From: Gemmatimonadota bacterium
Lineage (GTDB): Bacteria; Gemmatimonadota; Gemmatimonadetes; Gemmatimonadales; Gemmatimonadaceae
NCBI GenBank assembly: GCA_028287235.1
Contig: JAQBQB010000009.1
Coordinates: forward strand, 62,001-126,000
Length of the DNA: 64,000 nt
Direction: 5' to 3'
Positions within the stretch are counted from its first letter, which is position 1, and every line of letters begins with the position of its first letter. Below the pieces are notes generated by a model that was not told the DNA's origin, did no database searches, and saw nothing but the letters and a program-made list of their open reading frames with translations. A program made the position numbers and the translations under genes. Shown one piece after another: positions 1 to 64,000 of this stretch.

Positions 1-393
1 TTCCGCGTCCTCCGGTTTTCCATCGGCGCGAACGATGTGCACTCGCGCCACCGCGCGATCGTCCACGAATTCCAGCGCACCGGTCAACGACACGTAGTGC
101 AGCTCCATCCAGCGTGTCAGCACGTCCGGCGCCTTGAACACGACACCGAGCGGCGCGGGCAGCACCGCCGCACGCCTGAAGATTCCGTCGACGATGGCCT
201 GGTGAGCGGTGATCTGCTCGGGCGACGGCTCCTCGAGGGCAAAGGTCTTCTGCTCAGAGACGATTGCGCAGAGATCGCGAAACGGAATCCTGGTCGTCGG
301 ATAGACGATCGCGTGTTCCGCCGTCAGGGTGGAAGCGGGCTCCCCGTGCGGAATTTCAGCGACCGTGATTGCGTGGAGGCGAAGCGCCGTCAA
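1..393 (-). CDS. GvpL/GvpF-like gas vesicle family protein, partial (runs off left edge)
   Basis: Minus-strand frame open over 131 codons to the window edge, absent from the ORF track. TTG start overlaps the corA stop. Reads LTALRLHAITVAEIP...LCAIVSEQKTFALEEPSPEQITAHQAIVDGIFRRAAVLPAPLGVVFKAPDVLTRWMELHYVSLTGALEFVDDRAVARVHIV, resembling the GvpL/F 'H..V.......VLP..FG.VF' layout. Confidence 0.5.
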   Translation of the reverse strand, partial: MTALRLHAITVAEIPHGEPASTLTAEHAIVYPTTRIPFRDLCAIVSEQKTFALEEPSPEQITAHQAIVDGIFRRAAVLPAPLGVVFKAPDVLTRWMELHYVSLTGALEFVDDRAVARVHIVRADGKPEDAE

Positions 394-1394
394 AGGAGTT
401 TCCGGAAGCGGAGGATGGCCAGGAGCAGGACGCCGAGGCTCAGCTGGAGCACCAGCATCCACCAAAATGCATGCGGATAGGCGGCGAGCGGAATGTGCTG
501 GACGTTCATTCCCCACATTCCACTGATCACGACAAAGGGAATACTAAGCGTCGCGACCACCGAGAGGCCCTTGGTAATGCGCCCGAGGCGGTTCGAGACC
601 TGCGTGAGGTAGCTGTCGAGGACACTGCTCAACAGGTCGCGGTAGGTGTCGATCGAGTCGTTGATGCGCAGGACGTGATCGTAGATGTCGCGAAAATAGA
701 TCTGCGATTCCGGCGACAGCAGCGCGCTCGGTCGGTTCGTGAGGACGTTGAAGACCTCGCGCTCGGGCGCGATGTGCCGGCGGAGCGACAGCACGAGCCG
801 TTTGACCGCGAAGATGTCCTTGAGCGCGTTCTGGTCGAACTCGACGATGACGCGCTGCTCGAGGGTGTCGACAAACTCGTCGATCTTGTCGAGCAAGGGG
901 AAGTACGCGTCCACGACGCCGTCCATGATCGCGTGTGTGAGCCGGTCCATGCCCCGCTTCAGCAGGTCGGGATTTTTCTCGATGCGCTTTCCCACTTCGT
1001 CGATCGACGCCGACCGGCCCTCGTGCACCGTGATGAGAAAGGTGGCGCCGAGGAAGAAGCAGAGGTCGAAGGTCTCGAGGTCGTAGGGGTCGGGCGTGCC
1101 CTCGAAGAAGCGCACGCCGATGATGATCATGAACAGGTAGTCGTCGTACTCCTCGAGCTTCGGCCGGCTGTTGACGCACAGCGCGTCTTCGACGGCGAGA
1201 GGGTGCAGGCCCTTGATCTGTTTCAGGAGCTCCGCCTGCGCTGGATCAGCGATGTCGAGGTCGAGCCAGAGGCTACCGGTCCTACCGGCGATGGCGGCGT
1301 TGATCTCGTCGAGGGACAAACCCTTTCGGGCCTGTCCTTGCGGGTCGAGGAGGATGCTGCGCGGGGGCGTCGATGTGGCGGGAGGAGTGGTCAC
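390..1394 (-). CDS. corA: CorA-family magnesium/cobalt transporter
   Basis: C-terminal GMWGMNVQHIP (GMN signature) with two C-terminal TM helices; likely GTG start at 1394, because the longer ORF runs into an intergenic repeat. Confidence 0.9.
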   Translation of the reverse strand: MTTPPATSTPPRSILLDPQGQARKGLSLDEINAAIAGRTGSLWLDLDIADPAQAELLKQIKGLHPLAVEDALCVNSRPKLEEYDDYLFMIIIGVRFFEGTPDPYDLETFDLCFFLGATFLITVHEGRSASIDEVGKRIEKNPDLLKRGMDRLTHAIMDGVVDAYFPLLDKIDEFVDTLEQRVIVEFDQNALKDIFAVKRLVLSLRRHIAPEREVFNVLTNRPSALLSPESQIYFRDIYDHVLRINDSIDTYRDLLSSVLDSYLTQVSNRLGRITKGLSVVATLSIPFVVISGMWGMNVQHIPLAAYPHAFWWMLVLQLSLGVLLLAILRFRKLL

Positions 1395-1527
1395 GGGTTG
1401 TCCGAGTGAAAGCTCCGTGCCAATGGCTGAGACGGCAACGCGGCGGAGGGCTTTGTACTTCTGGACACAGAATCGTATACAAAATACATGAGCGCAGGGT
1501 GCCCCTCCAGGAGTGTCGTGCTCACAA

Positions 1528-1724
1528 GGACAGTTGGAACAATTGAAACGCGAAGAACTGCAAATTGACTGCACATTGACTCCATGCGCAGGCGACCATC
1601 GCGGCACAGAGCAACGAACTAATTATTTGTTGTTGTTATTCCGGTGCGACGCTGCGTTGCTGCCGGTGGGAACCAATTGCAGTCAATTTGCAGTTCTCCG
1701 CGTTTCCACTTGTTCCCATTGTCC
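1528..1724. repeat. MITE-like imperfect inverted repeat (~46-bp arms)
   Basis: Left arm GGACAGTTGGAACAATTGAAACGCGAAGAACTGCAAATTGACTGCA (1528-1573) matches the reverse complement of 1679-1724, GGACAATGGGAACAAGTGGAAACGCGGAGAACTGCAAATTGACTGCA, with few differences. Confidence 0.8.
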
Positions 1725-1735
1725 CCCGCGCGCCT

Positions 1736-2663
1736 TCACTCAAGCGCCAACATGTGCTGCACGCACGCGGCAGCCAGCCGCTCGGGTGCGTAGCCGCCCT
1801 CCAATGCGCTCACCACTCGCCCGCCACACCACTGCTCGGCACGGTCGACGAGAAAGCGTGTGAGCTGTCGCACGTGCTCATATTGGAGCGTGAACGCGCC
1901 GAGCGGATCGCCGGCGAGCGAATCGAAGCCGGCGGAGATGAGCACGAGATCCGGCGTCCAGCCGGCGGTCGCCGCGTCCACGGCCGACTGCAGCGCCCCG
2001 ACGTACACGTCGGGCGCCAGGTTCGCCGCCATCGGCACGTTCCAGACGTTGCGATGCGGCCCGCGATCGTCGGCCGCGCCGGTGCCGGGATACCACGGCC
2101 ACTGATGCATCGACACGAAATGGATGTCGCGCTCGTGCTCCACCAGCGCCTGGGTGCCGTTCCCATGGTGCACGTCCCAATCGACGATGAGCACGCGCTC
2201 GGCGAGTTGACGTGCCCGCGCATAGTGCGCGGCAATGGCGACGTTGCCGAAGAGGCAAAAGCCCATGGCGGCGTCGCGCAGTGCATGGTGGCCGGGCGGG
2301 CGCACCGCGCAAAAGCTGCGCAATCGGCCGTCGCGAAACGCGAGGTCGACGCCGTCGAGTACCGCGCCTGCACCGGCGGTGGCGGCGTCCCACGAGCCTT
2401 CGCTCGTCACGGTGTCGGCGTCGAGACGCCCGCCGCCCGCCGCGGCGAGCGCGCGCACCTGCTCGATGTAGCCGCGATCGTGCGCCAGCGCGAGCTCGTC
2501 CACGGTGGCGTGGCGCGACTCGACGTGCTCCACGCGCTGGAACAGGTCCGTCTCGTCGCGCAGCGCCTTGGGGATGGCGCGCAGACGGCCGACGTGCTCG
2601 GGATGCCCCCACCCCGTGTCGTGGCGCCCGCAATCCGAGTTCGAGATGAAGGCGACGCTCACC
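1736..2663 (-). CDS. Histone deacetylase / acetylpolyamine amidohydrolase family protein
   Basis: RPPGHHALRDAAMGFCLFGNVAIAA, VDWDVHHGNGTQ and SAGFDSLAGDPLG motifs; GTG start overlapping the upstream stop. Confidence 0.9.
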
Positions 2664-3939
2664 GCAATCCCCGCAAACGCCGTGAGGCCCATTCGGCCAA
2701 CAAGAGAAGCATAATGAGCGTCATTAAAAGTCGCGTCGTGATCCACGAGCTCCCGCCACCGGCGTCGGCGACGGCGCGAGCCGGACCGAGCCGGTCGACG
2801 AGGCGCGCGAGCGGAGCGCTCTCGTCGCGCAACGCCGCACCTGAGGCGGCCGCCTCGCCGACGTAGGCCACCGATCCAACGACGCGCGACCACCACTCGC
2901 GGTGCGCGCGCTCCGAGCCGGCGGCGCCGGCCATTCGCCAACGCCAACTGTCGTCGTAGCCGATCTCGATGACTCGTCCGGCACCGACGCGGCGTGCGGC
3001 CACCGCGATGCCGCTGCTGCGCCGTTCGAGCACGACTCCGTCGTTTCTCAGCGCGCTCACCGGATAAAAGCCGGTCGAGCCGAGGCCAATCGTGTCCTTC
3101 GGCTGCACCGCCGGCCGGAGCCGCGCGCCGAGTGCGCCCGGCGCGAGCGGCATCACGGACGCGGTGAGGCCCGCCGGACCGGCGAGCACCAGCCCACCAC
3201 CGGAGTGCACAAATCGCGCGATCGCGTCGCCGTAGCGCGCGATGGTCGTGTCGATCGCGATGACCGCGGCGACGCGGCTCGTGTCGAGCGACAGCGCGGC
3301 TCCTCCTTGCGCGACGTCCACGTTCGGCGCCACGGAGAAGCGCGCGCTCACCGGCCAACCGCGCTCCTCGAGCGCCGAGACGATGAACTTCCCTTCCCAG
3401 CCGGCCGCGCCGATGACGACGATCGAACGTGTGTGCACCGAGTCGGGCGGCGCCACGCTGAACCGCTGCCCCGATGTCGTCGCGACGATGGGTCCGACGA
3501 CCACAGGTCCAAGGACACTCGCCCCGAAGCGCGCGACGTGCACGCTGTCGATCACGCTCGCGTCGTCGCGAAGGAGCACGCGCGCGCCCGCCGGCGCCGC
3601 GACGTCGATGCGCGTACCGCCGCTCGGGTCGGACAACGCTTCGGCGCTCATCGCCACCGCCGGCGGCGAGCCGCTCCAGCTCACGGCGTGTCCGCCGTGA
3701 CCCAACGCCGCGAGCCAATCGATCGCCCACGTTTCCGGCGTCGTCGCGAAATCGCCGTGCAGCGCGACGTTCGGTGCGGTGCGTGTCCATGCGGCGAGGC
3801 GCGCCGCCACGGTTGCCTCCGTCGCGCGCTCCACTCGCCGGCCCGTGGACGGAAACACGCTCGTGCCCAGCAGCCAGCCCAGCAGCGCGAACGCGGCCAC
3901 GCGACAGGCGAACTCGAAGCGACTACGCGGTGAGCGCAT
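2659..3939 (-). CDS. Membrane-anchored DUF4350-like hypothetical protein of the MoxR/DUF4159 operon
   Basis: 426-aa ORF with N-terminal and C-terminal TM segments; position in operon. Confidence 0.6.
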   Translation of the reverse strand: MRSPRSRFEFACRVAAFALLGWLLGTSVFPSTGRRVERATEATVAARLAAWTRTAPNVALHGDFATTPETWAIDWLAALGHGGHAVSWSGSPPAVAMSAEALSDPSGGTRIDVAAPAGARVLLRDDASVIDSVHVARFGASVLGPVVVGPIVATTSGQRFSVAPPDSVHTRSIVVIGAAGWEGKFIVSALEERGWPVSARFSVAPNVDVAQGGAALSLDTSRVAAVIAIDTTIARYGDAIARFVHSGGGLVLAGPAGLTASVMPLAPGALGARLRPAVQPKDTIGLGSTGFYPVSALRNDGVVLERRSSGIAVAARRVGAGRVIEIGYDDSWRWRMAGAAGSERAHREWWSRVVGSVAYVGEAAASGAALRDESAPLARLVDRLGPARAVADAGGGSSWITTRLLMTLIMLLLLAEWASRRLRGLR

Positions 3940-4546
3940 ACACCACGATGTTCACCGCGAAGCGTGTGTTGTCGACCGACTGGAAGCGCTTGCTGTCGGG
4001 ATGGTAGCCCCACTCGGAGCTGTAGTCCTTGCTGCTGTACAACACGCCGATGCGGCCGTTGCGCTGCACGGCGAGCAAGTGCTTGTGGACGAGATTGTCG
4101 CCCCAGCCGTTCAGCTCGTGGCTCGTGGTGGGCGGGCCATCGAACTTGAAGAAGGCGCTGTACAGCGGGTGGTCATTTGGCAGCTCCGTGAGCGGACCTA
4201 CGGTGCGCGTGATCTCCTCGGTCGCCGTCTTGTGAAACGTGCCGTCGACGTCGTGGTTGTGGTCGTCGATGAACAGCAACCCGCCACGATCGACGAACCG
4301 CTTCACGTTGCGCCGCTCGGCTTCATTGAACCGCACCGGCAGATGGCCGGTGAGGTACAGGAAGGGATAGCGCAGCATGCGCTCGTCGCCGAGCGGCACG
4401 ATTGCACCCGTGGGCGCGACGACGATCTCGGTGTAGCGCGCGATGGTGTCGATGATGTTCGCCGGCACGAGCGGCGCGCTGTCCCAGTCGCCGGACTCGT
4501 ACTGCGCGGTGGCGAAGACGAACTCCGCGGAGAGAAACGACTTCAT
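3923..4546 (-). CDS. DUF4159 domain-containing protein
   Basis: FVFATAQYESGDWDSAP...FLYLTGHLPVRFNEAERRNVKRFVDRGGLLFIDDHN; ATGA overlap with the upstream gene. Confidence 0.8.
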   Translation of the reverse strand: MKSFLSAEFVFATAQYESGDWDSAPLVPANIIDTIARYTEIVVAPTGAIVPLGDERMLRYPFLYLTGHLPVRFNEAERRNVKRFVDRGGLLFIDDHNHDVDGTFHKTATEEITRTVGPLTELPNDHPLYSAFFKFDGPPTTSHELNGWGDNLVHKHLLAVQRNGRIGVLYSSKDYSSEWGYHPDSKRFQSVDNTRFAVNIVVYALTA

Positions 4547-6588
4547 GGGACGAGCCCCCAACGGGACAGCGAGTCCCGACTCACCGCCGTGCCGCCGAGC
4601 GCGCGGCGCGCGCGGGCCAGCGAAGACGCCGCATCGTCGCTCTTGCCGCGGCGCATGGCGGTAACGGCGTCGCTCAACGCCGCGGCGAACGCGGGGTTGT
4701 CGGCGAGCGCGTCGATGCGCAGCACGAGCAGCGAGTCGACGACGGCTTGCGGCTCGCGCGCCGCGAGCTCGATGATGCGCGCGAAGCGGTCGGCCCGCGC
4801 GCGCGATGCCGAGTCGAGCTGCGATAGACCGCGTCGCGTGCTCGAGATGCCTTTGTCCTTTCCCTTCAGTCGCGCCTTGTCGACGTCGATCACCACCGGC
4901 GGCGGCGCGCCGCGTAGATAGATGCGCTCCGCCTGGCGCGCTTTCTGGATCGCCGCCAACGCGCGGCGCATGTGCGGCAGCGCGCGCGCCGGCTCGCCCA
5001 GCTCGAGCGAGGTGGTCGCGTCCCACATCGCGTTGTACGCCTCGAGCAGCGGCTTGTTCACGGCGACCACGGGGCTCTCGCCGCCCTCGAAGTCGATCGG
5101 ATCGACCGAGCGATTCGTCGCCGAGTCGGCGCGGGCGAGCAGCTCGCCCATTGTCTTGGCGCGCGTCTGGTCGTCGTCGGTGTGCTCTTCGCCCGTAGGA
5201 TCGCCGCCGAGCCGGGTGAAGACGATCTCACCCACCGTGCGCCGCAGCTTGCGTTGATCCACCGCGATCGCGTGCGACTCGCCGACGAGCACGTCGCGCT
5301 TCAGGCTCGGGCGTTTTTTCTCCAGCGCTTCGGCGAGGAGGATCAACATCCGTTCGCTGATGACGCTCTTGTCGGCCTCGGACGGCGCCGCGGCTTCGAC
5401 CGCCACGGAGTCGTATTCGTCGGCGCGCGCGATGCGGATGGAGCGCGTCTCCGACACGCCGACGCCTGGACCCGTGACGTCGTTCGCGTCGCGCGCCACG
5501 GCGCGGAGGTGAACGATGTCGCCCGGCTTGAGGGCGAGCGAATCGATCGACAGCGACGACGTGAACGACGCGCGGCGGTCGTTCGGGCGAACCGCGCCGA
5601 GCTGGCCGGAGCGGAAGGTGAAGGTCTCGCCTTCGCCGGAGCTGATGATGTACTCGAACGACGCGCTCGTAATGCCGTAGTCGTCGCTCACCTCGGCGGC
5701 GAGTGGAATGCGGCCGCTCGGTTTGCGCAGCACGCTGTCGTGCGCGGGGCTCGCCAGCGTGACGGCGGGCGGGAGGTCAGGCACGGGCTCGAGGGCGATC
5801 ACGCGACTGAACGCGCGATCGATCAGCCGGATCGCGACGGGCTTCGACTCGACGCGGATCGCGATCTCCCAGCGGTCGCCGCGCATCGTCGCGGCGAGCG
5901 ACGAATCGCCGACGCGCGCGACAATTCCTCTGCCGTCGCCGCGCCCGCGCACCGTGAGCACGCTTCCCACGAGGGCGCGCACGTCGCTCGGCTCGTCGAT
6001 CGTCTGCGGTCGTTCGCCGCTGTACGCGGGCGGGACGACCTGCCCGACGAGCGGTACGAGATGGCTCGCGTCGGCTCGCGCGGCCGCACCCGCGCGGTCG
6101 AGCGCATCGCCGGCGTGCGGTGAGCGCACGCGGGCCACGGCGCCTGCGGGCAGCAACAGAATTACGGCGACCGCGACGACGATCGCTGCGAGCGGTGCGC
6201 CGAGCACGCGAGCGGCGCGCCGGCGCGCGGTCGCCGCCCACGACACAGGCGCGGCGGTCGAGACGAGCGCATCGTTGCCCGTCTCCACGGCGGTGACGAG
6301 CGCGTACTCGAGCGACGGGAAATGCTCTTCGACCCAGAGCGCGACGCGATCGAGCGACAACACCGCGCGGTCGCGCCAGGCGAACGCGATCGCGATGGCC
6401 GGCGCGGCAAGCACGGCGACGACGATCAGCCCCGAGCGAATGGCCAGCGGCAATGGCGTCGCGAGATCGGCGAGCGCGGCGCCGACGATTAGCGTGAGCG
6501 CCGCGACCACACCCCACACGAGCGCGCGAAGGGCGACGCCCACCGTGAGAATGGCGCGCACGAGCCGGAGGTGCCCGAAGACATTCAT
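4543..6588 (-). CDS. Large membrane protein, DUF4175-like
   Basis: MNVFGHLRLVRAIL... two or more TM helices then a long soluble region; start overlaps the upstream stop. Confidence 0.65.
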   Translation of the reverse strand: MNVFGHLRLVRAILTVGVALRALVWGVVAALTLIVGAALADLATPLPLAIRSGLIVVAVLAAPAIAIAFAWRDRAVLSLDRVALWVEEHFPSLEYALVTAVETGNDALVSTAAPVSWAATARRRAARVLGAPLAAIVVAVAVILLLPAGAVARVRSPHAGDALDRAGAAARADASHLVPLVGQVVPPAYSGERPQTIDEPSDVRALVGSVLTVRGRGDGRGIVARVGDSSLAATMRGDRWEIAIRVESKPVAIRLIDRAFSRVIALEPVPDLPPAVTLASPAHDSVLRKPSGRIPLAAEVSDDYGITSASFEYIISSGEGETFTFRSGQLGAVRPNDRRASFTSSLSIDSLALKPGDIVHLRAVARDANDVTGPGVGVSETRSIRIARADEYDSVAVEAAAPSEADKSVISERMLILLAEALEKKRPSLKRDVLVGESHAIAVDQRKLRRTVGEIVFTRLGGDPTGEEHTDDDQTRAKTMGELLARADSATNRSVDPIDFEGGESPVVAVNKPLLEAYNAMWDATTSLELGEPARALPHMRRALAAIQKARQAERIYLRGAPPPVVIDVDKARLKGKDKGISSTRRGLSQLDSASRARADRFARIIELAAREPQAVVDSLLVLRIDALADNPAFAAALSDAVTAMRRGKSDDAASSLARARRALGGTAVSRDSLSRWGLVP

Positions 6589-7844
6589 GCGGCGCGGCTC
6601 ATCGAGCGGCGAAACGCCAGCTCGGCGATCAACAACAGCGCGCCGAGCGCGAGGAGCCAGGGCGTCCACGGCGACGACGCGGTGCTCGGGTCGCGGAACG
6701 CATCTGACGACGCCAGCGTTCCGGTTCCGGCAAGCGACGCGAGAGCGAGAGCGGACGCCGGCCGCGCCGAGCGCATCCCGCCGCACGGCACGAGCAGCGC
6801 GGATACGAAACGACGGAAGGGCGCGCGCAGCGTGACGTCGCTCGCCTGATCGATGAGCACTCCCACGTCGCGGATGCATCCGTTGCCGGTGGTGTGCTCG
6901 ACCGCGGCCGGCTCGCCATCGGCCCAGCGGGCCATCGCGGTTCCTTCGAGCACCCACACGCGGGGAAAGCGCGCGACGAGCGTTGCGCCGCCGGCAGTAA
7001 CACCGCCGATCGCGTCGATGGTGGAACGACGCGTCCACTCGGCGGCCGAGTCGGAGGCGGGCCAATGCAGCAGCACGTGACCGCTGTCGCGCGCCCAGGC
7101 GGAATCCGCGACGCCGAGTAATCCGCGCACGACGCGGACTGCACGGCCCGGCGCGGTCGCGCCCATCAATGACAGGCCCGCGGCGACGGCGTCGTTCGGA
7201 TCGGCGCGAACCTCGACGTGCGGCGCGACGGCGGCCGACGCCGCGGCGCGAACGCGCACGACGCGAATACGTCCGGGCCAGGTGGCGCGCAGCCGCGCGG
7301 TGGCGTCGTCGATCTCCTCGTCGGCGACCGGCGACACGAGCACGAGCTCGATCGAGTCCGCGCGCGACGCGGCGCGCACGGCGGCACGAGTCGCACCGGC
7401 GAGTGCGGCTGACAGCGAGCCGCGCGCACCGGTGAGCGATACGGAGTCTGGCGCGGCCGCTCCGATCGAGGCGGCGCTGTCGAATGGAATGACGACGTCC
7501 GACGTGCGCGAGCTCGCCCCGAGGCTGTCGCGCAATTCGGCCGCGCTGCCGACTGCGCGCGAGCGATCGAGCAGCACGACCCGCGCGACACGGCCGCGAC
7601 TGCCGAACATCGGACCGGCGACGGCGAGCCCGATGGCCAGGATCGCGCCGACGCGCAGCAGCAACAGCAGGAGATCGGTGAACGCGATCGAGCGGGCGCG
7701 CGCGTGCACCGGACGCTGCGGGATGAAGCGCGCGGTGGGCAGCGGCTCGGCAAGTGGCCGGCTGCGCGCGATGAAGTGCAGCGCAATTGCGCCGATCGAG
7801 GCGACAGCCGCGATGCCGAGCGCGGAGGGAAGCAGCCAGCTCAT
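6585..7844 (-). CDS. BatA-like protein (aerotolerance regulator N-terminal / VWA-like)
   Basis: MSWLLPSALGIAAVASIGAIALHFIARSRPLAEPLPTARFIP, typical BatA N-terminus; C-terminal TM. Confidence 0.75.
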   Translation of the reverse strand: MSWLLPSALGIAAVASIGAIALHFIARSRPLAEPLPTARFIPQRPVHARARSIAFTDLLLLLLRVGAILAIGLAVAGPMFGSRGRVARVVLLDRSRAVGSAAELRDSLGASSRTSDVVIPFDSAASIGAAAPDSVSLTGARGSLSAALAGATRAAVRAASRADSIELVLVSPVADEEIDDATARLRATWPGRIRVVRVRAAASAAVAPHVEVRADPNDAVAAGLSLMGATAPGRAVRVVRGLLGVADSAWARDSGHVLLHWPASDSAAEWTRRSTIDAIGGVTAGGATLVARFPRVWVLEGTAMARWADGEPAAVEHTTGNGCIRDVGVLIDQASDVTLRAPFRRFVSALLVPCGGMRSARPASALALASLAGTGTLASSDAFRDPSTASSPWTPWLLALGALLLIAELAFRRSMSRAA

Positions 7845-8722
7845 GCCCGCACCGCTCCCGTCGACACCGTCGACGCCGGCTCGGCGATGCGGCGCACGGC
7901 GTGCGACGCCGCTTCGCCGGTGACCACCTCGACGTACGCGGCACCCGCCGCACGCCAGCGGCGCGCCATCTCGGCGCGCCAGTCGCCGAACTGCCGGTCG
8001 TAGCCGATGCGCGTGGTGTCGACGAGCACGCGTTGCAGCGTGGGATCTTCCGGATCGGAGGCGAGCATGGTGCGGTGCGGCGGATCGAGCTCCTCGCGCG
8101 CCACGATGTGGACGAGGTGCACCTCGTGGCCCGAGACGATGTGTACCCGCGCCGCGCGCAAAAGGTCGTCGGCGTCGCCGAGTAGATCGGTGACGACGAC
8201 CATGCGCGCGCTGCGGATCGACGCGAGCGCCGGTGCGAGTGGATCGAGCCCGTCGGGATCGGCGCCGTCGACCACGCGCGCGATCTCGCTGACCACGCCG
8301 CGCCGCGTGCGCGGCGGAAGGATGCGCATGTTGCCGCGATCGTCGTGCACCGCGACGCCCACCGGATCGCCGTCGGCATGCGCGACGGCGGCCAGACCGA
8401 TCGTGATCTCCTGCGCGCGACGCCACTTTGCTCGCGTGGTGACGGGATACGCCATGGACGCCGACGCGTCGAGCACGATGGTCGTGGGCAGCACGGCGCG
8501 GTCGGTCGCGAGCCGGATGTACGCGCGGTCGCTGCGCCCGAGCAGCCGCCAGTCGATGCGCCGGGGGTCGTCGCCCTGGCGGTAGAGCCGGTACTCGGTG
8601 AACTCCGCCGACGTGCCGCGCAGCTTGGAGTGATGCGTCCCGGCGACCGGGCTCGTGACCGCCCGGCGCGCGCCCCAGTGCACGCCACGTACGGCGTCGA
8701 GCAGCGCGCCGTAGGCCGACAT
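7841..8722 (-). CDS. DUF58 domain-containing protein
   Basis: SKLRGTSAEFTEYRLYRQGDDPRRIDWRLLGRSDRAYIRL...VLDASASMAYP. Confidence 0.92.
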   Translation of the reverse strand: MSAYGALLDAVRGVHWGARRAVTSPVAGTHHSKLRGTSAEFTEYRLYRQGDDPRRIDWRLLGRSDRAYIRLATDRAVLPTTIVLDASASMAYPVTTRAKWRRAQEITIGLAAVAHADGDPVGVAVHDDRGNMRILPPRTRRGVVSEIARVVDGADPDGLDPLAPALASIRSARMVVVTDLLGDADDLLRAARVHIVSGHEVHLVHIVAREELDPPHRTMLASDPEDPTLQRVLVDTTRIGYDRQFGDWRAEMARRWRAAGAAYVEVVTGEAASHAVRRIAEPASTVSTGAVRA

Positions 8723-9735
8723 CACACGTGAATGTCGCTGCGCGGCGGCTCGATCTTGGCGAGCAGGTCGTCGATGATGCGTTCGACGCCCACGCCCTCC
8801 GCCTCCGCGGCGAAGTTCGGAAGGACGCGATGCCGGAGCACCGGCATCGCGACGCGCTTCACGTCGTTGGGAGACACGGCGAGCCGGCCGGCGAGCAGCG
8901 CGTGCGCCTTGGCGCCGAGGATGAGCGACTGGCCGGCGCGCGGGCCGGCGCCCCAGCGGACGTAGCGCTTCACGAGCTCGGGCGCGCGGCCGTCGTCGGG
9001 ACGTGTGGCGCGCACGAGCGTCGCGGCGTAGCGCAGCACCGAGTCGGCGGCGGTGACGTCGCGCGTCAGGCCCTGCAGCGCGATGAGCTCCGACGCGCCG
9101 AGGATGGCGGTGAGCCCTTCGGTCATCGCGCCGGTGGTGCTGCGGAGAATCGCGATCTCTTCGTCTTCCTTCGGGTAGCCCACGCGGATGTCGAAGAGGA
9201 AGCGGTCGAGCTGCGCTTCGGGCAATGGATACGTGCCCTCCTGCTCGATCGGATTCTGCGTGGCCAGCACGAAGAACGGCTCGGGGAGCCGCATGGTGTC
9301 GCCGCTCGCCGTGACGCTGTGCTCCTGCATGGCCTCGAGCAGCGCCGCCTGCGTGCGCGGCGGAGCGCGGTTGATCTCGTCGGCGAGCACGATGTTGGCG
9401 AAGATCGGTCCGCGCACGAAGCGGAAGCTGCGCGAGCCCGTGACCGAATCCTCCTCGAGGATCTCGGTGCCGGTGATGTCGCTCGGCACGAGGTCGGGAG
9501 TGAACTGGATGCGGCGGAAGTCCAGGTGCACCGCCTCGGCGAGCGAGCGCACCATGAGTGTTTTGGCAAGTCCCGGCACGCCGACGAGCAGCGCGTGGCC
9601 GCCGGCGATCAGCGACATCAGGATCTCGTCGAGCACCCGCTCCTGGCCCACGATCCGGCGCTGCACCTCGGACCGAAGTCGCGCCGCGGCGGCGAGCAGC
9701 GCCTCGCGATCGTGCGCCGGCGGAGCGACGGTCAC
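8722..9735 (-). CDS. moxR: MoxR family AAA+ ATPase
   Basis: GHALLVGVPGLAKTLMVRSLAEAVHLDFRRIQFTPDLVPSDITGTEIL; Walker B LADEINRAPPRTQAALLEAMQEHSVT. Confidence 0.95.
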   Translation of the reverse strand: MTVAPPAHDREALLAAAARLRSEVQRRIVGQERVLDEILMSLIAGGHALLVGVPGLAKTLMVRSLAEAVHLDFRRIQFTPDLVPSDITGTEILEEDSVTGSRSFRFVRGPIFANIVLADEINRAPPRTQAALLEAMQEHSVTASGDTMRLPEPFFVLATQNPIEQEGTYPLPEAQLDRFLFDIRVGYPKEDEEIAILRSTTGAMTEGLTAILGASELIALQGLTRDVTAADSVLRYAATLVRATRPDDGRAPELVKRYVRWGAGPRAGQSLILGAKAHALLAGRLAVSPNDVKRVAMPVLRHRVLPNFAAEAEGVGVERIIDDLLAKIEPPRSDIHV

Positions 9736-10058
9736 CGGACGGCGCGACGCCGGCGATGCGTGAGCAGCAGGATCGAGCCGTCGAGTACGCCGGCGCCAGC
9801 GAGCGACTCCGCTTCGTCAAGAATCTCCCATCCGCGCAGCTTGACCACGAAGTCCTGGTGCATCTGCGCCTCGGGGAAGAGCGCCTCGAGCGCGCGCTGC
9901 TTCACGACGAGCACGGGCTCGCTCGGAGCCACGGCGATCGCCACCACGTCCCACACTTCGGGCATCTCGACGCGAATCGTGATCGCGCTCGCGCCGTCGG
10001 GCGCGAGGCGGATCGTCGACGGGCGCGAGCGCAGGGCCGTCACGAAGGGCGCGCTCAC
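9732..10058 (-). CDS. Small ubiquitin-like (beta-grasp) fold protein, putative
   Basis: SAITIRVEMPEVWDVVAIAVAPSEPVLVVKQRALEALF...QDFVVKLRGWEILDEAESLAGAGVLDGSILLLTHRRRR follows the ubiquitin/YukD strand-helix-strand spacing. Confidence 0.6.
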   Translation of the reverse strand: MSAPFVTALRSRPSTIRLAPDGASAITIRVEMPEVWDVVAIAVAPSEPVLVVKQRALEALFPEAQMHQDFVVKLRGWEILDEAESLAGAGVLDGSILLLTHRRRRAVR

Positions 10059-10345
10059 AGCGAACCCTCGGGCATGAGCGTGGTGAAGAAGCGCGCGACC
10101 TGCATGTCGAACAGGTAGCTCGAGCCGGTGACGCGCGTGCCGGTGCCGTCGGCCACGGGCGCCACGCCGATGACGATCTCCTCGCCGCCCTGGCCGCGGA
10201 AGGTGCAGAACGCCGGACCTTCCATGTCGAGGAAGGTCGAGTACAGCGACGGACGATTCGCGAAGAACGACTTGGCGCGCTTCAACACTTCATCGGCGGC
10301 CAGCGGAGTCGTGGTTTCCTGCATCGTGGTTTGCGACGTGCTCAT
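10055..10345 (-). CDS. Hypothetical protein, 96 aa, in the MoxR operon
   Basis: ORF with 4-nt overlaps to both neighbours. Confidence 0.7.
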   Translation of the reverse strand: MSTSQTTMQETTTPLAADEVLKRAKSFFANRPSLYSTFLDMEGPAFCTFRGQGGEEIVIGVAPVADGTGTRVTGSSYLFDMQVARFFTTLMPEGSL

Positions 10346-11694
10346 TCACTCCTCTCCAGGTCATTGTGCCGCAACGGCAGCTCCAGCTTGAACGTCGATC
10401 CCGCGCCGGGCGCGGACACGAGCGTGATGTCCCCACCCACCAACCGCGCCAGTCGGCGCGCCAATGCCAGACCCAACCCCGAGCCGCCGAACTCGCGTGT
10501 CATCGTTCCGTCGAGCTGCCGAAACTCCTCGAACACCAGCCGGTGCGCGTCGGACGGAATCCCGACACCCGTGTCCTCGATCGCGTAGGTCACGCGGCCG
10601 CGGTCGATCTGGACGCTGCAGTGCACGCGTCCGGCGCGCGTGAACTTGAAGGCGTTGTCGAGCAGAATCTTCAAGACCTTGGCGATGGTGCGGCGGTCGC
10701 TCCGCATCATCGGCACGATCTCGGGCTGGGAGACGTCGAGCGACACCTGCTCGCGCCGTCCCTTGGTGCCGGCGATCGCGTCGCGCAGTGGATCGCGCGG
10801 GTCGATCTCCGCCGCCCGGGCCTCGATCGTCCCCCGTTTGAGCGCGGTCAGCTCCAACAGGTCCCCGATCAACGCCAGGAGCTGGTCGCTGGCGTCCTTC
10901 ACTTGCTCGAGCGTGCGCTGCTGCTCGGTGGTGATGGGGCCGGCGAGCCCTTCCTGCATCAACGAAATGTAGCCAACCACCGCGGTGAGCGGGGTTCGCA
11001 GCTCGTGGGAGATGTTGGCGAGGAACTCGTCCTTCACACGCCGCGCCTCCACCACGTCGGCGTACTGCCGCTCGAGGGCGGCGTTCGATTCGGTGAGGGC
11101 CACGTTCGTGCGCCGGAGGTCTTCGATCAGTCGCGCCTTTTCCGCGGTGGCCGCCATCTGGTCGGCGACCGTGCGCATGAGCTGGCGCGTCTCGCCGGCA
11201 ACCTCGTTGGGAGAGGCGAAGTAGAACGTCACGGTGCCCAGCACCGCGCGGCTGGTCTCGAGCGGGAGCGCCACGAACGACCGGAAGCCGAGCTCGGTGG
11301 CCACCTCCTGCCAGTCCTCGAGCGACGGGTCGCTGGTGAGGTCGAGGACCTCGATCATGCGCCGCTCGCTCGCCGCCGCGCCGCTCGGACCGAAGCCGAG
11401 CCGCACGCGCATCTGGCCGAGGAACTGGGCGTAGCGCTGCGGCCAGTTGTGCACCGCGGCCAGCCGCATCAGGTCGGAGCCGGGGTCGATCACGTAGACG
11501 CACGCGAAGGTGGCGCCGACGAGCGGACTCACGCGATCGAGCGCGAACTGGTAGACGTCTTCCGGACGCTCGGCCGTGAGGAACGCGTGGACGATCTCGC
11601 GGACGGCCATCAACTCGCGGACCCCGAAGTCGGTCGCTTCGGGCGGAGTGGCGCTTCGCAGTCGGTCGGGGATCGAGGACATCGCTTTCGGCAC
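10342..11694 (-). CDS. GAF-domain sensor histidine kinase
   Basis: DEFLANISHELRTPLTAVVGYISLM (H-box), LLDNAFKFTRAG, DTGVGIP, GSGLGLALAR. Confidence 0.92.
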   Translation of the reverse strand: MPKAMSSIPDRLRSATPPEATDFGVRELMAVREIVHAFLTAERPEDVYQFALDRVSPLVGATFACVYVIDPGSDLMRLAAVHNWPQRYAQFLGQMRVRLGFGPSGAAASERRMIEVLDLTSDPSLEDWQEVATELGFRSFVALPLETSRAVLGTVTFYFASPNEVAGETRQLMRTVADQMAATAEKARLIEDLRRTNVALTESNAALERQYADVVEARRVKDEFLANISHELRTPLTAVVGYISLMQEGLAGPITTEQQRTLEQVKDASDQLLALIGDLLELTALKRGTIEARAAEIDPRDPLRDAIAGTKGRREQVSLDVSQPEIVPMMRSDRRTIAKVLKILLDNAFKFTRAGRVHCSVQIDRGRVTYAIEDTGVGIPSDAHRLVFEEFRQLDGTMTREFGGSGLGLALARRLARLVGGDITLVSAPGAGSTFKLELPLRHNDLERSE

Positions 11695-11759
11695 GTGGTC
11701 GAAGTTACCGGTCGGCGTGTGCGTGGGCCAGCCGCCTCACGATTCCATACAAGTCCCGC

Positions 11760-12449
11760 TCACTCTTTCTTCTTCGGCACCGTCAACGTGCGCACCTCGA
11801 CGGAGTGCACGAGCATGTTCGGCGGCGTGTCGATCACGCGTTGGACGACGAGCGCCACGTTGTCGGGCGACAGCTTCCAGCTCGCGTCGGCCGCCGAGGA
11901 AAAGCTCGTTGCCACGGAGCCGGGATTCACCACGGAGACTTTGATCCCCGAGTCGCGCAGCTCGAGCATGAGACATTCGCTAAACGCGACGACGGCGTGC
12001 TTGGTCGCCGCGTAGCAGGCACCGCCGGCGAACGCGCTGCGTCCGGCGATCGACCCGATGTTCACGACGTGCCCCGACTTCCGCGCGATCATCGACGGCA
12101 GCAGCGCGCGGGTGACGTCGTACAGCGCGTTGAAGTTGACGTTGACCATCTGCGTCCACTCGTCGCGCGTCAGCTCCATGAAGGGCTTGAGCGTGCCGAC
12201 GCCGGCGTTGTTGACGAGGACGTCCGCATGGATCCCGGCCAGCGCCGAGGCGACGGCTTTCGGGTTCGTGATGTCGACCACGCGCGGCCGGCAGGATCCG
12301 CCGCCGCGCTCGATCTGCTGCGCGAGCGACTCGAGCTCTTCGTCCGACCGGGCGAGGGCGACGATGTCGTGCGTCGTGGCGAGACGCAGCGCGACAGCGC
12401 GTCCGATTCCCTTCGAGGCGCCGGTGACAACAGCCACGGGGTTTGGCAT
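11760..12449 (-). CDS. SDR family oxidoreductase
   Basis: VVTGASKGIGRAVALRLA; NNAGVG; YAATKHA. Confidence 0.93.
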   Translation of the reverse strand: MPNPVAVVTGASKGIGRAVALRLATTHDIVALARSDEELESLAQQIERGGGSCRPRVVDITNPKAVASALAGIHADVLVNNAGVGTLKPFMELTRDEWTQMVNVNFNALYDVTRALLPSMIARKSGHVVNIGSIAGRSAFAGGACYAATKHAVVAFSECLMLELRDSGIKVSVVNPGSVATSFSSAADASWKLSPDNVALVVQRVIDTPPNMLVHSVEVRTLTVPKKKE

Positions 12450-12479
12450 CAGAACAATGTACCAGGGTTCAGGATGTCT

Positions 12480-12644
12480 GGTTTAGGGTCTAGGGTATTG
12501 GGTTTAGGGTCTAGGGGAGGTGCGCGGCGCGCTTTGGGCGCGCCGCTTGATGGATGGACCTGGCCGAGTCCTAACAAAAAGCGGGCGCGCCGACGGCGCG
12601 CCCGCACTCCTTCCCTAGACTCTAGACCCCAGACCCTAAACCCT
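12480..12644. repeat. Imperfect palindrome of degenerate TTTAGGG/TCTAGGG heptamers with two internal GC-rich hairpins
   Basis: Left GTTTAGGGTCTAGGGTATTGGGTTTAGGGTCTAGGG (12481-12516) versus right CCCTAGACTCTAGACCCCAGACCCTAAACC; internal GCGGGCGCGCC-GAC-GGCGCGCCCGC at 12581-12605. Confidence 0.8.
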
Positions 12645-14634
12645 GCTCCTGGCCGGCCCATGTGTTGCGCCCGTTGCGCTTCGCCTGGTACGCCGCCCGG
12701 TCGGCCATGGCCACCATCTCTTCCCACCCCGTCGCCTCCGCGCGGTCCGGATCGAGCGGGAACGCCGCGAAGCCGATCGAGCACGTGACGCGGATCGCCG
12801 TCTCGTCGGGAAGGATCATCGTGTGCCGCTCGATGGCCAACCGCAGGCGTTCGGCGGTCACCACACCCTGGTGACGGTCGGTGAAGCGGGCGATGATGAG
12901 GAACTCCTCGCCGCCCCAGCGCACCACGACGTCGGAGTCGCGGCAAGTGGTGCGCAGGACCGTGCCGATCTGCACGAGGAGCTGATCGCCCACCGAGTGG
13001 CCGTGCGCGTCGTTCACGGCCTTGAAGTGGTCGATGTCGAGCATGAGAAAGATCAGATCCGCGTCGTCGACCGCGACGCCGCGTACGGAGGCGGCGCGGC
13101 AGCGCCGGACGCTCGCGGCGATGTCCATCTCGATCGTCTGCTGCACGTACCGGCGATTGCGTAGGCCGGTGAGGGCGTCGGTCACGCTGAGCGACTCCGC
13201 GAGCCGCGCGCCTTCGACACGTCGCTGATAGAGGAAGAATCCGACGACGGCAACGAGGATGGCCAGCCCGGCGGCGGCGTCGCGCTGAAAGGCGCGCTGG
13301 CTGGCCTGCAGCTGCAGCTCGGCCTGATTGCGGCGCAGCGAGTCGATCTCGTGCAGCCGGCGCTCGTCGGCAAAGCGCTGCTCGAGCGTCGCGATGTGCC
13401 GTGCCGTCTCGGCGCTGAAGATGGAATCGCTCACCAACTTGGACCGCTTGAACGAGCGCAGCGCGTTGACCAGCTCACCCTGCGCTTCCTGCGCGAGCGC
13501 CAGCTCGGCGCTCGCCTGCCGCACGAGCTCGCGCGACGCCATGCTGTCGGCGATCGCGAGCGCCTCGCGCGCGGACGCAAGGGCCGCCGCCGGCGTGCCG
13601 GCGGCGCGATCGTACTGCGACAACGCCAGTCGCACCTGCACGCCGAGCCCGCGGTCGCCCGCCTGGGCCGCCAGGCGCATGGCCTCCAGCAGCTCGCGAT
13701 GCGCCTCGTCGAGACTGTGCATCGCGAGATACACCATGCCGATGTTGCGATGCGAGAGCGCGGTGGCCGACTTGTCGGTGGTCGCGGCGCGAATCTCGAG
13801 CGCCTGGCGCTGATAGTTCAGGGCGCGCGGGTAGTCGCCCTTGTCGAAATAGACGTCGCCGATGTTGTTCAGCGTCGACGCGACGCGCGGCTTGTTCCCC
13901 TGCTCACGGCGAAGCCGCAGCGCGCGGTTGAAGTACGACAGAGCTTGGTCGAACTCGCGCAACCGCCCGTACACGATGCCGATGTTGTTGAGCGACAGCG
14001 CGACGCCCGACTTGTCGCCCGTGCGCTCGCGGATCGCCAGCGCCTCGAGATGATACGAGAGGCTCTTCGGGTAGTCGGCGAGGTCGGTCGAGTAGACGAA
14101 GCCGAGGTTGTTGAGAGAGTTCGCCGTCTCGCGTTCGTTGCCGACGCCGCGCTGCAGAGCGAGGGCCAGCGTGAACGATTCGACGGCGCGATTCGGATCG
14201 CCGACGCGTTGGGCGAGCGATCCGAGGTTGCTGATCGCGCGCGCCTCGCCGGCGCGATCGCCCGCGCGTTGCGCGAACCGGCGGGCGCTGTCGGCGTAGA
14301 AGGTGGCCGAATCGTACCGGCCGGCCGTCATGTGCGGCCAAAGCAGCTCGCTCAGCGTCGCGACGTTGGCGGCGGGGTCGGGATAGGTCTTGAACAGTTT
14401 GAGCGCTTCCGCGCCGTAGCGCAGCGCCTGTTCGGGCTGATCGATCTTGTGCGCGTCGACGAGTTTGGCGAGGGCGCGGGCGCGCTCCAGTCCCGACAGG
14501 GAGGGCAGGCGCGCCTCGAGATCGGTGGGCGAGGCCTGAGCGCGAAGCGAGCAGGCGGCGGCCATCGAGAGCACGATGGCGATCGCGAGCCGACGGGCGG
14601 CGGGAACGAAGTGGGCGTGCACGGCGTTGGGCAC
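12622..14634 (-). CDS. TPR-repeat diguanylate cyclase (GGDEF)
   Basis: Multiple TPRs (NNIGIVYGRLREFDQALSYFNRAL...), TM, LTGLRNRRYV...DIDHFKAVNDAHGHSVGD...VVRWGGEEFLII. Confidence 0.92.
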   Translation of the reverse strand: MPNAVHAHFVPAARRLAIAIVLSMAAACSLRAQASPTDLEARLPSLSGLERARALAKLVDAHKIDQPEQALRYGAEALKLFKTYPDPAANVATLSELLWPHMTAGRYDSATFYADSARRFAQRAGDRAGEARAISNLGSLAQRVGDPNRAVESFTLALALQRGVGNERETANSLNNLGFVYSTDLADYPKSLSYHLEALAIRERTGDKSGVALSLNNIGIVYGRLREFDQALSYFNRALRLRREQGNKPRVASTLNNIGDVYFDKGDYPRALNYQRQALEIRAATTDKSATALSHRNIGMVYLAMHSLDEAHRELLEAMRLAAQAGDRGLGVQVRLALSQYDRAAGTPAAALASAREALAIADSMASRELVRQASAELALAQEAQGELVNALRSFKRSKLVSDSIFSAETARHIATLEQRFADERRLHEIDSLRRNQAELQLQASQRAFQRDAAAGLAILVAVVGFFLYQRRVEGARLAESLSVTDALTGLRNRRYVQQTIEMDIAASVRRCRAASVRGVAVDDADLIFLMLDIDHFKAVNDAHGHSVGDQLLVQIGTVLRTTCRDSDVVVRWGGEEFLIIARFTDRHQGVVTAERLRLAIERHTMILPDETAIRVTCSIGFAAFPLDPDRAEATGWEEMVAMADRAAYQAKRNGRNTWAGQEQGLGSGV

Positions 14635-14748
14635 GGTCGGGTGGGGCGGGAGCGCCGCAGAATCGACGCCACCATTGACGACCAGGGTACCCCACAGGCA
14701 TCGTCGACACCCGAAGTCGGAAGTTGCGGGCACTCGAACCCCCTGCGC

Positions 14749-16713
14749 ATGCGCTCGCTCACATTCTTCGCTCTTTGCAACGCCGTTGGCGCTTCCGCCG
14801 CGTTCGCGCAACCCGCCTCCGCCGGCCAGTGGACAGCGTACGGCCACGACGCGCTCGGCAGCCGCTACTCGCCGCTCGCGCAGATTACGCGACAGAACGT
14901 CGCGCAGCTCGCGGTGGCGTGGACCTACCGCACCGGCGAGGCGAGCACGCACACGCAACAGCCAACCAAGTTCGAAGCGACGCCGCTCATGGTCGACGGA
15001 ACGCTCTATCTCTCGACGCCCTTCGGCAGAGTGATCGCGCTCGATCCGACCACGGGCGCCGAGCGCTGGACCTTCGACGCGCACCCAGACCGCGGCGGCG
15101 ACTGGGGCGACTTCGCGAATCGCGGCGTCTCGACCTGGGCCGACCCGCGCGCCCCACAGGGCGCGCCGTGCCGCCGGCGCATCTACCTCGGCACGATCGA
15201 CGCGCGCATCATCGCGCTCGACGCGAAGACCGGCGCGATCTGTCGCGGTTTCGGCGCGAACGGAACGGTGAGCCTCCGCCATGGGCTGCGAAACTCGCCC
15301 TACTACTCGGAGGAGTACGAGCTCACGTCGCCGCCCGCGGTGATCAACGGAACGATCGTCACCGGCTCGTCGGTCGCCGACAACACCCGCACGAACGCGG
15401 CGAGCGGCGAGGTACGGGCATACGATGCGCGCACTGGCGCGCTGCGCTGGAGCTGGGACCCCGTGCCGCGCGACTCGACCGATGCCGCGTACGCCACCTG
15501 GCGCGGCGCGATGGCGCACACCACGGGCGCCGCGAATGCCTGGTCGGTGATCGCCGCCGACTCGGCGCGCGATCTCGTCTTCGTGCCGACGGGCAGCGCG
15601 AGCCCCGACTACTACGGCGGCGAGCGCGCCGGCGACAACCGGTACGCGAACTCGATCGTCGCGCTGCGCGCATCGACGGGAAAAGTCGTGTGGCACTTTC
15701 AGCTCGTGCATCACGACCTGTGGGACTACGACGTCGCGTCGCCGCCCGCCCTCGTCACCATCGTGCACGACGGCACGCCGGTCGACGTCGTGCTGCAGGC
15801 GGGCAAGACGGGCCAGCTGTACGTGCTCGATCGTGCCACCGGGAAGCCGATCTATCCGGTAGAGGAGCGCGCCGTGCCGGCGTCCGACATCTACGGCGAG
15901 CGCGCGTCGCCGACGCAGCCGTTCAACACGGTGCTTCCGCCACTCAGTCCGCAGGGACTGCCGCTCGACAGCGTGTGGGGCATCAACTCCGCCGATCGCG
16001 AGGAGTGTCTCGCGCAGATCCGTCCATTGCGCAACGACGGCGTGTTCACGCCGCCGAGCTTGCGGGGCACGCTGGCGTCACCGTCGAACATCGGCGGCGC
16101 GCACTGGGGCGGGCTCGCGTACGACCCGGCGCATCACATCGCGGTGATTCCCGTCAACCGGCTCGCCGCGTTCATCCAGCTCATTCGGCTCGACCAACTC
16201 GACACACTCGAGGCGAAGCAAAATTCCTCGCGCCTCGACGATCAGTACACGCGCATGCACGGCACACCGTACGTCATGCGCCGCCGCATCCTCAAGGCAT
16301 CGAGTGGGCTGCCCTGCACTCCCCCGCCATTCGGCGCGCTGGTCGCGATCGATCTGACGACGGGCAAACGCGCCTGGGAGGTGCCGCTCGGCGATCCGTC
16401 GACGATGAAGCCGGAGTATGCTCCGATGGCCCCACTGCATCTCGGCACACCGAACCTCGGCGGCCCGATCGCGACGGCCGGCGGCGTGGTGTTCATTGGC
16501 GCCACAATGGATCACGTGCTCAGAGCGTTCGACGTCGAGACCGGACGCGAGCTATGGAAAGGACCGCTGCCGGCGGGCGCACGCGCGACGCCGATGACGT
16601 ATCAGGTCACGCCGGGCGGGAAGCAGTTTGTCGTCGTCGCCGTTGGCGGGAGCGAGGACTGGGGTAAGGGAGATTACGTGGTCGCGTTTGCGCTACCGGA
16701 GCGGGCTCGGTAG
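14749..16713 (+). CDS. PQQ-dependent (quinoprotein glucose dehydrogenase-like) dehydrogenase
   Basis: Signal peptide; WTAYGHDALGSRYSPLAQITRQNVAQLAVAWTYRTGE; WHFQLVHHDLWDYDVASPP; FIGATMDHVLRAFDVETGRELW. Confidence 0.93.
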   Translation: MRSLTFFALCNAVGASAAFAQPASAGQWTAYGHDALGSRYSPLAQITRQNVAQLAVAWTYRTGEASTHTQQPTKFEATPLMVDGTLYLSTPFGRVIALDPTTGAERWTFDAHPDRGGDWGDFANRGVSTWADPRAPQGAPCRRRIYLGTIDARIIALDAKTGAICRGFGANGTVSLRHGLRNSPYYSEEYELTSPPAVINGTIVTGSSVADNTRTNAASGEVRAYDARTGALRWSWDPVPRDSTDAAYATWRGAMAHTTGAANAWSVIAADSARDLVFVPTGSASPDYYGGERAGDNRYANSIVALRASTGKVVWHFQLVHHDLWDYDVASPPALVTIVHDGTPVDVVLQAGKTGQLYVLDRATGKPIYPVEERAVPASDIYGERASPTQPFNTVLPPLSPQGLPLDSVWGINSADREECLAQIRPLRNDGVFTPPSLRGTLASPSNIGGAHWGGLAYDPAHHIAVIPVNRLAAFIQLIRLDQLDTLEAKQNSSRLDDQYTRMHGTPYVMRRRILKASSGLPCTPPPFGALVAIDLTTGKRAWEVPLGDPSTMKPEYAPMAPLHLGTPNLGGPIATAGGVVFIGATMDHVLRAFDVETGRELWKGPLPAGARATPMTYQVTPGGKQFVVVAVGGSEDWGKGDYVVAFALPERAR

Positions 16714-16728
16714 CGCGGCTGTCGCGGG

Positions 16729-16824
16729 TCAGAACGGGGCGCCGGCCTCGCCGAGCATAGCCTTTCGCATCAAAGGCAGCGGCAGCGGCCCGAGCTTGAG
16801 GAAGTCATCATGCAATTTCTGTAA
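16729..16824 (-). pseudogene. C-terminal fragment of a DUF885-like protein, putative remnant
   Basis: Minus-strand reading ...YSLQKLHDDFLKLGPLPLPLMRKAMLGEAGAPF*, DUF885 C-terminus-like, with no intact upstream gene. Confidence 0.4.
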
Positions 16825-17039
16825 TGAATAGGTGGCCCCATCTCGGCCTTGTGGTCGTCGTCGGATGGAATTCACCGGAGCAATTCTATGCCGCCGACGC
16901 ATTACGGCCAGCCGCCACCGCTCGGCGGCGGTGGGCGGCGGACCCGGAACCGTGGTCCGCGTACTACATTGAACGTCGGATGGACATACGAGATTTCGAA
17001 GCGGGCTCGAGAAATCGCCGGTGCGCAGTCAAGCTGACG

Positions 17040-18965
17040 ATGCGCACGCCCCGACGCTGGAAAGCGGCTGCCCTGATTTCGTCGACGACGCTCCTCGCCG
17101 CCCTCGCATGCAGCGAGCGGCCGTCTCCGGTCGCACCCGACTCGGCAGTCACACTCCCGTCCAACCTGTTGCGCGCGTGCAAGGCGGCTCCGAGCGATTC
17201 CCCGCTTCGGTCGACGCGATTCCACGCGAAGGCGTCCGGTCGATACACGGTCACCATTGGTGAGTCGATCGGGTTTGACCTCGCCGGTCGCGCCCAGCTT
17301 CCGCTGCTCGCCCTCTATGGCCAAGTGTCATCCGACGGATCGCACTACTCGGCGCCGTCGAATTGCACCGGAGCGGACAGTGTGTGGGTCGCCTTCCGCG
17401 AGCTTTCCGGCGTACTGGATACGGGCGTCGCCGTCATGGACGTTACGCGTCCGGCGATCGTGGCGCCGAAGACTGCCGTCGTCGTCACCGGCGGCGAGAA
17501 GACGATCGGCGTGTTGGCACCACGGCCCACAAATCGAACTGCGTGGACATCGCCTCGCATCATCGGCTTCCTCGGTGCGACGCGCGGCTCCGCGCACGCC
17601 GTATCGGACACGCTCGTCGACTACGTCGCTCCGAGCAACACGTCGGGCGCCGATTCTGTGCGCGTCGTCGTCGAGGCCGACTATGCGAGTATCGTGATTC
17701 GCGACACGACCGTGTTGTACGTCACGCTGATTCCGCGTGTGATCGCGCCATCGTATTCCGTGGCCTCGATCGGATCGACGGATCCTACGGTTACGCTCGA
17801 CGCACGGGGCCTGAGCAGCGACGGGCGCGTCGCGGGAACCTCGACCCTGACGAACGGCGACACCCACGCGTTCGCGTGGACCAACGGCCGCTACACCGAC
17901 CTCGGCACATTCGGCGGCGCACGGACGGAGGGCGTCGGCATCAATGCGCACGGCGACGTTGCGGGTTACGCGCGCAACACCGACTCGACGTTTCAGGGCC
18001 TCGTGTGGAGCGCTGACGGCACGATCTCCAAAGTGCCGGGCGGCCGGCCGGTCCCGGTCGGAATCACCGATGATGGCGCCGTCTACACCGGTAATGGCGG
18101 CGATTACAACGGCTTTGGCACGTATTGGCGCTCCGGCAGCGTCATCCGATCGATCTTTGGAATTCCAGAACGACTGACGTACAACGGACTAGCCGCGCAC
18201 TGCTACTACAGCGCGGTTCCTCACACGGTCTGCGCTATCACGTTCCCCGACGGGCGCGAATCCACCGTGCGCGGATCCAGGGTGCTTGCGGTCAACGATG
18301 CCAATACCTTTTGGCTATACGACAACGACTTCGGACAACCGCCTGAGACCTATATCGTCGCGTCCGACGCACCCACGGACATGACACCATCGTCCTCGAT
18401 TTGGCCGGAGCTGATCCCGCCACACTACGTGACCCCGCCGTTCGCGGACACGATTCCGGTTGAGCAGACCTATCCGATGAGAAACGCGCCGTCGATCAGC
18501 GCCCCGCGCGCGTTGGACAACCGCGGCTCGTATCTGTCGCAGACGCTCGTCGTGACCACCGCCGGCGCATACTCCATCGAGGCACAGATCGCCGACAGAT
18601 CATGGCATCTCGTGCGTGCGATCACGATGAACGAGGCGGGACAGATTCTCGCGATCGGCTACAACACGAGCACCGGCGCGAAAAGCCCGATCGTCCTCAG
18701 CCCGAGCCGCGCTACCGTCGCCACTTCTCTCGCCACGCCACAGACCGCCGGCGCCGCAGCTAGTCGACGTGCGACAGCTACCCGAGCATCCGCTCCACCG
18801 CCCGCACCAGCGGCGCAAACGACAGCGGCTTTCCTGCCACGCGCTGCGCTTGCTCGTGCGCCAGCTCGCGCTGGCCTTCGCCGAACAACGCCGCGCACAC
18901 CCACGGGCCGGCGCGCGGATTCCGCCACCAGTCCTCGTCGTACCGCTCGACGAGCGTCTCGGTGA
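17040..18965 (+). CDS. Secreted HAF-repeat lipoprotein
   Basis: Lipobox-like LLAALACSERP; HAF-type THAFAWTNGRYTDLGTFGGARTEGVGINAHGDVAGYA; 3' end overlaps the convergent peptidase gene. Confidence 0.65.
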   Translation: MRTPRRWKAAALISSTTLLAALACSERPSPVAPDSAVTLPSNLLRACKAAPSDSPLRSTRFHAKASGRYTVTIGESIGFDLAGRAQLPLLALYGQVSSDGSHYSAPSNCTGADSVWVAFRELSGVLDTGVAVMDVTRPAIVAPKTAVVVTGGEKTIGVLAPRPTNRTAWTSPRIIGFLGATRGSAHAVSDTLVDYVAPSNTSGADSVRVVVEADYASIVIRDTTVLYVTLIPRVIAPSYSVASIGSTDPTVTLDARGLSSDGRVAGTSTLTNGDTHAFAWTNGRYTDLGTFGGARTEGVGINAHGDVAGYARNTDSTFQGLVWSADGTISKVPGGRPVPVGITDDGAVYTGNGGDYNGFGTYWRSGSVIRSIFGIPERLTYNGLAAHCYYSAVPHTVCAITFPDGRESTVRGSRVLAVNDANTFWLYDNDFGQPPETYIVASDAPTDMTPSSSIWPELIPPHYVTPPFADTIPVEQTYPMRNAPSISAPRALDNRGSYLSQTLVVTTAGAYSIEAQIADRSWHLVRAITMNEAGQILAIGYNTSTGAKSPIVLSPSRATVATSLATPQTAGAAASRRATATRASAPPPAPAAQTTAAFLPRAALARAPARAGLRRTTPRTPTGRRADSATSPRRTARRASR

Positions 18966-20291
18966 TGAGCGCCTGGAGCTGCCACGCGCGCAGGTAGCGT
19001 ACGGCGTAGTAGCGCGGATCGACGTCGACGAACGCGTCGGCGCGGTTGTAGCGGAAGCTCGTCGCCGACGTCATGACGTCGACGTACAGGTCGGGCAGCG
19101 AGTCCCACGGCACGTTGCCGCCGTACAGGTCGATCTCGTAGATCAGCTTCGCGGCGTACCGGCGGAGGAAATGCAGCTCTTCGAATCCCGACGAGCGGAT
19201 GAACTTCGGAAGCGCGGCGGCGGTCAGCTCGGTGTAGCGCTTGAGCCATCTCGGACTTTCCATGAGATGGTCGAAGAGCATCGCGTAGCCTTCGGTGATC
19301 GAGTTGTCGCCGAGCCAGCGGTACTCGAACGGCAGATCGGGACGCATGTACGCGAAGTGCAGCGCATGTCCGAGCTCGTGCAGAAAGGTGTTCCAGTCGG
19401 TCTGGCCGCCGTGCGGACGCAGAACCAGGTACACCTCCCGCGGCACGCGCACCGGCGAGCAGAACGCGCGCGAGCGCTTGCCGGGCCTGTCGCCCGTATC
19501 GAGCGTGATGCGCCCCGACGCGAGCGGATCGATGCCCATCTCGTGCACCTGCTTCCGGATGGAGCTCTCCATCTCGTTCGGCTGGAAGAACTCGTCGAAC
19601 TCCCGCGCGCGAAAGAGCGCGAGCGCGTCGGCGCGGGTGAGGTCCTTCGCGTCGGCGCCAAGGATGCGCTTCGAGAACTCGGGGAGCACCTCGTTCCACA
19701 TCGCCTGGGTGTCGCGCAGGAACTGCTCGCACTCCGCCTTGAGGGCCTCGAGCGACACGCCGCTCAACAGCTCGAAGGTGGCGTTGTAATTGGAGGCGAG
19801 GCCGAGCTGCTCGGTGATGTCGCGCTCCCGCTGGAAGCGCTCGCGACGGAGCGGCGCGAGCTCCTGCTCCACGAGCTTGGCGCGCGCCGCTTCCATCGCG
19901 TGCCGCTCGTTGCGGTCGGTGCCGTTCGCCATCTCGATCGACATCGTTTCGTACTCGATCTCACGGCCGTCGTCGAGACGCACGATGGCCGAGCCTTCCC
20001 AGGCAATCTCGCGCTCGTCGAGCGGCGCGAGCTGACGCGAGCTCTGCGACTCGGTCTGCCAGTCGAGGAGGAGCCGCGCGGACCGCTGCTCTTCGCTTCC
20101 CTCGGGCGCGCCGCGGAACATCTCGAGCGTGAGCTCGAGCGCGTCGGGGCCGAGGATCGCGGCGTGACGCGCGTAGATCGGCTGAAGCTCCGCCGTGGCT
20201 TTCTGCCCGGAGTGCGCGAGATAATACTCGCGCGAGATCTCCTCCATGAACGCCTCGCCCTCTGTGCGAAGGCGCTCGAGCGACAGAGCGG

Positions 20292-20295
<4 letters not shown>
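18778..20295 (-). CDS. M3-like metallopeptidase (oligoendopeptidase)
   Basis: [14 protein letters not shown] zinc motif and downstream [13 protein letters not shown] start overlapping the glyRS stop. Confidence 0.85.
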
Positions 20296-21641
<1,346 letters not shown>

Positions 21642-21701
21642 GATCGGGTAGAGGGCGGTTGAGCGGGCACGACGAGCTTTGCCACGCCCTCTACAAGGTA
21701 A

Positions 21702-23579
21702 TCACAGCAAGCTTTCCAGTCCCGCCGTGCGGAGGAGCGGCGCATAGCGCGGGTCCACCGCCAGGCCGCGCCGGTCGAAGAGGAAATCGGTCAGGACGCG
21801 CCGCAGCCGCCCGGGCCGCCGGTGATAGCCGCGCTCTACCCAATCCATGGCCGACTTCCACTCGCCGAGCTCCGCGTAGGCCACGATGATCCGGTCCGAG
21901 AGCTGCCGGCTGGTGCTCGAGTCGGCAAACGGATTCTCCGACGTCGCCAGCTCGAGCAACTGCACCAGCTCGCGGCGCACGTCCGCCTCGCGCGCCGCCG
22001 CCCAGCCGAGCTGCTCGATGTTCTCCTCCAGTCGCGCGAGCCGCTCGTTCTCGCCGCGCTGCGCGAGGAGCGACCGCCGCGCGACGGACGCATCCTCCGG
22101 CCGGCCGGCGCGATGGCAGGCAATCTCCAGGCGCTCGAGCGCCATCTCGTACCGCGGATTCAATCGCAGCGCTTGCCGGAGCGGGCCGATGGCCTCGTCG
22201 TACCGACCGGCTGTCATGAGCGCGTCGCCCAGCGCGTTGAAGTTGGCCGCGGCATTCGGGCTGATCGTCGTCGCGCGGCGCATCATCTCGATGGCCTCGG
22301 GCAGGCGGTCGGCGATCTTGAGCCAGGTGCCGTACGAGCGCGGGCCGTTGTCCGATTGGTCGAGCTCGAGTCCGCGACGAAGCTCGCTCTCGGCGCCCTC
22401 GAAGTCGTCCTCCCAGTAGATCATCACGAAGCCGATGGAGATGTGCACCCCGGCATTCTCGTCGTCCATCGCCAGCGCCTCGAGCCGGAGCGCGCGGGCA
22501 CGCTGCATGGCCTCGGCGACGGGAGTGAAGCCGCGATAGCCGATCACGTGCACCGTGTCGGCGAGGCCGGTCAGCGCTTCCGCGTTCGTGGGGTCGAGCT
22601 GGCGCGCGCGCTGAAAGTGCGTCATCGCCAGCTCGAGCTTCTCGAGCGAGCCCGGTCCGCCCATCATGCCGCGCGTCCAATACGATCGTCCGGCGGCACA
22701 TGCGTCGCGCGATTCCGGCCGTACGCGACTCACGCGCGGCGCGGCGGCGGCGACCACCGGTGACTGCGTTCCCAGCAGCGGCCGGACGATGTCGAGCAGC
22801 GCCGACGCCGTGGCCGGGCGTTGGTCGCGTTCCTTCGACAGCAGGTCTCCGATGAGCGTGCGCAGCACGAGCGCGCGACTGTCGGTTCCGACCGGGAGCT
22901 CCGGTGCAGGCGAGGTCAGATGCTGCGCGACGACCGCGATGGCGTTCGGGCCGCGGAAGGGTGGAACGCCGCTGAGCAGCTCGTACAACATGCAGCCGAG
23001 GCTGTACAGATCGCTGCGCCCGTCGAGGTCCCGCTCGCCCGTGGCCTGCTCGGGACTCATGTACGCCACGGTGCCCATCACGAGACCGGTCTGCGTGAGA
23101 TTCGTCTCGTCGCCCGCCGCAACGCTCGCGATGCCGAAGTCGGCGAGCATCGCGCGCTCGCTGCACAGGAACACGTTTTCCGGTTTGAGATCGCGATGCA
23201 CCACGCCCTGGCTGTGCGCGTACGCGAGCGCTTCGGCGAGGTCGCACACGATGCGCACTGCGTCGTCGATGGGCAGCGTGCGCGAGCGATCGAGCCGCGC
23301 GCGCAGCGTGTCGCCCTCGATGAACGGCATCACGTAGTACAGCTGTCCGTCGACTTCGCCCGAATCGAACAGCGGAACGATGTTCGGGTGGACGAGACGC
23401 GCCGTGAGCCGGATCTCGCGCGCAAACCGATCCGCGCCGACGAGCGCCGAGAGATCGGGGGCGAGGAGCTTCACCGCCACGCGGCGATCGAGGCGGCGAT
23501 CGTGCGCGAGCACGACACTGGCCGATCCGCCGCGGCCGAGCTCTCGTTCGACCTCGAATCGATCGCCCAGCGCTGGCAT
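21702..23579 (-). CDS. Serine/threonine protein kinase with C-terminal TPR region
   Basis: LGRGGSASVVLAHD, VVHRDLKPENVFL, ADFGIAS, GTVAYMSPEQATGE. Confidence 0.95.
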   Translation of the reverse strand: MPALGDRFEVERELGRGGSASVVLAHDRRLDRRVAVKLLAPDLSALVGADRFAREIRLTARLVHPNIVPLFDSGEVDGQLYYVMPFIEGDTLRARLDRSRTLPIDDAVRIVCDLAEALAYAHSQGVVHRDLKPENVFLCSERAMLADFGIASVAAGDETNLTQTGLVMGTVAYMSPEQATGERDLDGRSDLYSLGCMLYELLSGVPPFRGPNAIAVVAQHLTSPAPELPVGTDSRALVLRTLIGDLLSKERDQRPATASALLDIVRPLLGTQSPVVAAAAPRVSRVRPESRDACAAGRSYWTRGMMGGPGSLEKLELAMTHFQRARQLDPTNAEALTGLADTVHVIGYRGFTPVAEAMQRARALRLEALAMDDENAGVHISIGFVMIYWEDDFEGAESELRRGLELDQSDNGPRSYGTWLKIADRLPEAIEMMRRATTISPNAAANFNALGDALMTAGRYDEAIGPLRQALRLNPRYEMALERLEIACHRAGRPEDASVARRSLLAQRGENERLARLEENIEQLGWAAAREADVRRELVQLLELATSENPFADSSTSRQLSDRIIVAYAELGEWKSAMDWVERGYHRRPGRLRRVLTDFLFDRRGLAVDPRYAPLLRTAGLESLL

Positions 23580-24589
23580 CAGGTATCCAGCTCCGCGCTC
23601 AGCCGCGGCTCGGGCGGCGCGCCCCGGCCCAGCAGTCGCGCCACGATCTTGTCGCCGTGGAACCGTCCGTTCTCGATGAACACCTTGTTCGCGTCGTAAC
23701 CGGCGACGACCACGCCGGCGATGAACAAGCCAGGCACGGTGGTCTCGAGCGTCTCCGGATCGTGCGCGGGAATTCCCGTCACCGGATCGATGGGCACGCC
23801 GACCTGACGCAGCAAATCCATGTTCGGCGCGAAGCCGGTCATCACATAGACGCGGTCGGCGCGCAACCGCTCCTCGCCGCGCGGCGACGTGATGATCACC
23901 GCGTCGCGCCCGATGCGCGCCACGCGGCTCTCCCACCGCGTCGCGATGCTGCCCTCTTTCTCGCGGTTGAGAAAGTCGGGGAGCACCCACGGCTTGATCT
24001 TCTTGTCGAAGGTCGGCCCGAAGTGCACGAGCGTGACACGCGCACCGGTGCGCCAGAGGTCGAGCGCCGCCTCGGCCGCCGAATTGCCGCCGCCCACGAC
24101 GACGACGTCCTGATCGAACGCCTCGTGCCCTTCTCGATAGACGTGGCTCACGTGCGGAAGATCTTCGCCCGGCACGCGGAGGTAGTTCGGCGACCCGAAG
24201 TACCCGGTCGCAATCACGACGGCGCGGGCCTGATGGACTTGGGGGCCGTTTGCGCGCGAATCGGAATGCACGACGAACGCGTCACCGCTGCGCTCGATCG
24301 ACGTCACGCGCTCGTACTGATGGACCGGAATCTCGAAGTGGCGGACGACGGCGCGGTAGTACGCCAATGCGTCGCGGCGCGTCGGCTTCTCGGTGGCGAT
24401 CACGAACGGCAGCCCGCCGAGCGACAGCTTCTCGGCGGTCGAGAAGAAGGTGGCGTAGGTGGGATAGTGCGAGATCGTCCCGACGACCGAGGCACCGTCG
24501 AGCACCAGCGTGTTCAGCCCCGCGCGCTGCGCGGAGATGGACGCCGCGAGGCCGCATGGGCCGGCGCCGACGATCAGAAGGTCGATCAT
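23579..24589 (-). CDS. YpdA-like FAD/NAD(P)-binding oxidoreductase (putative bacillithiol-disulfide reductase family)
   Basis: DLLIVGAGPCGLAASI, VVVVGGGNSAAEAALDL, GLFIAGVVVAGYDANKVFIENGRFHG; the ORF could start as far upstream as 24712. Confidence 0.85.
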   Translation of the reverse strand: MIDLLIVGAGPCGLAASISAQRAGLNTLVLDGASVVGTISHYPTYATFFSTAEKLSLGGLPFVIATEKPTRRDALAYYRAVVRHFEIPVHQYERVTSIERSGDAFVVHSDSRANGPQVHQARAVVIATGYFGSPNYLRVPGEDLPHVSHVYREGHEAFDQDVVVVGGGNSAAEAALDLWRTGARVTLVHFGPTFDKKIKPWVLPDFLNREKEGSIATRWESRVARIGRDAVIITSPRGEERLRADRVYVMTGFAPNMDLLRQVGVPIDPVTGIPAHDPETLETTVPGLFIAGVVVAGYDANKVFIENGRFHGDKIVARLLGRGAPPEPRLSAELDT

Positions 24590-24738
24590 CTCGTTGTTCG
24601 GATTGACATTGCCCTGAAAGCTAGCAGGCATCCCGATGGCGAACGCGGGGCCAGGCTCGTGGGCATCTATGCGGCCGCGTGATGTGAAGTGCGCGATGGC
24701 GATGGGAGCCACCAGGCGAACGCGCGTATCGTCGCGGC

Positions 24739-25125
24739 ATGCAGGACTTCAAGCAAATCGTGGCATGGCAACGGGCGCATGCGATGTCGATCGCGTTGCA
24801 TCGGGCAGCGCGTGGGTTTTCGCGGGCTGGGCATGCGAGCCTACGGTCGCAGCTGACTCGGGCCGCGGAGTCTATCGCGTCGAATATCGTCGAGGGGTGC
24901 GGAGCGGCCACGAACAAGGAGTTCGCGCGGTTTCTCGACATATCGATCAAGTCCGCGAATGAGACCGAGTACCACTTGCTCGCCGCGCGGGATCACACAC
25001 TGATGTCGCCCGACGACTGGCGCCGTTTCACGGCAGAGACGATCGAGATTCGGAAGATGACGTACGGCTACCGGCGCTCGGTGCTGAACAACGATCGCCG
25101 GCGGCACTCCGGGCGTGAGGCATGA
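24739..25125 (+). CDS. Four-helix bundle protein (23S rRNA IVS / S23 / Avd-like family)
   Basis: DFKQIVAWQRAHAMSIALHRAARGF...LRSQLTRAAESIASNIVEGCGAATNKEFARFLDISIKSANETEYHLLAA. Confidence 0.93.
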   Translation: MQDFKQIVAWQRAHAMSIALHRAARGFSRAGHASLRSQLTRAAESIASNIVEGCGAATNKEFARFLDISIKSANETEYHLLAARDHTLMSPDDWRRFTAETIEIRKMTYGYRRSVLNNDRRRHSGREA

Positions 25126-25352
25126 GTCGTCTGGCACGAATCTCGAGCCTCGAGCCTCGAAGCTGGGTCCTCGAACCTGGGCTCGCTTTCGACGTCGAGA
25201 TGTTGAGGTCGAGCCTCGAGGCGTGAGATGTGAGCCTCGAGCCTCACGCCTCGACTGTCTCTCTTCCCGGTCGAGATCTCGACATCGAATGCGAGCCCAG
25301 GTTCGAGGCTCAAGGCTCGAGGTGCCAGGCTCGAGACAACGGCTCATGCCTC
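25117..25352. repeat. ~236-bp imperfect palindrome built of CTCGAG/CCTCGA-rich repeats
   Basis: Nested arms: 25117-25126/25343-25352 (GAGGCATGAG), 25169-25201/25276-25308 (CCTCGAACCTGGGCTCGC[T/A]TTCGA[C/T]GTCGAGAT, 31/33), 25216-25227/25243-25254 (TCGAGGCGTGAG). Confidence 0.85.
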
Positions 25353-25367
25353 GAGCGCTACCGCGCC

Positions 25368-26648
<1,281 letters not shown>

Positions 26649-26683
26649 GGGTGGGCCGGGCGGGATCGGGCGTGAATTCAGGG

Positions 26684-26720
26684 CAAAAAAATACGCCCCG
26701 GCGGATCGCTCGGGGCGTTG
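26684..26720 (-). terminator. Intrinsic terminator/attenuator in the purA leader
   Basis: Minus strand ACGCCCCG-AGCGATCCGC-CGGGGCGT-A-TTTTTTT, ~36-72 nt upstream of the purA start. Confidence 0.75.
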
Positions 26721-26857
26721 AGTAAATCTACCGCGCAGCCTGTGCGTGTCAACGGCGCGGCCTCCGTGGGGGCTCGTGTGCAACTTCCGGCGAGCGGCAC
26801 GTCTCCTCCCGTGAACGCGGCCACGCCGGCCGTTCAGCCCATTCGCAGCGAGGAGCC

Positions 26858-27724
26858 ATGCACGCCCGCCGCATCGTTTCGATCGCCCTTTTCACGCTGG
26901 CTGCTTGCGACGACCGCCGCGCCGCCGCGAGGAGCGTCGACGCCGCCGTCGCGCCCGCTCCGGCGGCTCCGGTTGGGCTGAGCGGCGCCAACGACTCGCG
27001 TGTGACGCTCGCCATCCAGCAGCGATCGAACATTCCACTTCCCTCGGCCGGGCCCGGCACGATGCTCGTGCGCACCGGCCGCGCCGGGCTGCAGGTTGAT
27101 TCGCTCGAGCAGGGGATGAACCGCGTCCGCGAGCTGGCGCGCAGCACGGGCGCCCTCGTCGGCAACACCAGCGTCCAGAGCGGACGCGATCAGCTTCGCT
27201 CCGCGATGCTGGAGCTGCGCATTCCCTCGGATCGCTTCGACGATCTCGTCGTTGGACTACGCGCGCTCGGGAAGCTCGAGGCGATCGACGTGAACGTTGC
27301 CGACGTGGGCGAAGAGTTCGTCGACGTGACGGCGCGCGTGGCCAACGCGCGGCAGCTCGAGCGCCGGCTCATCGATCTCCTCGCGACGCGCACGGGCAAG
27401 CTGTCCGACGTGCTCGAGGTGGAGCACGAGCTGGCGCGCGTCCGTGAAGAGATCGAGCGGTACGAGGGACGCCTGCGCTATCTGCGCGAGCGAGCCGCGG
27501 TGAGCACGCTCGCCGTGACGGTGCACGAGCCGATCCCGGTCATCGCCGATCACCCCGGAACGAACCCGATCGGCGAAGCGACGAAGCAGGCGTGGCGCAA
27601 TTTCATCGCGCTCGTGGCCACGGCCATCGCGTCGCTCGGCGTGCTCGTTCCGCTTGGCGTCATCGCCACTGGGGCGGTGATCGTCGGCCGGCGGTCGATT
27701 CGCACGCTGTCGTCTCGAGCGTAG
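26858..27724 (+). CDS. DUF4349 domain-containing lipoprotein
   Basis: FTLAACDD lipobox-like; LRSAMLELRIPSDRFDDLVVGLRALGKLEAIDVNVADVGEEFVDVTARVANARQLERRLIDLL; C-terminal TM. Confidence 0.88.
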   Translation: MHARRIVSIALFTLAACDDRRAAARSVDAAVAPAPAAPVGLSGANDSRVTLAIQQRSNIPLPSAGPGTMLVRTGRAGLQVDSLEQGMNRVRELARSTGALVGNTSVQSGRDQLRSAMLELRIPSDRFDDLVVGLRALGKLEAIDVNVADVGEEFVDVTARVANARQLERRLIDLLATRTGKLSDVLEVEHELARVREEIERYEGRLRYLRERAAVSTLAVTVHEPIPVIADHPGTNPIGEATKQAWRNFIALVATAIASLGVLVPLGVIATGAVIVGRRSIRTLSSRA

Positions 27725-27757
27725 CGACGGGGTCGAGCCCTTCCGGGTACGCGACGG

Positions 27758-28249
27758 CTAGACGAGCACCGCGGCGATCATCCAGACGGCCATCACCAGA
27801 CCGATCGCCACCTTCACCGCCGCGGCGGTCACGCGCCCGACGAAGGCGCCCCACGCCACGCGCGTCGCAACGCCGTGATCCTGTCCGCGGCTCCATTCGA
27901 AGACGAACGCGCCAACGAACGCCCCGACGAACGCGCCGACGATCGACCCGATCACCGGTACCGGCACACCCATGAACGCGCCCACCATGCCGCCGAGGAT
28001 CGCGCCCCACCCCGCGCGCCGTGAGCCGCCGTATTTCTTCGTGAAGCGGCTGGTCAGCACCCACTCCAGCCCTTCGGCGACGACCATGAGCACTCCCATG
28101 GCGATCACCGTCGTGAGGCCGATGCCCCCCGCCGGCACGAGCAGGAAGTAGCAGAGCGCGCCGCCGAACAGCACGAGCGTGCCCGGCATCCCGAACGGGA
28201 TCATGATCAGGCCGAGGACGATCGCGGCGATGAGAAGCAGAACCTGCAT
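27758..28249 (-). CDS. DUF456 domain-containing membrane protein
   Basis: Gly-rich TM arrangement: LLIAAIVLGLIMIPFGMPGTLVLF...GWGAILGGMVGAFMGVPVPVIGSIVGAFVGAFVGA. Confidence 0.85.
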   Translation of the reverse strand: MQVLLLIAAIVLGLIMIPFGMPGTLVLFGGALCYFLLVPAGGIGLTTVIAMGVLMVVAEGLEWVLTSRFTKKYGGSRRAGWGAILGGMVGAFMGVPVPVIGSIVGAFVGAFVGAFVFEWSRGQDHGVATRVAWGAFVGRVTAAAVKVAIGLVMAVWMIAAVLV

Positions 28250-29305
28250 TCAACCGAGCTCCGTTGCGGTGCGTGCGAGAATGCCCGCTACACTGGCGAT
28301 CCCCGTGCCGCGCATGAAGCCGGGCGTGTCGCGCGACGTGTGGATCCTCCCAAGCGTACGCAGATCGCCCCGGCTGAGTGTCACCGTCTGCCAGCCCGCT
28401 TCGGCGAGCGGCACGTGGTCGGTGAGAATGCCCGGAATGAGCCGTAGGACGCGCAGCGGCTCTCGTTGGGCCGAGGCGGCGTTGCGGATCCGCGCGAGGA
28501 GCGCCGCCGGCGCCGGGCTGCCGTGCATCACGGTGACCCGGCCGCGGTCGTCGACGCTGTCGCAGTTCAGCGCGACGCCCGGCCCTCGCCCTCGGACCCA
28601 GGCTCGCGCGCCGGCCAGCCCGAGCTCCTCGGCGTCGGTGATCAGCACCCCCACGCGTGCGGTGCTCGGAATGGCCTCGACCGCCTCGAGCACCGCGGCG
28701 ACCCCGCTCGCGTTGTCGAGCGTGCCCTGGTTCTTCGTGCCGACGATGGACAGCATCAGCGGCGTGGATCCGAGCCAGGTGGCGACGAGCAGCACCGCCG
28801 CGAGGAGCTCGTGCCCGCGAATCATCGCGAGCACCAAGAGTCCGATCAGGCCCAGGGTGGTGACGACCACGCCGAGTACACGCGCGATCATCGAGACCGG
28901 TTGCCACTTGGAGTCGATGTGCGCGACGAGCCAGATCGCCGGCTCGTCATCGCCGCGCGTCGCCTCGAGATTGACGCCCGTGCGCCGCCGTGCGGGGAAA
29001 TCGAGCACGCCGTCGCGGCCGAGGTAGCCGAGGGCGGCGGCGGTCACGGCCAGCGCGACGACCGACAGGATCGTGAGCGCCGGGGCGCGGCGTCCGAGAT
29101 ACAACCCGATCCCGGCCAGCGCCGCCACCAGACCGCCCAGCGGCGTGGCCCAGGCGCCGACGAATTCAGAATACTCAAACGATCGTTCTGTAACTACAAA
29201 ACCAGCATTTTTCAGGACGCCGGCGCAGTAGTCGCGCGCCTCGGCGGCCGCCGCACTTCCCGCCGGCCGCGCCTGGGCGCCGAGGTGCTCCAGGTGCGTC
29301 GCCAC
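28250..29305 (-). CDS. M28-family peptidase-like membrane protein
   Basis: IWLVAHIDSK, GTLDNASGVAAVLEAVEAIP, ITDAEELGLAGARAW. Confidence 0.8.
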   Translation of the reverse strand: MATHLEHLGAQARPAGSAAAAEARDYCAGVLKNAGFVVTERSFEYSEFVGAWATPLGGLVAALAGIGLYLGRRAPALTILSVVALAVTAAALGYLGRDGVLDFPARRRTGVNLEATRGDDEPAIWLVAHIDSKWQPVSMIARVLGVVVTTLGLIGLLVLAMIRGHELLAAVLLVATWLGSTPLMLSIVGTKNQGTLDNASGVAAVLEAVEAIPSTARVGVLITDAEELGLAGARAWVRGRGPGVALNCDSVDDRGRVTVMHGSPAPAALLARIRNAASAQREPLRVLRLIPGILTDHVPLAEAGWQTVTLSRGDLRTLGRIHTSRDTPGFMRGTGIASVAGILARTATELG

Positions 29306-29312
29306 TCGACCC

Positions 29313-30212
29313 CTACGCCGTCGCCAGCTCCGCGCTGCGCAGCAGCTCCTCGACGATCTCCCCCTGCTCCGCCGCGAGGCCCACCAGCGGCGACCGCACC
29401 GGGCCGCCGGCCAGCCCCACCCGATCCATCGCCGCCTTCACTCCCGCCACGCCGAGCTCGCCCACGATCTTCGCGCCGAGCGGCGACATGCGCGCCTGCG
29501 CCGCCGACGCGGCTTCCGCGTCGCCGCTCGCGGCCGCGTCGTACACCTCGAGCGACAAACCCGCCGCGAACAATGCCACGGCGAGAATTCCTCCAGGCGA
29601 TCCGCTCTCGAGCGCATGGTGAAACATCGGCGCATTCCCCGTCAGCACGGCGAACGTGGGCGACTGGATGTTCATGTACGACGCGAACAGCTCGCGATTG
29701 CCCGAGCTGTCCTTGATGCCGATCACGTTCTCGTGCGCCGCCAGCTCGGCCACGAGCGTGGGCGCGAGCGTGAAGTGCATGTACTTGGGAATGTTGTACA
29801 GCATCACCGGCACCGGGCTCTCCTCCGCGATGCGCCAGTAATGCTGCATCAACGCCGCGCCGGTCATCGCCGTGCCGTAGTAGTGCGGCGCCACGACCAG
29901 CACCGCGTCGGCCCCGCGCGACGCCGCGTCGCGCGTGTACTGCAAGCACGTGCGCGTCGACTCGGCGCCCGTGCCGGCGATCAGCCACTTGTCGCGCGGC
30001 ACCAACTCGCGCGCCGCGTCGATCAGCGCCGAGCGCTCCGAGGCGTCGAGCAGGGCGGCTTCGCCCGTCGAGCCGTTCGTGACGATGCCGTGCAGCCCGG
30101 CGGCGAGATGCGCGCGCACGTTGGCTGAGAACGCGGCCACGTCCAGCTCGCCCGTCTCCGCATAGAAGGTGGTCACCACGGGGGCGAACACGCCCTTGAG
30201 CTCTTTTTTCAT
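29313..30212 (-). CDS. dapA: Dihydrodipicolinate synthase family protein
   Basis: GIVTNGSTGEAALLDASER; VAPHYYGTAMTGAALMQHY; MLYNIPKYM; IGIKDSSGN. Confidence 0.9.
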   Translation of the reverse strand: MKKELKGVFAPVVTTFYAETGELDVAAFSANVRAHLAAGLHGIVTNGSTGEAALLDASERSALIDAARELVPRDKWLIAGTGAESTRTCLQYTRDAASRGADAVLVVAPHYYGTAMTGAALMQHYWRIAEESPVPVMLYNIPKYMHFTLAPTLVAELAAHENVIGIKDSSGNRELFASYMNIQSPTFAVLTGNAPMFHHALESGSPGGILAVALFAAGLSLEVYDAAASGDAEAASAAQARMSPLGAKIVGELGVAGVKAAMDRVGLAGGPVRSPLVGLAAEQGEIVEELLRSAELATA

Positions 30213-31387
30213 CAGAGAAAGTCCAGTCCACCTGTTTGAATGCCGTCGAGCTGCGTCGACTCGGGCTCGGGCGCCGCCGGCTCCTCCGGCGGAATGTCTT
30301 CCGCCTTCACCGTCTGCGACAGCCGCGAGAACATGCGCATCTTGAGCTCGAAGTCCGACGGGTTGCTCGCCGCCGCCTTCGCCGTCTCGAACGTGACCTC
30401 GCCGCTCTGCACGAGATCGGTGAGACACTGGTCGAACGTCTGCATGCCGTACTGCTCGCGTCCTTCGGCGATGTAGTCGCGAATCTCGCCGATCCGCGTG
30501 CCCTCGAGAATGACGTCCTTGATCGTGGGGGTGACGATCATGATCTCGGCGGCCACGGCGCGTCCCTTTCCTGAGCGCGTCGGCAGCAATCGCTGCGAGA
30601 TCACCGCGTACAGCGACTCGGCGAGCCGAATGCGAATGACGTCCTGCTCCTCGGGCGCGAACATCGCCATGATGCGCAAAATCGTGCTCTGCGCGTCGGG
30701 CGTATGCAGCGTGGACATGAGCAGGTGCCCCGTCTCCGCCGCCTTGATTGCCGTGTCCACCGTTTCGGCGTCGCGCATCTCGCCGATCATGATGACGTCG
30801 GGATCCTGCCGCAGGGCGGCGCGCAGGCCCATCTTGAAGTCGGTCGTGTCGGAGCCGATCTCGCGCTGCGTCACCGACGACGCGCGGTCCTTGTGCAGGA
30901 ACTCGATCGGATTCTCGAGCGTGAGGATGTGCCGCGCCTCGCGCACGTTGATGTAGTTGATCAGCGCCGCCATGGTGCTCGACTTGCCCGAGCCCGTGAC
31001 GCCGGTGACGAGAATCATTCCGCGCTCGGTCTCGGCGATCTTCGCCAGCACCGGCGGCAGGCCGAGCTTCTCGAACGTCGGCACTTCCCACGGAATGACA
31101 CGCATGATGATCGAGAACGATCCGCGCTGCTTCATGATGTTCACGCGAAAGCGCCCGATCCCCGCCGCCGCCCACGAGCAGTCGTAGTCGAGGATCTTGT
31201 CGAGCCGCGCCTTGTCGTCCTCGTTCGTCATGAGGTGCAGCGCGATGGCGCGCGTCTGGTCGGGCGTCAGCGCCTGCTTCGTCAACGCGACGAGCTCGCC
31301 GTTGATGCGCGCCCGGAACACGTCGCCCGCCTTCATGTGCAGGTCGGACGCGCCTCGGTCGACCGCCGCCTTGATGATCTTTTCCAT
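30212..31387 (-). CDS. pilT: Twitching motility ATPase PilT
   Basis: GMILVTGVTGSGKSSTMAALINYIN; ALRQDPDVIMIGEMRDAETVDTAIKAAETGHLLMSTLHTPDA. Confidence 0.96.
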   Translation of the reverse strand: MEKIIKAAVDRGASDLHMKAGDVFRARINGELVALTKQALTPDQTRAIALHLMTNEDDKARLDKILDYDCSWAAAGIGRFRVNIMKQRGSFSIIMRVIPWEVPTFEKLGLPPVLAKIAETERGMILVTGVTGSGKSSTMAALINYINVREARHILTLENPIEFLHKDRASSVTQREIGSDTTDFKMGLRAALRQDPDVIMIGEMRDAETVDTAIKAAETGHLLMSTLHTPDAQSTILRIMAMFAPEEQDVIRIRLAESLYAVISQRLLPTRSGKGRAVAAEIMIVTPTIKDVILEGTRIGEIRDYIAEGREQYGMQTFDQCLTDLVQSGEVTFETAKAAASNPSDFELKMRMFSRLSQTVKAEDIPPEEPAAPEPESTQLDGIQTGGLDFL

Positions 31388-31388
31388 G

Positions 31389-32423
31389 TCAGTACCCGGC
31401 GTGCTTGTCGACGACGTTCCGCAATGAGTCTCCTCGTAAGTATCGAGCCCAATTGTCGAGAAACAAGTCGAGCTGACGGGGCCAAAACCGTCCCGGCGAC
31501 ACCGGCGACGTGTGCGGCGTGAGCAGAACCTGTCGAAGCTGCCACAGGGGGCTGGTCGACGCCAGTGGCTCCTCCTTGAAGACGTCGAGCACCGCGCCGC
31601 GTAACCGTCCCGACTCGAGCCGCTCGACGAGCGCCGCGTCGTCGAGCATCGCGCCGCGCGCCACGTTGACGATGATCGCCGACGGCGGCAGCAAATCCAG
31701 GCGCTCGGCGGTGAGCAGCTGTGCGGTCTCGGGCGTCAGCGGCGCCGCGAGGATGATGACGTCGTGGTTGGGCAGCTCGGCGTCGAGCTGGTCGAGGGCA
31801 ACGACGCGCTCGAAGCCCGGCGGCGGCCCGAGCTCCACGCGCCGGCGAACACCCGTGCACCGCGCGCCGAGTGCGGTGAGTCGCTCCGCCGTCGCTGCGC
31901 CGAGTCCGCCGGTGCCCACGATGAGCGCGCGGACCGTGTCCATCTCGCGCAGCACCGAGTCGAGACGCACGAACGGCGTCTTGTTCCACTCGGCGCGCCG
32001 CTGCTGGTCGGCCGCGAAATCGAGCCCGCGCAGAAAGTGCAGCACGCCGCCCACGATGTACTCGGCGATCGGAATGGCGTGGATGCCGGCGGAGTTGGTC
32101 AACACCACGCTGCTCGCCATCATCTCAGGATGCAGCGACGTGACCACGCCGGCCGCAGCCGAGTGTACCCACTGCAGCTGTTTCGCCTCGAGAAACAACA
32201 GCCGCGGAATGCCGAATCCATAATAGATCTCGGCGTCGCGGACGGCGTCCATCACTTCGTCGCTCGGCCGCGGCGGACCGTCACCGTCCGAGCTCGTGGC
32301 CGCGTGAACGACGTGTACGCGCCAGCCCTTGGGCGTCGCCTCGAGGAGGCGGCGCTCTCCGTCGGCCGTCAGCGCCCAGTTTTTCGAGGTCGCCGCAAGG
32401 TCGACGACGAGCAAACGATCCAT
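31389..32423 (-). CDS. D-2-hydroxyacid dehydrogenase
   Basis: ALIVGTGGLGAATAERLTALG; SAIIVNVARGAMLDDAALVERL. Confidence 0.88.
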   Translation of the reverse strand: MDRLLVVDLAATSKNWALTADGERRLLEATPKGWRVHVVHAATSSDGDGPPRPSDEVMDAVRDAEIYYGFGIPRLLFLEAKQLQWVHSAAAGVVTSLHPEMMASSVVLTNSAGIHAIPIAEYIVGGVLHFLRGLDFAADQQRRAEWNKTPFVRLDSVLREMDTVRALIVGTGGLGAATAERLTALGARCTGVRRRVELGPPPGFERVVALDQLDAELPNHDVIILAAPLTPETAQLLTAERLDLLPPSAIIVNVARGAMLDDAALVERLESGRLRGAVLDVFKEEPLASTSPLWQLRQVLLTPHTSPVSPGRFWPRQLDLFLDNWARYLRGDSLRNVVDKHAGY

Positions 32424-33134
32424 TTAGTCCGTGGTGATGCTGACGACGTCTTGTTGGCTGCGCAGGAGGTCGATGAGCACGTCGAATTGCTTCGTCGCCC
32501 CGATCAGGTCGAGCTCAAATGTACGATCGGTGTCGTGCTCGTAGGTACGCCTGGTGAAAATATGGATGCCCTGTGACTCGATGATCTTCTGCAGCTCGTC
32601 GAAGGGCACGCCCGGCTTGACGCGCAGCGTTGCGTGGATGCGCCGGCGCTTCGCCATGAGCCGGTGCTCCACGGGACGAAGGCCCACGAGAATCCCCATG
32701 ATCACCAGCGTGCCGCCGCACGCCTCCACGTACGCTCCGGCCCCCACGGCGGCGCCGATCGCGCCGACGACCCAGATCGTCGCCGCGGTCGTGAGCCCGA
32801 CGACCGCGCCCCCGCCGTGTAGAATGGCGCCGGCGCCGAGGAAGCCGATGCCCGAGACAATCTGCGCGGTGATGCGCGTGGTGTCGCCGTACGGGCGCCC
32901 GTCGGGCGTGAAGCCGATCGTCGCCATGTCGACGGACAGCTGCGTGAACAGCGCGGCGCCCACGCAGATGAGGATGTTCGTCCGAAGTCCGGCGGGCTTT
33001 CCCGCCATCTCCCGCTCGAGACCAACCGCACCGCCGAGGACGGTGGCGAGTAGCAGCTTACCGAGAACGCTGAGCCGCAGCGTCTCGGCAAGCGTGGTCG
33101 CGGCCTGAGTCAGCTCCGCCGCAGCCACTACCAT
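32424..33134 (-). CDS. MgtC/SapB family protein
   Basis: LLATVLGGAVGLEREMAGKPAGLRTNILICVGAALFTQLS...RITAQIVSGIGFLGAGAI. Confidence 0.95.
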   Translation of the reverse strand: MVVAAAELTQAATTLAETLRLSVLGKLLLATVLGGAVGLEREMAGKPAGLRTNILICVGAALFTQLSVDMATIGFTPDGRPYGDTTRITAQIVSGIGFLGAGAILHGGGAVVGLTTAATIWVVGAIGAAVGAGAYVEACGGTLVIMGILVGLRPVEHRLMAKRRRIHATLRVKPGVPFDELQKIIESQGIHIFTRRTYEHDTDRTFELDLIGATKQFDVLIDLLRSQQDVVSITTD

Positions 33135-33149
33135 CTGTGCCGGCCGCGA

Positions 33150-33410
33150 TCACCGCCCGTCGAGATCCCGTACGTCCGCGGGCGACGTGTCGGGCGACGA
33201 ATCGCCGTAGCTGATGCTGCGCGCCTGTTCTTCGAGCTGGGCCTCTGTCGCGTCGTCGGGCTCGGTCGGAGTGGCAAACGTGCGGAACACCGTGCCGCCG
33301 CACTTCTCGCATGTCACGGCGTTGGGGACCGCTTTGTCGTAGAACTTCTCGTTCCCGCAGGTAATGCACACCAGCGTCACGAGCCCAGTGGGCCCAGTAT
33401 CATCAGCCAT
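33150..33410 (-). CDS. Small zinc-ribbon protein
   Basis: CITCGNEKFYDKAVPNAVTCEKCGGTVFRTF. Confidence 0.75.
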   Translation of the reverse strand: MADDTGPTGLVTLVCITCGNEKFYDKAVPNAVTCEKCGGTVFRTFATPTEPDDATEAQLEEQARSISYGDSSPDTSPADVRDLDGR

Positions 33411-33515
33411 TGGTCGCTCACGTTGAGTTCGCGACCGAGCGTTGCAAGAGCCATGCGGCGCGAGAAAAGATGCGGGCTCGGCTGTTGCGGCGCTAGAGAA
33501 AAAGCAGCGAACGCA

Positions 33516-34022
33516 TTATCCGAAGTTCGGACTCTGGATCGCCTCGAACACGATCTGCATCCCGATCAACCCCAGCGGAATGAGCGCATTGATCGCGCGC
33601 CGTCTCGATACCGCCGGCAACGACCTGGTGTACACGAGCCAGCACGCCACGATGAGCGCACTCTCGACCAGGATGTCGCCGAGGGGATGCGCGTAGAGCA
33701 ACAACCCCACTGTCGGACCGCCGGGCCAGGTCGGCTTGAGTCCCGTGATGAAGTCCGCCGGCCAATGCGACACGTAGGTCAGCCACACCACGAACGCGTC
33801 GAGCTTCACGCGCGACAGCGCAAAGTAGATCAGCGCGACGGCCGTCGCGCCGATACCGACCGATACGAGCGAGTGCGAGATCTCGCGGTTGTAATGATGC
33901 AGCGCGTCGGCGAACAGCTCGATCCAATCGGGAGCGAACGCGACGGGAACGAGCAGTGCGAGCGGGATGCTTGGCCGCTTCGCCTTGGCGAGCAGCGCGA
34001 GAGCGGCGTGGCCGGCGAACAC
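33516..34022 (-). CDS. Membrane protein (metal-dependent hydrolase/YdjM-like)
   Basis: GHAALALLAK...FAPDWIELFADALHHYNREISHSLVS; several TM helices; GTG start. Confidence 0.65.
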   Translation of the reverse strand: MFAGHAALALLAKAKRPSIPLALLVPVAFAPDWIELFADALHHYNREISHSLVSVGIGATAVALIYFALSRVKLDAFVVWLTYVSHWPADFITGLKPTWPGGPTVGLLLYAHPLGDILVESALIVACWLVYTRSLPAVSRRRAINALIPLGLIGMQIVFEAIQSPNFG

Positions 34023-34157
34023 TCAGCGCGTCCGCCGGAGCAGGCGGTCGAGCACGGTCAACCACATCCACGGTAGGAGGAGAGCGGCCGCGATCACGGA
34101 CGAGCCGAGACGTTCAAATCGGTCGCGCTGGTCGCTTCTTCTGCGCGCACTCCTCAC
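34023..34157 (-). CDS. Possible 44-aa membrane miniprotein
   Basis: GTG frame VRSARRRSDQRDRFERLGSSVIAAALLLPWMWLTVLDRLLRRTR* lies between two coupled genes; not in the ORF track. Confidence 0.3.
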   Translation of the reverse strand: MRSARRRSDQRDRFERLGSSVIAAALLLPWMWLTVLDRLLRRTR

Positions 34158-34284
34158 ACAGCGTCGCGCTGGCGTTGAGCCGGGCGCCGCAACAGCCGCA
34201 GAGATTGTAGAACCGAACCCCGTTCGGCGTCACGTCGCGATGAATCGCCGACGCGTAGCTCGTGCTGGCGAAGTTGATGAACAT
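34114..34284 (-). CDS. Small zinc-ribbon protein (56 aa)
   Basis: MFINFASTSYASAIHRDVTPNGVRFYNLCGCCGARLNASATLCEECAQKKRPARPI with CxxC...CxxC. Confidence 0.55.
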   Translation of the reverse strand: MFINFASTSYASAIHRDVTPNGVRFYNLCGCCGARLNASATLCEECAQKKRPARPI

Positions 34285-34509
34285 CGGGGTGACCACCGAA
34301 TGACGCGCACGGCGGTAAGGCTTCCAGGCTGTGACACGCGCAAGAAGACGCCGAAAGAACTGCCGAGGAGAAAACTGCATGGCACGCCGGGAATGAGCCG
34401 CGCACTTCCACGTTCCTCGCCGGCAGCGCGCGGCGGCGAAACCGGCGGCGAGAGCGGAGGCCCAAAATGCACGGCTCATGCCGAATCCCCGCACGCCGGG
34501 CAACTCCGA

Positions 34510-35523
34510 TCAAAAACCCATCCGCTCGCGAACCACGTCAATTGTTTCGCGCGCCAGGCGCCGGCACCGGTCGGCGCCCGCGGCGAGCGCGTCGTCGACC
34601 GCTTTCGGATACGCCGCGAGCTCGACGGCCCGCCGCCGGATCGGCACCAACTCGGTCTCCATCGACTCGGCCAACACCTTCTTGCAATCGATGCAGCCCC
34701 ACCCGGCCGTGCTGCACTGCACCGCGACATGCTCCACCGTCTCGGGCGAGCTGAACGCCTTGTGCAGATGGAAGATGTTGCACACCTCGGGCGTGCCGGG
34801 GTCCGTCTTCCGAATGCGCTTGGGATCGGTGACGGCCGGACGCAGCTTCGCCCAGATCGACTCGGGCGGCTCGAGCAGGCCAATGGTGTTGTTCATCGAC
34901 TTCGACATCTTCGCCTGGCCGTCGAGTCCCATGATGCGGCGCATGGGCGTGAGCAGCGGCTTGGGCTCCGGAAAGAATTCTTCACGCTCCTCGGCGCCGT
35001 CTTCCGTCGTCTTGCCGGTGGCGCGCGCGAACATCGCGTTCCAGCGGCGCGACACGACGCGCGACAGCTCGAGATGCTGCACCTGATCCTCGCCCACCGG
35101 CACGAGGTCGGCGCGATAGAGCAGAATGTCGGCGGCCTGGAGCACCGGGTAGTTCAGCAGGCCCGCCGTCACGCTCTCCTGACGCGCCGACTTCTCCTTG
35201 AACTGCGTCTGGCGCTCGAGCTCTCCGAGGGGCGTGATGGTGTTGAGAAACCACGCAAGCTCGGTATGTTCCGGTACCTGCGACTGCACGAAAAGTGACG
35301 CGACGTTCGGATCGATGCCCGCCGAGAGCAGCGACACCGCCATCTCGCGCCGGCGCACGCGGAGTCGCTCGGGGTCGTACTGCTGCGTGATCGCGTGGTA
35401 GTCCACGATGCAGAAGATCGACTCGAACTCGTGTTGGAGCTGCGTCCAATTCTTGACCGCCCCGAGGTAGTTGCCAATGTGCAGCTCCCCGGACGGCTGA
35501 ATTCCACTGAAAATCCGTGACAT
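34510..35523 (-). CDS. trpS: Tryptophanyl-tRNA synthetase
   Basis: SGIQPSGELHIGNYLGAVKNW (HIGH-type); MGLDGQAKMSKSMNNTI (KMSKS). Confidence 0.97.
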   Translation of the reverse strand: MSRIFSGIQPSGELHIGNYLGAVKNWTQLQHEFESIFCIVDYHAITQQYDPERLRVRRREMAVSLLSAGIDPNVASLFVQSQVPEHTELAWFLNTITPLGELERQTQFKEKSARQESVTAGLLNYPVLQAADILLYRADLVPVGEDQVQHLELSRVVSRRWNAMFARATGKTTEDGAEEREEFFPEPKPLLTPMRRIMGLDGQAKMSKSMNNTIGLLEPPESIWAKLRPAVTDPKRIRKTDPGTPEVCNIFHLHKAFSSPETVEHVAVQCSTAGWGCIDCKKVLAESMETELVPIRRRAVELAAYPKAVDDALAAGADRCRRLARETIDVVRERMGF

Positions 35524-36365
35524 CCGGTCAACATAATACCAGTCGGGCGCTGCTGGCGACTTGCGTGGCCGCGGCGGCGCGCGCGGCGGAGATCATTCGC
35601 CACGGCGCGGCGAACCGCGGCGCGCTTCACTGGGAGAACAAGTCGGCGTCGGACTTCGTGAGCGAGGTCGATCGCAACGCGGAGCAGGCGATCAACGAGG
35701 TCGTCGCGAGCCGTCATGCCGACGCGCGCGTGCTCGGCGAGGAATTCTCGCCGGCGATGACCGATCGCACGGGGCTCGTCTTCGTGGCCGACCCGCTCGA
35801 CGGGACGACGAACTTTCTTCACGGGTTCCCGTGGTACGCCGTGTCGATCGCGGCGCTCGTCGACGACGAGACGCTGGCCGGCGTGGTGCTCAACGTGGCG
35901 AACGGCGACCTGTTCTCGGCGACCGCGGGCGGCGGCGCGCGCATGGGCGGGCAGCCGATCTCCGTGTCGCCGATCACCGAGCCGACCCGCGCGCTGATCG
36001 GCACCGGATTCCCGTTCAAGGACGGCTCCCGCGTCGATGAGTATTTGCGCGTGCTGCCGCGGATCATGGTCGAAACGGCGGGCATTCGCCGCCCCGGCGC
36101 CGCCGCGCTCGACCTCGCCGACGTGGCCTGCGGGCGATTCGAGGCGTTCTGGGAGCTCACGCTCGCGCCGTGGGACATCGCGGCGGGCATGCTGCTCGTG
36201 CGCGAGGCTGGAGGAATCGTGACCGATCTGTCGGGCGCGCCCGCGAAAGTTGGACATACGGGACTCGTCGCCGGCAATCCAACGATGCACGCGTGGCTGC
36301 TCGAGCGGGTCGGGACTCCGAGCGGCGGGCGTCCCGAAGCACCGGGACCCGGATTCACCGAATAG
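35517..36365 (+). CDS. Inositol monophosphatase family protein
   Basis: GEEFSPAMTDRTGLVFVADPLDGTTNFLHGFPWYAVSIA; WELTLAPWDIAAGMLLVREAGG; true start may be GTG 35565. Confidence 0.93.
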   Translation: MTSGQHNTSRALLATCVAAAARAAEIIRHGAANRGALHWENKSASDFVSEVDRNAEQAINEVVASRHADARVLGEEFSPAMTDRTGLVFVADPLDGTTNFLHGFPWYAVSIAALVDDETLAGVVLNVANGDLFSATAGGGARMGGQPISVSPITEPTRALIGTGFPFKDGSRVDEYLRVLPRIMVETAGIRRPGAAALDLADVACGRFEAFWELTLAPWDIAAGMLLVREAGGIVTDLSGAPAKVGHTGLVAGNPTMHAWLLERVGTPSGGRPEAPGPGFTE

Positions 36366-36409
36366 ATTCCCTGCGCCCACCCAACCGCTCATCCTCTCAT
36401 CCTGGCTCT

Positions 36410-37933
36410 ATGAAGCTCGTCGAGTGCGTCCCCAACTTCTCCGAAGGCCGCCGTCCCGAGATCGTCGCCAAGATTCGCGACGCGATCGCGTCAGTCGAGG
36501 GCGTCGCGATTCTCGACGTCTCGTCGGACACGTCGCACAACCGCACCGTCGTGACCTTCGTGGCGCCGGTGGAGAATGCGGTCGACGCGGCGTTCGCGGG
36601 AATTCGGGAGGCACGGGCGCACATCGATCTCACGACGCACACCGGCGAGCATCCGCGGATGGGCGCGACCGACGTCGTGCCCTTCATTCCGCTCGAAGGC
36701 ACGACGATGGAAGACTGCATCGTCCTCGCCCGCACCCTCGGCGAGCGCGTGGGACGCGAGCTCGAGATTCCCGTGTTCCTGTACGAGCGCGCCGCGAGCA
36801 CGCCGGCGCGCGAGAATCTCGCCGACGTGCGCCGCGGACAGTTCGAGGGCATTCGCGACGAGATGAATGCCGGCGCCGCGAATCGCATCCCGGATTTCGG
36901 TCCTCCGCGCATCCACTCCACGGCGGGCGCCGTCGCGATCGGCGCGCGCCCCTTCCTCGTCGCGTTCAACGTCTACCTCGGACCGGCGCAGAACATCGAC
37001 GTCGCCAAGGCGGTCGCGAAAGCGGTGCGCGGGTCGTCGGGCGGACTGCGCTACGTAAAGGGCCTGGGTCTCGAGGTCGACGGCCAGGCACAGGTGTCGA
37101 TGAACCTCGTCGACACCGAGAAGACGCCGCTCTATCGCGCCTTCGAGATGGTGAAGATGGAATCGGAGGCGCTCGGCGTGTCGCCCACGTGGAGCGAGAT
37201 CGTGGGCGTGGTGCCGGAGCGCGCGCTGTTCGACACGGCGGCGCGCCACATCCAACTGCGTGACTTCAAGCCCGACATGGTCCTCGAGCACAAGGTGCGC
37301 TCGGCCATCCAGGGCGGCGAGTCGCTGACCAGCTTCGTCGCGTCGGTCGCGTCGCCCTCTCCTACGCCGGGCGGCGGCAGCGTCGCCGCGCACGTCGGCG
37401 CGCTCGGCGCCGCGCTGGCGCAGATGGTCGCCGGCCTCACCGTGGGGAAGAAGAAGTACGCGGCCGTCGAAGCGGACATGAAGGAGATCGGCCTCCAGGC
37501 CGCGGGGCTCGTGAACACGCTTTCCGCGCTCGTCGCCAAGGACGCCGATTCGTATAGCGCGGTGTCCGCGGCCTACAAGCTTCCGTCCGAGCCCGAAGAA
37601 GCGGCGCACAAGCGCAAGGCCGCGATTACCGATGCGCTGCTCGGCGCGGCGGAAGTTCCGCTCGAGACGGCGCGCGCGTGCATGCAGGTCGCCGAGCTCG
37701 CCGCGGCGTGCGCGACGAAGGGCAACACCAACGCCGTGTCGGATGCCGGCGTCGCCGCGCTGCTCGCCGACGCGGCGTGCCGGGGCGCCGTCTACAACGT
37801 GCGAATCAATGTCTCGTCGCTCGAGGACAAATCGCGCGGCGCGGGGCTCGTCGGCGAGGCGAACAAGATTCTCGCCCAGACGCGCGCGTACGTCGATCGC
37901 GCGACCGCGGCAGTGGACAACGCTATTGGCTAG
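36410..37933 (+). CDS. ftcD: Bifunctional glutamate formimidoyltransferase / formimidoyl-THF cyclodeaminase
   Basis: VECVPNFSEGRRPEIVAKI...YVKGLGLEVDGQAQVSMNLVD; C-terminal SPTPGGGSVAAHVGALGAALAQMV cyclodeaminase domain. Confidence 0.95.
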   Translation: MKLVECVPNFSEGRRPEIVAKIRDAIASVEGVAILDVSSDTSHNRTVVTFVAPVENAVDAAFAGIREARAHIDLTTHTGEHPRMGATDVVPFIPLEGTTMEDCIVLARTLGERVGRELEIPVFLYERAASTPARENLADVRRGQFEGIRDEMNAGAANRIPDFGPPRIHSTAGAVAIGARPFLVAFNVYLGPAQNIDVAKAVAKAVRGSSGGLRYVKGLGLEVDGQAQVSMNLVDTEKTPLYRAFEMVKMESEALGVSPTWSEIVGVVPERALFDTAARHIQLRDFKPDMVLEHKVRSAIQGGESLTSFVASVASPSPTPGGGSVAAHVGALGAALAQMVAGLTVGKKKYAAVEADMKEIGLQAAGLVNTLSALVAKDADSYSAVSAAYKLPSEPEEAAHKRKAAITDALLGAAEVPLETARACMQVAELAAACATKGNTNAVSDAGVAALLADAACRGAVYNVRINVSSLEDKSRGAGLVGEANKILAQTRAYVDRATAAVDNAIG

Positions 37934-38364
37934 CGCCGGTCGGAGAGCGCGCTGCGAATGAGGTTCGCCGCGTCCTCCAACTCCGGTCGTTGCGGCAACC
38001 GTCCGAACTCCGGTGGGAACTTCAACGCGAATCCGTCGTTTCGATACGCGGGAAAGACGTGCATGTGCACGTGCAGCACCTCCTGGCCGGCAGCTACGCC
38101 GTCGGCCAGGAGCATGTTCACCCCTTCGCAGCGAAGCCCCGAGGCACGGAGCGCGCCGTCGAGCTCGTGCGCCACGCGCATCATCTCCGCGGCCGTGTCG
38201 CTCGAAACGTCGGGAAAAGATTCCGCGTGCTCCTTGGCCACGACGAGCACGTGTCCGGTCGTCAGCGGACGGATGTCCATGAACGCCACACACCGCTCGC
38301 CCTGATGGATCCACGTCACGGGTAGCTCGCCCGCGATGATCTGGCAGAAGACGCAGTCCGACAT
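37930..38364 (-). CDS. HIT family protein
   Basis: DCVFCQIIAGELP; HVHMHVFPAY (HxHxH). Confidence 0.95.
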   Translation of the reverse strand: MSDCVFCQIIAGELPVTWIHQGERCVAFMDIRPLTTGHVLVVAKEHAESFPDVSSDTAAEMMRVAHELDGALRASGLRCEGVNMLLADGVAAGQEVLHVHMHVFPAYRNDGFALKFPPEFGRLPQRPELEDAANLIRSALSDRR

Positions 38365-38396
38365 TCACACCTCTCCAGGTGAGCGGAGCACGACGG

Positions 38397-39485
38397 CTAG
38401 CGCGCGGTTCGTCCTGCACGCGCGAGCGCCGCGCGCGATGCGCGAGCGTTCCACCACATGAGGAATCCGCTGACGCCCTGTAGCGCGAGCACGAGCGCGG
38501 CCAGCAGCCACACGACCTCCGTGGGCTTGCCCATCAGATCGCCGGTGTGCGCCGAGCGCAACACATTCGCCAGCCGTGTGCCCGGCTGCGCCGAACGCGT
38601 GCTCGCGGCGAGCAGCACCGTGCCGCGATAGCGATCCACCATCACGCGGCTCCGCCCGCCCGGTGTGAAGTCGCCCGGAAAGCGCATCGCCGCGGTGAAC
38701 GGCTGATCACGTTTGGGCGGAAGCGAGAGAAAGGTGACGCTCGCTCCCGGCAGCGTCGCGAGCGCGATGTGATACAACGAGTCGGCCGAGATCTGCGGCG
38801 CAACGCCAAGCGGCTCGTATTGATCGAGCATCTCCGGCGGCGGCGTGCGATCCAGCATGTACATCAACTTGTTCAACGCACCGTAGTGGATCACGAGCCC
38901 GCTCGCCGTGATCACGACGAGCACCACTGCCGCGATGGCGCCGAGCGAGTGGTGGAGATCGAACACCACCCGCTTCCACGACGCCGACCAGCGCACGCGC
39001 CAGATCTTGTCGCGCCACCAGATGTAGACGCCGCTCAGCACCAGCAGCAGCGACACGATCGTCGCGATGGCCACGATCTCGCCGCCGATCTTGCTCGCCA
39101 GCAGCGTCACGTGGAGCACGTGCAGACGGCGAGGCAGCGTCGCGTTCCATTCCGCGATCGTGCGCGTGCCGCGCACGCTGCCGGCATACGGATCGACGAA
39201 CACCTGCGTGCCGCCCGCCTGCACCAGGTACGCGCGGTCGGGCACCGGCGAGATCGTGACGCCCGTGACCGGCGACTTGGGCACCGCCGCATGCGCGCGG
39301 GCGAGGATCGTGTCGAGCGACAGCACCGTGGCACCGGGCGTCACGCGCCACAGCTCGGGGTGCATGCCGCGGTCCATCGCGCCCTCGAACACCAGCGCGC
39401 TTCCGCTCAGCGAAACGACGAGAATGACGATCGTGGCCGCCAGCGCGACCCAGCGATGGAAGACGAGAAAGAATCGATGAATCAT
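38397..39485 (-). CDS. PepSY-associated TM helix protein
   Basis: HRWVALAATIVILVVSLSGSALVFEGAMDRGMHPELWRV; DLHHSLGAIAAVVLVVITASGLVI. Confidence 0.9.
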   Translation of the reverse strand: MIHRFFLVFHRWVALAATIVILVVSLSGSALVFEGAMDRGMHPELWRVTPGATVLSLDTILARAHAAVPKSPVTGVTISPVPDRAYLVQAGGTQVFVDPYAGSVRGTRTIAEWNATLPRRLHVLHVTLLASKIGGEIVAIATIVSLLLVLSGVYIWWRDKIWRVRWSASWKRVVFDLHHSLGAIAAVVLVVITASGLVIHYGALNKLMYMLDRTPPPEMLDQYEPLGVAPQISADSLYHIALATLPGASVTFLSLPPKRDQPFTAAMRFPGDFTPGGRSRVMVDRYRGTVLLAASTRSAQPGTRLANVLRSAHTGDLMGKPTEVVWLLAALVLALQGVSGFLMWWNARASRAALARAGRTAR

Positions 39486-39489
39486 GAGA

Positions 39490-40902
39490 TCACGGTTTGC
39501 GTGCGACGTCGAGCAGCGTCTGGTAGATCATCTCCGTGCCCTGCCTCAGCGACGCGACGCTCACCTTCTCGTCGTTCCCGTGCATCCGCGTCAGTTCGTC
39601 GGCGTCGATCGGATAGGGATAGATGCCGTACACGGGCACGTTCTTCGTCCGCCACGCGCCGGCATCCGTGCCCGCCTGGAAGAGATAGGGTGTCACCTCG
39701 GCGCCGGGAAACTGCGCCTTCGCCGCGTGCTCGAGCGCGCGATAGAGGTCGGTGTTCACGGGCGAAACGGGGGTCGCGGCGAACGTCCGGCTGCCGATGC
39801 TCAGCTCCACGCTCGGGTCGGCGACGACGCGCGTGAGCTCCGCAACGAGCGCCGCGGGATCGCTCCCCGGAATCATCCGCAGGTTGATCGTCGCTTGCGC
39901 CGAACCCGGGATGACGTTCGCTCTGAATCCGCCGTTGATGATCACCGGCGCGATCGTGTTGCGGATGAGCGAATGCAGCAATGGATCCCGGCTCACGATC
40001 GAGTCGGCCTTTCTCGCTCTAACCGGATCGGCGCCGACCACGTCGCGCAGGTAGCCGGACATCGGTGCGGTGCTCGTCCGCGATAGCGCGCCGAAGAACT
40101 GCCGCGTCTCCGGCGTGATCGTGAGCGGAGTTTCGTACGTGGAGATCTTGGCCAGCGCGCGCGACAGCGCGAAGATCGCGTTGTCGGGCCGCGGCATCGA
40201 CGAGTGCGTCGACGTTCCGCGCGCGGTGACGGTGAGCGGAATCGACGCCTTGTCCGCCGTCGACACGCTCACGTACCGCACCTTGCCGTCGTCGCCCTTC
40301 ATGATCCACCCGCCCTCGTTCAACGCGAACTCGGCGTCGATGTCGGCCCAGTGTTCGCGCGCCAGCCAGGTGGTGCTGTACGGCCCGCCTCCCTCCTCGT
40401 CCGCCTCGGCCACGAAGATCACGTCGCGCGCGAGCGGGATCTTGCGCTCGGCGAGCATCATCGCGGCTCGGGCAAAGACGGCCATGCCGCCCTTGAAGTC
40501 GATCGCCCCGCGGCCGTAGACATGGCCGTCCTTCTCGACGCCCGCGAATGGATCGAGACTCCACTTCTCGCGCTCGACGCCCACGACGTCCGCGTGCGCG
40601 GCGAGCAGCACCGGCCGCTTGCTGCCGTCGCCCTTGAGGCGCGCGATGATGATCGCCTTGCCGGTGTCGGCCGTCTGAAGAACCTTGACCTCGAAGCCAA
40701 GCGCCCTGAATCGAGGCGCGAGCAGCTCGGCGATTCCGCGCACGTTCCCCGGCGGGTTGCTCGTGTTGACGCGAATGAGCTCGCCGAGGAGCGCGGCGGT
40801 GGAGTCGCGGCTCGGCGCTTGCCCGAGTGCGATGGCCGGCACGGCGCCGGGGAAAATGAGCGAACAAATGATCGATAGACGAACGACGGACGAATGACGC
40901 AT
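39490..40902 (-). CDS. M20/M25/M40 family metallo-hydrolase with signal peptide
   Basis: VLLAAHADVVGVE, YGRGAIDFKGGMAVFA, VAEADEEGGG. Confidence 0.92.
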   Translation of the reverse strand: MRHSSVVRLSIICSLIFPGAVPAIALGQAPSRDSTAALLGELIRVNTSNPPGNVRGIAELLAPRFRALGFEVKVLQTADTGKAIIIARLKGDGSKRPVLLAAHADVVGVEREKWSLDPFAGVEKDGHVYGRGAIDFKGGMAVFARAAMMLAERKIPLARDVIFVAEADEEGGGPYSTTWLAREHWADIDAEFALNEGGWIMKGDDGKVRYVSVSTADKASIPLTVTARGTSTHSSMPRPDNAIFALSRALAKISTYETPLTITPETRQFFGALSRTSTAPMSGYLRDVVGADPVRARKADSIVSRDPLLHSLIRNTIAPVIINGGFRANVIPGSAQATINLRMIPGSDPAALVAELTRVVADPSVELSIGSRTFAATPVSPVNTDLYRALEHAAKAQFPGAEVTPYLFQAGTDAGAWRTKNVPVYGIYPYPIDADELTRMHGNDEKVSVASLRQGTEMIYQTLLDVARKP

Positions 40903-40917
40903 ATCGGAGTTGGGGGG

Positions 40918-41658
40918 ATGAAGGTGGCGCCAACATACCTCGGAACGGCCGGCTGGTCACTCCCCAGGGCGGTCCAAGAGTCCTTTCCCGCGCCGGGCTC
41001 GCACCTCGTGCGCTACGCGACGCGCTTCTCCGCCGCCGAGATCAACTCCTCCTTCTATCGGTCGCATCGGCCGTCGACCTACGAGCGGTGGGCAGATGCC
41101 GTTCCGTCGTCGTTCCGCTTTTCCGTCAAAGTCCCGAAGACGATCACCCACGAGAAAGCGCTCGCCGGCGCACGCGACGACATTGAGAATTTCCTCATCG
41201 AGCTCGCGCCGCTGGGCGAGAAGTTGGGCTGCCTGCTCGTTCAGCTGCCGCCTAAGCTCGAGCTGAATGCACGAGCGGCGAACGCGTTCTTCACTCTCCT
41301 GCGCGACCGCTACGCAGGCCCCGTGGTCGCCGAGCCGCGTCACGCGAGCTGGTTCACCGCGAAGGGCGACGCGCTGCTGGCGCGCCATCAGGTCGCCCGC
41401 GTCGCCGCCGATCCGGCGCGCGTCCCGGAGGCCGCGCGTCCCGCGGGCTGGCCGCGTGTCGTGTACTACCGGCTGCACGGCGCGCCGCGAATGTACTACT
41501 CGTCGTACGATCGCGACTATCTCGCCGAGCTCGCGACGCACCTCGAGGCGGCGCGCCGCGAGACGGATGCCGTGTGGTGCATCTTCGACAACACGGCGTC
41601 GGGCGCGGCCGCGGCGAACGCGCTCGAGATGACGGAGTTGCTCAGCGCCGGCGCGTAG
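40918..41658 (+). CDS. DUF72 domain-containing protein
   Basis: YLGTAGWSLPRAVQESFP...EINSSFYRSHRPSTYERWADAVPSSFRFSVKVPKTITHEKAL. Confidence 0.94.
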   Translation: MKVAPTYLGTAGWSLPRAVQESFPAPGSHLVRYATRFSAAEINSSFYRSHRPSTYERWADAVPSSFRFSVKVPKTITHEKALAGARDDIENFLIELAPLGEKLGCLLVQLPPKLELNARAANAFFTLLRDRYAGPVVAEPRHASWFTAKGDALLARHQVARVAADPARVPEAARPAGWPRVVYYRLHGAPRMYYSSYDRDYLAELATHLEAARRETDAVWCIFDNTASGAAAANALEMTELLSAGA

Positions 41659-42229
41659 CTTTCGCCACCGCTTTCGCCACCTCGCCGTGCCGGAAGCAGC
41701 TCACGAGATGGTCGTTGACCATGCCGACGGCCTGCATGTACGCGTAGCAGATGGTCGGCCCCACGAACTTGAAGCCGCGTTTCAGCAAGTCCTTGCTCAT
41801 CGCCTCCGCTTCGGGCGTGCGCGCGGGAACCTCGGCCGACGAGCGGCGCCGGTTCGCGATGGGCGAGCCGTTGACGAACTGCCAGATGTATCCGTCGAAG
41901 GAGCCGAGCTCGCGCTGGACCTCGAGAAACGCGCGTGCGTTCGTGACGGCGCTGGCCACCTTGAGCCTGTTGCGTACGATTCCAGGATCCGCCAACAGGC
42001 GCTCCACGCGCGCCGGCGTGAACCGCGCTACGCGAGCCGGATCGAACTCCGCGAACGCGCGCCGGTAATTGTCGCGCTTGTTGAGAATCGTGGACCAGCT
42101 CAACCCGGCCTGGGCTCCCTCGAGAATGAGGAACTCGAAGAGCGTGTGGTCGTCGTGGACCGGAACGCCCCACTCACGATCGTGGTATTCGATGTCGAGC
42201 GGCGAGCGGGCCCACGGGCAGCGTTGCAC
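41642..42229 (-). CDS. tag: DNA-3-methyladenine glycosylase I
   Basis: YHDREWGVPVHDDHTLFEFLILEGAQAGLSWSTILNKR. Confidence 0.95.
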   Translation of the reverse strand: MQRCPWARSPLDIEYHDREWGVPVHDDHTLFEFLILEGAQAGLSWSTILNKRDNYRRAFAEFDPARVARFTPARVERLLADPGIVRNRLKVASAVTNARAFLEVQRELGSFDGYIWQFVNGSPIANRRRSSAEVPARTPEAEAMSKDLLKRGFKFVGPTICYAYMQAVGMVNDHLVSCFRHGEVAKAVAKATRRR

Positions 42230-42246
42230 TCATCCCCCTTTTTCTG

Positions 42247-42909
42247 TCAGAACACTCGCCGCTGCAGCCGGCCAACGTTGAACTTCGCCGTGTCGGCGAT
42301 CGCCATGACGGTCATGACGCCCGCCTGCACCGGGTCCGTCACCACCAGGTCGGCGGCATCGGGCACGCTGCCGGCCATGTTCAGGCTGACGACGAGCAAT
42401 CCTTTCGCCCGAACCTCGCGCACCGCCTGCTCGATGTCGCCGCCCATGAGAGAACCCGCAAGCACCAGCGCCGACGCGCGCGGCAGTCGCGCCACGGCGC
42501 GCACCGCCGCGGCCAGCGGCTGCTCTCCGACGAGCGGAATCGTGTCGACCGAGATCCGCTCGCCGCGAATGTTGTGACGGTCGGCCTCCGAGATGGCGCC
42601 GATCGCCACCTGCCCCACCTGCGCGCCACCGCCCATGATGATGACACGTTTGCCGTAGATCGTCTGCAGCGTGGCCACTTGCTCGAGATCGCGCACGATC
42701 GGCAGCGCTCGGAGCTCGCCGAGCAGCGGGGCCGGATCGTTCGGGAGATCGATCTCGAGGTAGACGTTCGACTCTCCCTCGCCGGCGCCCTGCCCGAAGA
42801 TTTCCACCGAGGAGATGTCGCCTTGATGACTCGCGATGACGCGCGTCAACTGATGGAGAATCCCCGGACCGGAATCGGTTCGCACGACTACGCCCAATCT
42901 CTCGCTCAT
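42247..42909 (-). CDS. ACT-domain / DUF5612-like protein
   Basis: LGVVVRTDSGPGILHQLTRVIASHQGDISSVEIF; VIIMGGGAQVGQVAIGAISEADRHNIRGERISVDTIPLVGE. Confidence 0.7.
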   Translation of the reverse strand: MSERLGVVVRTDSGPGILHQLTRVIASHQGDISSVEIFGQGAGEGESNVYLEIDLPNDPAPLLGELRALPIVRDLEQVATLQTIYGKRVIIMGGGAQVGQVAIGAISEADRHNIRGERISVDTIPLVGEQPLAAAVRAVARLPRASALVLAGSLMGGDIEQAVREVRAKGLLVVSLNMAGSVPDAADLVVTDPVQAGVMTVMAIADTAKFNVGRLQRRVF

Positions 42910-43063
42910 CTGCGTTTGTCCCCTCGCAACGCCATCATTGGATTCGCCACGGCCACGAAGATCGCCGCCATCCCGATGAAAGTAGCCGTATCCAGGGGCC
43001 CCGCCGAAGAGGGATCGTGCGAGAACGGAAAACGGATCAACGGTCCACGGAAAACGCCAGCTC

Positions 43064-44962
43064 CTAGCTCGCTTTCCACCGCTGCCGCAACCGCCCCTTC
43101 GGCACTCCGAGCGACGCCACGACATCGGTGAAATCGAACGGCTTCGATAGATACGGCCGCTCCGTTCCCGCGAGGAACGCCTGCAGATCGGGGCTCACGA
43201 TGTCGCCGGTGAGAAACACCACTCGATCGCTGAGATCGGGACGGTTGATGCGCCACTGCTCGAAGATCTGCCGGCCCGACAGATCCGGCATCCGCATGTC
43301 GAGAATGATCGTATCGAACTCCTCGTCGCCCTCGGCGCGCCACACCGCTTCGTTGCCGCTGCTCACCGTCACGGGCGTGTGACCTTGCGACGCGAGAAAG
43401 CGGTCGAGAGCCATGCGGATCGGCTCTTCATCGTCCGCCACGAGCACACGCAACCCCGGCCGCACGATTTGCGGCAGGCGTCGTGCCGGCACGGCCGACG
43501 CTCCCGCGGCGGTGACCGGAAGCTCGACGGTAAAGCGCGCTCCGCCGCCCACGTTGTCGACCCAGATTCGTCCACCATGCTCGCTCACGATGCCGAGCGA
43601 GATGGAGAGACCGAGCCCCGTTCCCTGGCCCGTCGGTTTCGTGGTGAAGAACGGGTTGAAGATGAGATCGACGGAATGCGGCGGGATGCCGCCGCCGGTG
43701 TCCTCGACCTCGATGCGCACCGTGCCGCCAAGGGCGCGCGTTCGCACCGTCAACCGGTGGTCATGCCGCGCCGAATTCGCCATGGCGTGCTCCGCGTTCG
43801 TCACCAGATTCAGCAACACCTGCTGAATCTGATAGACGTCGACCACCGTGTCGGGGATCGCCGGGTCCAGCTCGCAGACCAGCTCCGTGCCGCGCACGCG
43901 TACTTCGTACGCGCGCAGCTCCAGCGTGTTCTCGACGATCGCGTTGACGTTGGCACTCGCCTTTTCGGCCGCGTGTTGCCGCGCGAACGTCAACAGGTTG
44001 TGCACGATTCGCGCGGCGCGGCGCGCTTCGCCGCTGATCACTTCAGCGGAGTGATGCGCGTCGGGCGTGAGCGACTTGTCCGCCAGCAGCAGCTGGGCGA
44101 AGCCCGAGATGCCGGCCAACGGGTTGTTGATCTCGTGCGCCACGCCGCTCACCAGCTGCCCGATGGCCGCCATCTTCTCGGACTGGATGAGCTGCAGCTG
44201 GAGCTGTTTTTCCTGCGTGGCGTCGCGAATCATGCACAGCACTTCGCGGCTGCGCTCCGGACAGGCGTAGTTCACCGTGATGTGCCGCCGCTCTCCGTCC
44301 TTGCGAAGCATCACGGTCTCGAACTGTCCGGCGTTGCCCGACAGCGCGCGCCGGAACTCGAGCACGGCGCGCGGCAATGCGTCGATCGCCAGCAGAGGTC
44401 CGAAGAATCGCCCAATGAGCTCTCCCCGCGGGTAGCCGGAGATCGCCTCGCCGGCGTCGTTCACGGTCGTGAACCGCCCGAACGCGTCGAACGTCATGAT
44501 CGCGTCGCTCGCACCCTCGAACAGGTGGCGGTAGCGCGACTCGGAGCGCGCCAGATTCTCCCACGCCTCCCACTGCTCGGTGACGTCGCGCAACGTGACC
44601 AGGTGGCTCGCCACGCCGTCGCTCGGCGCGGCGTCGGTGCGCGACACCGCGACTTCGGCGATCCGCTGGTCGCCGTCGCCTCGAACGAACCGCGCGTGAT
44701 ACCGGTTGCCGCCGGTGCGCAGCGCCATGCTGTCGCCGGCCGGGTGGGTCACGCTCAACACGTCGCTCAGGCGCAGGCCGCGCAGCGACGCGTCGCTTCG
44801 GCCGAACATGCGCGCCGCGGCGAGGTTGACCGCAATGATGATGTCGTCGCTCGTCAGCTCGACGACGCCGTCGGGCAGCCGGTCGACGATCGACGCCGGC
44901 ACCGACGGCGCCGGAAGCTCGGCGAGCCTTCGCGACCGCCGGAATGCTTGGATGATCCTCAC
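43064..44962 (-). CDS. Hybrid PAS sensor histidine kinase / response regulator
   Basis: Two PAS-like regions; GVAHEINNPLAGISGFAQLL; GTGLGLSISLGIVSEHGG; C-terminal receiver RVLVADDEEPIRMALDRFL...IILDMRMPDLSG. Confidence 0.94.
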   Translation of the reverse strand: MRIIQAFRRSRRLAELPAPSVPASIVDRLPDGVVELTSDDIIIAVNLAAARMFGRSDASLRGLRLSDVLSVTHPAGDSMALRTGGNRYHARFVRGDGDQRIAEVAVSRTDAAPSDGVASHLVTLRDVTEQWEAWENLARSESRYRHLFEGASDAIMTFDAFGRFTTVNDAGEAISGYPRGELIGRFFGPLLAIDALPRAVLEFRRALSGNAGQFETVMLRKDGERRHITVNYACPERSREVLCMIRDATQEKQLQLQLIQSEKMAAIGQLVSGVAHEINNPLAGISGFAQLLLADKSLTPDAHHSAEVISGEARRAARIVHNLLTFARQHAAEKASANVNAIVENTLELRAYEVRVRGTELVCELDPAIPDTVVDVYQIQQVLLNLVTNAEHAMANSARHDHRLTVRTRALGGTVRIEVEDTGGGIPPHSVDLIFNPFFTTKPTGQGTGLGLSISLGIVSEHGGRIWVDNVGGGARFTVELPVTAAGASAVPARRLPQIVRPGLRVLVADDEEPIRMALDRFLASQGHTPVTVSSGNEAVWRAEGDEEFDTIILDMRMPDLSGRQIFEQWRINRPDLSDRVVFLTGDIVSPDLQAFLAGTERPYLSKPFDFTDVVASLGVPKGRLRQRWKAS

Positions 44963-44977
44963 GAAGTCGCCTGTCCG

Positions 44978-45886
44978 CTACCGCAGAAATTTGGCGAGTG
45001 CATCACTCGGTGCGGCGAGCGGCTGGCAGAGGAGCGTCGCGGCAAACAGGCGCATCACGCTCTCGGCGCGGTGCAGCACGCGCGAGCGAGTCGCTGCATC
45101 GAGGCCGCTTCGGTTGAGGGCGATTCGAGACAGCTCGAGATGGCGCTTCTCTTCACTCGCGAGATTCTCCTCGCCCGGTGCTTCACCGTGCTCGCGCCAC
45201 CATGCCGTGCTCGCGCGGCCCAGATCGAGCGCCGGGTCGCCGCAAATGCCTGGAAGGATCGACGTGGAGACGACGTCGAAGATGATCATCTCGATGGCGG
45301 CCTGGCCGGCGAAGTGCTCCCAGTAGCCGATGTCGTCGCGCGACGCGCCGATCCACAGCTGATGATAGAGCGCGAGCACGGCGTCGGGGAACGGCGCATT
45401 CGGAAAGATGCTGCCCGCGCCGTCGTCGTCGTCCACGTCGCCGCGCGTCACGGCCGACAGGACCGACTCGGTGAGGCGATCGAGCTCGGCGCAATCGAAG
45501 CCGGCGAGATACGCTTCGAGATCGTCGTACAGCGCCTCGTGGTCCACGCCGAACGCCTCGAGCGTGTCGCGCCAGAGTTGGTTGTGGACCTGCTCCTCCT
45601 CGAGCTGCTTGGCCAGCACGCGCACGAAGCTCGAGCGCCGCACGTGGTCGACCTTGGAGATGCTCCGAATCAACGCGCGGTTGAACCCCACGACGAGCGG
45701 ATACATCAGCGCGAGAAAGGCGACGTAGTCCGGTTTCGCCAGACGGCCGGCGCGGAGGGCCACCGAAAAGTCGCCGGCGTTCATCCGGGCGGCATACACG
45801 GCGGCACGCTCGGCGACGGCGTCGCCGAGGGGCACGGCTGTAGGCACCACGGGGCGCGACGCCGGGGATCGGAGCGCTGAGGTCAT
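44978..45886 (-). CDS. Iron-containing redox enzyme family (heme-oxygenase-like/HDO)
   Basis: LEEEQVHNQLWRDTLEAFGVDHEALY...YHQLWIGASRDDIGYWEHFAGQAAIEM, helical with His/Glu metal-ligand pattern. Confidence 0.65.
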   Translation of the reverse strand: MTSALRSPASRPVVPTAVPLGDAVAERAAVYAARMNAGDFSVALRAGRLAKPDYVAFLALMYPLVVGFNRALIRSISKVDHVRRSSFVRVLAKQLEEEQVHNQLWRDTLEAFGVDHEALYDDLEAYLAGFDCAELDRLTESVLSAVTRGDVDDDDGAGSIFPNAPFPDAVLALYHQLWIGASRDDIGYWEHFAGQAAIEMIIFDVVSTSILPGICGDPALDLGRASTAWWREHGEAPGEENLASEEKRHLELSRIALNRSGLDAATRSRVLHRAESVMRLFAATLLCQPLAAPSDALAKFLR

Positions 45887-46187
45887 CGGGTTCGAGCTCG
45901 GCCATGAGACGGGAGACCTACAAGGCGCGGGATCGGCTTCGAACCCCGAAACAGACGAGTACGATTGGGTGGCGTCACGCGCCGGCCCCGTCCGCTATTC
46001 GATGCGTCCCCTTGCGCTTCGGGTTGCGGCGTCGTAAAGTCGGCCCACCTGTAAACAAACGGTTAGGAATCCGACTGCAGCACCCGCCGCGATGACGTGG
46101 CGTGCACGACGCCGCGATGCAGTGGCGTGCACTTCCGCGTTCGCGCCGGCTGGCCGAACGCGGTCATCATCGTTTGGAGACCTCTCG

Positions 46188-47237
46188 ATGCCGCGTGTCA
46201 CCCTCGGAATTCGCACCACCGCTTCCTGCTCCGCCGCGCTCTTCGCGCTCACGCTCTCCGCGTGCTCGGACAAAGGCGCCAGCCCCACGCAACCCTCTCT
46301 CTCGCCGTCGACCAGCGCCAGCTTCGACGCCAACTACAACGAGAACCAGAGCGGCGAGCACGGGCACGTGATGCACATCAGGAACGAGCTCAACGACGGC
46401 GCGTCGCCTGCGGCGGCGGCCCGCGCCAGTGGAACGGGCATCTCCTACCACGGCGGTCCCGTGCTCCAGTCGGGCACCAACATGGCGGCGATCTACTGGG
46501 CCGCGTCGGCGATCTACAAGAACGCGCCGGCCCCCGGCACATCCGGCGCTGGCTCGGCCGATGCATCGCTCGTCGGCTATTTCCTCAACCACATCGGCGG
46601 ATCGCCGTACTTCAACATCAACTCGTCGTACACCAACTCGGCGGGCCTGCACATCGTGAACTCGGTCAGCTACACGCAGTACTGGGCGAACAACACGTCG
46701 GCGCCGACGGGCACCCAGAATGTCACCGACGCGCAGATGATCTCCATGCTCCAGAGTGGCTTCAACTCCGGCAAGCTCACGTACGACCCGAACACGCTGT
46801 ACGCCATCTTCACCGCCGGGCAGGTGAACCTGGGCGGTGGATTCGGCACGCAGTACTGCGCGTACCACACGCACGGCACGGTGACCATCGGCGGCGTCGC
46901 GAAGACCGTGCTCTATGCGGCCATGCCGTACAACAACGGCTATCCGTCGGCGTGCACGTCGGGCCTCGCCGCGGCCAACGGCGCGGCGGATCCGGGCGCC
47001 GACTACGAAGTCAATACGCTCGTCCACGAGATCGAGGAGACGACGACTGACATGATGGGCAACGCGTGGTACGACAGTCGTGGATATGAGAACGGTGACA
47101 AGTGCGCCTGGACTTGGGGCACGACCTACACGACCGCCGCGGGTGGCAAGGGCAACATCAACCTCGCCGGCAAGGACTTCCTCGTGCAGCAGAACTGGCT
47201 GAACGCTGGATCCGGCGGCTGCTTCCTGAAGTACTGA
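46188..47237 (+). CDS. Secreted EXORDIUM/phosphate-induced-protein-1-like lipoprotein
   Basis: LSACSDKG lipobox; ISYHGGPVLQSGTNMAAIYW...VTDAQMISMLQSGFNSGKL...VHEIEETTTD...NGDKCAWTWG. Confidence 0.7.
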   Translation: MPRVTLGIRTTASCSAALFALTLSACSDKGASPTQPSLSPSTSASFDANYNENQSGEHGHVMHIRNELNDGASPAAAARASGTGISYHGGPVLQSGTNMAAIYWAASAIYKNAPAPGTSGAGSADASLVGYFLNHIGGSPYFNINSSYTNSAGLHIVNSVSYTQYWANNTSAPTGTQNVTDAQMISMLQSGFNSGKLTYDPNTLYAIFTAGQVNLGGGFGTQYCAYHTHGTVTIGGVAKTVLYAAMPYNNGYPSACTSGLAAANGAADPGADYEVNTLVHEIEETTTDMMGNAWYDSRGYENGDKCAWTWGTTYTTAAGGKGNINLAGKDFLVQQNWLNAGSGGCFLKY

Positions 47238-47251
47238 GCCCAGTGATACCA

Positions 47252-47734
47252 ATGTCAGCACGGCGCCGGCACATCGAACCGATTGGCGTGGCGCTCGTGC
47301 TGGCATTCTGGAGCCACCATGCGGCGGCGCAGTCTCGCGCCGCCGCATGTGGGCCGGTTCGGCCCGCGGACGGTGCGGCGATCGAGTACGTACGCGAGGG
47401 CGGCAACATCCGGCCCTTCACCGTCGCGCTCTACGCCGACGGAACCATGCGGACCGGCGACACGAGCGTCACACAGAGCGCCGCGGCGGCTGCCGCCCAC
47501 GTCGACTCCACCAGGGTGGCGGCGCTGGTCCACCTCGCGAGAACGTCGGGCTTCTGGCGACTGCCGGCGAATCCGATTCACAAACCGCCTCGGAATCCCG
47601 ACGCGGCTCGCTATCGGATCAGCGTGCGCACCACGTGCGGCGCGCACGCGTCGGCCTATCCACTGAGCGCCGCGCCGAAGGTATTTCGCGAGTTGCTGGC
47701 GCGCGTGGCGACGCTGTCCGGCGTCCAGCCGTAG
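47252..47734 (+). CDS. Secreted hypothetical protein
   Basis: Signal peptide followed by AIEYVREGGNIRPFTVALYADGTM; starts just after the preceding stop. Confidence 0.6.
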   Translation: MSARRRHIEPIGVALVLAFWSHHAAAQSRAAACGPVRPADGAAIEYVREGGNIRPFTVALYADGTMRTGDTSVTQSAAAAAAHVDSTRVAALVHLARTSGFWRLPANPIHKPPRNPDAARYRISVRTTCGAHASAYPLSAAPKVFRELLARVATLSGVQP

Positions 47735-47758
47735 ATGACGAAACTCTAACGCCCTGCG

Positions 47759-47935
47759 CTACTCCTCGCCCGCCGTGGACGTGCCGCCGTACGGCTTCTT
47801 CCGGCTTCCCTTCTTCGGACGATCGCTCTCGGGACGCTTGGCGCTTCCGTGCTTCGGCTTGCCACGTCCGGCGGCCTGACGTCCCGTGCCGCCCGCGGAG
47901 CTCCCGCGCTTTCGTCCCGCCTTGCCTCCTTTCAC
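47759..47935 (-). CDS. Small highly basic Lys/Gly/Arg-rich protein (58 aa), putative
   Basis: GTG frame overlapping the MBL gene stop (GTGA): VKGGKAGRKRGSSAGGTGRQAAGRGKPKHGSAKRPESDRPKKGSRKKPYGGTSTAGEE*; absent from the ORF track. Confidence 0.45.
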   Translation of the reverse strand: MKGGKAGRKRGSSAGGTGRQAAGRGKPKHGSAKRPESDRPKKGSRKKPYGGTSTAGEE

Positions 47936-48768
47936 TTCGCCGACGCCGGAAACACGGGCAGCTTCGAGACGTCGCGCTGGTCGTGCTGGATGATCACCGT
48001 CGCCTTGAGATTCTTCGCAATTGCCTTGAAGCGGTCGATGGACGCGAGCGAGGCCGCGCGATCGGTGTTGAACGTCGGCACGCCGTTCGTGTCGTAGTTC
48101 TCGCGAAAATGCTCGACGTCGCCCGTGATGAGGACGTTGCCCATGTCCTTGAGGCGCACGAGCAGACTGTGATGGCCGGGGGTATGTCCCGGCATGTTGA
48201 GCATCACCACCGTGCCGTCGCCGAAGACGTCCTTGTCGCCGGTCAACGGCTCGACCTTGCTGCCGCCGCTGATCCAGCTCGCGAAGAGTGGCGCCATCGC
48301 TGCCGACTTGGGATCGGTGATCACGTCCCAGTCGCCCTTTCCAATGAGCAGCGTCGACTGCGGAAACTGCCCCACCTGTCCGGTGTGGTCGCCGTGGTAA
48401 TGGCTGATGCCCACGTACTTGATCTGCGCCGGCGTGACGCCCACCTGCGCGGCGAGCGCCGTGAGACTGGTCTTCGGCGCCGTCGGTGTGTTGCCCACCG
48501 GGTTGCCCGCGTCCCAGATCATGTACTCGTCGCCGTGGCGAATGAGATAGCAGCTGAACGTCAGCTGCACGTTCAGACCACTATAGGCGTAGACGTCCGA
48601 GAATCGCTGGCCCACGTCGGTCGGGGCGGCGTTCGTTCCGCACGGGAGACGCGACAGCGTTATCGCCGGCGCCGCCTGCGCGGATACCTCGGCGCCACCG
48701 AGCAACACGCCGAATCCGGCGAGGACAGCCAGCCTTCCAAATTGCTTCACGAGCTTCTCCTCATTCAT
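47932..48768 (-). CDS. MBL-fold metallo-hydrolase (AHL-lactonase-like) with signal peptide
   Basis: ISHYHGDHTGQVGQF (HxHxDH); MPGHTPGHHSLL; TGDVEH. Confidence 0.9.
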   Translation of the reverse strand: MNEEKLVKQFGRLAVLAGFGVLLGGAEVSAQAAPAITLSRLPCGTNAAPTDVGQRFSDVYAYSGLNVQLTFSCYLIRHGDEYMIWDAGNPVGNTPTAPKTSLTALAAQVGVTPAQIKYVGISHYHGDHTGQVGQFPQSTLLIGKGDWDVITDPKSAAMAPLFASWISGGSKVEPLTGDKDVFGDGTVVMLNMPGHTPGHHSLLVRLKDMGNVLITGDVEHFRENYDTNGVPTFNTDRAASLASIDRFKAIAKNLKATVIIQHDQRDVSKLPVFPASAK

Positions 48769-49238
48769 GAGTTAGCGGGAGCTGGATTCGAATATTCCTG
48801 CGTGCAGCGCCAGCGTCCGTCCGCGTCCTTTCTCCAGGTCGTCAGATAACGCCCGCGCATCGTGACCAGCTTGCCCGTCGAATCCGGCACGGTCAACTCG
48901 TTCGTGCCGTAGGTGAACCCAATATCGCCTCCACGCGACACGACCGCGCTATCCGGCTTCCAGACGATGTTGAAGCCTGGAACCTTGAGCATGCCCGCCA
49001 CCATCTCGCGGGCGGCGGCTCGTCCGGCGAGTACCGGCTGGCCCGGCATGACGACTCGAGCATCCTCGGTCCAATAGGCCGCGACCGAGTCGGCGTTCTT
49101 GCTCGTGGAGGCCAGCTTGCTCCATTCTCGATCGGTCGCCAGCAGCGACTGCGCGCCGGACGTTTCGCTCGAGGCCGATGCACAGCCGGTGACGAGAGCA
49201 CTCACTCCAACGGCAATCATCCACGCTCGCATCGACAT
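48765..49238 (-). CDS. DUF4440/SnoaL-like NTF2-fold lipoprotein
   Basis: MSMRAWMIAVGVSALVTGCASAS; DREWSKLASTSKNADSVAAYWTEDARVVMPGQPVLAGRAAARE. Confidence 0.88.
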   Translation of the reverse strand: MSMRAWMIAVGVSALVTGCASASSETSGAQSLLATDREWSKLASTSKNADSVAAYWTEDARVVMPGQPVLAGRAAAREMVAGMLKVPGFNIVWKPDSAVVSRGGDIGFTYGTNELTVPDSTGKLVTMRGRYLTTWRKDADGRWRCTQEYSNPAPANS

Positions 49239-49376
49239 TGGGGTCTCCTGGGTGGGAATCAACTCGCGGCGCCGGTCGTGTATCGGTCGAGAGAAGTTGA
49301 CGGCGTTCTGAACGGGGCGCCAGGCCGATGGTCTCGGACGCCGAAGAAGGGCACGCCGGGTGCACTAGCGCACGCC

Positions 49377-50180
49377 ATGACTACGCCACTGCGCACTGCG
49401 CCCGTCCGGGTCCCCGAGATCACCGCGTACTTCTGGATCGTCAAGATCTTGACGACCGGAGCGGGCGAGACCACCTCGGATTTTCTCGGCCACCACGTCA
49501 ATCCGGCCGTGGTCGCGGGGGTGGGCGCCATCGTCCTCGCCGCGTCGCTCGTGCTCCAATTCAGGATGCACCGCTACGTCGCATGGACGTACTGGCTAGC
49601 CGTCAGCATGGTCGCGATCGTCGGCACCATGGCCGCCGACGTCTTTCACGGGCTGGGTGTCCCGTACTTCGCGTCGACGATCGTGTTGGCGCTCGCCCTC
49701 GCGGCGATCTTCGCCGCGTGGTATCGCAGCGAGCGGACGCTGTCGATTCACAGCATCACCACCCGGCGGCGCGAAGCCTACTACTGGGCCACCGTGATCG
49801 CGACCTTCGCGCTCGGCACGGCGGCGGGCGACATGACCGCGACGACGTTCGGCTGGGGATACCTGACGTCCGGCATCGTGTTCGCCGTCGCCATCGTGGT
49901 CGTCGGCATCGCGCACTACGTCGCGAGGCGCGCGCTGACCGCCGAACACCGCCATCAATCGACGAACGCCGTGCTCGCGTTCTGGCTCGCCTACATCCTC
50001 ACGCGTCCGCTCGGTGCGTCGTTCGCCGACTGGATGGGCGCGCCGCGCGCGAAGGGTGGCCTCGAGTGGGGAGAGGGCACGGTGAGCATCGCGCTGTTCG
50101 TCGTGATCTTCCTGTTCGTCGCGTATTTGGCGGTGACGCGGAAGGACGCTCCGGCCGACGTGCGCGAACCGCCTAGCTGA
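49377..50180 (+). CDS. COG4705-like integral membrane protein
   Basis: VPEITAYFWIVKILTTGAGETTSDFLGHHVNPAVV; repeated TGxGETxSDxL-type segments with many TM helices. Confidence 0.9.
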   Translation: MTTPLRTAPVRVPEITAYFWIVKILTTGAGETTSDFLGHHVNPAVVAGVGAIVLAASLVLQFRMHRYVAWTYWLAVSMVAIVGTMAADVFHGLGVPYFASTIVLALALAAIFAAWYRSERTLSIHSITTRRREAYYWATVIATFALGTAAGDMTATTFGWGYLTSGIVFAVAIVVVGIAHYVARRALTAEHRHQSTNAVLAFWLAYILTRPLGASFADWMGAPRAKGGLEWGEGTVSIALFVVIFLFVAYLAVTRKDAPADVREPPS

Positions 50181-50286
50181 CGTCGACCCGCTCGAGCTCA
50201 ATGTCGTCGCGTTAAGACTTTTGGAATGACTAAATTCAGCTCGTCGCTCCCTGGCGGTCCGTCGGTCGGCGATTCATATTCGGGCC

Positions 50287-50712
50287 ATGCGCGCCAAATG
50301 TTTTCTGGGCTTGACCGCGATGGCTCTCACCGCCGCGTGCGCAACCCGGAAGAGCGACGTCCGTAGCCGTGACAGCGCTGTCGCAGTGACACCCGGGCCT
50401 GTGCCCTCGCTGCGCTGCCAACGACTGCTCAACGTCACGCTCCGTCCGTCGGCCGTCGGCGATCGAACCGCGCCGAGTGAGGCGGTGATGCGCGCAGCGA
50501 CGGACCGGGTGCTCGCGCCGATCGAGCCCGTCGTCGTCAAGGTGGACGTCTCGCCCGCGATTCGCGCCTTTCGCGTCCAGCTCAGCGATACGGCAACGAT
50601 CGATCGCGTCGCCGACCGGATTCGTTCGTCTGCAAGCGTCGAAGACGTCTCCCCCGACGACTGCTCGATGCACGTCCAACGTCCCGCCTCGCCCCAGGCA
50701 CGATCGCGCTGA
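50287..50712 (+). CDS. Small lipoprotein, possible I9-like protease-inhibitor fold
   Basis: LTAACATRK lipobox; C-terminal VSPAIRAFRVQLSDTATIDRVADRIRSSASVEDVSPDDCSMHV. Confidence 0.55.
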   Translation: MRAKCFLGLTAMALTAACATRKSDVRSRDSAVAVTPGPVPSLRCQRLLNVTLRPSAVGDRTAPSEAVMRAATDRVLAPIEPVVVKVDVSPAIRAFRVQLSDTATIDRVADRIRSSASVEDVSPDDCSMHVQRPASPQARSR

Positions 50713-50795
50713 GCTGCAGCGCCGCATCTCTCCGCCTCTCCTCGTTTCGTCGTTTCGTCGGTTCGAAGCTCCCGCCACCCGTTCAGAGGTCGCCC

Positions 50796-53423
50796 GTGCA
50801 TTCAGTTTCCCGCTGCATCGCCGCGTCGGTGCTCATCGCCGCTTCCCTGTTGGCCGCGTGCCGCGGTGATTCGACTCCTCCCGAGCTCTCGGCGCCCGCA
50901 AAGCTCACGCTCGTCTCCGGCGACGCCCAGGCGGTGACGAACGCACCCGTTGCCGCGCCCGCGCCGCTGATCGTGAAAGTGACCGACCCCAAGGACCGTC
51001 CGGTGAGCGGGGTCGTGGTCACGTGGACCGCCTCCGACGCGACGGCCGCGCTCAGCGCGGCGTCGAGCACGACCGACGTCCAAGGACAGGCACAGGTGGC
51101 ATGGACGCTCGGCCAATCGAACGGCGTTCAGTCGGTCACCGCGGCCGCGGCCGCGGTTCCGGGTGCGCGCGTCGTGTTTCAAGCGAAGAACGCCGTGACG
51201 TCGATCAGCGGCAGCGTCACCGTCGCGAGCAGCGGACCGCCGCTCGCTTTTTCCGCGAATCGCCGCGCACCGGCGCGCGTGGCAACGATGGTGTACGCGC
51301 AGGCCGCGGTCGCCCACGCGCTCGCCGTCAACCACGCTCCGGTTCGGCGGCTCATCGTCCAGTTCCGGCCATCGCTCATCGGCGCCACGAGCGCCGTCGC
51401 GACGACACCGCGCGACCTGAGCTCGAGCCGCGACGCGATGCAGCGCGTCGTCGCGCGCTTTGCGTCGCGCGGTCTCGTGATGCGACCAGAATGGTCGCCC
51501 GCCATCATGGCCGCGCGCGTCACGGTTCCCGACTCGCTCGACGTACAGTCCGTCGTCGCCAGCCTGTCGAACGACTCGGCCATCGAGTCGGTGCAGCTCG
51601 ACGAGATCGTGCCCATGCTCGGCGACTATTCCGCGGTGGAGGCCACGCCGCTCCGCGCGCCGGCCGACGCGGTGCAAGGCGTGTCGAGCGCCGCGCTGAC
51701 GCTGCCCAACGATCCGCTCCTCCTCAACCAGTACTGGCATTACAATCTCGTCGACGCCTTTCGCGTGTGGCCCACGAACACGGGAAGCAGCAGCGTGCTC
51801 GTGGCGGTGGTCGATCAAGGCGTTCGCTTCGACCATCCGTCCATGGCCGCGAACTTCACGACGGACGGCTACAACTTCGTGACGGCCGGAAATCGCTTGT
51901 TGGCTGCGGCGTCGATCTGCACGAGCTCCGGCGGCGGCACCACGTCGTTGACGGAAGCGGGAGTCGGCCCCGATCCAACGCTGCCCGACGACTTCCTGGG
52001 GATCACCTCGACCGGGTGCTGGGTCCGAAACACCGCCGGCGATCACGGGCTGCACGTATCCGGAACGATCGGCGCGCCCGGCAACGACGGCATCGGCGCC
52101 GCCGGTCTCAATTGGTCGGTGCGCATTCGGCCCGTGCGCGTGCTCGACGTCACCGGCTCCGGCTCCTTCTTCGACATCGCGCAAGGCGTGTTGTACGCGG
52201 CTGGTCTACCCGCCGCCGGTGCGGGTGGAGCAACGGTGAGCACGTCGCCGGGCGCGCGCGTCATCAACATGAGCCTTGGTGGCTCGGGCGACCTTCCCGT
52301 CTTGCGCAACGCCATCGCCGCCGCCGCGGCGGCGGGTAGTCTCGTCGTGGCGTCGGCGGGCAATGGCGCAACGAGCTCGCCGTCGTATCCCGCGGCGTAT
52401 CCCCAGGTGCTCTCCGTTGCGGCGCTCGGTCCCGACTTGCAGCTCTCGTCGTACACCAACGTCGGCTCGAACGTGAGCCTGGCGGCGCCGGGCGGCGATT
52501 TCCGCAACTGCTGCGGCGGCGGTGGCGGCGTGCTGTCGACGACGTGGAACTACATCACCCAAGCGCCGAACTACGCGTTCTATACCGGCACGTCGATGGC
52601 CGCGCCGCACGTGACGGGCGTCGCCGCGCTCGTGCTCGCGGTGAATCCCACCATGACCAGCGCGCAGCTCCGGCAGCGGCTCCAGAGCACCGCCGTCGAC
52701 GTCGGCGCGCCGGGCAGAGACGACCGGTACGGTTATGGTATCGTCAACGCGTACAACGCCGTGAACAACGTGACGTCGGCGCAGCGCGCGACCTTCGTCC
52801 GGATCGTCGACGCCGGAACGGGCGACACCGTCCGCACCGTCGCGGTGGGAACCGACGGGTCATACACGGCGGCGCGTCTGCCCGCCGGCAGCTATTACGT
52901 CGTCGCCGGTGAAGACGACTCGGGCGACAAGAAGATCGGCGTTCCCGGACGTCGCTTCGGCTGGTTCGGCGGCGCCGCGGCCTCGCCCATCGCGCTCACC
53001 GCGGGACAGACCGCCGCCGCGGCCGTCGTCGTCGGCACACCGACCGCCGCGAAACCGAACGGCACCTTCAGCGCGGCGACACGACTGTTCGTCAACGGCT
53101 ACCTCATCGACCAGGTCACGGCCACCGATCCATTCGCGTTCTACGTCGTGCAGATCCCCAAAGCCGGGAGCTACGTGCTCGAGACGACCGGCGTGCTCGG
53201 AACGTGCGGCATTGGAATGGAGCTCGACACCGTGCTGGAGTTGTACGATTCCACGCAGGCGCTCAAGGCGCGGAACGACAACACGACCTTCGCGGGCAGC
53301 GTGTTCTGCTCGCAGCTCTCGACCTCGCTCACCGCGGGAACGTACTACCTGCGCGTGCTCCAGTCGGCGGCGTCCGGAACGAGTGGGGGCCAGTTCAGAA
53401 TCGCGGTGCGCGATACGCCGTGA
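50796..53423 (+). CDS. S8 family peptidase (subtilase) with N-terminal Ig-like and C-terminal PPC-like domains
   Basis: LAACRGD lipobox; VAVVDQGVRFDHP (D), GDHGLHVSGTIG (H), GTSMAAPHVTGVAAL (S). Confidence 0.96.
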   Translation: MHSVSRCIAASVLIAASLLAACRGDSTPPELSAPAKLTLVSGDAQAVTNAPVAAPAPLIVKVTDPKDRPVSGVVVTWTASDATAALSAASSTTDVQGQAQVAWTLGQSNGVQSVTAAAAAVPGARVVFQAKNAVTSISGSVTVASSGPPLAFSANRRAPARVATMVYAQAAVAHALAVNHAPVRRLIVQFRPSLIGATSAVATTPRDLSSSRDAMQRVVARFASRGLVMRPEWSPAIMAARVTVPDSLDVQSVVASLSNDSAIESVQLDEIVPMLGDYSAVEATPLRAPADAVQGVSSAALTLPNDPLLLNQYWHYNLVDAFRVWPTNTGSSSVLVAVVDQGVRFDHPSMAANFTTDGYNFVTAGNRLLAAASICTSSGGGTTSLTEAGVGPDPTLPDDFLGITSTGCWVRNTAGDHGLHVSGTIGAPGNDGIGAAGLNWSVRIRPVRVLDVTGSGSFFDIAQGVLYAAGLPAAGAGGATVSTSPGARVINMSLGGSGDLPVLRNAIAAAAAAGSLVVASAGNGATSSPSYPAAYPQVLSVAALGPDLQLSSYTNVGSNVSLAAPGGDFRNCCGGGGGVLSTTWNYITQAPNYAFYTGTSMAAPHVTGVAALVLAVNPTMTSAQLRQRLQSTAVDVGAPGRDDRYGYGIVNAYNAVNNVTSAQRATFVRIVDAGTGDTVRTVAVGTDGSYTAARLPAGSYYVVAGEDDSGDKKIGVPGRRFGWFGGAAASPIALTAGQTAAAAVVVGTPTAAKPNGTFSAATRLFVNGYLIDQVTATDPFAFYVVQIPKAGSYVLETTGVLGTCGIGMELDTVLELYDSTQALKARNDNTTFAGSVFCSQLSTSLTAGTYYLRVLQSAASGTSGGQFRIAVRDTP

Positions 53424-53449
53424 TCGCCGCGACGTAGCGTTGTGGCGCG

Positions 53450-54031
53450 TCAGACGCCAGGATCTGACGCGCTCGCGCGCCGCTTCAACCACCGCCAGTG
53501 AAACACGAACAACCCGAGGGCGATGAGCAGCGACACGATCCGCGAGATCATCGACTGCCGCGCCTCGACCCGGATCGCGGCAAGGCGATCGGCGCGATAC
53601 GCGGTGAACCGGCGCTGCAGCTCCGCCTCCGGCAGCGTGTCCAACTTCGCCGTGCCCGGCTCGCCGGCGCCGAACCGTCGCGCGCGGTCGTACGTGAGAC
53701 GGAAATTCTCGAACGACGTGATCGACGGCTGCATGCCGTAGTCGTTGCCCTGATGATATTCCGGCGCCGACAGCGTCAGCATGTTTTCGACGATGCCGCT
53801 CACGCTGGCCAGCGCCCACATCAGCGCGATGAGACACACGGTATAGCCATACAGCTGAGGGACCCGCTCGGGACGCTCCACGACTCCTCCTTGCACGAAC
53901 CGGCTGCTGGCGAGAATGACCCACGCGCCGATGAGCGCGATCGCGGCGACGGCGGCGACGGCGGCGACGAAGAAGTCGACGGACGCCAAGCCGCCCGAAG
54001 AGCTCAATCCCACGACTGACTCCCATTGCAT
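53450..54031 (-). CDS. Hypothetical membrane protein
   Basis: Three predicted TM segments (VDFFVAAVAAVAAIALIGAWVILAS; LYGYTVCLIALMWALASVSGIV; MISRIVSLLIALGLFVFHWRWL). Confidence 0.65.
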   Translation of the reverse strand: MQWESVVGLSSSGGLASVDFFVAAVAAVAAIALIGAWVILASSRFVQGGVVERPERVPQLYGYTVCLIALMWALASVSGIVENMLTLSAPEYHQGNDYGMQPSITSFENFRLTYDRARRFGAGEPGTAKLDTLPEAELQRRFTAYRADRLAAIRVEARQSMISRIVSLLIALGLFVFHWRWLKRRASASDPGV

Positions 54032-54105
54032 ACGGACTCTAATGAACGCCGGCGAGCCCAGTTGTCCAGGGTGACGCCGAGCGCCGCCCGCTCTAGCTTT
54101 GACGC

Positions 54106-54489
54106 ATGCCCGATCCAACGACAACCGGCAAGCTCGCCTACATCGAGATTCCCGCGCTGGACGTCCAGCGCTCGTCGCGCTTCTACTCCAACGTCTTCGG
54201 CTGGCGCATCCGCACGCGCACCGACGGTCTGACGGCGTTCGACGACACCACCGGCGAGATCAGCGGCACGTGGGTGACGGGCCGGCCGCCGTCGGGCGAA
54301 CCCGGTGTGCTCATCTACATCATGGTCGCGGCGGTGGCCGACGCCGCGCAGACGATCGTGGAGCACGGCGGCTCGATCGTGACGGCGGTCGACGAGAATG
54401 CCGCGCAGGTGACGGCGACGTTTCGTGATCCGGCGGGGAATGTGTTCGGGCTGCGGCAGGAACGGAGGAGCACGGCGCGGCGGGGGTAG
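54106..54489 (+). CDS. VOC family protein (glyoxalase-like)
   Basis: KLAYIEIPALDVQRSSRFYSNVFGWRIRTR...TATFRDPAGNVFGLRQE. Confidence 0.93.
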   Translation: MPDPTTTGKLAYIEIPALDVQRSSRFYSNVFGWRIRTRTDGLTAFDDTTGEISGTWVTGRPPSGEPGVLIYIMVAAVADAAQTIVEHGGSIVTAVDENAAQVTATFRDPAGNVFGLRQERRSTARRG

Positions 54490-54580
54490 TCGCGCGAGGG
54501 TGTGTCACACGGAACGCTTGCGGTGTATGCAAGCGCTATCAGAACCGCGCGGATGTGTCGCGTAAGGAAAGGAAGGGAGC

Positions 54581-55144
54581 ATGGCGAAGCTCGTGTTCGG
54601 AATGAACCAGTCCCTGGACGGCTACGTCGACCATCTGGCGTTTGCGCCAAGCCCCACGGTCTTCCGCCACTTCGTCGAGGAGGCTCAGGGGCAAGCGGGC
54701 AGTGTGTACGGTCGCAAAATGTATGAGATCATGCGTTACTGGGACGACGATCATCCTGAATGGAATGCGGACGAACACGCCTTCGCGGCGGCGTGGCGGA
54801 GCCAGCCGAAGTGGGTCGTCTCGCGCACGTTGAAGTCGGTCGGCCCCAACGCCACACTTGTTGGGGATGATCTCGAGGGCGCGATCCGCGAGCTGAAGGC
54901 CGAACGCGACGGGGAGATCGAAGTTGCTGGCCCGGAGTTGGCGCAAAGCCTCACCGACCTTGGCCTGATCGATGAGTATCGAATCTACCTGCACCCCGTC
55001 GTGCTTGGTCACGGCAAGCCATTTTTCGCCGGACCCCGGCCGCCGCTCCGCCTTATGGCGAATGATCGGATTGGCGAGGACGTCATCAGGTTGACCTACG
55101 TTCCTGCTGAATCTCGCGACTCGCCGGATGGAAATCGCCGCTGA
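54581..55144 (+). CDS. Dihydrofolate reductase (RibD C-terminal) family protein
   Basis: MNQSLDGYVDH; VYGRKMYEIMRYWDDDHP; GLIDEYRIYLHPVVLGHGKPFF. Confidence 0.93.
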   Translation: MAKLVFGMNQSLDGYVDHLAFAPSPTVFRHFVEEAQGQAGSVYGRKMYEIMRYWDDDHPEWNADEHAFAAAWRSQPKWVVSRTLKSVGPNATLVGDDLEGAIRELKAERDGEIEVAGPELAQSLTDLGLIDEYRIYLHPVVLGHGKPFFAGPRPPLRLMANDRIGEDVIRLTYVPAESRDSPDGNRR

Positions 55145-55190
55145 AGTCTGGGTTCTGGGTTGGGCCCAAAGCGATGCCGCTCCCGTCTGA

Positions 55191-56070
55191 CTATGCGCGT
55201 TGCGAGATCGACAGCTCGCGCCGCTTCCGCGGCTCGCTCGTCACTGCCAGCAAGTCAGCGTCGTCCGGTTGGTCGTAGCACTTGAGCATGGTGTCCAGGT
55301 CGGTCCGCCCACCGGCCACCGTCACGGCCTTGAGCGCGTGGTGCGACCGCTCCGAGCGCCACTTCCGGCGGTACGGGTGACACGTCCCACCGAGGACTTC
55401 GGCAGCCCTGCCGCCTCCTCCGCCTGCCGAATGCGCTGCGACAGCAACTCACTCGGCGCTGGCAGCTCGGCATCATCGCCGCGCGCGAACACCAACCCGC
55501 CGACCGCTCCGAGCCGCCGCTGAAATTCGCGGACGATGTTGAAGAACTCGTCGGAGTAGCTCACGAGCCATGAGCGCTTCTTCTTGTCGTGCTCCGCGCG
55601 CCAGGCGACGCGACGGTGCTCAAAGTCGAAGTCGGACCAGCGAAAGCCCATCGGCGGCGTCCTGTGGCTTCCAACAGCACGAGGCCGAACTCCGCCCGCA
55701 CCCAGGAGAGATATCGATTCCTGGCCCGCGAGCGAGCGGCGGCGCTCTCGGAAGTCCGCACCTCTTCGGCGTACCGAGCCTGAAAATCGAGCATGGCCCG
55801 GCGCGTCGCCTCGAAGCGATCGAGGCTGGCGACCGGACGCTGAACGTCGGCTTCGCCCTTCACCCGCACATATGCGAGCGGATTCCGGTCGAGCCAGGGG
55901 CTCCCGCCGGGCATGGGCCGAGTGCAGGCCCAGCAGAGCATCTGCTTGAGCAGCTTGACGTCCGCCTGGACGCTCCGCTGTCGGACTGCGGGCGTGACCA
56001 GCTGCTTGGGTCCGAACCGGATGCCGCCAGCGCGGCGACGTGCCTCGTACTGCCGCCTGCTCTTCCCTAT
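55191..56070 (-). pseudogene. Tyrosine-type site-specific recombinase (integrase) remnant, at least two frameshifts
   Basis: Three frames joined: KLLKQMLCWACTRPMPGGSPWLDRNPL.../MGFRWSDFDFEHRRVAWRAEHDKKKRSWLVSYSDE.../HPYRRKWRSERSHHALKAVTVAGGRTDLDTMLKCYDQPDDADLLAVTSEPRKRRE*. Confidence 0.85.
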
Positions 56071-56083
56071 AAGCGGACGAATT

Positions 56084-56198
56084 ATAGAATATAGTCTATA
56101 TTTATATGCAGTTAGTATAGACTATAATCTATTGGCACCAGAGATTCCAATAGACTAAACTCTATACGACTGGCCCACGGCAATAGATTATAGTCTAT
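56084..56198. promoter_or_regulatory. Four 16-bp operator-like dyads ATAGA-N6-TCTAT at exact 33-bp spacing
   Basis: 56084-56099, 56117-56132, 56150-56165, 56183-56198; AT-rich intergenic region between the integrase remnant and the HTH gene; TATAAT -10-like hexamer at 56123-56128. Confidence 0.85.
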
Positions 56199-56210
56199 AG
56201 CGAGGATGAC

Positions 56211-56672
56211 ATGACCGCATCCCTTCAGCGACTGCGAGCGCGTCAACTAGATGAATTACTTGGCGAGCTGAAGCCCTTAATTACACTGCGGCCCCCTCGC
56301 CAAGGCTGGATTCAGGCAATCCGCACCGCGCTGGGAATGACAACGTCCCAACTGGCTAAACGCATGGACATCACTCAGCCCAGTGTCTCCGCGATGGAGA
56401 AGAATGAAGCCCGAGGCGCAATTAGTCTCAGCAAGCTTCAGAAGGCAGCCGAGGCGATCAACTGCGACCTCGTGTATGCACTGGTACCACGCGAGTCCCT
56501 CCAAGTGAGTCTTGAGCGCCAGGTGCGACAGGTAGTGTGGCAGCGCATCAAGCGCACGGCACACACGATGGCATTAGAAGAACAAGCCGTGCCTGACTCG
56601 CATCTTCGAGCACAAGTGGAAGAAATGGTGCAGCAGGCGATGAGCAAGCTTCCACCGAACCTATGGGACTAG
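56211..56672 (+). CDS. Mobile mystery protein A (Xre-family HTH)
   Basis: QGWIQAIRTALGMTTSQLAKRMDITQPSVSAMEKNEARGAISLSKLQKAAEAINCDLVYALVP. Confidence 0.9.
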   Translation: MTASLQRLRARQLDELLGELKPLITLRPPRQGWIQAIRTALGMTTSQLAKRMDITQPSVSAMEKNEARGAISLSKLQKAAEAINCDLVYALVPRESLQVSLERQVRQVVWQRIKRTAHTMALEEQAVPDSHLRAQVEEMVQQAMSKLPPNLWD

Positions 56673-57259
56673 GCAGTATCGGATTTCCAACTCCTGAAGG
56701 CGCCACGCCACTCGATGAGGACGAGGCGCAGGATCTGATACCCACGCACATCGCCACCGTCTCACAACTCAACGAGTGGGAACAGGCGAACATCCTTCAA
56801 GCGGAGGAGTGGCTGTTTGCGCGCCGGAGACCGCAGATGCTAACGGAGCCTTTTGTGCGAGGCCTTCACCGTAGGATGTTCAACAAGACCTGGAAATGGG
56901 CCGGCAAATACAGACAGACAGAAAAGAGCATCGGAGTTACACCCAGCCAGATACCGAGCAAAGTCAGAGACACCTGTGACGACGTCGAATATTGGCTCGA
57001 GAAACGCGTATTCCCGTTGGACGAAGCCGCGATTCGTCTGCATCACCGGCTCGTCTCCGTCCACCCGTTCCCAAATGGGAACGGCAGGCAGACACGACTG
57101 ATGGCAGATGCACTTCTCCACTACAACGGGTTGGCCCGGTTCACATGGGGAAGTGAGAATCTTCAGACCACCGGTAATGCGCGATCGCGATACCTTCGCG
57201 CGCTCCGACAGGCCGATGAAGGCGACTACTCGCCCCTTCTCGCGTTTGCAAAAAGCTGA
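56663..57259 (+). CDS. Mobile mystery protein B (Fic/DOC family)
   Basis: Fic motif VHPFPNGNGRQTRLMADALL; LHRRMFNKTWKWAGKYRQTEKSIGV; overlaps the upstream gene by 10 bp. Confidence 0.93.
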   Translation: MGLGSIGFPTPEGATPLDEDEAQDLIPTHIATVSQLNEWEQANILQAEEWLFARRRPQMLTEPFVRGLHRRMFNKTWKWAGKYRQTEKSIGVTPSQIPSKVRDTCDDVEYWLEKRVFPLDEAAIRLHHRLVSVHPFPNGNGRQTRLMADALLHYNGLARFTWGSENLQTTGNARSRYLRALRQADEGDYSPLLAFAKS

Positions 57260-57331
57260 CGGCTCACTTTCGCAGCGAAACTGAGTGCGGACAGCCTGGC
57301 GAAGTTGCCCCTGTCGGAAGATTCGCCCTGC

Positions 57332-57991
57332 TCATCGACGAATGGCGGGAATGGGCGCGTCGTGCCAGAAGATCGGATCCGCCGCGACCCACTCAGGCGC
57401 CGGCATACTCCAGTTCGGCCGCACGGTGAAGACGCGCGCATCATGACGCTGCGTCAATGCCTCCGCCTCGCGAAGAGTTCGAACGGCCCGGAGGATGTAC
57501 AGCGTGGAATCCGGCGTTGCCCATACCGATCCGTCGGTCGGCCTGTGATCACGCGTGACGGTGACAACGATGAAGCGCGCCCCTGCGACCGACCACGCTG
57601 GGCCGCGACTGAGGTCGCTACGATAGACAGCCATTCCCTGTATCGGCCTACCGATCAACGCGGCCTTTCGCTGCGCGATGACACCGAGCGGTTCGGAGAG
57701 CGTGCGGTTCGTGGCGTATACGTTGGCGACCCGCGCCGTATCTGCCTCCGACGCGAACATGTTGAGCCACCACACTTCGTGGGGACCGCGCCGCGCCTCG
57801 ATGGCAAGGTACGGATTGGGGCACCGAAGATCGGCGCAGATCCGGGCTCCGTCGTCTTCGATGACGCGGTAAGCGGAATCGACGCCACGCTTGAGCGAGT
57901 CTCGGTAGATATAGATGAAGCGTGGTGCGGGCGCCTGTGCAAGCATTGCCGCCGGGAGGAGCGCGAGCAACCCAATGATTGTGCGCATCAT
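57332..57991 (-). CDS. Secreted hypothetical protein
   Basis: Signal peptide LLALLPAAMLAQAPAPRFIYIYRDSLKRGVDSAYRVIEDDGARICADLRCPNPYLAIE. Confidence 0.65.
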   Translation of the reverse strand: MMRTIIGLLALLPAAMLAQAPAPRFIYIYRDSLKRGVDSAYRVIEDDGARICADLRCPNPYLAIEARRGPHEVWWLNMFASEADTARVANVYATNRTLSEPLGVIAQRKAALIGRPIQGMAVYRSDLSRGPAWSVAGARFIVVTVTRDHRPTDGSVWATPDSTLYILRAVRTLREAEALTQRHDARVFTVRPNWSMPAPEWVAADPIFWHDAPIPAIRR

Positions 57992-58018
57992 GGTGTTGTG
58001 AGAGAGTCGTTCGCTGCA

Positions 58019-59221
58019 TCAATAGTATCGCCGGGTCGAACTGCCCTCGAGCGCCTCACGTACGCGCGACTCCGCCATCCACTCCGGATACGGAATGATG
58101 GGCTTCGGTGCATCGACGTATAGGCTCGGGACCCGCACCTCGAGCGCGATATCGGCGATCAGATAGCCATGGTTTTCCAGAATTCGCGCTTCACCGTCGG
58201 AGAAGGCGTCGAGGTCGGTGCGGATGTGCGAAATCAGCGACGCGATCTCCTTCGAGTACCCTAGCGAGTCGCCGTTCGCGTAACGCGCCCGATATAGCCC
58301 CGTGTCCCAATACGTTCCCGTCAGCCCAGGTGCGGACCCGGGTCCCCCTGCCTTTTCGAAGCTCGCGATCAGCCATCGCTTTCTCAGCGCGAGCGCCTGG
58401 TTGCCCATGATGTCCGGATAGCGCTTGATGTCGGCAATCGTCCCTCGGTCCCTGCTGAGCTCGAACGGGCCACCGGCATCCGAAACGAGCAACGTTTCGG
58501 CGTTCTTCCAGACAGGCTCGAGGCCCATGTTGTCGTAGACACCACCGTCGGACAGGCGGATACGATCTCGGCATTGGTCGGCCTCGGGGCCCCGTGCCGC
58601 CCCGCCGATCAATTCGCTGCCTTTGACGAGCGGGTCGAGTGGCGCGAACACGGGCGGGAAGCACGCAGAGGCTGCGGCGGCGTGCGCAATCGTGATGGAG
58701 TCGAGCCCTGCTCTCTTGTATCCGGCCTGATAGTCCCCAACCATGTCCTTCGAGTAGATCCAGTCGACCCCGAAGACCATGTCGGTCGCCGTGAACAGGA
58801 ACCGGGGTCTGTCCGGAAGGGCGGTCAGCGGCAACGACGTTACACGCTGCTCGAGCTCCTGGGCTACGAGGTCGGCAAGGGAGCGCTTCCAGTGCCACGG
58901 CTCCGCCTTCTTCAACAGAATGGTTCGGCGGAGGTTGTAGGACGTGAGCGCGTGCACCTTCGCGACGAGTGCGTCGAAGTTGACGAGCGGCTTACCGGGG
59001 CCGGGCGGAGACGCAATCATGGCGTCCGCAAGGCATGCCGCCATGATGCTACCGCCCGATACGGAGGAGATGGCAGCCGCGGTTGCAATCAGGCCCAGCT
59101 CGTTCAACCGCCGCAGGGAGCCGAGATGAAATAGCGTGGCGCGAAATCCCCCACCGGAGAGCGCCAGGCATAGGCCGCCCGTTCGTCTTGCCGTCGGGAT
59201 TACAGAATCCGTTGTAGGCAT
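58019..59221 (-). CDS. Patatin-like phospholipase family protein
   Basis: LCLALSGGGFRATLFHLG, ISSVSGGSIMA (GxSxG-type), RLSDGGVYDNMG (D-G-A/G dyad). Confidence 0.93.
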   Translation of the reverse strand: MPTTDSVIPTARRTGGLCLALSGGGFRATLFHLGSLRRLNELGLIATAAAISSVSGGSIMAACLADAMIASPPGPGKPLVNFDALVAKVHALTSYNLRRTILLKKAEPWHWKRSLADLVAQELEQRVTSLPLTALPDRPRFLFTATDMVFGVDWIYSKDMVGDYQAGYKRAGLDSITIAHAAAASACFPPVFAPLDPLVKGSELIGGAARGPEADQCRDRIRLSDGGVYDNMGLEPVWKNAETLLVSDAGGPFELSRDRGTIADIKRYPDIMGNQALALRKRWLIASFEKAGGPGSAPGLTGTYWDTGLYRARYANGDSLGYSKEIASLISHIRTDLDAFSDGEARILENHGYLIADIALEVRVPSLYVDAPKPIIPYPEWMAESRVREALEGSSTRRYY

Positions 59222-59410
59222 TTCACCTCTGGCCAGTGTGGACTGAGCCCTTCGATCACCACTGCCTTACGCAACGGACCTCGCACGCCAGAATGCTACG
59301 TCCCTGTGATCGCCTTGATGACGGCAGCGGCTGGCCCGCCTCGATGCGAGCAGCGTAGACCAGACATGCCGCGGCCATTTTGCACTTCGGCGAGCGTCGG
59401 CGCGAATTCA

Positions 59411-59430
59411 ATCTGAGAATTTTCTCAGAT
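59411..59430. promoter_or_regulatory. 20-bp palindrome ATCTGAGAATTTTCTCAGAT, copy 1
   Basis: 9-bp arms ATCTGAGAA/TTCTCAGAT around TT; identical to copy 2. Confidence 0.7.
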
Positions 59431-59703
59431 TGGCCCACCTGTCGGCGTGAGCCAGACCGGCTGCCGCCCCGCGTAGCGCAGGCAGAAGCGATACCCGTAT
59501 GCCCTCGCGCAGCCACATCGGAAGACGTTTCTCATATGAGAGCGCTCTAATCGTTGCGCTCCTGCCACTGAAGTGTAAGATCGTCGGCATCGTCGCATTT
59601 GCCGCCGTCGTGATGTACTCGCACCGAGGATTGCACACCACTCCGACATCACACTATCGAGCTGACGTCCCGCTCGATTCGATCGCTGGCCCGGCGCACT
59701 ACG

Positions 59704-60051
59704 ATGCTTCCAACTCCGTCACTCGAAGTCGCGACTCGCTGGACGGTCCTGCTCGGCCTCGAGGCGATCGCCGGCGTCATCTTCGTCGAGATGCTCGTTG
59801 GTGGTATCAACATGTGGCATCTGCTGCATGGGCTGCGTAAGGACGGCACGTACTACGTCAGCCCCGAGCGCGTGCAGCTCCTCATCGCGACACTCGCCGT
59901 GGGCATGACGTACCTCGCGCACGCAGTGGCCACGGCTGACAGTGGCAGACTTCCCGACGTTCCGACATGGTGGCTCGCGGGCCTCGGTAGCAGCCAGTCC
60001 ATCTATCTCGGTGGGAAGGCTTGGCGCCTGCTCCGCTCGCGGCGCGCGTAG
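59704..60051 (+). CDS. Hypothetical membrane protein (115 aa)
   Basis: About two to three TM segments: WTVLLGLEAIAGVIFVEMLVGGINMW...LLIATLAVGMTYLAHAVATA. Confidence 0.55.
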   Translation: MLPTPSLEVATRWTVLLGLEAIAGVIFVEMLVGGINMWHLLHGLRKDGTYYVSPERVQLLIATLAVGMTYLAHAVATADSGRLPDVPTWWLAGLGSSQSIYLGGKAWRLLRSRRA

Positions 60052-60128
60052 CCTGCCACTTCGCGGTGCCGACCGCTTCACGACGCCGGCACTTCATCGT
60101 AGTTCCACCGCTCGACCGGCAGGGGTCC

Positions 60129-60746
60129 ATGAACTCATTGTCCACGACGTCGGCGCTCGTCACGGTGACAGGTTGGGTGATCCTCGGCTTCATCGCGTTG
60201 CTCGAAGCGATCGTGATCTGGCTCATCGTCACGGGAAAGATCAATCTCAATCGCCTGGTCAGTGAGCCGAATGGCGATGCGAGCATGTCCCGCCTTCAGC
60301 TGTTGATCTTCACCTTCGTCATCGGAGCGTCACTGTTTCTCGTCATTGCCGGCAAGGCTCCGCCGGGGTTCCCGGACGACATCCCAGGCGGCGTCCTGAC
60401 CCTGCTGGGGATCAGCGGCTCGACGTATCTGGTGAGCAAGGGCATTCAATTCAGCTCGCCTGACGGAACGGCGGACCGTCCGCCGAGGGTTACGGTGCAG
60501 CCGAAGCAGTTGGAGACTACCGGACAGCCACACCCAATCGTTCAGCAGTTTACCGCCGCACTGGATCGAGGGCCCGATCAGCGTGTCGTATGGAGCATCG
60601 ACTCCACACCCGTGATCGGGACGATATCGTCAACTGGGCTGTACACGGGACCGAAGGGCCCTCCGGCCCAGGGTACGAAGGTCGTGATCAAGGCAGCGAG
60701 CGTCGCCGACTGCCGGGCCGTCGGGTACGCCGAGATCATCTACTAA
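60129..60746 (+). CDS. Hypothetical two/three-TM protein with C-terminal bacterial Ig-like segment
   Basis: SMSRLQLLIFTFVIGASLFLVIAGKAPPGFPDDIPGGVLTLLGISGSTYLVSKGIQ; RVVWSIDSTPVIGTISSTGLYTGPKGPPAQGTKVVIKA (Ig-like). Confidence 0.65.
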   Translation: MNSLSTTSALVTVTGWVILGFIALLEAIVIWLIVTGKINLNRLVSEPNGDASMSRLQLLIFTFVIGASLFLVIAGKAPPGFPDDIPGGVLTLLGISGSTYLVSKGIQFSSPDGTADRPPRVTVQPKQLETTGQPHPIVQQFTAALDRGPDQRVVWSIDSTPVIGTISSTGLYTGPKGPPAQGTKVVIKAASVADCRAVGYAEIIY

Positions 60747-60759
60747 TCGGAGTGGCCAC

Positions 60760-61581
60760 ATGAGCCGTCAACACTCAGCCATTGCCGCGGCCACGCTCGC
60801 CCCGCTCGCCCTGGGGCTTGCGGCAGGACAGTTCTCGTCAGTCGCTCGCGGCGGTACGCGGGCAACGGCAACCGCTGCCTCGGGAAAGACGAAGATCGCG
60901 TGCGCTGCCTCACTGCTCGCCTGCCCGGAGGCGGGTTGTGCGCACGAAGGCTCGTCCGATGCCGTCACCAATGCGCTCAAGCGCGCGGTACCTGCCGGGG
61001 GGAATCCTCGCACACTGACGCTCGACGACTTCAAGCGCTTGCAGGACGACGAGGTCGCCGCATTCGGCGACGACAAGATTGAACCCGACGAAGCCGAGCG
61101 CACGAAGGGGCTGCATGATCTCAAAGTGAACGGCGGGCGCGTCTCCGAAGGCGACCTCGTGCAGGTCGTCGGCTATCTCGTCGGGAAACCGCACGCCAAC
61201 AGTGGAGAATCGGTCAACTGCAAGTTGACCGGAGCCACGAACAACGACTTTCACCTCACGCTCGCGGATGATCCGGCGTCGGAGGAGTTCAGCGGCATCG
61301 TCGTCGAGATGACTCCACAAGCGCGCCCGAAGACGTGGACGCTGAAGCGCGTCGTCGCGGCGCAGAAGCTGGAACGGCCGGTCCTCGTGGTCGGACAGCT
61401 CTTCTACGACAACAAGCACCACGTCAACGACGATCCGGAGAACCCGACTGGCGGCGATCCAAAGCGCTTCTCGCTGTTCGAGGTGCATCCCGTCACTCAG
61501 TTCTTCGTCTGCAAGACGACCGATCCGTGTGATCCGTCGCATCCGGCGGACTGGACGACGCTCGAGACGGCTTCGCCATAG
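60760..61581 (+). CDS. Hypothetical secreted protein
   Basis: N-terminal hydrophobic segment; 273-aa ORF; LVQVVGYLVGKPHANSGESVNCKLTGATNNDFHLTLADDP suggests an OB/beta-rich fold. Confidence 0.65.
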   Translation: MSRQHSAIAAATLAPLALGLAAGQFSSVARGGTRATATAASGKTKIACAASLLACPEAGCAHEGSSDAVTNALKRAVPAGGNPRTLTLDDFKRLQDDEVAAFGDDKIEPDEAERTKGLHDLKVNGGRVSEGDLVQVVGYLVGKPHANSGESVNCKLTGATNNDFHLTLADDPASEEFSGIVVEMTPQARPKTWTLKRVVAAQKLERPVLVVGQLFYDNKHHVNDDPENPTGGDPKRFSLFEVHPVTQFFVCKTTDPCDPSHPADWTTLETASP

Positions 61582-61602
61582 GAGCCCGGGATCCTCCCTT
61601 CC

Positions 61603-61622
61603 ATCTGAGAATTTTCTCAGAT
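61603..61622. promoter_or_regulatory. 20-bp palindrome ATCTGAGAATTTTCTCAGAT, copy 2
   Basis: Identical to copy 1 at 59411-59430. Confidence 0.7.
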
Positions 61623-61711
61623 TCGCCATGGCGGTTGGGCATGGAAAGGTTATTCCTGAGGCGCATGTGCTCGTGAGTCGATGGAGCTCTTCCTCACCAC
61701 ACGCCGAGACG

Positions 61712-63019
61712 ATGGCCTCTACATCGACGCCCGGCGCTTCCGGGGAGACGCCGCCAACCGGACTCTCCCTCGAGTCGCTCTCCAAGCTCGCGCAGGCGAT
61801 TGGCTCACTGGCTGTCGCCGGCACGGTGCTGGGAGCGCTTGCGTTCGGCGTGGGATATCTCGCGGTGAAGCAGCACGACGAGACGCTCGGCGTGATCAGC
61901 ACCACGTCGTACGCCCTTTACGTGCGCACCGGCGTCGAGTTCCTGCCACGAACGCTGCAGGCCATGGCGCTCTTTCTCGGCACGAGCTTCGTGCCGGTCC
62001 TGATCCTCGTGCTTCTCGTGACGGCGATCGCGGCGGCGCGGGCGTTCGTTCCCGCGAGCACGAATGCGGGTCCGACCACGGGTACGGGTACGGGTACGAG
62101 TACGACCATGACCACTACCACGACGACGGCTCCATCCAGGATGAGTCGTGTGCTGGAAGCCTGGCCGCTCGTTCGAACACTGCTGGTCGCAGTCCTGCTG
62201 GTCGGTGGCGTCGCCATGCTCTCCTCCCAGCTGGCGCCGCTGGACTCGATCAATACGGGCCTCCTGCTCGACACCTACCATCCCGAATATGAGCGCTTCG
62301 GGACGGAAGCGTCCGAAGTTTACGGCCTGCTTCATAGACCGGCGGTTGACAGCAGCAGGCTGAAACCGGGTGGGGGCCACACCGCCACCGCTACGTCGCA
62401 GCTGTTCATCAAGTACGGGCGCAAGGCATTCCTCACGGCGATGTTCGTTTACCTCACCGCGCTCGTCAGCGCGAGCAAGCCCGCGACGGTACCGCCCCCG
62501 GAGCCAAAGCCGCTCTTGCGATCGGCGCCGTTGCGCGCGACCCAGCGAAAGGTGCTCGAGCCGATGCTCATGTTGCTCTGCGGCGTGATGGTGCTGTCGC
62601 TTCCGTTGCTCTACGGAGTGCTCTGCATCCCGACCGCGCTTCCCTGCGTCGACCTGGTCACGCCCTCGATCAAACGGCAGAAGGATTCCGAGCTGCCCGC
62701 ACGTGCACTGTCGGATCTGTCCGGAGACATCAAGGAGATCGTGCTGTTCCGATGGGGAGATCAGGCGGAGGGGCAGGCGTACACGCTCGAGCGCGTCGGC
62801 GCCCAGCAGGTGACACAGGTAAACGGCACTCGCTGCGTCGAGGGCAACATGCTTCACGAGAAGGTGATCGCCTGGAGGATGACGCACTCTCCGGATGAAT
62901 CACTCAAGCCCACCGTGGCGACCAAGGCGAGGCGCGCGGCTTCGAGCGTCACCCCGGTCGTCGCCCAGGCTCAGTCGCCGCAAGTCACGACGGCGAGACC
63001 CGCGCGGGGCCGGCCGTGA
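61712..63019 (+). CDS. Multi-TM hypothetical protein with Thr-rich linker
   Basis: MASTSTPGASGETPPTGLSLESLSKLAQAIGSLAVAGTVLGALAFGVGYLAV; Thr/Gly linker PTTGTGTGTSTTMTTTTTTAPS; several TM segments. Confidence 0.6.
   Translation: MASTSTPGASGETPPTGLSLESLSKLAQAIGSLAVAGTVLGALAFGVGYLAVKQHDETLGVISTTSYALYVRTGVEFLPRTLQAMALFLGTSFVPVLILVLLVTAIAAARAFVPASTNAGPTTGTGTGTSTTMTTTTTTAPSRMSRVLEAWPLVRTLLVAVLLVGGVAMLSSQLAPLDSINTGLLLDTYHPEYERFGTEASEVYGLLHRPAVDSSRLKPGGGHTATATSQLFIKYGRKAFLTAMFVYLTALVSASKPATVPPPEPKPLLRSAPLRATQRKVLEPMLMLLCGVMVLSLPLLYGVLCIPTALPCVDLVTPSIKRQKDSELPARALSDLSGDIKEIVLFRWGDQAEGQAYTLERVGAQQVTQVNGTRCVEGNMLHEKVIAWRMTHSPDESLKPTVATKARRAASSVTPVVAQAQSPQVTTARPARGRP
62080..62106 (+). repeat. Short tandem repeat of GGGTAC-type hexamers inside the CDS
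   Basis: cgggtacgggtacgggtacgagtacga encoding TGTGTGTSTT. Confidence 0.7.
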
Positions 63020-63549
63020 ACAGGATCATCATGGGGTGCGTCGCGTCGCTGCTCGGAGCCTCTCTCGCGGCCAATGGCCGCGCGCAGTCTGCCACACGCG
63101 AAGTGACCACGACTACGGCGAAGGCGACGACCGTGAGCGTGAAGCTCCAGCCTCCGCCCGGGAACCAACCAGTCGTCGTCGGGGGCAGAGCGCTGTTCCT
63201 CATGGCGCCGTGCATCGACGACGAGGACGTATCCTGCTTTCCCGTCATCAGGATTCGACTCGATCCCGACGATGGCGAGCTATCCGAAGGGACCTCGGTG
63301 CAGATGTGGTTGATGCGCCTGGATGGCGCCTCGGAGATGCAGCCCGTCACCGTACTGCCCAGTCATCCAGCTGGCGCCGCGCATTGGCAACTCGGCAGGG
63401 AGTACCAGCACTACAAGGTACTGCCGTGGAGCAAGGCGCATCCGCCGTGGCGGAGTGCCACCGAGCAGATCTTTCAGTTTCGCGTCGCGTTCGATGGCGG
63501 AACGGGACAGAGCATGCCGTTTCGCCTCGTACAGCTTTCCTCACCATAG
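63016..63549 (+). CDS. Secreted hypothetical protein
   Basis: Signal peptide MNRIIMGCVASLLGASLAANGRAQS; overlaps the preceding stop by 4 nt. Confidence 0.65.
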   Translation: MNRIIMGCVASLLGASLAANGRAQSATREVTTTTAKATTVSVKLQPPPGNQPVVVGGRALFLMAPCIDDEDVSCFPVIRIRLDPDDGELSEGTSVQMWLMRLDGASEMQPVTVLPSHPAGAAHWQLGREYQHYKVLPWSKAHPPWRSATEQIFQFRVAFDGGTGQSMPFRLVQLSSP

Positions 63550-63575
63550 CTCGATCGCTCAAACCGGAGACTCAG

Positions 63576-64000
63576 ATGCGGCCTTGGGTGAATCGCAGTC
63601 GTGCGGCGGACGTCCGCCACATCGCTTTCACGTGCGTGCTCACCGTCGTGATGGCGCTCGACGCATCGCATCAGCCAGCGGGCGGACAGGACATGGTGCT
63701 GCGAGGCGGCGGTGATACGGTGCGAATCGGCGCGGGAAGAATCGCGGCGAGTGATTCGCTGCCCGCCAGGTTTTCACTCCGGCGCATGGCCGGAGCCAAT
63801 GTCGCCGCCATGACCGTTCGGGCGCGCATGCTTCCAACTCGGACCCAGCTCCTGGGCTTGAGTGTGTTCGCGCTTCGCGACAGCGTGCCGGGCGAGTCAC
63901 CGCTCTGTCAAGCGGAGGGCTTCGGCCCGGTCGTCCAGTGCCGAGCGGTGTTCGCCGACACTCGAACGAGCTCGTACCTGGTGATGGTGAGTCACGGCGG
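63576..64000 (+). CDS. Secreted hypothetical protein, partial (runs off right edge)
   Basis: Open frame MRPWVNRSRAADVRHIAFTCVLTVVMALDASHQPAGGQDMVLRGGGDTVRIGAGRIAAS... to window end; absent from the ORF track. Confidence 0.55.
   Translation, partial: MRPWVNRSRAADVRHIAFTCVLTVVMALDASHQPAGGQDMVLRGGGDTVRIGAGRIAASDSLPARFSLRRMAGANVAAMTVRARMLPTRTQLLGLSVFALRDSVPGESPLCQAEGFGPVVQCRAVFADTRTSSYLVMVSHG

Follow-up and report, generated by a model that had tools for sequence, protein, structure and literature searches.

Antitoxins with a helix-turn-helix (HTH) domain repress their own operons through palindromic sites; HipB, for instance, binds cooperatively to four such sites (PMC3920265). In Escherichia coli hipBA the gene for this XRE-type HTH antitoxin stands first in the operon, downstream of four palindromes of the form TATCC-N8-GGATA (PMC3920265), and the operator centres, measured here in strain K-12, are 28, 39 and 28 bp apart. 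The lambdoid-type and PaaR2/YdaS arrays consist of several evenly spaced 18-bp palindromes that lie over promoters and are bound by HTH regulators, and the CP-933P prophage carries four of them at equal intervals (PMC8630535). In the Xre-RES system of Pseudomonas putida, an XRE antitoxin has repeats in its own promoter, and the complex may engage two sites simultaneously (PMC12204516). The Kis-Kid (parD) module of plasmid R1 has an autoregulated toxin-antitoxin operator of two inverted repeats, one of them over the -10, with a 33-bp spacer (PMC3920265). As those 33 bp are the spacer between 18-bp repeats, the pitch of the Kis-Kid sites is larger than 33 bp. Kis, moreover, is not known to be an XRE-type HTH protein. 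For the mobile mystery protein A/B family, a TIGR02612-like antitoxin adjoining a fic gene has been noted (PMC3936711), and those parts of the open-access literature that were searched describe no operator or regulation of the family. Nor did open-access papers yield a comparable operator with a 33-bp or helically phased arrangement of sites.

The locus considered here lies in a stretch of 64,000 nucleotides from a Gemmatimonadota bacterium (the window), and its profile scores clearly mark it as a member of this family. The first gene, mmpA (56211..56672, + strand), encodes an XRE-type HTH protein of 153 aa that scores 167.1 bits against TIGR02612 (cut-off 122.6), with an HTH_3 domain at residues 34-89 and a recognition helix, assigned by its position in the HTH, at codons 54-62 (56370..56396, + strand). 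Directly downstream, in a reading frame that overlaps the end of mmpA, mmpB (56663..57259, + strand) encodes a Fic-domain protein of 198 aa that matches TIGR02613 at 250.2 bits (cut-off 124.4) as well as Pfam Fic. The two genes are linked in nearly all loci, and the arrangement is consistent with a type II toxin-antitoxin module in which MmpB would be the putative toxin. The MmpB motif HPFPNGNGRQTR deviates from HxFx[D/E]GNGRxxR at the acidic residue alone, which is Asn instead; the motif of the family is HPFPNGNGRxxR, with an Asn that is nearly invariant across the alignment in place of the Asp or Glu of canonical Fic enzymes, and MmpB may differ in activity from those enzymes. Two further matches of MmpB are to PDC-S04, a candidate defence family of PADLOC (E = 7e-24), and to SoFic (2e-13).

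The promoter and leader of mmpA are occupied by an array of four 16-bp dyads of the form ATAGA-N6-TCTAT, palindromes to which no strand is assigned, each found both by exact pattern match and as a repeat (family D1): ATAGA-ATATAG-TCTAT (56084..56099), ATAGA-CTATAA-TCTAT (56117..56132), ATAGA-CTAAAC-TCTAT (56150..56165) and ATAGA-TTATAG-TCTAT (56183..56198). Their starts are separated by 33, 33 and 33 bp, exactly as an earlier note on this DNA had read them. The pattern is not expected by chance in the window, as judged from 100 dinucleotide shuffles of it, and in the whole 5.73-Mb genome it occurs at these four places only, where base composition predicts approximately 0.35 occurrences. With 10.5 bp to a turn, a spacing of 33 bp amounts to 3.14 turns; this puts the sites approximately, though not exactly, on one face of the DNA, and the earlier note's claim of a single face holds in that looser sense. 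The 19-bp inverted pair that it had pointed out (56116-56134 and 56181-56199) is present in the sequence but was dropped as a separate feature: each dyad is itself a palindrome, and any two similar palindromes automatically yield such a pair.

A predicted sigma-70-like promoter, TTTATA-16-TATAAT (56101..56128, + strand; consensus scan, 10/12 matches), is the best match on that strand, and its -10 at 56123-56128, central in dyad 2, is the TATAAT already noticed inside this dyad; dyad 4, again as noticed, carries TATAAT on the other strand. A second, weaker match has its -10, a -10-like hexamer, in the middle of dyad 3. The placement in dyad 2 is reproduced by an independent score, in itself no evidence of function, and predicted -10 elements also sit at dyad centres in several mmpA relatives. 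Dyad 4 ends twelve bases before the mmpA start and is closely followed by the probable Shine-Dalgarno sequence AGGA (56203..56206, + strand; read from the sequence).

In outline the array resembles each of the systems above, and it differs from each in particulars. It shares with hipBA the leading XRE-type antitoxin gene and the four upstream palindromes, and by analogy it may work in the manner of HipB-type multi-site autoregulation. It was nevertheless rejected as a HipB operator because both letters and spacing fail (ATAGA-N6-TCTAT at 33 bp, against TATCC-N8-GGATA at 28/39/28 bp); furthermore, the partner of HipB is a kinase and that of MmpA a Fic protein, MmpA has additional N- and C-terminal parts, and its sequence similarity to HipB is weak. 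Even spacing over a promoter is a feature shared with the lambdoid-type and PaaR2/YdaS arrays, yet those form a divergent switch of phage type in which two regulators compete, whereas mmpAB is a single operon whose spacing is kept in distant relatives. Xre-RES has repeats in the promoter of its own XRE antitoxin, but the sites are about 20 bp apart, the toxin is a RES protein and there is no four-site 33-bp array. Kis-Kid likewise has a repeat over the -10 and the figure of 33 bp in its operator, but two sites only.

Whether the spacing is a property of the family can be judged from its relatives. Members of TIGR02612 came from the host's phylum, where 39 of 395 genomes passed the cut-off and further stretches were added, and from alpha- and gammaproteobacterial plasmids. 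With identical copies removed, this gave 58 upstream regions (-180 to +20 of starts set by homology or annotation), one of which is from the window itself. Spacings of 18-70 bp were scanned for pairs of palindromes (each with at least 5/8 base pairs) that resembled one another at no fewer than 11/18 bases, the spacing of interest, 33 bp, having been preset from the window. Pairs at exactly 33 bp were found in 33 of the 58 regions, which share ancestry, against a mean of 0.17 and a maximum of 2 in shuffled sequences; the remaining spacings were 66 bp in 13 regions, 32 bp in 4, 34 bp in 2, and 0 to 3 for all others. When related regions were grouped, the 33-bp spacing was present in 32/53 groups. 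Thirteen regions fetched later, including three loci on viral contigs found with two narrow alignments, gave 33 bp in 4, only 64 or 66 bp in 3, 32 bp in 1 and none in 5. Chains fitted to the regions, which are illustrative because the fit permits spacings of 32-34 or 66 bp only, link three or four consecutive dyads in many lineages, and the final dyad of a chain mostly lies no more than about 40 bp from the start codon. The earlier note had suggested that ATAGA-N6-TCTAT dyads with fixed spacing be sought upstream of homologues: the 33-bp spacing does recur there, while the exact motif is not widespread.

An AT-rich promoter might produce TATA-like palindromes whose regular spacing is accidental, and the TATA-like centres of the dyads, together with an AT content of 67% in the array compared with 33% in the window, lend this some plausibility. 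Dinucleotide shuffles of the same regions, however, do not reproduce the spacing, other XRE promoters are spaced differently, and the arms of the dyads track MmpA, as described below. The homologue comparison thus refutes a chance origin of the spacing, and composition as the source of the array is left with a negligible probability.

Those other promoters belong to 39 XRE-type genes of the same phylum with weak matches to TIGR02612, where a 33-bp pair, itself GC-rich, occurred in 1/39, and where arrays, if present, were spaced at 23, 27, 50 or 54 bp. Taken with the 28/39/28 bp of E. coli hipBA, this indicates that the 33-bp pitch is, on the sequences compared, a hallmark of the MmpA family that XRE regulators do not generally share. 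Four HipB-like genes of the same phylum (L068, L071, L073 and L094) have dyad arrays of their own (AGAAACCTATAGGTTTCT-like and TTCAAGCTATAGCTTGAA) with pitches of 23 and 27 bp, and each XRE family may possess a separate ruler.

The family is not uniform in this respect. Approximately one third of mmpA homologues, including one clade, have no clear dyad array and may use another operator. In that clade (L013, L021, L025 and L112) several members share a TGACA-N-ATTATTCTTTC-like upstream stretch, perhaps a different operator. In the phage collection the search for mmpA relatives came up empty, and searches with a single protein recovered one relative in genome contigs and none in viral contigs. 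When viral contigs were scanned blind for a pair of TATAG-N6-CTATA dyads 33 bp apart, there were two matches, one inside an apparent coding sequence and one adjoining another HTH-like gene; as neither was accompanied by mmpA, the letters alone do not identify an mmpA system. On one viral contig (L110, 1640-1760) TCTATA-type dyads at 33 bp stand beside a small HTH-like gene with no mmpA, and the pitch may consequently occur outside the MmpA family.

The letters of the dyads are more variable than their spacing. The arms are ATAGA/TCTAT in the window, GTAAG/CTTAC in L003, ACAAG/CTTGT in L015, ATCAG/CTGAT in rhizobia, GTCCTA/TAGGAC in L011, L020 and L123, and GTATC/GATAC in Vibrio and Shewanella. 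Residues 54-62 of MmpA, the recognition helix, tend to pair with particular arms: QP[ST] with ATAG, [RQ]Q[AG] with CAAG, PQ[ST] with CAG and [KR]T with CTA. Across 26 loci, proteins more alike at these residues tend to have more similar arms (r = 0.35, p = 0.0005); the relation persists once overall protein similarity is removed (partial r = 0.23, p = 0.001), and the corresponding correlation with the dyad core is not significant (0.09, p = 0.16). The signal is not exclusive to the helix, since residues 113-130 also co-vary with the sites (0.20, p = 0.006), and a finer scan shows a further peak at residues 79-84. The case for MmpA as the binder of the dyads is accordingly good but indirect.

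As the 33-bp spacing has been kept in distant relatives although the letters have changed, the array is very probably the row of sites at which MmpA binds its own operon. We consider it highly likely, and the preferred reading, that this is the autoregulatory operator of mmpA-mmpB, with MmpA dimers on dyads every 33 bp and the -10 covered. The cooperative autoregulatory operator proposed in the earlier note thereby gains support at the level of sequence, from fixed 33-bp dyads that recur upstream of homologues and from arms that co-vary with the helix. We infer that MmpA binds as dimers, with one recognition helix to each arm, and that four such dimers, one every 33 bp, would line up close to a single helix face, neighbours probably aiding each other's binding. 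Dyads filled in this way would cover the -10 in dyad 2, perhaps that in dyad 3, and the leader, so that transcription of mmpA and mmpB would be repressed to a degree that follows the level of free MmpA or of an MmpA-MmpB complex. Either the C-terminal part of MmpA or MmpB could provide the contact between dimers; a model of MmpA made from the single sequence had a mean pLDDT of 48, too low to show how dimers would touch.

That the spacing is stricter than the letters suggests that protein geometry is the constraint. A tentative elaboration is that MmpA acts as a molecular ruler, its dimers joined by the C-terminal part or by MmpB in a geometry conserved across phyla, which would set the 33-bp repeat and leave the letters free to change; if true, this would mean cooperative, switch-like control that holds the Fic partner off. 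It is also possible, though doubtful, that MmpA alone binds weakly and that a two-headed MmpA-MmpB complex bridges the sites and sets the 33 bp, with MmpB as co-repressor and an excess of toxin breaking the complex (conditional cooperativity). Such bridging would have precedents in Xre-RES, where a 4:2 complex was modelled on a pair of sites separated by about 20 bp (PMC12204516), and in HipA as co-repressor of HipB (PMC3920265), and it would fit the near-constant linkage of mmpA and mmpB. One locus (L009), however, retains mmpA and a perfect four-dyad 33-bp array although an internal deletion has left only the first and last stretches of its mmpB (from about 1930). This suggests that MmpB is not essential, but the loss could be recent.

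The earlier note had offered a recombinase or iteron-like site as the alternative to an MmpA operator. An iteron, centromere-like or recombinase site would serve replication, partition or mobility of the mmpAB element; repeats at regular intervals are common in sites of this kind, plasmids and mobile regions do carry mmpAB, and integrase genes adjoin it in a few relatives. Yet the array accompanies mmpA on chromosomes and unrelated plasmids alike, always immediately upstream of its start; its letters follow the MmpA helix, and it has no second copy anywhere in the genome. Among the neighbouring proteins scanned there was no replication initiator or recombinase domain, apart from a PHROG integrase match at E = 0.11. 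The alternative therefore gained no support, and we regard it as very improbable. That match falls in the divergent open frames (55322-55941, - strand) which had been labelled an integrase remnant, a label left unproven because this was the single and best match, with none in Pfam or NCBIfam.

The probable autoregulatory operator thus belongs to the known kind of multi-operator XRE antitoxin, and what appears to be new, being undescribed in the open papers searched, is a spacing conserved across a family while the letters diverge. A family-wide operator of 33-bp pitch says what probably controls mmpA and mmpB and leads one to expect in MmpA a repressor that is specific and cooperative, and the lineages offer many natural pairs of recognition helix and site with which DNA specificity could be tested. 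On a plasmid of Rhizobium ruizarguesonis (L047, 1-1200) an AbiEii-like gene and a nucleotidyltransferase gene precede mmpA, and two dyads 33 bp apart fall within the end of the upstream coding sequence. On a Shewanella plasmid (L057) mmpAB is flanked by qatD of the Qat anti-phage system and by a type I restriction gene.
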